NCBI GenBank assembly: GCA_022822085.1
Contig: JAJECK010000126.1
Location: 1-36,218 of the forward strand
Source of the DNA: Candidatus Poribacteria bacterium
GTDB lineage: Bacteria > Poribacteria > WGA-4E > WGA-3G
Length of the DNA stretch: 36,218 bases
Reading direction: 5' to 3'
The notes under the pieces are model-generated. The model had not been told where the DNA came from. It did no database searches and worked only from the letters and a program-made list of their open reading frames with translations. Both the position numbers and the translations under genes were made by a program. Shown piece by piece: positions 1 through 36,218 of the stretch (positions are counted from its first letter, which is position 1; each line of letters begins with the position of its first letter).

Positions 1-234
1 ACCGTATGTCACGCACGCAGCTCCCATACCCTTTGTCCGAGCATAGGCATCTGCAGCATATCCCGCTGTTTCTTCCCGCGTGGTGCCGATGTGTTGAATA
101 GGACTCCGTTCAATCATATCAAAGAACTGTACAATATAATCACCAGGTATGCCAAAAATGTGGTCAATATCGTAACTCTTTAGTTTTCTCAGAAGATACT
201 CACCGATTGTGGGAGTCGGTTGACAATTTGACAT
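1..234 (-). CDS. Thiamine-diphosphate-dependent decarboxylase, N-terminal part (cut by window edge)
   Basis: The first 78 residues of a gene that runs off the left edge. The start ATG at 234 follows GAGAGGA at a good distance. The sequence has the N-terminal PYR domain pattern of the ThDP enzyme superfamily: GEYLLRKL, then [15 protein letters not shown], then the glutamate block [18 protein letters not shown], whose Glu activates the cofactor. The FGIPGDY form resembles pyruvate/indolepyruvate/phenylpyruvate decarboxylases more than acetolactate synthases, but without the cofactor-binding C-terminal domain the substrate cannot be decided. It would decarboxylate a 2-oxo acid in the cytoplasm. 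The roughly 160 bp upstream hold no clear promoter. Confidence 0.85.
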
Positions 235-396
235 AAAATTCCTCTCTAAGATTTGGGCCGCTTTGCTCTGCTGCCTTGTTGTTGTAGCCGCTTGGGTACC
301 GTTCTTGTCGTGCGGGGGTTTTGTGTCTCCCCGCAGGACGTGATATTAGCATAGAATCCAGTGATTTTGTATATACGCGACTGGCAGCGGCGAGGT

Positions 397-750
397 CTAA
401 CGTTGTTCTAACGAACCTTTCAAAATTGCCCAAAGCGTCGTCTGTTTCCCGCGGGCAGACACAAGCCATCGTAGCCGGACAGTGGCTAACCGCTTGCGTT
501 GCCCTGCATGGGAAACATCTTCTATTTGATAGTAATAGACAGTATTCGGTTTAGCGGTGGTGTCTGTCCACTGATATTCATTGCGTTCACCTGTTGTGCC
601 CGCACCTTGAATCATGCTGGGATTAACAACCTTGAATTCACCGTGCTTTGTTTGACTGCAGTAGATGTAGAACCCTGCCTTGTCTACCTCTGATTCAGTT
701 GTCCAGTCGAGGATAACGCCTGCATGTGTGAGTTCCGATCGGACTGGTAC
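397..750 (-). pseudogene. Degraded C-terminal module of a secreted protein
   Basis: Read on the minus strand, 118 codons are open without a plausible start and are preceded directly by an in-frame TGA at 751-753. They encode a fibronectin-like beta module: GVILDWTTESEVDKAGFYIY, then NPSMIQGAGTTGERNEY, then NTVYYYQIEDVSHAG, ending in LVSARGKQTTLWAILKG. From memory, this layout and the TTxWxxLK-type end recur at the C-termini of large secreted proteins of Poribacteria, where the module is the tail of a much longer polypeptide. Nothing upstream (751-794) continues the protein, so this is a leftover 3' end. The identity of the parent gene is unknown. Confidence 0.6.
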
Positions 751-794
751 TCACCATAGACGTTAATTCATTCAATGAAAGCCCTCGTTGTTGA

Positions 795-1253
795 TTAGAT
801 GCGATAATGTGGTGATTCACCGTATTCGTTGGGACCTGGAGTTCCTTTAGCATAACCGCAAAATATAAGTAAGTAAATGCCCCCAATAATCCAAAGTAAC
901 CTACTTAAAGATGAAAAACTCCCAGAAAACCAACCAGATAATATCATCGGAATGAGGTACCAAAACACATTTGTTCCTGATCGGTCTGTATCATGTAATC
1001 TTTTCACGATGACAGGTATTTGTATGTAAGCGCAGAATAAAACAAATGATACCACCATGACAACGAATACGATATAAAATATATCATCAATCATAACAAC
1101 ATTACGAATAGCGTTACGTAGTGGATCTAAAAATCCTACATCCGCTAAAAAGAACAGTGATATAATAAAGCCGTAGTAACTTACAAAAAACATCCAAAAG
1201 GTTTTTCTGTTAATTCGTCCTTTAAATGAAAACATTAGTTGCCAAATAGTCAC
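795..1253 (-). CDS. DUF805 family inner-membrane protein
   Basis: A protein of 152 residues with the DUF805 (YhaH-like) pattern: an N-terminal FSFKGRINRKTFW block (family form F.GR.xRxxFW), four hydrophobic membrane segments, and the conserved loop PVIVKRLHDTDRSG before the third segment. It ends with GTPGPNEYGESP, matching the family C-terminal GxxGxNxYGxxP. I set the start at GTG 1253 because AGGAGG lies 11 bases upstream and the resulting length matches the family; a longer reading frame extends to 1355 but adds only a charged, non-conserved leader. The biochemical role of DUF805 proteins is unknown. The gene stands alone on this strand. Confidence 0.8.
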   Translation of the reverse strand: MTIWQLMFSFKGRINRKTFWMFFVSYYGFIISLFFLADVGFLDPLRNAIRNVVMIDDIFYIVFVVMVVSFVLFCAYIQIPVIVKRLHDTDRSGTNVFWYLIPMILSGWFSGSFSSLSRLLWIIGGIYLLIFCGYAKGTPGPNEYGESPHYRI

Positions 1254-1367
1254 GCCTTCACAGTCCTCCTCTTGTGAGTGGTTTTGGATATGTCGCTTTC
1301 TCTGCTTTCCTCTGTAAAAATTCCGAGAGATTATGATAAACGGATTCTCAGTCATAAACCAACCTTT

Positions 1368-1480
1368 TTATGCGTTCTGGGAGTGTTCAGTTTCCTTATA
1401 CCTCGCGATTGCCCCGCGTTCTGCTATTTCTGCGCGAGCATAATGCGCGGGCATTTGAATTGTTGTCATCATTTTTGCAC
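1368..1480 (-). pseudogene. Fragment of a tyrosine recombinase 3' end
   Basis: On the minus strand this reads QMPAHYARAEIAERGAI and on to ARYKETE and a stop. It matches the last 30 or so residues of the intact recombinase at 2691-3629 (QMPAHYAKAELAERGAI...ARYKETN) almost residue for residue, including the catalytic Tyr. Homology fades upstream of about 1480 and no start or catalytic Arg/His region is present. It is therefore the tail of a second, lost recombinase gene. The nucleotide match over 1391-1424 to 2711-2744 is nearly perfect. Confidence 0.75.
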
Positions 1481-1600
1481 ATCCATCCTCAAAACTTGTT
1501 TTATGCGGCTCATGAGTAAAGGACAGAGAAGATAACCAGCAATAATAATACGATTAGAAACAAGATGCAGGACGCTGGTACATCCCTTTAGTAATCTAAT

Positions 1601-2527
1601 CTAAACATCCATAAATTCAGTGCCTTCAGGTGTATTCATCACTTCAGCACTATCTCTATTTATTATCGCCTCTATTTCCCAATATGTCAGTGATACTCTC
1701 CACAGTGAGGCATAACGCATTATAGCCTGTTTATAAACAGCATTGTAGGTTTGGGTCTCAGCAATGTCTATACCACATTTCCAAAGTTCACAAATATATT
1801 CATTTGCGAGGTGAATTATCGGATCAATTTGCTCCCATTTACGTTTGATAGTAGCGGTGCAAAGTTTTTCTAAAACGTTGTAGTTTGCCAAGAAATCCAA
1901 ACAATTTGCAAGAAGATCCCAATGTTCTGCTAATAAAAACCAGTCTTCTTGGCCCAGGTTTTGTCCTGCTTGTCCACGTCCAGATTTTAGATATTCAAAA
2001 AAATCGGTGACTGTCGCTCCCCGTGCACTAAGACACTTTTCAAGATCTTCAAGTATGCCAAGCATCAAGTCTATTTTACCCTCTATTTTATCAGGATGAG
2101 GGGTGTTCCAATACCCCTTTTCAGATTTTATATATTCGTCCCAATACATCTTTTTAGACTTTAGATATTCTTCAGATTTTAGATATTCAAAAAAATCAAT
2201 GATTGTCCCTCCCCCCGCATTAAGCTTTTCAAGTGTACTAAGTATACGATAACAACTTCGTTCTGGTGTCTCTCTATTATCGTCTTTTAGAGTGTATGCC
2301 TCATCTGTTGGAGGATCCCACCAATTTACTTCATCAGGACAAGGGTTGTCCCCCCAATATTCTTCAGGTTCTTCTCCCCATTCATCCAAATTCATCGTAG
2401 TGTATGCCCCGTCTATTGGAGGATCCCACCAATTTACTTCATCAGGACGAGGGTTGTCCCAATATATTTCTTCAGGTTCTTCTCCCCATTCTAAACATTC
2501 AAGCCAAGTATCTTGATCCAAATTCAT
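1601..2527 (-). CDS. Hypothetical acidic Trp-rich protein with internal duplications
   Basis: A 308-residue soluble protein that I do not recognise. I placed the start at ATG 2527, where AAGGA precedes it by a normal distance; an upstream TTG at 2563 has no ribosome site. Residues 1-85 hold two tandem copies of a unit of about 38 residues: MNLD..., EWGEEPEE, YW, DNP.PDEVNWWDPP, AYT. A second duplication follows, with T.(I/T)DFFEYLKS appearing twice about 80 residues apart, each after a helix with an LNAGG or LSARG turn. The second half is helical and contains no signal peptide or membrane segment. The repeated WWDPP and EEPEE pieces suggest an interaction surface, but no function is assigned. 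Confidence 0.65.
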   Translation of the reverse strand: MNLDQDTWLECLEWGEEPEEIYWDNPRPDEVNWWDPPIDGAYTTMNLDEWGEEPEEYWGDNPCPDEVNWWDPPTDEAYTLKDDNRETPERSCYRILSTLEKLNAGGGTIIDFFEYLKSEEYLKSKKMYWDEYIKSEKGYWNTPHPDKIEGKIDLMLGILEDLEKCLSARGATVTDFFEYLKSGRGQAGQNLGQEDWFLLAEHWDLLANCLDFLANYNVLEKLCTATIKRKWEQIDPIIHLANEYICELWKCGIDIAETQTYNAVYKQAIMRYASLWRVSLTYWEIEAIINRDSAEVMNTPEGTEFMDV

Positions 2528-2690
2528 CGTATTATCCTTCCATTGAAATGTTGTGATATTCAATAGTGTTGATAGTAATGCTCTATTACATTTTTAAGTT
2601 CACACATTTAGAGAAAGTCTAAGATCGTTTGAAATGCTTCAGCAACTGCAAATTCTTTGTTCTGTTTTTCTGATAATGGTTGCTATCCGT

Positions 2691-3629
2691 TTACTGTTCG
2701 TTGGGATTCGTTTCTTTATACCTCGCGATTGCCCCGCGTTCTGCGAGTTCGGCTTTCGCGTAGTGTGCTGGCATTTGAGAGGACTTCCACCTGCCTGCCA
2801 CTTGCATATCAACCACAGTTGCACCTGCCTTCGCGAGCGATACAGCCGTTCCTACCCGCAAGGAATGTCCCGCGATGAAACCTTCTACACCAGCATCCGC
2901 CGCCCGTTTCTGAATTATCCGTCTGGCAGCGAAGTCCGTGAGCCTACCGGGTTGGACATGTCCACCGCGTCGTATTCTGCGGAATAACGCCCCGTCATGA
3001 ATATCCCGACGGTCACGATACTTCTGAACAGCGCGCCGTGTAGAAGTTGTGACGTAGAGGGCAACGGTTGCCCCTTCCTGATCTGTCTTACTTTGATGGA
3101 TAATCAGCGTTTTCTCTTGGAAGTCGGACACGTTGACCGCGACCACTTCGCTAATGCGAAGTAGACAATCGGACATTAACCGAATCATCGCAGAGTCCCG
3201 TAAGCCTATAATCGTTTTGTCAGACTCCGCGAATGCACAGACTCTTTCCGTATCCTGCCAATCAAGCCCTTTGACTTGTCCGCGTCCACGATCTTTACTT
3301 TCCCTGCGGATACCTGCCAATGTTCGTGCCGGGACCGGTAAATCGTATTCCTTGCTTTCATTCCGCAATTGCCATCGCACCGCTGCCACAACTTGCGAGA
3401 TCGTGGCAGGGGATTTCCCTTCTGTGTAAAGTGTTGTGATATAGGCAGCAAGGGCATTATCGGATACTTCAGTTCGGTTTTCAGAGACAAAAGCACTGAA
3501 GCCTGTCAATGCGCGCTGATAGGCTCTCTGTGTGTTGGGTGCGAGACTGGCACCTATCAGGTGCGTGAGTTCTTCACGGACAGCGACAGCGTTGCTGGTG
3601 TCCGATTGGACAATGTTTGTGTTATTCAT
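2691..3629 (-). CDS. Tyrosine recombinase / integrase (XerC/D-like)
   Basis: A 312-residue site-specific recombinase. Residues 18-95 form the N-terminal SAM-like DNA-binding core (APNTQRAYQRALTGFSAFV; SPATISQVVAAVRW). Residues 120-305 form the catalytic domain, with the full set of active-site residues visible: Arg158 in CLLRISEV, Lys181 in QSKTDQ, His255 and Arg258 in GHSLRVG, Trp281 in GRWKS (the usual His/Trp position), and Tyr290 in AHYAKAE. Length and residues indicate an active enzyme. The start ATG at 3629 lies 10 bp after the stop of the repeat protein at 3640-4410, and its own ribosome site is weak, so the two are probably co-transcribed. No neighbouring phage or plasmid genes are present, so it could serve cassette exchange or be a solitary mobile gene. 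A second, broken tail of the same kind lies at 1368-1480. Confidence 0.93.
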   Translation of the reverse strand: MNNTNIVQSDTSNAVAVREELTHLIGASLAPNTQRAYQRALTGFSAFVSENRTEVSDNALAAYITTLYTEGKSPATISQVVAAVRWQLRNESKEYDLPVPARTLAGIRRESKDRGRGQVKGLDWQDTERVCAFAESDKTIIGLRDSAMIRLMSDCLLRISEVVAVNVSDFQEKTLIIHQSKTDQEGATVALYVTTSTRRAVQKYRDRRDIHDGALFRRIRRGGHVQPGRLTDFAARRIIQKRAADAGVEGFIAGHSLRVGTAVSLAKAGATVVDMQVAGRWKSSQMPAHYAKAELAERGAIARYKETNPNEQ

Positions 3630-3639
3630 GATTATTAGT

Positions 3640-4410
3640 TTAGTGGGTTCTCCAACCGCCTTTGTAGGTTTGTATCACCCCATTGCCACTTCCTGTTGCC
3701 TTGATGCTGACAACTTTTTTCTCTCCGTTGTTATGGACTTCCATAGCCCCGCCATCTTCATCTGCAGCGATACCGACAGCAGGGTTTCCTGCTGTGTCGC
3801 CGACACCTATAAGCCCACCATATTCAGTTGCACTGATACCGACAACTGGCTTTCCTGCTATGTTGTAGACAAATATAGCTCCACCATCTTTACGTGCACC
3901 GATACTGGCAACGGGGTTTCCTGCTGCGTTGTAGATACCTATACTCCCACGATCTTCCACTGTACCGATGACGACAACTCGCTTTTCTGCTGCGTTGCTG
4001 ACAAATATAGCTCCACTATCTTCACCTCCACTGAAGCCGACCTGGGCTTTTCCTGCTGCGTTGTAGACAAATATATCCCCGCCATCTTTACTTGTACCGA
4101 TGACGACTCCCTTTCCTGCTGCGCTGCCGACAGCTATAATCCCGCCATCTTCAGTGGCACCGATGCCAAGAACTGGCTTTCCTGCTGTGTTGAGGACTCT
4201 TATCACTGCGCCATCTTCAGTTGCACCGATGCCGACAACGCGGTTTCCTTCCGTGTTAACAACTTCCAATTCTCTACAAACGATTTTATCAATCACCTGT
4301 TCATCTTGTTGTGCGTGTATCGCGCTGCCGTTCAGTGATGTGATTATGTATCCTGCAAGCGTGAATAGACTTCCGATAAGCATATAGACTAACTTTTGTT
4401 TGAAATTCAT
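3640..4410 (-). CDS. Membrane-anchored protein of tandem ~22-24-residue Gly/Val repeats
   Basis: A 256-residue protein. Residues 7-28 form an uncleaved or signal-like hydrophobic segment (LVYMLIGSLFTLAGYIITSL), after which the chain should be outside the cytoplasm. After a short linker (VIDKIVCRELEVVNTEG) about eight copies of a repeat follow, with consensus close to AGKPVVGIGATEDGGAIFVYN. The alternation of Gly with short hydrophobic strands and conserved Asp-Gly turns suggests a beta-solenoid or stacked beta-hairpins. The start ATG at 4410 has AAGGAG upstream. I do not know a function; surface or periplasmic structural roles are plausible. It sits directly upstream of the recombinase gene. 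Confidence 0.75.
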   Translation of the reverse strand: MNFKQKLVYMLIGSLFTLAGYIITSLNGSAIHAQQDEQVIDKIVCRELEVVNTEGNRVVGIGATEDGAVIRVLNTAGKPVLGIGATEDGGIIAVGSAAGKGVVIGTSKDGGDIFVYNAAGKAQVGFSGGEDSGAIFVSNAAEKRVVVIGTVEDRGSIGIYNAAGNPVASIGARKDGGAIFVYNIAGKPVVGISATEYGGLIGVGDTAGNPAVGIAADEDGGAMEVHNNGEKKVVSIKATGSGNGVIQTYKGGWRTH

Positions 4411-4900
4411 TTTATATCTCCTTTTGTGTAAAGACAGGTTGTTATTGTTATCTCATTTGATAGACAAACATGGTGTCATAAAGCAGTATACATCTAATGA
4501 TCTATGCAAGGCAAGGTTATCGCTTGGACATGTTTGAGTTGCAACTTATGATGGTTCGCTTGTCCTTCTTAGATGGTTTTGGCTGCTTTGCGTAACATTT
4601 TGTTTCATGTGGTGAAACGCTTCTAATTCGGCACGTTTCTTCTCCTTGCCTTAGTACCAAACAGTTTGATTGGAAATTAAGCATCATATTACATAATAAC
4701 GCAGAATGTCTTGAAGTGCAAACTGTTTCACATTTACCAGTAGAGCACTATCGCTGACACTTCCAATGCATGTCTGCCTGACAAGGGAATTTTGCGAATT
4801 GGGTGCCGAACTTAGGAACAGAAAGTAAACCCCACTACTGACCTAAAAAGATTACTTGATAAAAAAGGGTTAGACATGGCATACTAAAAGACATATAAAA
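4411..4900. other. Intergenic region between divergent genes
   Basis: This 490-bp divergent region separates the repeat-protein gene (minus) from the amidohydrolase operon (plus). It must carry the promoters of both. A weak plus-strand promoter is visible near 4856-4885. On the minus strand around 4550-4655 about 33 codons are open and look protein-like (KEKKRAELEAFHHMKQ), but they have no start and run into a stop, so at most they are a gene relic. I see no strong palindrome or terminator. Confidence 0.4.
4856..4885 (+). promoter_or_regulatory. Possible promoter of the amidohydrolase operon
   Basis: TTGATA and CATACT are separated by 18 bases. A transcript would start near 4892, about 30 nt before the preferred start codon at 4922. 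The -10 box is weak, so the call is tentative. Confidence 0.3.
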
Positions 4901-4921
4901 ATGAACGTTTTAACTCGAATA

Positions 4922-5893
4922 ATGCGAATTGATTGTCAAAGCCATATTTTTCCAAGCGAGTATGTTGAAATTCTCGCGAAAAACCCACATCCGCCACAAG
5001 TAATTCGTCGTGGAAGTGAGTCTGTTGTTACTTATGGTGAAGTCCAAACATTTCGACTACAGGACGAAGCGTACGACACAAAACGCAAACTTAAGGATAT
5101 GGATGCTGCTGGAGTGGACATTGCACTACTTAGCACCAATATACCTCCACCATGTATGCTATCACCTGAACTCGGTAATAAGGGCGCACAAGCAATTAAT
5201 AATGCAATCGCTGAACTTGTGGATATGTATCCTTACCGATTTTCAGGATTAGCCTGCCTTCCGTGGCAAAATCCAGAGGAAGCAATCTCTGAGATGGATA
5301 GGGTGAAGGAAATGGGGTTTCGTGGAATAATGCTCTATTCACATATTGGAGGAAAACCTGTTGACGCACCTCAATTTGAACCTGTGTTTGTACATTCAGA
5401 TTCACTGCAGTTGCCTATTGTCATGCATCCTACTGTGCCACCATGGGGAGATGCAATTAAGGATCACTGGATGATCGGTATGATGGGATTGCAAGTAGAT
5501 AGTAGTTTTGCGTTATTAAGACTGATTCTAAGTGGCATTTTGGAACGGTTGCCAAAGTTACAAATTGTGATGCCACATGTCGGTGGGATACTTCCATACA
5601 TGTGTGGTCGTTTAGATCACCAAACAGAGGTATTAGGCAGAGCAAGGGAGAAAATCACAAAACCTCCAAGTGCCTATCTGCGTAGAATCTATCTGGACAC
5701 TGTATCACCATCACTTCAGGCCCTACATTATGCGTATCAATTTTCTGGTGAGAACCATCTTCTATTCGGGACAGATCATCCATGGGTTGACATGCCGAGA
5801 TTTGTATCTTTAATTGAAGAAATGGAGATACCTGAAAAGGCAAAAGAACGTATATTTGGAGAAAACGCAGCAGCACTATTTCGTTTATGCTAA
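4922..5893 (+). CDS. Amidohydrolase family 2 protein (ACMSD-like TIM barrel)
   Basis: A 323-residue metal-dependent hydrolase or decarboxylase of the amidohydrolase-2 family. The expected landmarks are in order: the beta-1 motif IDCQSHIFP, PIVMHPTVPP with His169, MPHVGGILPY with His219, and FGTDHPW with Asp285. The first ligand of the usual HxH pair is Gln6 (C-Q-S-H), leaving only His8, which would change the metal site. I prefer the ATG at 4922 because the family begins at beta-1; an in-frame ATG at 4901 adds MNVLTRI. Neither has a good ribosome site. It is the first gene of an operon, 12 bp before a PhyH dioxygenase, which suggests a role in breaking down a small organic acid. The exact substrate is unknown. 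Confidence 0.85.
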   Translation: MRIDCQSHIFPSEYVEILAKNPHPPQVIRRGSESVVTYGEVQTFRLQDEAYDTKRKLKDMDAAGVDIALLSTNIPPPCMLSPELGNKGAQAINNAIAELVDMYPYRFSGLACLPWQNPEEAISEMDRVKEMGFRGIMLYSHIGGKPVDAPQFEPVFVHSDSLQLPIVMHPTVPPWGDAIKDHWMIGMMGLQVDSSFALLRLILSGILERLPKLQIVMPHVGGILPYMCGRLDHQTEVLGRAREKITKPPSAYLRRIYLDTVSPSLQALHYAYQFSGENHLLFGTDHPWVDMPRFVSLIEEMEIPEKAKERIFGENAAALFRLC

Positions 5894-5905
5894 AGGAATT
5901 TCAAC

Positions 5906-6709
5906 ATGACACATGAATTAACTGATGCTCAACGATTCTTTTTTGAAAACAACGGGTATTTAGTGTTAGAGTCTTTTCTGGAAAAAGCACATATTATCTC
6001 TCTCAGAGAGGCACTTGCTGAGTCTGTTGAAAGACGACGTGAATGTGAGGAAAAAGGTATTCCGCAAACTGGAATGACACACATCCACGGAGAAAAAAGC
6101 ACACGTGTCTTCTATATACTTGGTGATCATCCGTTATTTTTAGAACTTTTGGATTGGCAACCGATGCTCCCTTACGTCACTGGTCTACTCAATCAGATGC
6201 CGCATCACCACGCATCAGATGCAATTGTTGAACTCGGTGAGGAATTAATGGATCGTCCGATGGGATGGCACATTGATGGACACGATGATGGCTATCGTAA
6301 CCTACGTCCAATTCCTTTGCTACAACTCAAAGTTGGATACTATCTAACAGACATGACTGAAGGTGGACAAGGGAATCTTTGGCTCATACCGGGAAGTCAT
6401 AAATCCATGACCGATCCAAATCATGATGATTTACGCTATCCGTATCAATACCCTGGAGCAATGGAGGTGTGTGCCCCTGAAGGCAGCGCGATTCTGTTCC
6501 ATAATGCTCTTTGGCATTCTGCGGGAATCTTTACGAAACCTGAAGGATGTCGTGAAATGTTATATTACGCCTATGAACATCCGTGGATGATTGCCTCACA
6601 AGAACATTGGGGTTATCCAAAAGATTTCTACAATATGCAGCTTTCACCTGAACAACGCAAGTTTTTTCACGGATTTGTGTTTGATCCGCCAGAACAGAGA
6701 TGGGGATAA
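5906..6709 (+). CDS. Phytanoyl-CoA dioxygenase (PhyH) family protein, copy 1
   Basis: A 267-residue non-haem iron, 2-oxoglutarate-type oxygenase. The iron triad is visible as His122 and Asp124 in GWHIDGHDDG and His204 in LFHNALWHSAG, and Arg216 in EGCREM is placed to bind 2-oxoglutarate. The family stretch GGQGNLWLIPGSH is conserved. It would hydroxylate a small organic substrate in the cytoplasm; members of this family act on acyl-CoAs, phosphonates, ectoine and halogenated compounds, so the substrate cannot be read from sequence. The gene lies 12 bp behind the amidohydrolase and 21 bp before a second PhyH gene. The two PhyH proteins are only distantly similar, so this is not a recent duplication. 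Confidence 0.9.
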   Translation: MTHELTDAQRFFFENNGYLVLESFLEKAHIISLREALAESVERRRECEEKGIPQTGMTHIHGEKSTRVFYILGDHPLFLELLDWQPMLPYVTGLLNQMPHHHASDAIVELGEELMDRPMGWHIDGHDDGYRNLRPIPLLQLKVGYYLTDMTEGGQGNLWLIPGSHKSMTDPNHDDLRYPYQYPGAMEVCAPEGSAILFHNALWHSAGIFTKPEGCREMLYYAYEHPWMIASQEHWGYPKDFYNMQLSPEQRKFFHGFVFDPPEQRWG

Positions 6710-6730
6710 AGAAAACACTTGGAGGATTTT

Positions 6731-7609
6731 ATGCGGTTAACTGAATCGGAAGTATCATTTTTTCATGAGAATGGGTATCTTCTGCTTGAAGATGTCCTAG
6801 ATGAGAGCGATTTAGCTCCAGTGATTGATGAGTATTCAGATATTATTGATGAACGTGCAGAAAGGCTACACAAGGAAGGCAAAACAACTTCCACCTATTC
6901 TGAAAAACCGTTCACGGAACGATTGCATTTCCTCGCTGCAGAAGCACAAGAGGTAACAGCAGATTTAGACATCATGCGGGCGCGCGGAGAAGCAACTTTT
7001 AATTTTCTCAAAAACCCAAAAATCCTTGACATAGCGGAATCATTTGTCGGTTCTGAAATTGTATGCAATCCAATTCAACATATCCGTTCTGTCCTACCCA
7101 TAAAAGAAACTCAACGACTCCCAACTCCATGGCATCAAGATGCCGGTGTGTGTTGGCCAGACACAGACCCGTATTTCATGCTAACGATTTGGATTCCTAT
7201 TGTAGATGTAACTGAAGAAAACGGATGTCTACAAGTCCTACCGGGTAGTCATAAATTCGGTTTGTTAACACATGGTTGGAATGAAGCAGGATTAGCTGTA
7301 CCTCCAGAACATCAACCGCCGAACCTTACACCGCAACCATTACCTATACGTGCAGGAGGTGTAATTCTATTCCATAATTACACACTCCACAGTGCTAAAC
7401 CGAACAAATCCGATACAGTCAGATGGAGTTTTGATCTGCGTTATCACGATGTGTATCAACCAACAGGTAGACCCTACTACCCCTCTTTTCTGATGCGGAG
7501 TCGTTTGCGGCCAGAAGCATGTCAAACAGATTATGAAACATGGTGTAAACGATGGGAGTTTGCCCTGCAGAATTCCAAAGGTGTACAAGCATACCGTTGG
7601 CTTCGGTAA
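6731..7609 (+). CDS. Phytanoyl-CoA dioxygenase (PhyH) family protein, copy 2
   Basis: A 292-residue Fe(II)/2-oxoglutarate-type oxygenase. The ligands are His135 and Asp137 in TPWHQDAGVCW and His220 in NYTLHSAKPN, with Arg231 in TVRWSFDLRY as the 2-oxoglutarate anchor. NGCLQVLPGSHKFG is the family signature loop. I use ATG 6731 because GGAGG at 6721-6725 is its ribosome site; an in-frame TTG at 6719 overlaps that site. WHQDAGVCWPDTDP followed by TIWIPIVDVTEENG is the common form of many marine and poribacterial PhyH proteins. It probably acts in the same pathway as its upstream neighbours, with sequential oxidation steps a reasonable inference. Confidence 0.9.
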   Translation: MRLTESEVSFFHENGYLLLEDVLDESDLAPVIDEYSDIIDERAERLHKEGKTTSTYSEKPFTERLHFLAAEAQEVTADLDIMRARGEATFNFLKNPKILDIAESFVGSEIVCNPIQHIRSVLPIKETQRLPTPWHQDAGVCWPDTDPYFMLTIWIPIVDVTEENGCLQVLPGSHKFGLLTHGWNEAGLAVPPEHQPPNLTPQPLPIRAGGVILFHNYTLHSAKPNKSDTVRWSFDLRYHDVYQPTGRPYYPSFLMRSRLRPEACQTDYETWCKRWEFALQNSKGVQAYRWLR

Positions 7610-7623
7610 TATAGAGGGAACCA

Positions 7624-8043
7624 ATGTTTGAAATATCAAATTTACCTACTCTCAATGCCATTCTAAATACAACAAGTGCAGTTCTTTTAGTTGTTGGATA
7701 TGTCTTTATTCGCAATCAAAAAATCGAGCAGCACAAGAAGTGTATGCTTGCTGCATTCGGTGTCTCCGTGCTTTTCCTAATCAGTTATTGTATTTATCAT
7801 GCCAATGCGGGATCAACAAAGTTTCTTCATGAGGGATGGATTCGTCCTGTTTACTTTACAATTCTGATTTCGCATATAATATTAGCGTTTATTATAGTTC
7901 CTTTAGCGTTGATCACCCTTTATTTCGCCTGGCGTGAAAAGTTTGACAAACACCGTCGCATTGCGAAAGTCACATTGCCAATATGGCTATATGTTTCAGT
8001 AACAGGCGTGATTATCTATTTGATGCTCTATCAGATGGGATAA
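7624..8043 (+). CDS. DUF420 family membrane protein
   Basis: A 139-residue protein with four or five membrane segments. The DUF420 landmarks are present: LPTLNAILNTTSAVLLVVGY in the first helix, the QKIEQHKKCMLAAF loop, YCIYHANAG, the ISHIILA helix with its conserved His, and WREKFDKHRRIAKVTLPIW before the last helix. Several conserved His residues could bind haem or copper. In Firmicutes a DUF420 protein (CtaM) is needed to mature a haem-copper oxidase; no oxidase gene is seen here, so that role is only a possibility. GAGGGA precedes the ATG. The gene lies 14 bp behind the second PhyH gene and belongs to the same operon. Confidence 0.88.
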   Translation: MFEISNLPTLNAILNTTSAVLLVVGYVFIRNQKIEQHKKCMLAAFGVSVLFLISYCIYHANAGSTKFLHEGWIRPVYFTILISHIILAFIIVPLALITLYFAWREKFDKHRRIAKVTLPIWLYVSVTGVIIYLMLYQMG

Positions 8044-8059
8044 AGAGGAGAATATTCTT

Positions 8060-10237
8060 ATGAGACCTATATCCGTATTGATTTTGATCATACTTTTCAC
8101 TACAATTCTTCTTTCGCCTATCTTAGCAGATGATTATACACGATGGGAATTACCAGATGGTGCAAAGTTAAGACTTGGGAAAGGTAAAATATGGGAATCA
8201 GACCGAATGTTTCCGTTTCGGTTCTCTGCTGATAATAGTAAATTTATTGTGTCTACGACAATCGGAATTTGGGTTTACGACACACATACAGGGAAAGCAC
8301 TCAGGCTTTTAAGAGGAGGACAGGGAATAATATCTGAAGACTTTGTGGTCAGTCCTGATTTGCAATATTATGCAAGTTTAGCAGATGAATGGAATAATCC
8401 TAAGATACATTTGTGGGATTTTAACACTGGCAAACTTCAAACCACACTTGAAGGATATGCAGAAAGACTATCATCAATAGCACTTCATCCAAATGGCAAG
8501 ATGATTGCATGTGGAGGTTATAATGGTGACATTCATTTTATTGATATTGACACAAGACAACACAGACAGATACAAATACAACATAATTTAGTAGACTATA
8601 TTCAATTCAGTCCAAAAGGAAAAACGATCTTAAGCTCAAGAGGTGGAGATTTCCTGCTTGTGAATGTAGAAAATGAAGAATTAACTACAAAACTAAAAGG
8701 AACTGATGGAATAAGAAAAATAGTTTACAGTCCAGATGGACAATACCTTGTTGGCACAAATGACTGGTGGATAATAATATGGGATGCTGAAACCGGAAAG
8801 ATCAAAATGACATTCAAAGTTCAAACACCGAGATGGAGGCAATTACTCGCAATATCACCTGATGGAAAGACTCTCGCAAACGTTAGTGAAAATAAAGATA
8901 AAATTCACCTTTGGGACCTACAAACACAAGAAAAAAGAATACTCAAAGGTAAACCAGAACATACAAAAACTGTCTATGAGGCTGAAGATAAATGGTTCTT
9001 TGAACTATCAAGTAGAAATGTATTTTCAATGGTTTTCAGTCCTGATGGACGCACACTCGCACTTTCTACACAAAATGAGATACAGTTGTGGGACACAGTC
9101 ACTGGAAAATATAAACTAAAATTCAGAAGTAAAGGTTATTTCTATCGTCTAATCTTTAGTCCGGATGGACGCACCCTTGTGGCAATAGGAAATCGGTGGG
9201 ACAATGAAACCGGTATCTGTTTGTTCACCATAGATACAGATGATTTTCAAAAATCCAGGCTCAGATGTTTTCTGACTGAACATAGACCAGAAGTAAGATC
9301 GGTAGCGTTTAGTCCGGATGGACTTAAACTTGCAAGTGGTTATGCTGAAGATTATATCAGACTTTGGGATGTGTCTACTGGAAAACTCAGGCAGGTCCTC
9401 CGAGGTAATCCATACCCATTACGCATTCAATCAGTAACAATCTCACCAGATGGAAACACACTTGCATGTTTGAACACAAATACACAAAGTTCTGGTGGAT
9501 ACGGTCAGATTCTTCTATGGGACCTGACCAACGGAAAATACCAGAAAACCTTAAAAGGACATGGTAGGAACATTGGAGAAAGTATTTCCTACCATCCGAG
9601 CAGCATTGCATTCAGTCCAGATGGCAATGTTATCGTGAGTGGGAGTTTAGATGGCACTGTTCGTTTATGGAAAAACCAAACTGTAGCAAAGAATTCAGCA
9701 ATTGGTAAATTACAAGGTGTTTTCTCTGGATCACGTAAAGGGACGCTAAAAGGACATACAGACCAAGTCATCTCTGTTGCAATAAGTCCTGATGGACAGA
9801 CAATAGCAAGCGGGAGTATGGACAAAACCGTTCGTCTTTGGAATCTAACTACTCAAGAATTGAATAATTCACTTGATAAACACCCTTCAGGAGTTACATG
9901 TGTTGCTTTCAATCCAGATGGTGAGACTCTCGCAAGTAGTGATGAAAAAGGAACGGTTTATCTGTGGAATTATATTACTGCTGACCGTAAAGCAGTTCTT
10001 ATAGGTGAGCACGATTCTAACGCATCGATTTTATCTTTGGCATTTAGTCAGGATGGTAACACACTTGCGGGAGGCGGTAGTGAAATTTTCTTATGGGATA
10101 TCAATACACATCAACTTAAATCCGTCATGAAAGGACATAGAGGATACATCAACTCGGTCAAGTTTAGTCCTGATGGTCGCACGCTCGCAAGTGGCAGTAC
10201 GGATGGAACAGTACTCATTTGGGATATCCCTGACTAA
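8060..10237 (+). CDS. Exported WD40-repeat protein (about 14 blades)
   Basis: A 725-residue protein with a signal peptide (residues 1-23, MRPISVLILIILFTTILLSP, cut before or after ADD). The rest is built of WD40 repeats. I count about 14 blade ends of the form xLWDxxTGK or close to it (for example IHLWDFNTGK, IIIWDAETGK, IRLWDVSTGK, VRLWNLTTQE, VLIWDIPD), and SPDGxTLASGSxDGTV elements are strongest in the last five. This predicts two seven-bladed propellers outside the cytoplasm. There is no catalytic domain, so it is likely a binding or scaffolding protein. AGAGGAGA lies upstream. It is the last gene of the amidohydrolase operon, 16 bp after the DUF420 gene; its link to that pathway is unclear. 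Confidence 0.93.
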   Translation: MRPISVLILIILFTTILLSPILADDYTRWELPDGAKLRLGKGKIWESDRMFPFRFSADNSKFIVSTTIGIWVYDTHTGKALRLLRGGQGIISEDFVVSPDLQYYASLADEWNNPKIHLWDFNTGKLQTTLEGYAERLSSIALHPNGKMIACGGYNGDIHFIDIDTRQHRQIQIQHNLVDYIQFSPKGKTILSSRGGDFLLVNVENEELTTKLKGTDGIRKIVYSPDGQYLVGTNDWWIIIWDAETGKIKMTFKVQTPRWRQLLAISPDGKTLANVSENKDKIHLWDLQTQEKRILKGKPEHTKTVYEAEDKWFFELSSRNVFSMVFSPDGRTLALSTQNEIQLWDTVTGKYKLKFRSKGYFYRLIFSPDGRTLVAIGNRWDNETGICLFTIDTDDFQKSRLRCFLTEHRPEVRSVAFSPDGLKLASGYAEDYIRLWDVSTGKLRQVLRGNPYPLRIQSVTISPDGNTLACLNTNTQSSGGYGQILLWDLTNGKYQKTLKGHGRNIGESISYHPSSIAFSPDGNVIVSGSLDGTVRLWKNQTVAKNSAIGKLQGVFSGSRKGTLKGHTDQVISVAISPDGQTIASGSMDKTVRLWNLTTQELNNSLDKHPSGVTCVAFNPDGETLASSDEKGTVYLWNYITADRKAVLIGEHDSNASILSLAFSQDGNTLAGGGSEIFLWDINTHQLKSVMKGHRGYINSVKFSPDGRTLASGSTDGTVLIWDIPD

Positions 10238-10291
10238 TGATAAGATATCATAGTGATTCGTCAACTTCTAAATGAAGGTCCAGTTTTCTTC

Positions 10292-10377
10292 TGTAGGTCG
10301 GGTAGAGCGGAGCGAAACCCGACACGTATTGATTATGTCTAACATGTCGGGTTTCGCTTCGCTCTACCCGACCTACA
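10292..10377. repeat. REP-like palindrome with 33-bp arms
   Basis: Arms at 10292-10324 and 10345-10377 are inverted copies with one mismatch in 33 bases, separated by 20 bases. Each arm has the core GTCGGGTTTCGC...GCTCTACCCGAC, a form common in dispersed REP-type repeats. It lies 54 bp after the WD40 stop codon and could form a strong hairpin that ends or protects the operon transcript, but no T-run follows it. Confidence 0.85.
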
Positions 10378-10725
10378 ATATTGCACTTGACAAAGCAATA
10401 GGTTAAGTTCAACTATAGTTTGCAATGCTAACCAGTCTATTATCATAAGCCAGTGTTAAATGCAGAATGTTCTTATTCTTATCATACGAAACATCATAAA
10501 AAAACGAACTATTTCAATGCTTGTATATCAAAAAACAAGTAGGAACACTTTACATTTCTTCAGATATATAGAGTTTGAACCGTATGAAATTTTGAAACAA
10601 ATTTTAATCTCTATGGATTTCGTGCCTGCAGCAATTATATGTTTCTGAGTCAGTGCCATCATCGTTGGGTTCTGTCGCTTGAATAGATATTTTTTCAGAC
10701 ATCATCAAAAGAAAAAAGGATTTAT
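10378..10725. other. Intergenic region before the DUF3500 gene
   Basis: No convincing gene is seen. A 62-codon plus-strand frame at 10460-10648 lacks a ribosome site and any family pattern. A weak promoter (TTGGGT, 17 bases, TATTTT) at 10665-10693 could serve the next gene. Confidence 0.4.
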
Positions 10726-11916
10726 ATGATACGAAAGATTTTTTTCATACTGATTGTATTTTTGACAGCCTGCGTCATAGCAGCAATTTTGAACATATAC
10801 AATTCCGCTGACGTTGATGCAGAAAAAGAAATAGAAATCGCGGAAATATCGAAAAAACCATCAATTGTCACTTTAGCAGCAACAATGAATAGTTTTCGTG
10901 ATTCACTGAGTGAAGAATTGCGGACTGCTGCCAGTTATCCATTGGGACATAAAGAGATGTATTCTTGGTCGAATTTACCACCATCAAGGAATCAGGATCG
11001 GGGTGGCATTGAATTCAGCAAGTTGTCTGGTGATCAATTGTCCCTTTTTCAGAAGGTATTGAATGCTTTTTTGAGTGATGATGGTTATACTAAAGTTTCG
11101 CTGATTACAACAAGAGCAGAAACAGATCTTCTCAAAATCAGAGAAGGTTTTTGGGCATCACGTCCCTACTATATTGCGTTATTTGGGAATCCAGAAACAG
11201 ATGGTTCGTGGGGGTACCAGTTGGATGGACATCATCTGTCGCTCAACTTTTTAGTCCACGGTGATGAAGTCTCTGTTGTCCCGGCACATTTTGGAACGCA
11301 ACCGACATTTGTCAACGGGACTGAAGTACTTGGAAGTGAAAGAGGTAACGCTCTATCTCTACTGAATAGTCTTGACAAGTCACAAAAGGAAAAGACGATT
11401 CAGAATGGTCGTCGTGGATTGAAAGTTGGTCCTGGTAGTACTACCGATCCGTATCTGAATTACGATTTTTCTGATTTTGTAGGGGTCGGTTTAAAAGCAT
11501 CAGACCTAGACGATTCACAAAAAGAGAAACTCAGGGATCTGATTAAATCATACATCTATAATCTTGAAACTGAGTTTGCTGACATCTGGATGAAAGAAAT
11601 TGATGCTGGCATAGACGATACATATTTTGCCTGGATTGGTGGCACAACTGAAAAAGATTCTATTTATTATCGTGTCTTTAACCCGACGGTGTGGATTGAA
11701 TTCAACGACGAAGCTCGTAGTGGTGGTAGACCGAATCACATCCATACAATTGTGCGAGCACCAAATGGGAAAGACTATGGCATTTTTGCTTTGAATCGTG
11801 GTCCAAGAACGCTTTTGGAGCATTACGTTCTTGATGACCATCACGAAAAGAGTGATATGTTGTTTGATTACACTATTGTAAGTCTGCAGCGAGCAGATAT
11901 TAAGGAGAAACGCTAA
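10726..11916 (+). CDS. DUF3500 family lipoprotein or membrane-anchored protein
   Basis: A 396-residue protein. The first 25 residues are hydrophobic and include LTAC at 13-16, which fits a lipobox, although the following residues are unusually hydrophobic and a plain membrane anchor is possible. The remainder matches DUF3500: EELRTAASYPLGHKEMYSW early on, REGFWASRPYYIALFGNPE, WGYQLDGHHLSLNF, TEVLGSERGNALSLLNSL, TYFAWIGGTTEKDSIYYRV, and NHIHTIVRAPNGKDYG near the end. Conserved His residues in GHH and NHIH could bind metal. The family has no firm biochemical role in the literature I know. AAAGGA precedes the ATG. Its stop overlaps the next start (TAATG at 11914-11918), so the methyltransferase is translationally coupled. 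Confidence 0.88.
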   Translation: MIRKIFFILIVFLTACVIAAILNIYNSADVDAEKEIEIAEISKKPSIVTLAATMNSFRDSLSEELRTAASYPLGHKEMYSWSNLPPSRNQDRGGIEFSKLSGDQLSLFQKVLNAFLSDDGYTKVSLITTRAETDLLKIREGFWASRPYYIALFGNPETDGSWGYQLDGHHLSLNFLVHGDEVSVVPAHFGTQPTFVNGTEVLGSERGNALSLLNSLDKSQKEKTIQNGRRGLKVGPGSTTDPYLNYDFSDFVGVGLKASDLDDSQKEKLRDLIKSYIYNLETEFADIWMKEIDAGIDDTYFAWIGGTTEKDSIYYRVFNPTVWIEFNDEARSGGRPNHIHTIVRAPNGKDYGIFALNRGPRTLLEHYVLDDHHEKSDMLFDYTIVSLQRADIKEKR

Positions 11917-12512
11917 TGTTAGATAAGGTTATAAAGGAAGTTGAGGAACAGTGTAGAGAAGAACGAATCCCGATGCTTGGACCGGATAAGGCGAAACTGC
12001 TCGCGAGTTGTATTGAGAAGGCAAAACCTTCACTGATTGTTGAATGTGGAACTGCAATCGGATATTCTGGGTTGTGGATATGTCGCGTCTTGAAAAACTT
12101 AGGATCCGGAAAGTTGATAACTGTTGAAATAGAGGAAGTTAACGCACAACGTGCACGCGCCAATTTTGAAAGTGCAGGCGTAGCAGACCTTGTAGATTCC
12201 CGAATCGGAGATGCTGCAGAAGTCCTAAAGACAATAGAAGATCCTGTTGATTTCCTATTTCTTGACAACAATAAAGATGGATATTTTGCATGTTTCCAAG
12301 CAATTGAATCACAACTTACAAATCCCGCAACGATTGTAGCAGATAATGTCAGTAGAGTTGAGCAGATGGCAGATTATCTTAATCACGTGCGTTCAAACTA
12401 TGAATCTGAAACACATTGGTTTGAAAGCAGAAGACGTAGGAGTAGTAGTGATGGTGAAGGACAAAGGCAACGAAGACGTGACGGTATGGAAGTAACGATT
12501 TTTCGTCGTTAA
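11916..12512 (+). CDS. Class I SAM-dependent O-methyltransferase-like protein
   Basis: A 198-residue protein with a Rossmann methyltransferase fold close to catechol-type O-methyltransferases (Methyltransf_3/24). Motif I is IVECGTAIGYSGLWI, the acidic end of beta-2 is ITVEIEE, and motif IV is VDFLFLDNNKDGY with an Asp-Asn pair. The last 40 residues are odd: RRRRSSS followed by DGEGQRQRRRDG interrupts the usual final strand (MEVTIFRR), giving a very basic, flexible insert. The start overlaps the DUF3500 stop by one base, so the two products are probably made together. The substrate is unknown. Confidence 0.85.
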   Translation: MLDKVIKEVEEQCREERIPMLGPDKAKLLASCIEKAKPSLIVECGTAIGYSGLWICRVLKNLGSGKLITVEIEEVNAQRARANFESAGVADLVDSRIGDAAEVLKTIEDPVDFLFLDNNKDGYFACFQAIESQLTNPATIVADNVSRVEQMADYLNHVRSNYESETHWFESRRRRSSSDGEGQRQRRRDGMEVTIFRR

Positions 12513-12566
12513 AGTATGAATTGAGTTATAGAAGTTTTTAAAGACAATTTATTTCAAAGGATATTT

Positions 12567-13607
12567 ATGAAAGCACATCAAAATTTTAGTCGTAAATCAA
12601 GTTGGTTATTATACATTCTTACATTTTTTTTATTGATTAACAGTGTCAATGCCCAAGAATGGGTTGAGAAAACAGGCATGATAAATCCGAGGCTCTTCTT
12701 CTCGATTGCTGCAGTAGATAAAGAGATATATGTTGTAGGTGGGACGCTTGCTCAACCGACAGACAGTGTGGAGGCTTATGTTCCTGAAACTGATGAATGG
12801 GTTCAGAAAGCAAGTTTGCCATCTGCACGTTCAGGGGTTCAAACGTGTGAAGTAAATGGTAAGTTATATGCAATCGGAGGATGGGACGGTGAAAATCCTG
12901 CTGTCGGCACAGTAGAAGAATATGACCCTAAGACTGACACTTGGACGCAAAAGGCAGATATGCCGACTCCACGTTCATTTTTCTCCGCTGTTGCTGTAGA
13001 TGGCAAAATATATACGTTTGGTGGGGTGGCACAGAATGTTGGACCTGTGTTGTCGGTTGTTGAGGAGTATGACCCGAGCACAGACACTTGGACGCAAAAA
13101 ACAGATATGCCAAACGCACGTTCAGGCATGGCGGCTGCGGAATTTGAGGACAAAATTTATCTTATCGGTGGTGTTGGCGGCGTGATTGGACCATTTTTGA
13201 AAAACGTCGCAGAATACGATCCAACGACTGACACTTGGACAGAAAAAGCCGCAATACCTACCCCACGCACTGCCCTAACTGCAAGTGTCGTTGACGGCAA
13301 GATCTATGCAATTGGTGGAACGACAGTCGTTCAAGGTCCTGGTTTAAAAACAGTAGAGATATACAACGCACTTACAGATACATGGCAAAAAGGCATAGAT
13401 ATGCCAACAGCACGGGTGTTCTTAGGATCCGGGACTGTCAGCAACAAAATCTACGCGATCGGGGGTGTGGTTGAGGGACTTGGGCCCGATATTTTACCGA
13501 CTGTTGAAGAATTTTCCCTTGATAGTCTGGATGTGATCGCATTGAGCAGATATCTAACTTATTGGGGACATGTAAAAACTGAGAAATTGTCTGAACCAGG
13601 ATTTTAG
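12567..13607 (+). CDS. Secreted Kelch-repeat protein (six-bladed propeller)
   Basis: A 346-residue protein with a signal peptide (residues 1-29, ending SVNAQ). Six Kelch motifs follow, each with a Gly-Gly pair then Tyr and Trp: YVVGG, YAIGGWDG, YTFGG, YLIGG, YAIGG, YAIGG, with linkers of the form EYDPKTDTWTQKADMPTPRS. This predicts one complete propeller in the periplasm or outside. It ends in SRYLTYWGHVK, which recalls the TTxWxxLK-type tail of the broken secreted module at 397-750, then runs into LSEPGF encoded by a GGATT-rich repeat. AAAGGA lies upstream of the ATG. It lies 54 bp after the methyltransferase and may have its own promoter. Confidence 0.92.
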   Translation: MKAHQNFSRKSSWLLYILTFFLLINSVNAQEWVEKTGMINPRLFFSIAAVDKEIYVVGGTLAQPTDSVEAYVPETDEWVQKASLPSARSGVQTCEVNGKLYAIGGWDGENPAVGTVEEYDPKTDTWTQKADMPTPRSFFSAVAVDGKIYTFGGVAQNVGPVLSVVEEYDPSTDTWTQKTDMPNARSGMAAAEFEDKIYLIGGVGGVIGPFLKNVAEYDPTTDTWTEKAAIPTPRTALTASVVDGKIYAIGGTTVVQGPGLKTVEIYNALTDTWQKGIDMPTARVFLGSGTVSNKIYAIGGVVEGLGPDILPTVEEFSLDSLDVIALSRYLTYWGHVKTEKLSEPGF

Positions 13608-13781
13608 GATTACCAGGATTATGTTCTTCTACTCAATGTAATTGGTCGCTTAGTATGGACATTTCTGTTTCTCTTTACAAGGTATTTGATGTAATAATCT
13701 TGTAACCCTATGAATCGTGTCCCAGACAAAATGCTGTTCTTTATAGCCGGACGCTCTTATGAAAGTATGGATTACCAATAT

Positions 13782-15197
13782 CTATTCTCTTACTGCACAA
13801 GGAACAATTATAGAATCCACCATACCGTGTAATAGTTTCTTATCTGCGGGGCAAACGGTTGCTTGAATTCCACCAAGTTTCACAGTATCACCAGTTACAA
13901 AATAATATGGACGAAGTAAGGGACGGGAAGGCATCTCTTGCATTTCTTCAGTCTCAAAATCGTAGTATTGCATCCGGACACGATGCGCAGTATGGAACTC
14001 TTGAAGTACGTGTGGTGTCTGCTCAAAGTTATCAAGACCGTTTTCTATTGCGGATTCCCACTCTTCCGTTGGTAGGTCATGTCCTATTTTCACACCACGA
14101 CTTCCCCATGCAAGTTCAGAAAAGCCAGAAGGTTTTATGACCAATTCACGTTGCTTTTGAGTAATGTCGCTGAGTTGTCTCCAATCGGTTACAGGATTAT
14201 TTTCAATTTCCAAATTTGGGATGACTGCGTGTGGCGGTAAGGGACGTGGATCAAGTATCCAAGTCTGTGGGATAACTTCTTGTAGAAACTGATAGGTTTT
14301 CTTACCAAGTTGACGTTGCCAGAACTGTTGTAGAGCGGGATGATGGAAGAGTGCGAGAAACAATTTCTCTTCTAAATATGTCTTCGGTGGTGGTGTCATC
14401 ACAACTGTGCGTTTTTTAGCACTATAGAAGATTAATTCAACTTTGGGTATGTTCTGAAGATCAAACATCTCATAGAAACGGTAGACAACATCAACATCGA
14501 TTTTTCCATACTGACTCTCAACATATAACCCGTCTTCTGTAAAGCTTACCTCATGCGGTTTGACAGCTGCCGATTTGATTCCAACTTCACATAATGCATT
14601 TGCAAGCCATAACATCTCAGGTCGATAATCCTCTGATTCATCAGATACAACAATCGCGAGATTAGGGTCGTCATTTTTTGCTAAAGCACGAATCATCTCA
14701 GCAAATCCATTCACCATGCCATCTTTTCCACCGATGATGGAATAACCGAGTTTTGTATATAACCTTGCTAAGCAACCCGTCGCGCCGATAAAACCGGGAA
14801 TAGAATCTAACTCAGTAATCACCCTTGTTTCATCAGATGTAGGTAGAATATCAGGACGAATCACACCGGGGAGTTGACTTTTGAAGCGATTCATCCTACC
14901 TTGCTGAATAACACTTTCTGGTTTACCTATCTCTAAATATTCTGAGATCCAAGCGGGTTGGATGCCTCGCACACTTTGCGAATAGAGCAAATTACTTGAA
15001 CGATAGAACTGTAAGAGATGAGGACCAAGTTCCTCAAACCAATTTAATTCGTCCTGTGAAATCAAAAACGGTTCAGGTGAGATTCTCCAAGATGTATTGG
15101 AAGCGGGGTGGACATCCCTTTTTTCAGCGGAAAATAACTTTTCCTTTGGAATTTCATCATTTATAAACAAACATAACTGTTTTGCATCCAAACTCAA
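13782..15197 (-). CDS. Uncharacterised protein, predicted ATP-grasp-like fold
   Basis: A 471-residue cytoplasmic protein that I cannot assign to a named enzyme. Several blocks fit a permuted or atypical ATP-grasp fold: TELDSIPGFIGATGCLARLY with a substrate-loop look, LVIKPSGFSELAWGSRGVKIG (Lys followed by a Ser/Gly-rich loop, as in ATP-binding hairpins), HVLQEFHTAHRV, and RPYYFVTGDTVKLGG before the final LLHG. Circularly permuted ATP-grasp ligases, including glutathionylspermidine-synthase-like enzymes, are the nearest comparison. That would imply ATP-dependent peptide or amide bond formation, but this is inference. The start ATG at 15197 lies about 40 bases downstream of a promoter with good -35 and -10 boxes. 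It is monocistronic. Confidence 0.75.
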   Translation of the reverse strand: MSLDAKQLCLFINDEIPKEKLFSAEKRDVHPASNTSWRISPEPFLISQDELNWFEELGPHLLQFYRSSNLLYSQSVRGIQPAWISEYLEIGKPESVIQQGRMNRFKSQLPGVIRPDILPTSDETRVITELDSIPGFIGATGCLARLYTKLGYSIIGGKDGMVNGFAEMIRALAKNDDPNLAIVVSDESEDYRPEMLWLANALCEVGIKSAAVKPHEVSFTEDGLYVESQYGKIDVDVVYRFYEMFDLQNIPKVELIFYSAKKRTVVMTPPPKTYLEEKLFLALFHHPALQQFWQRQLGKKTYQFLQEVIPQTWILDPRPLPPHAVIPNLEIENNPVTDWRQLSDITQKQRELVIKPSGFSELAWGSRGVKIGHDLPTEEWESAIENGLDNFEQTPHVLQEFHTAHRVRMQYYDFETEEMQEMPSRPLLRPYYFVTGDTVKLGGIQATVCPADKKLLHGMVDSIIVPCAVRE

Positions 15198-15243
15198 ACT
15201 CCCTATAATTCGGACATTAGCATATATTTTATCTACATGTAGA

Positions 15244-15272
15244 ATTATACAGAATTTTTGTTGTTAATGCAA
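15244..15272 (-). promoter_or_regulatory. Promoter of the ATP-grasp-like gene
   Basis: On the minus strand TTGCAT and TATAAT are separated by 17 bases, placing the transcript start about 40 nt before the ATG at 15197. The sequence around the -10 box (AAATTCTGTATAATT) is repeated at the promoter of the next minus-strand gene. Confidence 0.6.
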
Positions 15273-15310
15273 CATTATAGTGAAACCTAAAAATATGTGT
15301 GCACTCCCTG

Positions 15311-15574
15311 GTAGGTGCGGTTTCCTAACCACACCATAAGCGTCAATTTAGTGAAAACATTAATGGATTTGATACACCTTTCGCCTCTCTGAGGCTTTGG
15401 TAAATCACATATTAGCACCAGCGGTGCGGAAGGTGTATAGAACACGTATCACCCCAAAACCCAAGCACCAGCGGTGCGAAAGGTATGGGGCTAAAATCGG
15501 GATTATATAGCCCTCCCACAAGAAAATATATCCTTAAATTGACACCTATGGTGCGGTTTCCTAACCACACCTAC
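15311..15574. repeat. MITE-like element with 40-bp terminal inverted repeats
   Basis: The ends 15311-15350 and 15535-15574 are inverted copies over 40 bases with only a few differences, mostly in a central TCCTA/AGGAA that is itself inverted. The core GGTGCGGTTTCCTAACCACA resembles the core of the elements at 19335-19586 and 28992-29629. Inside are further hairpins: TACACCTTTCGC with GCGGAAGGTGTA, two copies of AGCACCAGCGGTGCG, and a CCTCCCACAAGAAA half-site matching the elements at 17422 and 25606. It encodes no protein and lies between two minus-strand genes. Confidence 0.75.
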
Positions 15575-15639
15575 AAAATGTTTTATGAAATATGTTCTAA
15601 TAATGGTGCCCAAACTTTAGCCTCAATTAGATTATCGCT

Positions 15640-16095
15640 CTAATCATTGAAGTGCTGATACACCTTTATTCTAAGCGTTTCTACCTCGGCTGTGAGTAAA
15701 CTAATCATCTCACTCTGTTTCTGGACGAGTGCCGCAATCTCTGCCTCTGACGCGCTATCCTTCCTACCACGCCATGTCATGATGAACTGTGGAATACCTA
15801 CGGCTATCACTATGAGAGCTATCAACGCGTATACAAGGTTTGCGACTATTGCAATCTGTTTTTCTACACCGGTTATACGTGCATCTAATCGCGCAAAACC
15901 CTCTTTTAAAGACACAATATCGGATTTCATAGATGCGATATTAGCTTTTATCGGCGCGAGTTCCTTGTCAATTACTGTTTCAATTTCCTCTTTGACAACT
16001 AAGCGCATTTCTTTGAGGTCTTGAGGTGTCAACTCAGCAAAGGATGGCAACGTAATTGTACACAAACAAACCGAGGAACAGAAAATAGATTTCAA
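15640..16095 (-). CDS. Small coiled-coil membrane protein
   Basis: A 151-residue protein with a signal peptide (ending near SFA-EL at residue 20), a heptad-rich helix at about residues 25-80 (VKEEIETVIDKELAPIKANI onward), one membrane segment at about 85-106 (LVYALIALIVIAVGIPQFIM), and a second short coiled coil to the C-terminus. No family is recognised; it looks like a small oligomeric membrane-tethered scaffold. The start is TTG at 16095, which GGAG precedes at a workable distance; the SUMF1 gene nearby also starts with TTG behind AAGGAG, so such starts occur in this genome. A -10 box (TATAAT) lies at 16141-16146 upstream. Confidence 0.65.
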   Translation of the reverse strand: MKSIFCSSVCLCTITLPSFAELTPQDLKEMRLVVKEEIETVIDKELAPIKANIASMKSDIVSLKEGFARLDARITGVEKQIAIVANLVYALIALIVIAVGIPQFIMTWRGRKDSASEAEIAALVQKQSEMISLLTAEVETLRIKVYQHFND

Positions 16096-16140
16096 CGCGG
16101 TTTACTCCTTTTAGGAAACCTATCATTTTTAACTAAAGAA

Positions 16141-16170
16141 ATTATACAGAATTTTGCCAATTAAAACCAA
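16141..16170 (-). promoter_or_regulatory. Promoter of the small coiled-coil gene
   Basis: On the minus strand TTGGTT and TATAAT are separated by 18 bases. The -10 box lies in the same AAATTCTGTATAATT context as the promoter at 15244-15272. It starts immediately after the terminator of the SUMF1 gene. Confidence 0.5.
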
Positions 16171-16171
16171 C

Positions 16172-16198
16172 AAAAAAGGCGAGGCACGAACCCCCGCC
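16172..16198 (-). terminator. Rho-independent terminator of the SUMF1-type gene
   Basis: Read on the minus strand, GGCGGGG pairs with CCTCGCC across a 7-base loop (one G-T pair) and is followed by TTTTTT. It lies 21 bases past the stop at 16220. Confidence 0.75.
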
Positions 16199-16219
16199 TA
16201 TGTAAAAAAATGAATGGGT

Positions 16220-17338
16220 TTAAGGACTAACAGCCCGCACACAACGAAAACCGAAGCTGCGGTAGGGCGCGATCGTTGGCGGGCTGGAGCTGCGATAAGA
16301 TACCCGCACGCGATCTTCCCCTGTGCTCCACTTACCACTCCGTAAAACGCGGGGAATTGACTCATTCACGTTCATGAAATTATCGACTATCCAAGATATA
16401 CTATTTGCGCCTGATAAAGGGTTACGTGCCACCCCATCCCGGGGAAATGTAGAATAGAAATCCCCATCGTATTCATCCAAACACCATTCCCACGCGTTAC
16501 CAGCCATATCATATAAACCGTATCCGTTTGCAGGATACCGTTTTACAGGAGTCGTATCTACAATGTTAGTTCCATAGTTCGCATCCCAGGGCGTTATTGT
16601 ATTCCCATTTGGATATTTCTCGCCTACTAAACCGCCACGAGCAGCATATTCCCACTCCGCCTCTGTCGGTAGCCGCTTGCCTGCCCATTCCGCATAAGCC
16701 ATCGCCGCATACCAACTTACATGCTCAACAGGATGGTTACCTTTTCCACTTAGATAGTTATTTCCATTCCACAGTTTCAGGTAGTTGTCGTTGTGGAAAC
16801 GTGCTTCAATCCGCCCCTTTTGCCAGCGCGGATTTTCAAGTAGGAACTCCTTAAATTGTATATTCGTGACCTCTGTTTCATCCATATAGAAAGCGTCAAC
16901 ATAAACCGTGCGGACAGGTTGTTCATTAGGACCTGCCTCTGCATCGTTGCTGCCCATCTGAAATTCGCCAGCGGGGATTAGCACCATGCCGTCTGGAGCG
17001 GGGGGGATATCAGGTTCGGATGCCGCAACGGTGTAGTTCAGTTCTTTGGAACCATCATTCCATGTGAGCAGCAGGTTCAACGTGCCGAGTTCAAAAGGTC
17101 CCGTTATCGTTGCATCGGCACCGGAGATAGAAAACTTTCCACCCGTTACGCTCAGTCCTGTAGGCGTACCGTCGAAGGTAGCGATAATCTTTGCATCTGT
17201 CTCAATAGTGCTACCGTTCGCTGGTATTGCATCCGTAAATGCTACCGGTTCTTCATCTTCTGATTGACACCCATCCATACCGCTAAGGATGAGGGCTGCA
17301 ATACAAATGAGTATGAAAATATTGATATGGGTTTTCAA
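16220..17338 (-). CDS. Lipoprotein with Ig-like and SUMF1 (formylglycine-generating enzyme-like) domains
   Basis: A 372-residue exported protein. The signal peptide ends in SGMDGC, so Cys24 is a likely lipidation site although Met/Asp make the lipobox atypical. Residues 30-105 form a small Ig-like domain (AIPANGSTIETDAKIIATFD). Residues 117-370 form the SUMF1 domain: MVLIPAGEFQMGSNDAE, FYMDETEVTNIQFKEFL, HPVEHVSWYAAMAYAEWAGK, RLPTEAEWEYAARGG, GLYDMAGNAWEWCLDEYD, and SFGFRCVRAV. The paired active-site cysteines of true formylglycine-generating enzymes are missing (RVSYRSSSPPT stands where a Cys would be), so it is probably a binding or scaffold protein rather than an oxidase. The start is TTG at 17338 behind AAGGAG. 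A terminator follows. Confidence 0.88.
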   Translation of the reverse strand: MKTHINIFILICIAALILSGMDGCQSEDEEPVAFTDAIPANGSTIETDAKIIATFDGTPTGLSVTGGKFSISGADATITGPFELGTLNLLLTWNDGSKELNYTVAASEPDIPPAPDGMVLIPAGEFQMGSNDAEAGPNEQPVRTVYVDAFYMDETEVTNIQFKEFLLENPRWQKGRIEARFHNDNYLKLWNGNNYLSGKGNHPVEHVSWYAAMAYAEWAGKRLPTEAEWEYAARGGLVGEKYPNGNTITPWDANYGTNIVDTTPVKRYPANGYGLYDMAGNAWEWCLDEYDGDFYSTFPRDGVARNPLSGANSISWIVDNFMNVNESIPRVLRSGKWSTGEDRVRVSYRSSSPPTIAPYRSFGFRCVRAVSP

Positions 17339-17421
17339 AAATATGCTCCTTGTTTACAATTGATTTTGTTTTATATAGTATAGTAGTTGTCCGTCGGGTA
17401 AAGCTTGCGAAACCTATAAGC

Positions 17422-17540
17422 GTCAATTTAGCATCCTTTTTTTCTTGTTGGAGGGATTTGTAACCCCGAATTGAATCAAATAGTGCATAAAATCGGGGTT
17501 ACAACCCCTTCCACACAAGAAGATAAATCTCGTTAATTGA
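17422..17540. repeat. Palindromic MITE-like repeat (TTCTTGTTGGAGGG family)
   Basis: Two arms of about 50 bases are imperfect inverted copies: the left runs GTCAATTTA, then TTTCTTGTTGGAGGG, then TTGTAACCCCGA; the right is its complement and ends in TTAATTGA. A loop of about 20 bases separates them. The same arms occur at 25606-25723, and a half copy lies at 15497-15550. It ends 3 bp past the serA stop, so it could form a hairpin at the end of the serA transcript. Confidence 0.75.
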
Positions 17541-17543
17541 GCA

Positions 17544-19127
17544 TTAGAGGATAACCTGCTTGACATAAGCAATTTTTTCCTGTGCGGCGATTTTCTGTAT
17601 TACATCACGCGGGACTAAACTATCCACATTGATTAATGTAAAGGCAACATCTTCTACACGAGACCGTCCGACCGTCATATCCGCAATATTGATTTTATGT
17701 TCTCCCAAGATTGTACCAATTAATCCAATGATTCCCGGCTGATCACGATTATAAATCAGTAGAATATGTCCTTCAGGCGTTGCATTCAGGTGTAGTTGGT
17801 TTATACGGACAATGCGAATATCTTTCTTTCCGAATGTTGTTCCTGCCAGGACTGTCTCACCTTTATCTGTAATTATTGTTACTGTCATCAAGTTTGCAAA
17901 ATCTGCTTGTGAATCACTTTTGGTTTCCGTCACAGAGATGCCTCGTTGCTTGACTAAAAAAGGTGCGTTAACATAATTGACTTCTGATAAAACGGGGGAT
18001 AACAACCCTTTTTGTAGTGCAACGGTAATAGGTGTAACATCTTCTTTTTGAAAGAGTGCGCCACTATAATGTATTTTAATTGCGGACATTTGTCCTTCAA
18101 CAATTTGTGAGTGGAAACTCCCAATTTTTTCAGCAAGTTCAAGATATGGCCCCAATATTTCGAACACTCTTGGATCAATTTTGGGTTGATTGACTGCATT
18201 CGCAACAGGTTTTCCGCGTAGTGCATTGATGACTTGCTGAGAAACTTCAACAGCAACATGTTCTTGTGCCTCTGTTGTTGACGCACCAAGATGTGGCAAT
18301 GCAAGAAAATTATCTAACTCAAGAAGGGGACTATCGGTAGCAGGTTCATGTTCAAATACATCCAGTGCCGCACCTGCAATCTGTCTCTCCTTAAGGGCAA
18401 CATAGAGTGCTGTTTCATCAATAATCCCTCCACGTGCACAATTTATCAATCGTCCTGTTGGTTTCATGAGTTCAAATTCTGCTATACCGATACTATGGTA
18501 AGTTTCAGCGTCAAGAATGGTATGGATTGAGATATAATCTGATTCTTTAAATAGTGTCTCTCTATCAACGAGTCGTACTCCTATTCTTTCCGCTGCGTTT
18601 GGCGTGATAAAGGGGTCATAAGCAATCAGTTGCATACCGAATGCTTGTGCCCGTTTTGTTACCTCTCGTCCGATTCTCCCAAGACCGATTGTGCCAAATA
18701 TCTTACCATATAGTTCAACCCCGATAAAGTCGTTACGTTCCCATGTGCGATTTTTTAGAGAGATTCCAGCGGGAACGATGTTACGGGCAAGTGCTAATAA
18801 CATAGCGATTGTATGTTCAGCAGCTGCAATTGTATTGCCGGTAGGTGTATTGACGACTAATATTCCATTCCGTGTAGCTGCTTCAATATCAATATTATCT
18901 ACACCTACGCCTGCGCGCCCAATTACCTTTAGATGGGTTGCTGAATCAATTACATCTGCTGTAACTCTTGTCCCACTTCTTATCAATAATGCGTCATAAT
19001 CGGGAATACGTTCAATCAATTCTTTATGTGTAAGATCTAAAGCAACATCAACCGTAAAGTTACCGCTTTTGATTAATACATCTAATCCTTGCTGCGAAAG
19101 CATATCACTCACCAGCACTTTGTTCAT
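17544..19127 (-). CDS. serA: D-3-phosphoglycerate dehydrogenase
   Basis: The 527-residue enzyme oxidises 3-phosphoglycerate to 3-phosphohydroxypyruvate with NAD, the first step of serine synthesis, in the cytoplasm. Order of domains: the N-terminal substrate lobe (MNKVLVSDMLSQQGLDVL), the NAD fold with GTIGLGRIGREV near residue 150, catalytic Arg in INCARGGIIDE, Glu in DVFEHEPA, His in LPHLGAST, then the ASB intervening domain (about 320-450), then a C-terminal ACT domain (HILLIYNRDQPGIIGLIGTI) that usually senses serine. This is the long, type-1 form. GGAGGAAGG precedes the ATG. A near-consensus promoter and a 12-bp palindrome lie upstream. Confidence 0.97.
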   Translation of the reverse strand: MNKVLVSDMLSQQGLDVLIKSGNFTVDVALDLTHKELIERIPDYDALLIRSGTRVTADVIDSATHLKVIGRAGVGVDNIDIEAATRNGILVVNTPTGNTIAAAEHTIAMLLALARNIVPAGISLKNRTWERNDFIGVELYGKIFGTIGLGRIGREVTKRAQAFGMQLIAYDPFITPNAAERIGVRLVDRETLFKESDYISIHTILDAETYHSIGIAEFELMKPTGRLINCARGGIIDETALYVALKERQIAGAALDVFEHEPATDSPLLELDNFLALPHLGASTTEAQEHVAVEVSQQVINALRGKPVANAVNQPKIDPRVFEILGPYLELAEKIGSFHSQIVEGQMSAIKIHYSGALFQKEDVTPITVALQKGLLSPVLSEVNYVNAPFLVKQRGISVTETKSDSQADFANLMTVTIITDKGETVLAGTTFGKKDIRIVRINQLHLNATPEGHILLIYNRDQPGIIGLIGTILGEHKINIADMTVGRSRVEDVAFTLINVDSLVPRDVIQKIAAQEKIAYVKQVIL

Positions 19128-19162
19128 AATAGTCCTTCCTCCAGCAACGCATATCCGTTAAC

Positions 19163-19191
19163 ATTGTAGCACCAACTTATGATAGAGTCAA
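19163..19191 (-). promoter_or_regulatory. Promoter of serA
   Basis: On the minus strand TTGACT and TACAAT are separated by 17 bases. The predicted start lies about 28 nt before the serA ATG at 19127, leaving just enough leader for the GGAGGAAGG ribosome site. Confidence 0.75.
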
Positions 19192-19200
19192 TTATAATTC

Positions 19201-19212
19201 GGAGTATACTCC
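19201..19212. promoter_or_regulatory. Possible operator upstream of serA
   Basis: GGAGTATACTCC is a perfect 12-bp palindrome ending nine bases before the -35 box of the serA promoter. Its position suits an activator or repressor site. No regulator is known, and a 12-bp palindrome can arise by chance. Confidence 0.35.
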
Positions 19213-19334
19213 ATGCTCACCTTCTATCAATTTGTAAAACCATTAATAATAATAATAACGACTTATGCCAGTTAACTAATTGTTTATTATGTTTTCACAT
19301 ATATTGGTTTTGTAATGGACAGATATCGTCCCTA

Positions 19335-19586
19335 ATGAAGATTAAGAATTTAATCGGGTAATGTGGTGAGGTTAGGAAACCTCACCAGCAGGAGGAGGGG
19401 AACCAACCTCGTACGGATAGAAAAGGTTTGTATTGCAAACTTCCAGTTTGTGCGTCAAAGAGCGCAAACTGGATGAAGATTAACTTATTAATTGGGTCCT
19501 TTTCCTTCTGGACGAGGGCAGTTGTACTCCTGCTGGCGAGGTTTCCTAACCTCGCTACATTACCTAAATTATTTTTTTATCTTCAT
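19335..19586. repeat. MITE-like element with ~60-bp inverted ends (GAGGTTTCCTAACCTC family)
   Basis: The left end (from ATGAAGATTAAG to AGCAGGAG at 19394) and right end (CTCCTGCTGG at about 19527 to TTATCTTCAT at 19586) are inverted copies over about 60 bases with scattered differences. Each holds its own palindrome GCGAGGTTTCCTAACCTCGC (or GTGAGG...CCTCAC). The middle contains a hairpin of TCCAGTTTG and CAAACTGGA (19442-19473). No protein is encoded. The right end matches the unit and the end of the tandem array at 28992-29629. Confidence 0.8.
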
Positions 19587-20105
19587 ACGGGACTAAAGAG
19601 CATCTTAAGAGAAAGAAGGGCGGACAAAACGATCTGAATGTGTGGAACAATACTTACTTATTATAACGAGTTGTGCTAAATAATAATGAGAATGCACACA
19701 CTCAATAAAGACGATGGCGTAACGCAAAGACTTATGAATATGATGGATATATTCATAAAATGGCTCAAAGGGGAAGCACCAGACCAGTGCCCGAATCTGA
19801 GTCACAAGTAACCGAAAAAACCCTCTAAACATAGACAGTACAAGGATCGGGTAATTCCAAAAAGCCGAAAAACATGGCAAAATAAGGCACAATAGGGCAC
19901 TCAGCACCAATCAGGCAGAATGCAATTCGTACATTACACAAAACCCATTTGGTGTTGATTGATAATAGGACCATTTCTAAATGATAATGTCTTGTTGCTA
20001 ATTGGAAGAACGCCTAAATCTCCGTTATAGTAGATTATAGAATTCACTTTACATTTCATTTATCAAATAATAGTAATTGAATTCGATTATTTACAAAATA
20101 TTTTC
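19587..20105. other. Intergenic region with no recognised gene
   Basis: About 520 bp without a convincing coding region. A minus-strand frame of 101 codons (19605-19910) and a plus-strand frame of 25 codons (19735-19812) have no ribosome site and no family pattern. The last part becomes very AT-rich toward the promoter at 20106. Confidence 0.4.
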
Positions 20106-20134
20106 TTGACAAATTATGTATAAAAATTTATTAT
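20106..20134 (+). promoter_or_regulatory. Strong promoter of the PQQ-propeller gene cluster
   Basis: TTGACA and TATTAT are separated by exactly 17 bases in a very AT-rich stretch; TATAAT occurs a further five bases downstream. The start would fall near 20141, about 40 nt before the ATG at 20184. Confidence 0.7.
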
Positions 20135-20183
20135 ATAATAGCGTTGCTCCGTTGAAAGGTATACAGAAATATTTCTTAATATT

Positions 20184-21698
20184 ATGAATAATGAGACTAA
20201 TAGTATCCGTTTGTGGCCATTACTCTTCATCATTAATCTTGCAGTTATCGGGATAGGTTATGTGTGGTTAATGGAGGCAGGTCACCGACAGGATAAAGTA
20301 GCACTTACAGTTTTTATTCTATTCATTGCAGTTATTCTTAGTTTAATTTGGTTGGTTGGATTTTCCCGTTTGAAATGGCGAGTTAAATTTATATCTCTAA
20401 ATGTATTCCTTTTATTCATCGTGGCACTTGTTTTACTATTCCGTTTTGATGGATTCAGTGGAGATCTTGTGCCGAGATTTGAATGGAGATGGCAAACTAC
20501 ATCTTCATCTGTTGTTGGTCCGTCCTTTGCGGAAGAAATTAAAGATGGACCTCTCACAGATTTTCCTCAGTTCCTCGGCCCTAACCGCAACGCAGTAATA
20601 ACTTCTATAAAACTAAATACTGACTGGATTAATCACCCTCCAGAATTGGTTTGGAAACAACCGATTGGTGATGGTTGGGGAAGTTTTGCTGTAGTAGGCA
20701 ATTCTGCAATTACACAGGAACAGGAAGATGAATGGGAAAAGGTTGTTTGTTATGACCTATTGACCGGTAAGGAAAAATGGACACATCGTGATAAAGCAAG
20801 ATATTATACCGCACTTGGGAGACTCGGTCCCCGCGCAACACCAACTATTCACAACGAATATGTCTACACTCTCGGTTCTACGGGTATTATGAACTGTTTG
20901 AATTTTGAAACAGGAGATGAAATCTGGTCTACTAATGTCTTTGAGGAGAATAATGCAGAGAAACCACCATGGGGTATCAGTTGTTCACCGCTTATCTATG
21001 ATGACCTGGTAATTGTCAGTGCTGGTGGTGCAGTAGCATATTATAAAGAAACAGGTGATATTGCTTGGAAGGGACATAGACATCGGAGTGGTTATAGTTC
21101 GCCAACACTATTAACTTTGGCGGGTACTGAACAAGTTGTATTGTTTGACAACGGTCTTGTCACCTCACATAATCCTACCACAGGTGCACTTTTATGGAAA
21201 CAGTCGTGGCCTGCTGCAGAGTGTGTTGTACAACCAACTCCGCTTCCTGGAGATAAACTTCTTATTTCATCCGCCTATGGAATCGGTTCTAAACTGTTTC
21301 AAGTTTCAAGAGGTAACCTTTCAGAAGAAATCAACGTTAATCTACTATGGGAAACTATCCAATTTAAAGTAAAATTCTCTACTATAATATACTATCATGG
21401 TTATTTATACGGACTTGACGATGGAATCTTCGCTTGTATAAATGCAGAGAATGGCAAACGGCAATGGAAACGCGGTCGTTACGGACATGGTCAAACACTT
21501 TTTATCTCGGGTATATTGTTAGTGCTGACTGAAGCAGGTGAACTTATTTTATTAGAACCGAATCCTGAAAAACATAAAGAAATCACGCGATTCCAAGCAA
21601 TAACTGGACAGACATGGAACAACCCAGTACTCGTTGGTAATTATTTACTTGTACGAAATAATCGAGAGGCAGCATGTTTCCGACTTACCACTGAATAA
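20184..21698 (+). CDS. PQQ-like beta-propeller protein with three N-terminal membrane helices
   Basis: A 504-residue protein. Residues 12-30, 38-57 and 66-86 are membrane helices, placing the propeller outside the cytoplasm if the N-terminus is inside. From about residue 150 the chain has PQQ/BamB-type repeats: PELVWKQPIGDGWGSFAVVG, VVCYDLLTGKEKWTHRD, IMNCLNFETGDEIWSTNV, AVAYYKETGDIAWKG, VTSHNPTTGALLWKQ, FACINAENGKRQWKRG. FPQFLGPNRNAVITS is the entry motif common in poribacterial and planctomycete members. Residues that bind the PQQ cofactor in true dehydrogenases are not evident, so a structural or binding role is more likely. The ribosome site is weak. It is the first gene after the promoter at 20106. 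Confidence 0.88.
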   Translation: MNNETNSIRLWPLLFIINLAVIGIGYVWLMEAGHRQDKVALTVFILFIAVILSLIWLVGFSRLKWRVKFISLNVFLLFIVALVLLFRFDGFSGDLVPRFEWRWQTTSSSVVGPSFAEEIKDGPLTDFPQFLGPNRNAVITSIKLNTDWINHPPELVWKQPIGDGWGSFAVVGNSAITQEQEDEWEKVVCYDLLTGKEKWTHRDKARYYTALGRLGPRATPTIHNEYVYTLGSTGIMNCLNFETGDEIWSTNVFEENNAEKPPWGISCSPLIYDDLVIVSAGGAVAYYKETGDIAWKGHRHRSGYSSPTLLTLAGTEQVVLFDNGLVTSHNPTTGALLWKQSWPAAECVVQPTPLPGDKLLISSAYGIGSKLFQVSRGNLSEEINVNLLWETIQFKVKFSTIIYYHGYLYGLDDGIFACINAENGKRQWKRGRYGHGQTLFISGILLVLTEAGELILLEPNPEKHKEITRFQAITGQTWNNPVLVGNYLLVRNNREAACFRLTTE

Positions 21699-21781
21699 AT
21701 CTATCAGATAAATATACGATTTTTACCGAAGCATTCATTTCCCACATATTGGGGTACATTATATAAGGGTAGGCAATAATA

Positions 21782-22681
21782 ATGATGAACACCATTAAAT
21801 ATAAACTCGTTATTTTATTAATTTTAAGTTGTGGAATCACAGTTTTTCTTTGTTCCACAGTTGTTTATGCATCGCGCGATCCATCAATTGATTCTCCTCT
21901 TGAAGAAACGATAGATGAATTAGTAAAACAGTTCCGTCCAGGAAGAGGGCTTACCTATTCTGATCGGACAAGTTTTGTGGTGTATGATCTTTCAAATAAT
22001 GTTAAATTAGTTTCCATTAATGAGGAAACACCACGGATGGCAGCCTCATTAATCAAGAACTTTGTTATGCTTGTATATTTCCACGAAGTAAAACATGGCC
22101 GTTTACAACATACCCAAAGAAATAAATACCATTTAGAGAAGATGATCCGTTATAGTTCTAACGATTCAACGAACTATTTTATTCGATTGATCGGAGGACC
22201 TCGGACAGTGCATCGTAAGTTAAAAGCAAACTACCCTTTCTTCGAACAGACAAAAATCGTTGAGTATATTCCGAAAAATGGTCGGACTTATAGGAATTTG
22301 ACCAGTGCACGTGATCTTAATAAGTTTTATGTGCAGATGTGGAAAAAGACCCTGCCATACTCTGATAAGATGAAACATTACTTTGAACTGCCAAACGGCG
22401 ATTATATTTATAAGAAAACGCGTATCCCAGCATCAGTCAAGGTCTATAATAAAACTGGAACTGTATACGGTTTGATTGGAGATAGTGGTATAATTGAGAT
22501 GCGTGATGCCAAAGGAAAACTTCGTCCTTATGTATTTACGGGTTTGATTGAGGATAAATCCAAAACAAACTCACGTAGACGACGTATTTCATTTGGGGCA
22601 TGGGTTGGCCAACGCGCGAATATCTTACGAAGAGTTTCAGAAAAAGTTTATGATTATATAAACAACATTTACCAGTGGTAG
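21782..22681 (+). CDS. Secreted serine beta-lactamase-fold protein (class A / PBP-like)
   Basis: A 299-residue protein with an N-terminal signal or anchor (residues 8-30, ending VVYASRD). The three active-site motifs of the penicillin-recognising fold are present: Ser89-Leu-Ile-Lys92 (SxxK), Ser125-Ser-Asn127 (SxN), and Lys224-Thr-Gly226 (KTG). The TSARDLNKFY segment matches the class A region after the omega loop, but the ExxLN loop with the deacylating Glu is not seen. That favours a peptidase-like or slow-turnover role in the cell envelope over an efficient beta-lactamase. The ATGATG start is ambiguous by one codon. It follows the PQQ gene by 83 bp and is probably co-transcribed. Confidence 0.82.
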   Translation: MMNTIKYKLVILLILSCGITVFLCSTVVYASRDPSIDSPLEETIDELVKQFRPGRGLTYSDRTSFVVYDLSNNVKLVSINEETPRMAASLIKNFVMLVYFHEVKHGRLQHTQRNKYHLEKMIRYSSNDSTNYFIRLIGGPRTVHRKLKANYPFFEQTKIVEYIPKNGRTYRNLTSARDLNKFYVQMWKKTLPYSDKMKHYFELPNGDYIYKKTRIPASVKVYNKTGTVYGLIGDSGIIEMRDAKGKLRPYVFTGLIEDKSKTNSRRRRISFGAWVGQRANILRRVSEKVYDYINNIYQW

Positions 22682-22712
22682 AATTTTTGCCACTTAAACA
22701 TCTATAACATTC

Positions 22713-23351
22713 ATGGCATCTATAGTTAATATTGGCAGACGAATAGAATTATTACCGATTGACACACACTTTCATGATATTACACTCGCACTCTACAGGC
22801 AGGAACTTGATGCCTGTACAGTTTTCCGTGTTCACACATATAGTCATAAAGATGGCGCATCTGAGAGAATTCAACAAGTAGCAAACTATATGCATACTTT
22901 GGGTGGTATGAGTGATTTATATAACGGACAACTCTTATTCCCGTGTGGTGAAAGACATGAGGCTGCATGTCGTAGAGTTTTTTTAGAGGCATGTAAAATT
23001 ACGCCAAATACACCTGTTGAACTACGTCCCTTAAACATACTTGATAAAAAGTCCAAACTAACAATAACTGTTGATTCAATAGGTAGTGGCAGATATCGTG
23101 TTTCTTCGAACGGTGAAGGTCGTTCTGCTGATCGACGTGTATCAGCGATTGTTGGTGGTTTAATGAAACTCGGCGAAATGGATGTTGGCGAGGCTGGTGA
23201 GACAGACACTGTTCGATTTGCTTGTGGACATTCACATGACGCACTTGTCGGTTTGCTTTTAGTGCGTGCCCCGAATGTTCGTGTCATTATGCGGGATGAG
23301 GAAGCAAGTGCCACCCGTGGTGTTCTCTCCGCACCGAGTCAACAGATATAG
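22713..23351 (+). CDS. Hypothetical protein upstream of the MtaA-like gene
   Basis: A 212-residue soluble protein that I do not recognise. The N-terminal half contains LLPIDTHFHDITLALYRQEL and VFRVHTYSHKDGASERIQQV, rich in His, and GGMSDLYNGQLLFPCGERHE with a Cys-Gly-Glu-Arg-His cluster. The C-terminal half has FACGHSHDALVGLLLVRAPN. The repeated Cys/His groups could bind a metal. The start has no clear ribosome site. It ends 9 bp before the MtaA-like gene, a spacing that implies joint transcription and perhaps a joint function, such as a partner in methyl or corrinoid chemistry, but that is only a guess from context. Confidence 0.7.
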   Translation: MASIVNIGRRIELLPIDTHFHDITLALYRQELDACTVFRVHTYSHKDGASERIQQVANYMHTLGGMSDLYNGQLLFPCGERHEAACRRVFLEACKITPNTPVELRPLNILDKKSKLTITVDSIGSGRYRVSSNGEGRSADRRVSAIVGGLMKLGEMDVGEAGETDTVRFACGHSHDALVGLLLVRAPNVRVIMRDEEASATRGVLSAPSQQI

Positions 23352-23360
23352 GATACCAAC

Positions 23361-24404
23361 ATGCAAAACAGTGATAGTCAAGCTGTCAAACCGATGAACG
23401 GCCGAGAACGTGTCCTTGCTGCCCTTCGCAATGAACCGACAGATCGCACCCCTGTTTGTAACCCTACTTCAGTCGCAACAGTGGAATTGATGGATTTAGT
23501 AGATGCTCCATTTCCACAAGCTAATCGTGAACCTGAATTGATGGCACGACTTGCTGCGACTGGCTACACGGAACTCGGTTTTGACACAATCATGCCAGTT
23601 TTCACGATTATCCAAGAATCCAGTGCGCTCGGTTGCAAAATACAGTGGGAGCAGAAGGATAATTGGCCAACCGTCAAAATGCGTGAACCGATTTGGGAAG
23701 ATGTTGACGATATTTCCATCCCGAATGATTTTCTAACCCACCCTGATACCCAATGTGTGCTTGAAGCGATCAAAATTTTGAAAAAAGAATATGGGGATGA
23801 AGTTGCTGTCATCGGCAAGACGATGGGGCCCTGGTCACTTGGATACCACTGTTTCGGTGTAGAACCTTTCCTGTTGTTGTCGCTTGATGATCCAGGTAAG
23901 ACAAAACTTGCCTTAGACCGCATGAAGGAAGCGACTGTCCAATTCGGCATTGCCCAGATAGAAGCAGGTGCGGATGCTCTCACACTCCCTGACCACGCAA
24001 CAGGAGACCTTGTGAGTGGAGAATACTATCAACGGTATCTCCGTGACCTACACATAGAATTTGTTGAACGAATTCCAATTCCACTTATTCTCCATATCTG
24101 TGGACGCACTGTGGATAGGATGGAATACATTGCACAAACAGGAATGGCAGCCTTCCATTACGACTCCAAGAATGAACCACAAGAATCTATGGAGATTGTA
24201 CAAGAAAGGATTGCCCTCGTTGGCAATATCAACAATCCTGAAACGTTATTTGCCAAAGAACCGGAAGATGTCAAAGCGGAAGTCGTGAAAAATCTTGAGG
24301 CTGGTGTGCCTTTGATCGGTCCTGAATGTGCCATTCCATTACAAACGACGATCGAAAACCTACAGGAAATTCCGAAAGCTGTACAGGAATGGCATAGAAC
24401 TTAA
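23361..24404 (+). CDS. Uroporphyrinogen decarboxylase-family methyltransferase (MtaA/CmuA-like)
   Basis: A 347-residue TIM-barrel protein of the URO-D family. It starts with MNGRERVLAALRNEPTDRTP, typical of the methylcobamide methyltransferase branch. The zinc ligands of that branch are visible: His245 and Cys247 in ILHICGRTVDR and Cys323 in LIGPECAIPL. HemE itself lacks this Cys set, so haem synthesis is unlikely. It would move a methyl group between a corrinoid protein and a thiol such as coenzyme M or a related acceptor, in the cytoplasm. No corrinoid protein gene is in the window. AGGA lies before the ATG at 23361; it follows the preceding gene by 9 bp. Confidence 0.87.
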   Translation: MQNSDSQAVKPMNGRERVLAALRNEPTDRTPVCNPTSVATVELMDLVDAPFPQANREPELMARLAATGYTELGFDTIMPVFTIIQESSALGCKIQWEQKDNWPTVKMREPIWEDVDDISIPNDFLTHPDTQCVLEAIKILKKEYGDEVAVIGKTMGPWSLGYHCFGVEPFLLLSLDDPGKTKLALDRMKEATVQFGIAQIEAGADALTLPDHATGDLVSGEYYQRYLRDLHIEFVERIPIPLILHICGRTVDRMEYIAQTGMAAFHYDSKNEPQESMEIVQERIALVGNINNPETLFAKEPEDVKAEVVKNLEAGVPLIGPECAIPLQTTIENLQEIPKAVQEWHRT

Positions 24405-24517
24405 CAATCGTGATTCTATAGTATGTGTAAAGAACCTGTACAGACTTCCCATCAACCTAAAAATCAATTCATCAATTGTTTACGCACCCAATTGAACTCT
24501 CAGACAGATTATGTTTT

Positions 24518-24546
24518 TTGCTTTTTTATTAGAATCAAGGTATACT
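24518..24546 (+). promoter_or_regulatory. Promoter of the GspC/PilP-like gene
   Basis: TTGCTT and TATACT are separated by 17 bases. The start would fall near 24553, giving a leader of about 80 nt before the GTG at 24635. Confidence 0.5.
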
Positions 24547-24634
24547 AATTACGCTAAGAAATAACCGATGTGGTGTCTTTGTGATATACTTGTATTACTC
24601 CTCACTACGTTTTTGCTGAAAGAAGGAATTTGTT

Positions 24635-25402
24635 GTGAAATACTCAAAAAGCCTAATCCTATTGGGAGTCGGTTCTATTGTAGGTTTTCTTTTTCTATTT
24701 GGTGTAGACCTACAGTGGGGAAATCTTTCCAAAATTGAAAATATTGATGTGAATATGAATGGCTCAAGAGCACGACTGAAACATGAAAATCAGGATTTTC
24801 AAAAACCTAAACATAGCCATAGTAGAGAAGCCAATAATGATAATTCAGACTTCTATCAAGTGATCGTAGACAATAGTCTTTTCCGTCCTCTCGGATGGAC
24901 ACCTCCTATTGAGGAACCAGAATATACGTTGATCGGCACTGCTTTTGACGTTATAGACTCCAATTCAAGAGCGTTTGTTGTGGAAAGACGCTCAAATCAG
25001 TTTTATGTTGTCAGTGTTGGTGATGAAATTGGTGATGCAGTGGTTAAAGAGATTGAAGACAAAAAAATAACACTATACGAAAATGGTAAAATGCTTACCT
25101 TCAATACTGGTAAAATGGAATTCCTCAAGACCGGTGACAGTTCATCCCAAGCGAAGTCATCCTCTGAATATGTAAGAAACAGTGAGTCAGAGAGAAACAA
25201 TCAAAGAAGGGCACGATCTAAATCTGCTGACATAGAGGCTCAAAAGAAGAGAATTGCGAAAATGATGAAAGAAAGTGGCAAGCAAATGAAAAATTTGATG
25301 AAAGATGTAGCAAAGGTTGAAAAGGGCATGGAGAAACAAGAATACAAGATGCTGATAGAAAAAAAGAATGTCATTGCTAAGGATCTTAAACTAAAAAAGT
25401 GA
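24635..25402 (+). CDS. Membrane protein resembling GspC/PilP periplasmic domain, with charged C-terminal helix
   Basis: A 255-residue protein. Residues 6-25 form a membrane anchor (SLILLGVGSIVGFLFLFGVD). Residues 70-165 resemble the HR domain of type II secretion GspC or pilus PilP: YQVIVDNSLFRPLGW, YTLIGTAFD, RAFVVERRSNQFYVVSVGDE, then ITLYENGKMLTF. Those domains link the inner membrane to a secretin. Residues 190-255 are a long, very charged helix (KRIAKMMKESGKQMKNLMKD) that such proteins usually lack. No other secretion gene is in the window, so the link is structural only. The start is GTG at 24635, with AGAAGGA upstream at a good distance. Confidence 0.65.
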   Translation: MKYSKSLILLGVGSIVGFLFLFGVDLQWGNLSKIENIDVNMNGSRARLKHENQDFQKPKHSHSREANNDNSDFYQVIVDNSLFRPLGWTPPIEEPEYTLIGTAFDVIDSNSRAFVVERRSNQFYVVSVGDEIGDAVVKEIEDKKITLYENGKMLTFNTGKMEFLKTGDSSSQAKSSSEYVRNSESERNNQRRARSKSADIEAQKKRIAKMMKESGKQMKNLMKDVAKVEKGMEKQEYKMLIEKKNVIAKDLKLKK

Positions 25403-25605
25403 TAAGCAAAAATTAATATTTAATCCGATTCGTTAGGTTTCCAAGAATATACGTCTCCCCTATCCCAACCAATCACCCCTACAGTGTCTCGCTGGACTTA
25501 TCAGTATCGCGGTGTCATTTCACATTTTAGGGCAGGTCTATGTACCTATCCATGCCTCATAAAGGTCCATAAAAAAGTAGCAATGTGGCACTGAGGCTTT
25601 ATTGG

Positions 25606-25723
25606 GGTAACTTAAGGTAGATTTCCTTTTGTTGAAGGGGTTTCGAAACCCCGATTGAACAGGATTTGAGGTAAATCGGGGTTTCGAAACCCCTCCAACA
25701 AGACATAAACATATTAACTTTAC
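25606..25723. repeat. Palindromic MITE-like repeat, second copy of the TTGTTGGAGGG family
   Basis: The arms TTTTGTTGAAGGGGTTTCGA and its near complement CGAAACCCCTCCAACAAG face each other across about 30 bases. Outer parts (GTAACTTAAGG and TTAACTTTAC) are also roughly inverted. It matches the element at 17422-17540. The 12-base sequence TGTGGCACTGAG flanks it as a direct repeat at 25583-25594 and 25734-25745. The region 25403-25804 holds nothing else that I recognise. Confidence 0.75.
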
Positions 25724-25804
25724 ACATATACGGTGTGGCACTGAGACCCAGTCCTACAATGAAGTTTGTTTCTCTAAACCGAATAGCTCCAACTTCACCC
25801 GAAC

Positions 25805-26851
25805 TTATTCTGCCAGCTCCGATAACTTAACCGTCTGTCCGCCTGCTTCAGCAGACTTGTCTGCAGCAAAAACGACTCTATGTGTTTCAAATGCCGTATC
25901 AAAGTCTGTTAATGGCATCGGTTCGTTGCGTCCGATGCTATCTATGAATGCCTGGAACTGTGGTTCATACGGATGATCACTCACATCACCAGAGTCAATG
26001 AGCGAAGTTTCAAGCGTGCTCCACTTACTCTTATCCATACCCTTTAGTTTAGCAGAATAGATGCGGTTATCAAGCAGACTTCCTTCACTGCCAACAAGGT
26101 GAATGTGGAAGTAATAAGGTTGTAGACAGTCCACACAAGAGGTGACCTTACCGATTTTCTGTCCTCCTTCAAACTTAAGTAGACTCACACTTGTTGTCTT
26201 ATATTCATAAGGTTGGAATGCTTCACCTATTGATTGCGTGTGATAACTGGTTACCTCTTCAACATTGCCGTCCATAAAGAAGAGAAGTGCATCCAGTGCG
26301 TGACACCCCGCTGTAAGTAATGTGCTTCCCCCGAAGTCCTTTTTGATGTTCCATTCATATTGTCCATACCACGGTCCAATACCGTGATAGTAATCCACTT
26401 CTGCGTAATGCAATTCACCAAGAAGACCGTTGTCAATTACGGATCGGATCATTGTAAAATGTGCACTATAACGGCACTCAAAACAGACACATACATTAGC
26501 ACCAGAGAATTTTACTGCATCGCGGATTGCTAATGCATCATCGTAAGTGATGCAGATCGGTTTTTCAATAATGAGGTGTTTTCCGGCTTTCGCAGCAGCA
26601 ATAGCTTGTTCCGCATGGAATGGATGGGGTGTGCATATATCTATGATGTGGATATCTGGATCAGCAAGCATTTTTTCATAGTCAGTATAGGCTTTTAGAG
26701 GTGTGCCGTAAGTTGCTGCTAATTCAGATTCATCGTGTTCACGGCGTGAACAAATAGCCGTGACATCTGCACCTTCCACCGCTTTGAATGCCTCAATGTG
26801 TGCACCTGCGACCCAACCAAGGCCAACAATTCCAACGTTTAAGTTACCCAT
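25805..26851 (-). CDS. Gfo/Idh/MocA family NAD(P)-dependent oxidoreductase
   Basis: A 348-residue cytoplasmic sugar or cyclitol dehydrogenase-like enzyme. The Rossmann fold starts with [20 protein letters not shown], and the family hallmark [11 protein letters not shown] supplies the catalytic Lys. The C-terminal alpha/beta domain contains [20 protein letters not shown], where a His of the G-x-x-x-D-x-x-x-H type normally sits in the active site, and ends with an [19 protein letters not shown] helix. The substrate is not readable from sequence, although [20 protein letters not shown] is a form common in this phylum. AAGGAG precedes the ATG. It stands alone and is divergent from guaB. Confidence 0.93.
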
Positions 26852-26952
26852 TTCTTAACTCCTTATATATGTTTTCACATATTTTAGCACAGTTGCATTT
26901 ATTTTTGAAAAATATCGAAAATTAAATAACCCTGGTACTATATCAAAATATT

Positions 26953-26981
26953 TTGACATAAAACTTTCATTATGCTATAAT
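26953..26981 (+). promoter_or_regulatory. Consensus promoter of guaB
   Basis: TTGACA and TATAAT, both perfect, are separated by 17 bases. The start would fall near 26988, giving a leader of about 78 nt before the guaB ATG. Confidence 0.8.
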
Positions 26982-27053
26982 TTAATACAGTTAGCAAGCG
27001 TTTTCTGAACATAATTAGTGAACCAGTCTCACCCACCGAAATCTACATAATAG

Positions 27054-28568
<1,515 letters not shown>

Positions 28569-28584
28569 GCTATAGAGATTCAGT

Positions 28585-28992
28585 ATGTCAAGCAGTAAGA
28601 GAAAGACAAACGAAACTTTGCATTTGAATATCACAACTCTACTTTTGTTGAGTGTTATTTTACTTATAGGGTGCAAAGGTCCCAAAAAGAATACGTCCCC
28701 AGTCCCCATTACTGAGGCGAACACACAAGAACAAAACGATAACAACAAACCCATCCCATCCGACCAAACTAAATCATAAAGCGACGCGCCAGACTGGATA
28801 GCGAACTCACCCAGAACCCCAACGATTACGACACCATGCTAAAGTCGGTGAAAAGCGCGAACTCAAGTGGTGAAGGTGAATCACCCAACGAATTCAAACG
28901 GAAAAGATTAGATGTGCTGCAGCAGCTATATGAAATGAATTCAGAAAAACCTGATCCTGATGTGCTTTATGGATTATACCATTTCTATATCC
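28585..28992 (+). pseudogene. Broken family-A TPR-like lipoprotein gene (A1)
   Basis: The first 64 codons (28585-28779) give a lipoprotein signal peptide with lipobox LIGC (Cys30) and a polar linker, then a stop. From about 28790 a different frame continues as family-A protein: ARLDSELTQNPNDYDTML and RLDVLQQLYEMNSEKPDP, matching EKALAEKPNDYDVLLT and RLDAVRRLYEMNPNHP in the intact gene at 35043-36032. The TPR-like part then ends abruptly where a 57-bp tandem array begins. A deletion or frameshift near 28780 plus the array therefore destroyed the gene. The short lipopeptide might still be made from the guaB transcript, but its ribosome site is weak. Confidence 0.65.
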
Positions 28993-29629
28993 CGTTCTCT
29001 TCCCAATGCCGCTGGCGAGGTTTCCTAACCTCGCCAAATTTCCGAATCCCGCTCTCTTCCCAATGCCGCTGGCGAGGTATCCTAACCTCTCCACATTTCC
29101 GAATTCCGTTGTCTTCCCAATGCCGCTGGCGAGGTATCCTAACCTCGCCACATTACCGAATCCCGCTCTCTTCCCAATACCGCTGGCGAGGTTTCCTAAC
29201 CTCTCCACATTACCGAATCCCGTTCTCTTCCCAATGCCGCTGGCGAGGTATCCTAACCTCGCCACATTACCGAATCCCGTTCTCTTCCCAATGCCGCTGG
29301 CGAGGTATCCTAACCTCGCCACATTACCGAATCCCGCTCTCTTCCCAATGCCGCTGGCGAGGTATCCTAACCTCTCCACATTTCCGAATTCCGTTGTCTT
29401 CCCAATGCCGCGCGAGGTATCCTAACCTCTCCACATTCCCGAATTCCGTTGTCTTCCCAATGCCGCTGGCGAGGTATCCTAACCTCTCCACATTTCCGAA
29501 TTCCGTTGTCTTCCCAATGCCGCGCGAGGTATCCTAACCTCTCCACATTTCCGAATTCCGTTGTCTTCCCAATGCCGCGCGAGGTATCCTAACCTCTCCA
29601 CATTTCCGAATTATTTTCTTAATCTTCAT
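28992..29629. repeat. 11-copy 57-bp tandem repeat array
   Basis: TTCCCAAT begins at 29000, 29057, 29114, 29171, 29228, 29285, 29342, 29399, 29454, 29511 and 29566: a period of 57 bp, with two steps of 55 bp where the unit reads GCCGCGCGAGG instead of GCCGCTGGCGAGG. Each unit holds the palindrome GCGAGGTTTCCTAACCTCGC or a decayed form. The last copy runs out into TTATTTTCTTAATCTTCAT, which matches the right end of the element at 19335-19586. Because 57 is 19 codons, long frames stay open on both strands (28836-29537 plus, 29006-29425 plus, 28894-29379 minus). I regard these as by-products, not genes. Confidence 0.9.
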
Positions 29630-29672
29630 AAAGTTTGTACTACAAGGTAGCAACTTGGGTTATACAAGGAAA

Positions 29673-29760
29673 AAATCGTACGAAAAATATCGTTATTTCA
29701 TTGATACTGTTAACCCATGTTATTTGTTCTACCTCTCTTTGCCATACACTATCAGAAAAT
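29673..29760 (+). pseudogene. Remnant of a family-B signal peptide (B0)
   Basis: In one frame this reads NRTKNIVISLILLTHVICS, close to the signal peptide of the family-B gene at 34072 (MNRHTIISLILFLLVICS). Both share the bases ATTTCATTGATACTGTT. The start codon is lost and a stop follows soon after. It suggests that a B gene once sat between A1 and A2, in the same alternating order as the rest of the cluster. Confidence 0.5.
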
Positions 29761-29872
29761 TGAGAAGACAATATTCAGAAAACGGAATAATCTATTTTTC
29801 TTTCAAAAAACCACACATGTTTTATTGAAGTGTGATACAATTACCAAAAAAGGGTCAATAAGGAGAAAAATG

Positions 29873-30883
29873 ATGAAACTTCGGATTGAAAACTTCACTT
29901 TTTTACTTACCTTTGTTGTTATTTTACTTGCGGGTTGTTCAGGGGGCGGACAAAAGACATCTCCCAAAATACCTATTGTTTCCCCGAATCAATTAACTCC
30001 AGATGGCACATCTACACCCGCTGGTGTAAAGCAAAATAACGAAACCAAAACGAAACCACTCGGAAAAACAGCAACGCTATCTGCAAAGCAGTTTAGTGAT
30101 TTGGAATACCTTGCCACGCTCAAGGAGATCGAATATATTGAAATCTCACGGGAAAATGCAGCGGGTATCCCTTTGCCGTGGGACCCAATCGTTGTGCCTA
30201 TTGAATGGTGGAAAAGACGAGTGGAAAAAGGAATAGAATTGCTTATAGCCCGAAGACAAGACACGATAACTGCTGAAGAAGTTGATAAAATTGCCTTGCA
30301 ATATCATCGGGAATATGGTCTTGTAGCATCCATGCAACTGAACATTGAATTGCGTGGCTCGATTGGTTACAGAGTGAAAAATTTAGTAAACCTTGCGTAT
30401 GCTGAGAATCCTGATGACTTTGATACCTTACTGCTATGGGTGCTTGCGGGTGGGAATCTTGTTGATCTTTATGGAGAAAAAAAGACTACAGCGACGCGTC
30501 GTTTGTTCGAAATGAACCCGGATCATCCGTGGGTTTTGCACAAACTTGCGAAATGTCTTTTAGGACACAATCCACAAGAGGCACTCGGTTATGCACAAAA
30601 GGCACAAGAGTTAGATGCGCGTTATAGACCTTTGGGTGCTGAGGGATTATGTTACTTTCAAATGGGAGATTACAAAGCAGCGTTAGCATCGTTTCGGCGT
30701 TCACATCAATATGCGGTGGAAACGTCACAACCCACTTACATAATCGGTGCTATCGGTTTTTGGGTCAGCACTGCGGAAATCGTTGTGGACAGTGGTGGCG
30801 AAGGTGAGGATGGACGAGAAAAGAAAAGAAAATCGGGACGGCCTCTCCTCGGTCCTGATCTACCGACAATGTTGTACCGATGA
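29873..30883 (+). CDS. Family-A TPR-like lipoprotein (A2)
   Basis: A 336-residue exported lipoprotein with signal MKLRIENFTFLLTFVVILLA and lipobox LAGC (Cys22), followed by a Thr/Pro/Lys linker to about residue 60. A conserved block then reads LEYLATLKEIEYIEISREN and GIPLPWDPIVVPIEWW. The last 150 residues are TPR-like helices: NPDDFDTLLLWVLAGGNLVD, RLFEMNPDHPWVLHKLAKCL, PQEALGYAQKAQEL, YFQMGDYKAALASFRRS. TPR lipoproteins usually act as protein-binding scaffolds at the envelope. AAGGAG precedes the start; I chose the second of two adjacent ATGs (29870, 29873) to match its paralogues. The 3' half is almost identical to A4 (32936-33961) at the DNA level. Confidence 0.85.
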   Translation: MKLRIENFTFLLTFVVILLAGCSGGGQKTSPKIPIVSPNQLTPDGTSTPAGVKQNNETKTKPLGKTATLSAKQFSDLEYLATLKEIEYIEISRENAAGIPLPWDPIVVPIEWWKRRVEKGIELLIARRQDTITAEEVDKIALQYHREYGLVASMQLNIELRGSIGYRVKNLVNLAYAENPDDFDTLLLWVLAGGNLVDLYGEKKTTATRRLFEMNPDHPWVLHKLAKCLLGHNPQEALGYAQKAQELDARYRPLGAEGLCYFQMGDYKAALASFRRSHQYAVETSQPTYIIGAIGFWVSTAEIVVDSGGEGEDGREKKRKSGRPLLGPDLPTMLYR

Positions 30884-30960
30884 AACAAAAATATCTCGGT
30901 GTGTCTGCTAAAAAGATAGAGGCGATGAAACAGATCGCCCAACAGAAAAGGAGAAAAATG

Positions 30961-31899
30961 ATGAAACTTCGGACTGAAAACTTCACTTTTTTACTTACAT
31001 TTGTTATTATTTTATTTGCAGGCTGCAGTGGATGTGGACAGAAAACTTCACTGCAAGAAGCACAACCACCAAATGGAGAGGGACACATGCATGATGGCGT
31101 GCTGCATCCGGATCATCCCCATGTGAATGAACGCCCGAAGATTCCATCTGCTCCTGAAAGTGATCCATTTTTTGAAACGATAGAGTTCCCGGATCCGCCA
31201 CCACAAAAGGTGGATGGACACCCACCCCTTTCCAAATCCCCGTCTCCTGTTCCTGATTTTGTTCACAATAATCCTGATCATTTTATTGTGAATGAAAGAG
31301 GTTATTTTGACGTCATATACCCGAAGGAAAAATCAAAGAAGTTAGAGGCTTGGAGGGCAAGCGGTGATACGGCAACAGACATGTCGAAGCAAGTTGAGAT
31401 TATCACAGAAGGATTAGATGCTCTACCTGCAGCTGTGGTTTTGATGCAGTATGGGGGGATTCATAGAGAAGCAGCGAAGGCGCATTTTGAAAAAGCACTC
31501 GTGGAAAACCCCGATGATTTTTACGCTCTTCTTTATTGGGCAGGTTTGATCAAGGCTGACAACCCCGCAGAAGCTGAATCTATATTCCGAAGATTAGTAG
31601 AAATGCGTCCGGATAGTTTTCGAGCACTTTATAGTTTGGGAAGACACATCGTGAGGACTTATTCCGATCCCTCTGAAGCGATTCCATATCTTGAAAAAGC
31701 ATACCACCTGGCACCTCATTATGCAGGGCCTTTGCTTGACTTAGGTATAGCATATACGAAATTGGGTGAATTTGAAAAAGCGTTGAAATACTTTGAAGCC
31801 TGCGATGTGTTCACAGGGGGACCTTCTGACGTATCCGCCATGTACGTATCTTCTATTAAAAAGAGGTTATCGTTATCAAAACAAGGAGCGAATCAATGA
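30961..31899 (+). CDS. Family-A TPR-like lipoprotein with His-rich linker (A3)
   Basis: A 312-residue lipoprotein with signal MKLRTENFTFLLTFVIILFA and Cys22 in FAGC. The linker carries a His-rich piece, GHMHDGVLHPDHPHVNE (His42, 44, 49, 52, 54), which could bind a metal ion and is absent from A2 and A4. The C-terminal 170 residues form TPR units: EKALVENPDDFYALLYWAGL, AESIFRRLVEMRPDSFRALY, EAIPYLEKAYHLAPHYAGPL, LGEFEKALKYFEACDVFTGG. The start is ATG 30961, behind AAAAGGAG; a frame extending to 30880 overlaps the A2 stop (ATGA) but has no ribosome site and would spoil the signal peptide. The TPR part is only distantly similar to A2 and A4. Confidence 0.85.
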   Translation: MKLRTENFTFLLTFVIILFAGCSGCGQKTSLQEAQPPNGEGHMHDGVLHPDHPHVNERPKIPSAPESDPFFETIEFPDPPPQKVDGHPPLSKSPSPVPDFVHNNPDHFIVNERGYFDVIYPKEKSKKLEAWRASGDTATDMSKQVEIITEGLDALPAAVVLMQYGGIHREAAKAHFEKALVENPDDFYALLYWAGLIKADNPAEAESIFRRLVEMRPDSFRALYSLGRHIVRTYSDPSEAIPYLEKAYHLAPHYAGPLLDLGIAYTKLGEFEKALKYFEACDVFTGGPSDVSAMYVSSIKKRLSLSKQGANQ

Positions 31900-31997
31900 A
31901 ACCAATACAAGCATCTGAAGTGTTTACTGGGGGACCCAGGGATGTCTCTACTCTTTTTATTTCAACTATCAACCGACATCTTAACAAAGGAGAATAA
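31896..31997 (+). pseudogene. Orphan C-terminal fragment of a family-A gene
   Basis: Thirty-three codons overlap the A3 stop (ATGA) and read ASEVFTGGPRDVSTLFISTI, closely matching the end of A3, EACDVFTGGPSDVSAMYVSS. It has an ATG but lies inside the A3 end. It is most simply the tail of a deleted neighbouring paralogue, kept in frame by chance. Expression by coupling to A3 is possible. Its last bases (AAAGGAGAATAA) supply the ribosome site of the next gene. Confidence 0.6.
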
Positions 31998-31999
31998 CA

Positions 32000-32860
32000 G
32001 TGATCCGTAATTATTTTTTCTATACGATTACCTTCCTATTCATTGTGATGTTTTGTTCGTTTGCATTTGTGCATCCAAGCATTGCAAATGGACAAGCACC
32101 GGGCAATACTCAAAACTCTTATAAGTTGGAACTAATACCGCAGGGTGTTACATGGGAAGACTGGAGACCTAAAAATAATAAGGTTCTTCCTATAAATGCT
32201 GTGATTGTTGCAGTGGCAGGCACTGTGGCTGACATCACATCAACCACGGAGTATACTTTTATTTTGAGCGAGGTATCCGATTATGAAGGATACTGTATGA
32301 ATTTTGGCACGCAGCCGGGCGATAAAAAGGATATTTACTTTCGTCAAAGTGATCAACCCAAGGACACGGAACAGTTGAAATATCGCGTGAGTGGTGAAAA
32401 TGGAGAGACTTTAAAGGTTACCTGTGAGTCATCGACTTTCAGCATTCCGATTTTTGTATTTGTTGATGACTATGGTGCTCACGGTATACTTGATGGAGCC
32501 GTAAGTCTCAACGACAAAAAGGATGAGAATGGTAGGGAAGAGGATACCACGCCCTCTAATAACGATACCGCCTCCGGCAGGCTTTCAATTCCTAAAGACA
32601 ACAACGGTAATGACATTGCCGATGGCTGGTTAGATGACCATATTCACGATTATAACCCGTGGGATGATAAAGAAAATGGTCCTGGTATCAATATGCACAC
32701 GGGTGATGGTTTCACCGTTTTTGAAGAATATCGTGGGTTCATGATTGACGGAGGACATTCTTGTTCCATCAATTTGACATCTTCATTTTTCACGAAATGT
32801 GTTATACTTAACCACGCTACGAGTCATCCTGCACGCAGAAAACAGCAATATAAGAAATAA
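32000..32860 (+). CDS. Family-B secreted protein with calcium-loop motif (B1)
   Basis: A 286-residue exported protein with a signal peptide of about 33 residues (ending IANGQA). Residues 40-165 look like a beta-rich domain (YKLELIPQGVTWEDWRP; YCMNFGTQPGDKKDIYF). A Ca-binding loop of thrombospondin type 3 style follows, DNNGNDIADGWLDDHIHDYN, then GDGFTVFEEYRGFMIDGGH. From memory, this last block also occurs in longer secreted proteins where more sequence follows; here the protein ends about 35 residues later in a non-conserved, partly basic tail, so the gene may be a truncated form. The start is GTG 32000 with AAAGGAG at the end of the fragment at 31896. B2 (34072-34961) is its sister. Confidence 0.8.
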   Translation: MIRNYFFYTITFLFIVMFCSFAFVHPSIANGQAPGNTQNSYKLELIPQGVTWEDWRPKNNKVLPINAVIVAVAGTVADITSTTEYTFILSEVSDYEGYCMNFGTQPGDKKDIYFRQSDQPKDTEQLKYRVSGENGETLKVTCESSTFSIPIFVFVDDYGAHGILDGAVSLNDKKDENGREEDTTPSNNDTASGRLSIPKDNNGNDIADGWLDDHIHDYNPWDDKENGPGINMHTGDGFTVFEEYRGFMIDGGHSCSINLTSSFFTKCVILNHATSHPARRKQQYKK

Positions 32861-32935
32861 TCATTTACATAAATTCCGCCAGCCCAACATTCCGCAGAAC
32901 AATTTAGCCTTGACGTTGAAAAAGGAGAAAGACAA

Positions 32936-33961
32936 ATGAAGTTTCAAATTGAAACCTTTACGACTTTATTGATACTCACCTTGATACTACTCGCTGGATG
33001 CAGTGGGTGTGGCGTGAAATCCATATCTGAACAAGCACAATCGTCTGTTGATACCGCGCAGGACGAGACATCTATACCCAAAGCGAATCCCATACAAACA
33101 GCAGAAAAAAGGGGGCGTGAGGTTAACTCTATACCACGCGAAAAGATAGCGAAGTTATCTCCAAAGAACTCTACGGATTTGGAGTATCTTGCCACGCTAA
33201 AAGGTGTCGAATATATTGAGATCTCACGCGAGAAGAAAGCGGGTATCCCTTTGCCGTGGGACCCGATCGTTGTTCCTATTGAGTGGTGGATAAATCGAGT
33301 GGAAAAATCAGGACAATTGCTCATAGATAGGAGATTAAAAAAGATAACAAGTGAAGAATATAATGAAATCATCTTCAAACATCTTCGGGAATATGGTCTT
33401 GTTGCATCCATGCAGCTGGACATTGAACTGCGGAGTGCCGTTAGTGGCAAAGTTCCCGCAATTGTGGATATGGCGTATGCCCAAAATCCTGATGACTTTG
33501 ATACCTTGCTGCTATGGGTGCTTGCGGGTGGGAATCTTGTTGATCTTTATGGAGAAGAAAAGACTGCAGCGACACGTCGTTTGTCCGAAATGAACCCGGA
33601 TCATCCGTGGGTTTTGCACAAACTTGCGAAATGTCTTTTAGGACACAATCCACAAGAGGCACTCGGTTATGCACAAAAGGCACAAGAGTTAGATGCGCGG
33701 TATCTACCTTTGGGTGCTGAGGGATTGTGTTACTTTCAAATGGGAGATTACGCAGCAGCGTTAGCATCGTTTCGGCGTTCACATCAATATGCGGTGGAAA
33801 CGTCACAACCCACTTACATAATCGGTGCTATCGGTTTTTGGGTCAGCACTGCGAAAATCGTTGTGGACAGTGGTGGCGAAGGTGAGGATGGACGAGAAAA
33901 GAAAAGAAAAGCAGGACTGCCTCTCCTCGGTCCTGATCTACCGACAATGTTGTACCGATGA
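32936..33961 (+). CDS. Family-A TPR-like lipoprotein (A4)
   Basis: A 341-residue lipoprotein, sister of A2, with signal MKFQIETFTTLLILTLILLA and Cys22 in LAGC. The linker differs from A2, but LEYLATLKGVEYIEISREKK and GIPLPWDPIVVPIEWW are shared. From about 33480 to the stop the DNA is nearly the same as A2 30405-30883, including identical runs over RRSHQYAVETSQPTYI, whereas 5' halves differ far more. This uneven identity suggests gene conversion or recent exchange between the two copies. TPR-like helices end the protein. AAAGGAG lies upstream. Confidence 0.85.
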   Translation: MKFQIETFTTLLILTLILLAGCSGCGVKSISEQAQSSVDTAQDETSIPKANPIQTAEKRGREVNSIPREKIAKLSPKNSTDLEYLATLKGVEYIEISREKKAGIPLPWDPIVVPIEWWINRVEKSGQLLIDRRLKKITSEEYNEIIFKHLREYGLVASMQLDIELRSAVSGKVPAIVDMAYAQNPDDFDTLLLWVLAGGNLVDLYGEEKTAATRRLSEMNPDHPWVLHKLAKCLLGHNPQEALGYAQKAQELDARYLPLGAEGLCYFQMGDYAAALASFRRSHQYAVETSQPTYIIGAIGFWVSTAKIVVDSGGEGEDGREKKRKAGLPLLGPDLPTMLYR

Positions 33962-34071
33962 AAAAGGACGAATGTTTTTGCATCTACTTTTGCCATTATG
34001 ATTTTATGAAGAATTGTGGTTGTCTATAGATATTACGAACCACATTATCAAATTAGACGTAGGAGAATCTT

Positions 34072-34961
34072 ATGAACAGACACACTATTATTTCATTGAT
34101 ACTGTTTTTGCTTGTTATATGTTCACCATTTTACTTTCATGTATGTTTGGCACAGGCAAATGGTGAAGGTTCAGCGGAAAATAAGTTTAAGTTAGAGCTT
34201 GAACCAGCGAATCCATCTACTTGGCCGGGGTGGCGGCCTGAATATAAAAAGAATGCGTTATTTGTTGCCACCATCACAGGTGAGACATCGACAGGTGTAG
34301 CAATTACGAAATTTACGAAAGTCCGGTTTACGTTTAATCTTGGCGAACCTTCACGATGGGAAGGTGTCTGCATGAATTTTAAGGGAGATCCCGATGTAAA
34401 GAAGTCCTATGATTTATTTTTCCGAAAAGGAGATAACGCGAGCGGTTCGGGATATATATATATACGGTGGAGCGTCCGATAGAGGTTCCGGGCGAGAAAA
34501 AGAATACGTCAGGTAATGTTGAGATAGGATTAGGGATGACAGAAACGGGAGGCGATAATAGTAGTGTTACTGTCTCTGTCCGTGTTAACGATAATGGTGC
34601 GGTCGGTATTTTATCTGCAAGTGCTGCCTTCAACTACGAAGACCCCCGTTCAGGAAGCTCATCATCGACGGGGGATGCAAGTGATAAGATTAGTATTTCT
34701 TTAGACAACAATGGCAACGATATTGCGGATGGCTGGTTAGATGACCATATTCACGATTATAACCCGTGGGATGATAAAGAAAATGGTCCCGGTATCAATA
34801 TGCACACGGGTGATGGTTTCACCGTTTTTGAAGAATATCGTGGGTTCATGATTGACGGAGGACATTCTTGTTCCATCAATTTGACATCTACATTTTTCAC
34901 GAAATGTGATATACTTAACACCGTGTACGATTCATCCTGCATACAGAAAACAGCAATATAA
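34072..34961 (+). pseudogene. Family-B secreted protein, frameshifted at an AT run (B2)
   Basis: Frame 1 (34072-34482) gives a signal peptide (MNRHTIISLILFLLVICS, ending CLAQA) and KFKLELEPANPSTWPGWRPE, but ends GSGYIYIRWSVR then stop. Frame 2 (open to 34961) continues with GASAAFN-like beta sequence and the Ca-loop DNNGNDIADGWLDDHIHDYN and GDGFTVFEEYRGFMIDGGH, almost identical to B1. The break lies at the (AT)6A run 34452-34464. Removing one AT gives GYIYTVERPIEVPGEKK and restores one protein of about 295 residues. TAGGAGA precedes the ATG. The gene is either dead in this isolate or switched by slippage. Sequence error is also possible. Confidence 0.75.
34452..34464. repeat. AT-dinucleotide run at the B2 frameshift
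   Basis: ATATATATATATA, six AT units plus A, lies inside the B2 coding region. Gain or loss of one unit changes the frame by two bases. Eleven bases instead of thirteen would keep B2 open. Confidence 0.85.
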
Positions 34962-35042
34962 GAAATAATCATTTATATAAATTCCGCCAGCACAACATTC
35001 CACAGAACAATCGAGCCTCGGCGTTGAAAAAGGAGAAATACA

Positions 35043-36032
35043 ATGAAACTGCGAATTGAAAACTTGACAACTTTATTGATGATGACAGTTATGCTTTTTG
35101 CGGGTTGTTCGGGATGTGCACAGAAAAATGTGCAACCGCAACAACAAGCTGAAACACCACCATCACAAACACCCACAATCAAGTTAGAACCTGAACAAAT
35201 ACCTGACGAACAGCAAGAAGTTACGGATATACAACAGCAAAAACAATCCCCTTTGATATATCCGTATCGACACAACCCAAATGTCTTATTGCCATTTCCA
35301 CAGCCAGTTATCCCACCACAAGTGCATAAAAGTGCAAATGCAGCTGCGAAAGCAGCAAAGAATGACAGATTAGCAGCTGCGAGAAAAGAGGGTGTAAAAT
35401 TAAAATTTAAAGAAAAAGAAACAATAGGTAGGAATGCAGCAGATCGAACTATTGTTGAAGCCATTGGTAATCTTGCATACGCACAATATCTTGCTCATCG
35501 TTGGAAAAGTAGAGCTTATCCATTTGCTGAAAAAGCATTGGCAGAAAAACCAAACGATTATGATGTCCTGCTGACATGGGTATATTTATATGCGTCTCGA
35601 CATCCACTTGAAGATAGTCAGCGTGTGTATGATTCTGATGATCCAGAGAGGCTTGACGCAGTTCGTAGACTATATGAGATGAATCCCAACCATCCCTATG
35701 TTTTACAGGAACTCGCTAAAATAATCTATCCGCAACACCCGCAAGAAGCTTTGGGATATGCCCAAAAAGCACTGCAGCTTGAATATCGTTATGTGACCGA
35801 TGGCCTGGATGGGATCTGTTATTTTCAATTGGGCGATTACGAAAACGCACTCGCTGCATTTAAACGGTCCCTTGTAGCCGCAGACGATGCAAAGAAATAT
35901 GGTCATGAGAACCGAATAGCATACGTCAAACGCATTATGAGCGATCCAGAAACTCAAAAGAAATTGCAAACGTGGCGAAAAGAGAATGTACCATTGATGG
36001 GTATCACAAGCGGGTGGAGACGACCAAGGTAA
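35043..36032 (+). CDS. Family-A TPR-like lipoprotein (A5)
   Basis: A 329-residue lipoprotein with signal MKLRIENLTTLLMMTVMLFA and Cys22 in FAGC. A Gln/Pro-rich linker runs to about residue 90, then an Ala/Lys-rich helix (KSANAAAKAAKNDRLAAARK). The C-terminal TPR region reads EKALAEKPNDYDVLLTWVYL, RLDAVRRLYEMNPNHPYVLQ, PQEALGYAQKALQLEY, YFQLGDYENALAAFKRS, related to A2 and A4 but clearly diverged. It is the best intact relative of the broken A1 gene. AAGGAG lies upstream of the ATG. The 150 or so bases before it are almost identical to those before A4, continuing the B1/B2 duplication. Confidence 0.86.
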   Translation: MKLRIENLTTLLMMTVMLFAGCSGCAQKNVQPQQQAETPPSQTPTIKLEPEQIPDEQQEVTDIQQQKQSPLIYPYRHNPNVLLPFPQPVIPPQVHKSANAAAKAAKNDRLAAARKEGVKLKFKEKETIGRNAADRTIVEAIGNLAYAQYLAHRWKSRAYPFAEKALAEKPNDYDVLLTWVYLYASRHPLEDSQRVYDSDDPERLDAVRRLYEMNPNHPYVLQELAKIIYPQHPQEALGYAQKALQLEYRYVTDGLDGICYFQLGDYENALAAFKRSLVAADDAKKYGHENRIAYVKRIMSDPETQKKLQTWRKENVPLMGITSGWRRPR

Positions 36033-36088
36033 TCATATAGAGACAAGATAAGCCTTTTATTTTAGTAATCTTTATATAAGAAGTCATA

Positions 36089-36117
36089 TTGAGTAAAACC
36101 TATAAATATGTTAGAAT
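36089..36117 (+). promoter_or_regulatory. Promoter of the gene at the right edge
   Basis: TTGAGT and TAGAAT are separated by 17 bases. The start would fall near 36124, about 46 nt before the ATG at 36170. Confidence 0.5.
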
Positions 36118-36169
36118 AAAGATATGAACATTAATAATTTAGGTACTATTTTTTATGAAAGGTTCTCTT

Positions 36170-36218
36170 ATGGCTAACACACCTAAAAAACAACTTAATT
36201 TCAAGAGTCTTCCGAAAC
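36170..36218 (+). CDS. Start of an unidentified gene (cut by window edge)
   Basis: The first 16 codons read MANTPKKQLNFKSLPK. The start follows AAAGG by seven bases and a promoter lies upstream. An in-frame ATG at 36155 would add MKGSL, but it lies on the ribosome site. Too little is visible to name a product. Confidence 0.5.
   Translation, partial: MANTPKKQLNFKSLPK

Follow-up and report, generated by a model that had tools for sequence, protein, structure and literature searches.

An old, mosaic array of TPR lipoprotein genes and putative metzincin-type protease stumps behind guaB in Candidatus Poribacteria and the exported two-gene module that it may represent

The Gene Array Downstream of guaB

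The window analyzed here is a whole contig of 36,218 nucleotides (C78) from the genome of an uncultured, sponge-associated Candidatus Poribacteria bacterium (5.6 Mb, 158 contigs). All genomes considered are represented by MAG contigs, and both the intactness classes and the locus counts given below were assigned by hand. Some gene truncations may be assembly effects, which is less likely for stumps lying between two A genes on one contig. The array starts behind guaB (IMP dehydrogenase; 27057..28568), which forms its left flank and insertion point, and consists of genes of two families, A and B, all on the forward strand like guaB itself. An earlier note, made from the sequence alone, had read them as broken A1, B0 remnant, A2, A3, A fragment, B1, A4, frameshifted B2 and A5, with a ribosome site of its own for each of the repeated A-B pairs; every one of these elements was found in its place, and an AGGAG-type site precedes each open copy.

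The broken TPR lipoprotein gene A1 (28585..28990) retains a lipobox (LIGC) and a TPR remnant (NPNDYDTML...LQQLYEMN), and has a stop at 28777; the position used as its start in two relatives (G013 and G004) reads ACG in the window copy. It is interrupted by 11 copies of a 57-bp tandem repeat (28989..29611, no strand; identified with TRF) built on the palindrome GGCGAGGTWTCCTAACCTCKCC, a pattern with 179 occurrences genome-wide against 0 for the reversed control pattern. B0 (29666..29734) is a remnant of the B signal-peptide region; over 70 bp it matches the start of an intact B gene, B3, on contig C26 at 87% identity (repeat D8). Two intact TPR lipoprotein genes follow: A2 (29870..30883; lipobox LAGC, TPR_2 at E = 1e-5), with kin at 59% in genome G007 (C161a), and A3 (30961..31899; TPR_19 at E = 5e-14), of the B1 partner lineage, with kin in G007 (C161b, 49%) and G004 (C68, 45%). 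Directly behind A3 lies an A3-type 3' end fragment (31900..31997), a piece of which (31908-31961) is 81% identical over 54 bp to the end of the A gene at locus L060.

B1 (32000..32860) is an open stump with a signal peptide, an Ig-like domain and a Ca/EYRG motif and without a protease domain, matching only positions 7-221 of the 411 in the B profile. A segment formed by the B 3' end and the leader of the next A gene (32588..32935) is common to 34695-35043 at 91-95% identity (repeats D5 and D7). Next come A4 (32936..33961), an intact TPR lipoprotein gene that is mosaic with A2, and B2 (34072..34961), a frameshifted stump that is a sister of the intact B3 and whose 3' end matches B1, not B3. The frameshift falls at about 34455-34470, where a short TA run is present. 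The last gene, A5 (35043..36032), is intact (TPR_1 at E = 9e-5) and has kin in G012 (C69). The contig closes with the start of an insertion sequence (36080..36218, forward strand), of which 139 bp match an IS copy of contig C11 at 88% identity; the other end of this IS opens C26, before B3. Chance is ruled out as a source of the repeats within the window, since they extend over 200-300 nt at 95% identity.

Neither family has a curated Pfam or NCBIfam entry of its own. Family A comprises TPR lipoproteins or TPR proteins anchored by an N-terminal transmembrane (TM) helix, with lipobox and TM assigned by motif. A2 to A5 have a lipobox ending in AGC and, by Pfam, C-terminal TPRs; the AlphaFold model of A4 (m46dc7b80663c) is all-helical and resembles TPR proteins in a fold search. 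An envelope anchor is accordingly seen by motif, and the TPR assignment by both Pfam and fold.

Family B Is Probably a Metzincin-Type Protease

The earlier note described B as a secreted protein with a calcium-loop motif. The motif is indeed there (DxNxNxIADxW, GDGLTVFEEYRG; no Pfam EF-hand was detected), yet the description falls short of the intact protein, which appears to be an exported zinc protease besides. A search of the genome with B2 retrieved a 991-aa copy, B3, 75% identical and located at the very start of C26, and more distant full-length copies are found on C11, C143 and C155; together these four rule out that B is a short calcium-binding secreted protein. The full-length proteins (540–1012 aa) are exported and all contain HExxHxxxLxH. 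The H, E and H of HExxH are invariant across 21 poribacterial Bs, and these residues plus the third H across 17 Bs from several phyla; in a few copies D replaces the third H ligand, so that intact B conforms to the metzincin pattern HExxHxxG/NxxH/D. In many Bs a CxM/CLMWP-type, Met-turn-like motif lies downstream, not aligned in all of them. A profile of the 21 Bs matches solved metzincins, namely BaP1 (E = 1.7e-7), archaemetzincin and also ADAM33. No Pfam or NCBIfam family above its own cut-off covers the B protein, and the domain search detected no PDZ or S41 domain in it. Taken as a whole, the motif and profile matches support a catalytic domain of metzincin type. B shares with the metzincins of clan MA(M) (adamalysins/reprolysins, archaemetzincin) the HExxHxxxLxH motif and perhaps, in many copies, a Met-turn (the CxM motif), but differs in its distinctive N-terminal Ig-like domain and EYRG motif, and in the D that takes the place of the third H in some copies. 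The Ig-like domain was recognized from the AlphaFold model and a fold search, the matches of which, Ig-like and similar beta-sandwich folds, concern the N domain only; the model is confident for this domain and two helices only, and partly so for the catalytic domain. Two B copies have FN3 repeats (Pfam), and C-terminal accessory modules vary between Bs.

None of this catalytic machinery is left in the window: B0, B1 and B2 have no HExxH or catalytic domain, and their profile matches end at position 221 of 411. The window therefore holds protease stumps and no complete B protein. In B1 and B2 the final ~30 residues come from reading on into the leader of the following A gene, and they are 91% identical between the two. 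B stumps end at differing, unrelated points, as expected from decay by repeated independent loss. That the stumps represent a designed short form is unlikely, given these differing ends and the B1 tail that is the leader of the next gene. In selection tests on B1, and on A3 against other A copies, dS was saturated. A manual tally counts about 20 of 43 B copies as broken versus about 7 of 55 A copies (Fisher p = 3e-4), and A-rich arrays with B stumps are also present in G007, G004, G012 and G019.

An Old Insert between guaB and a Ferredoxin Gene

The next gene after guaB in 18 relatives is a ferredoxin gene (gap about 20-463 bp), and a methyltransferase gene comes after it. A/B genes lie immediately after guaB in four genomes, those of the window, G004, G013 and G023. 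The same ferredoxin and methyltransferase genes come after the intact B3 on C26, and C26 starts with the tail of the insertion sequence type whose head (first 140 bp) closes C78. Both IS halves match one IS copy on C11, the other end of which corresponds to C26:3-116 at 97% amino acid identity. The order in G013 is guaB, A, full B, ferredoxin, and in G004 a 3' piece of guaB, A, B remnant, A, full B, ferredoxin. Because the IS halves match a single copy and the gene order in relatives agrees, C78, the IS and C26 very probably form one locus that ends in the intact protease gene B3, a join made by synteny and the IS halves.

How the genes arrived behind guaB is suggested by G013, where the right flank holds what is left of a second guaB, its promoter and its first codons, about ten of them, joined to its last bases. 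Such a remnant suggests entry of the module by duplication of guaB or a single crossover. We considered insertion by a site-specific integrase at guaB and rejected it, as the flanks showed no direct repeat and an integrase gene was not noticed. It can also be ruled out that the whole G013 guaB is foreign, since it is 93% identical to that of its sister G006 except for the tail.

The relationships between copies indicate that the array is not young. A2, A3, A4 and A5 mostly share 43-48% nucleotide identity with saturated dS, and the only close pairs are A2/A4 and B2/B3. Toward the 3' end, identity between A2 and A4 rises along the gene through 52, 77, 90 and 97%, and that between B1 and the 3' part of B2 through 37, 47, 78 and 99%, steep gradients that point to partial gene conversion. 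The conserved ends and variable linkers remarked upon in the earlier note are thus largely a mosaic left by such conversion. Kin of A2/A4 and B2/B3 are found together on C161a of G007 (A 53-59%, B 65-80%), while kin of A3 occur in other species, on C161b of G007 and C68 of G004. Two or more cassette lineages (A3-B1 and A2/A4-B2/B3) thus appear by sequence comparison to be older than the species in which they are found, which is at odds with the simple local amplification of one cassette that had been proposed for the window. The array is an old, mosaic and partly pseudogenized insert between guaB and the ferredoxin gene.

A and B Are Paired and Co-Diverge

B was searched in 85 poribacterial genomes and found in 20. 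An A gene adjoins B on the same strand, in either order, at 37 of the 38 B loci counted by hand, a figure that includes the B3/A5 link of the window genome, counted via the argued C78-C26 join. The sole unpaired locus, in G057, carries a short B-like gene. At three loci (L071, L072 and L080) the start codon of B and the stop codon of A overlap (ATG/TGA), and most other A-then-B pairs have a gap below 50 nt with a Shine-Dalgarno site. Tandem alternation recurs in G007 (C161 and C29), G019 (C2) and G004 (C114). The two checks that the earlier note had laid out, for A-B pairs in related genomes and for shared divergence, were both run, and its idea of a two-gene unit is borne out by them: the genes are paired and not scattered, and the distance matrices of A and B are correlated (Mantel r = 0.74, 32 pairs), a value reached in 0 of 2000 free shuffles and 0 of 5000 shuffles of A partners within genomes. 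The within-genome shuffle is the meaningful control, since Mantel tests are not tree-aware. The correlation is also seen within anchor types, for TM-type pairs alone (r = 0.78; 15 of 3000 within-genome shuffles) and for the few lipoprotein-type pairs (r = 0.86; 141 of 3000). The A TPR and B protease parts give r = 0.75, a correlation no looser than the 0.58 and 0.69 for two parts of one gene, the former being the co-divergence of the B N domain with the B protease. A stands without a matching B at about 19 loci, and another or additional role of A is therefore possible.

B homologs also occur in Acidobacteria, Brocadiia, Dadabacteria and others. A TPR gene, mostly with an N-terminal anchor or signal, lies directly downstream of B in 13 of 24 evaluable non-poribacterial loci (one of them, L155, weak), which would arise by chance with a probability of about 1e-10 or less under an assumed share of ~3% TPR genes. 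One of the loci, L159, is an alternating B-A-B-A array. About half of the non-poribacterial B homologs lack a TPR neighbor, among them those of Bacteroidetes type. By gene content and order, a module of A-B type appears to recur in at least three other bacterial phyla.

Comparison with Known Systems

In NlpI-Prc of Escherichia coli and LbcA-CtpA of Pseudomonas aeruginosa, a TPR lipoprotein docks an exported protease and delivers substrate or activates it (PMC5686067, PMC8764530). The likeness to A-B lies in the pairing of an envelope-anchored TPR lipoprotein with an exported protease. In contrast, their proteases are S41/PDZ-type carboxyl-terminal proteases, whereas here the enzyme is a predicted metzincin, encoded by an adjacent gene and present in many diverged pairs and arrays. 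As the protease is unrelated, A-B does not belong to the NlpI-Prc/LbcA-CtpA family. A Zn-metallopeptidase domain and TPRs are joined on one polypeptide in BepA, whose protease is of a different family, whereas A and B are separate anchored and exported proteins; no A-B fusion was seen. For BepA of E. coli, zinc protease and TPR are described as working together in the periplasm (PMC8423444). For Poribacteria, the portion of the sponge-symbiont survey of eukaryote-like proteins covered here gives domain counts, reports TPR and FN3 proteins that have a signal peptide or a TM helix, and describes no TPR-protease pair (PMC3909097). An open-access literature search returned no paper describing A and B together, and the A-B module is undescribed in that literature.

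Proposed Function and Alternatives

In this context, we put forward, with somewhat better than even confidence, that A and B form one exported protease module in which A is the envelope-anchored controller of the protease B. Intact B would be a Sec-exported zinc metalloprotease of metzincin type, possibly calcium-stabilized, laid out as an N-terminal Ig-like domain, a DxNxNxIADxW/GDGxTxxEEYRG region, the HExxHxxxLxH catalytic domain, with FN3 repeats added in some copies. Its dedicated partner A, a TPR solenoid anchored by lipid or by one N-terminal helix, would hold B at the cell envelope and control it, by delivering substrate, by activation or by keeping B harmless until release. The sequences themselves show the pairing and co-divergence of the genes, the anchors (by motif), the catalytic motif, the insertion site and the decay; physical binding of A and B, the direction of control, the substrates and the site of action, surface or periplasm, are what we infer. 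As substrates of B, the FN3 modules and the life of the host organism as a sponge symbiont point to external polymers or proteins of the sponge, which agrees with what has been proposed before for repeat proteins of Poribacteria (PMC3909097). The locus of the window would then be an old insert after guaB that combines two or more cassette lineages and has been remodeled by gene conversion, by expansion of the repeat and by an IS. Its internal B genes would have been reduced to stumps and most of its A genes kept intact, with a single full-length B probably marking the end of the array, on the next contig.

In the main alternative scenario, exported B would harm envelopes, those of the producer or of competitors, and anchored A would shield the producer, with orphan A genes and A-rich arrays containing B stumps as a protective repertoire. 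The asymmetry between the families speaks for it: as in toxin-immunity pairs, where the effector is never found without its partner and the partner may stand alone, 37 of 38 Bs have an A, A stands alone at about 19 loci, and B is the member more often broken, by the tally above. That B needs A, A does not need B and B decays first also fits a protective A, as do stumps ending at unrelated points and a patchy distribution with arrays in several species. Nevertheless, known defense models gave no match (PADLOC), nor did PHROGs, FN3 repeats and variable C-terminal modules suggest binding of external polymers, and a protease with a TPR protein fits an adaptor role too. With regard to the toxin-immunity comparison, the B N domain and protease co-diverge, as given above, and the C-terminal accessory modules vary. 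We regard a protective A as having perhaps a minority claim, rather unlikely though well short of negligible. It is less probable still that A and B are mere neighbors without joint function, exported eukaryote-like families of a sponge symbiont that adjoin each other through the copying of an ancestral cassette. Poribacteria are rich in TPR and FN3 proteins (PMC3909097), and many A genes are orphans; against this, the pairing is kept whichever gene comes first, at many unrelated sites and in no fewer than three other phyla, and is accompanied by translational coupling and by co-divergence within genomes.

The least probable reading, and a very improbable one, is that a two-gene cassette was recently amplified in tandem and is kept as a varying repertoire at the surface, akin to antigenic variation. 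Alternating copies with mosaic identity, and the arrays of G007, G019 and G004, are what it would produce, yet the copies are mostly ancient paralogs with kin in other species, the window B copies are dead or truncated, and no switching feature beyond the TA run was noticed (inversions and promoter switches were not specifically searched). That copies are kept as a varying pool, as the earlier note had it, is possible and unproven, because the B stumps end at different points and resemble decay.

Returning to A as controller of B, we tentatively extend it, at a confidence clearly below even, to an exported two-component module shared across phyla, with a TPR anchor that either controls a dedicated metzincin or gives protection from it. 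This module would move between species by recombining at housekeeping loci such as guaB and leave behind arrays of anchors and protease stumps, a toxin-immunity-like footprint that is nevertheless made of a metzincin and a TPR solenoid. Partner specificity is open to direct testing, since so many pairs have diverged in nature. If A does control B, TPR-anchored extracytoplasmic proteolysis would have been arrived at a second time in evolution, and in an unrelated way. The module, found in many genomes of a phylum of sponge symbionts, would then be a concrete candidate for the means by which they act on the cell surface or protect themselves there.

Repeats and Domain Variants

The broken first A copy of the window, A1, harbors an amplified 57-bp unit repeated 11 times (28989-29611), which carries the 22-bp palindrome GGCGAGGTTTCCTAACCTCGCC. 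Across the genome to which the window belongs the palindrome has 179 matches versus 0 for a reversed control pattern; it is a REP-like element spread over the whole genome. Further tandem repeats occur elsewhere in the window, namely a 66-bp unit present 7.6 times (3752-4249) and units of 33 and 108 bp at 1.9 copies (2108-2491).

In some B proteins a cysteine-rich C-terminal module, GMCGHRWCCCAP, takes the place of FN3 (loci L027 and L070). Long A proteins share a conserved C-terminal domain, FLxKExxAHLxG...RIVRAxExxxxxGxEEGxxxLxxxDPE (model positions 300-416 in the A5 alignment), which is missing from the lipoprotein-type A proteins of the arrays.

Damaged Copies and guaB Pieces in Related Genomes

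The set of A-B pairs and arrays is unusually large in the poribacterial genome G007, with about ten B loci and 22 A matches. In a second relative, G004, a B remnant (L071:11785-11970), in which the signal-peptide start is joined to an FN3-like piece, looks like the product of an internal deletion within a B gene. At another G004 locus, L072, a truncated B is immediately followed by a transposase-like ORF (9375-9821), and this stump appears to have been cut through insertion of that element.

Pieces of guaB, the IMP dehydrogenase gene flanking the window array, lie beside A-B modules in two relatives. To the right of an A-B pair in G013 we found a remnant of a second guaB (L079:6650-6805), with a promoter region 91% identical and the first ~10 codons joined to the last bases of guaB, which may be a trace of the route by which the module entered. 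The same two G004 loci start with guaB 3' pieces, comprising the last 58-75 codons only and followed by A genes (L071:11467-11691; L072:6599-6772). The guaB tail may be carried along with the A-B module, since one of these loci does not lie near the native ferredoxin gene.
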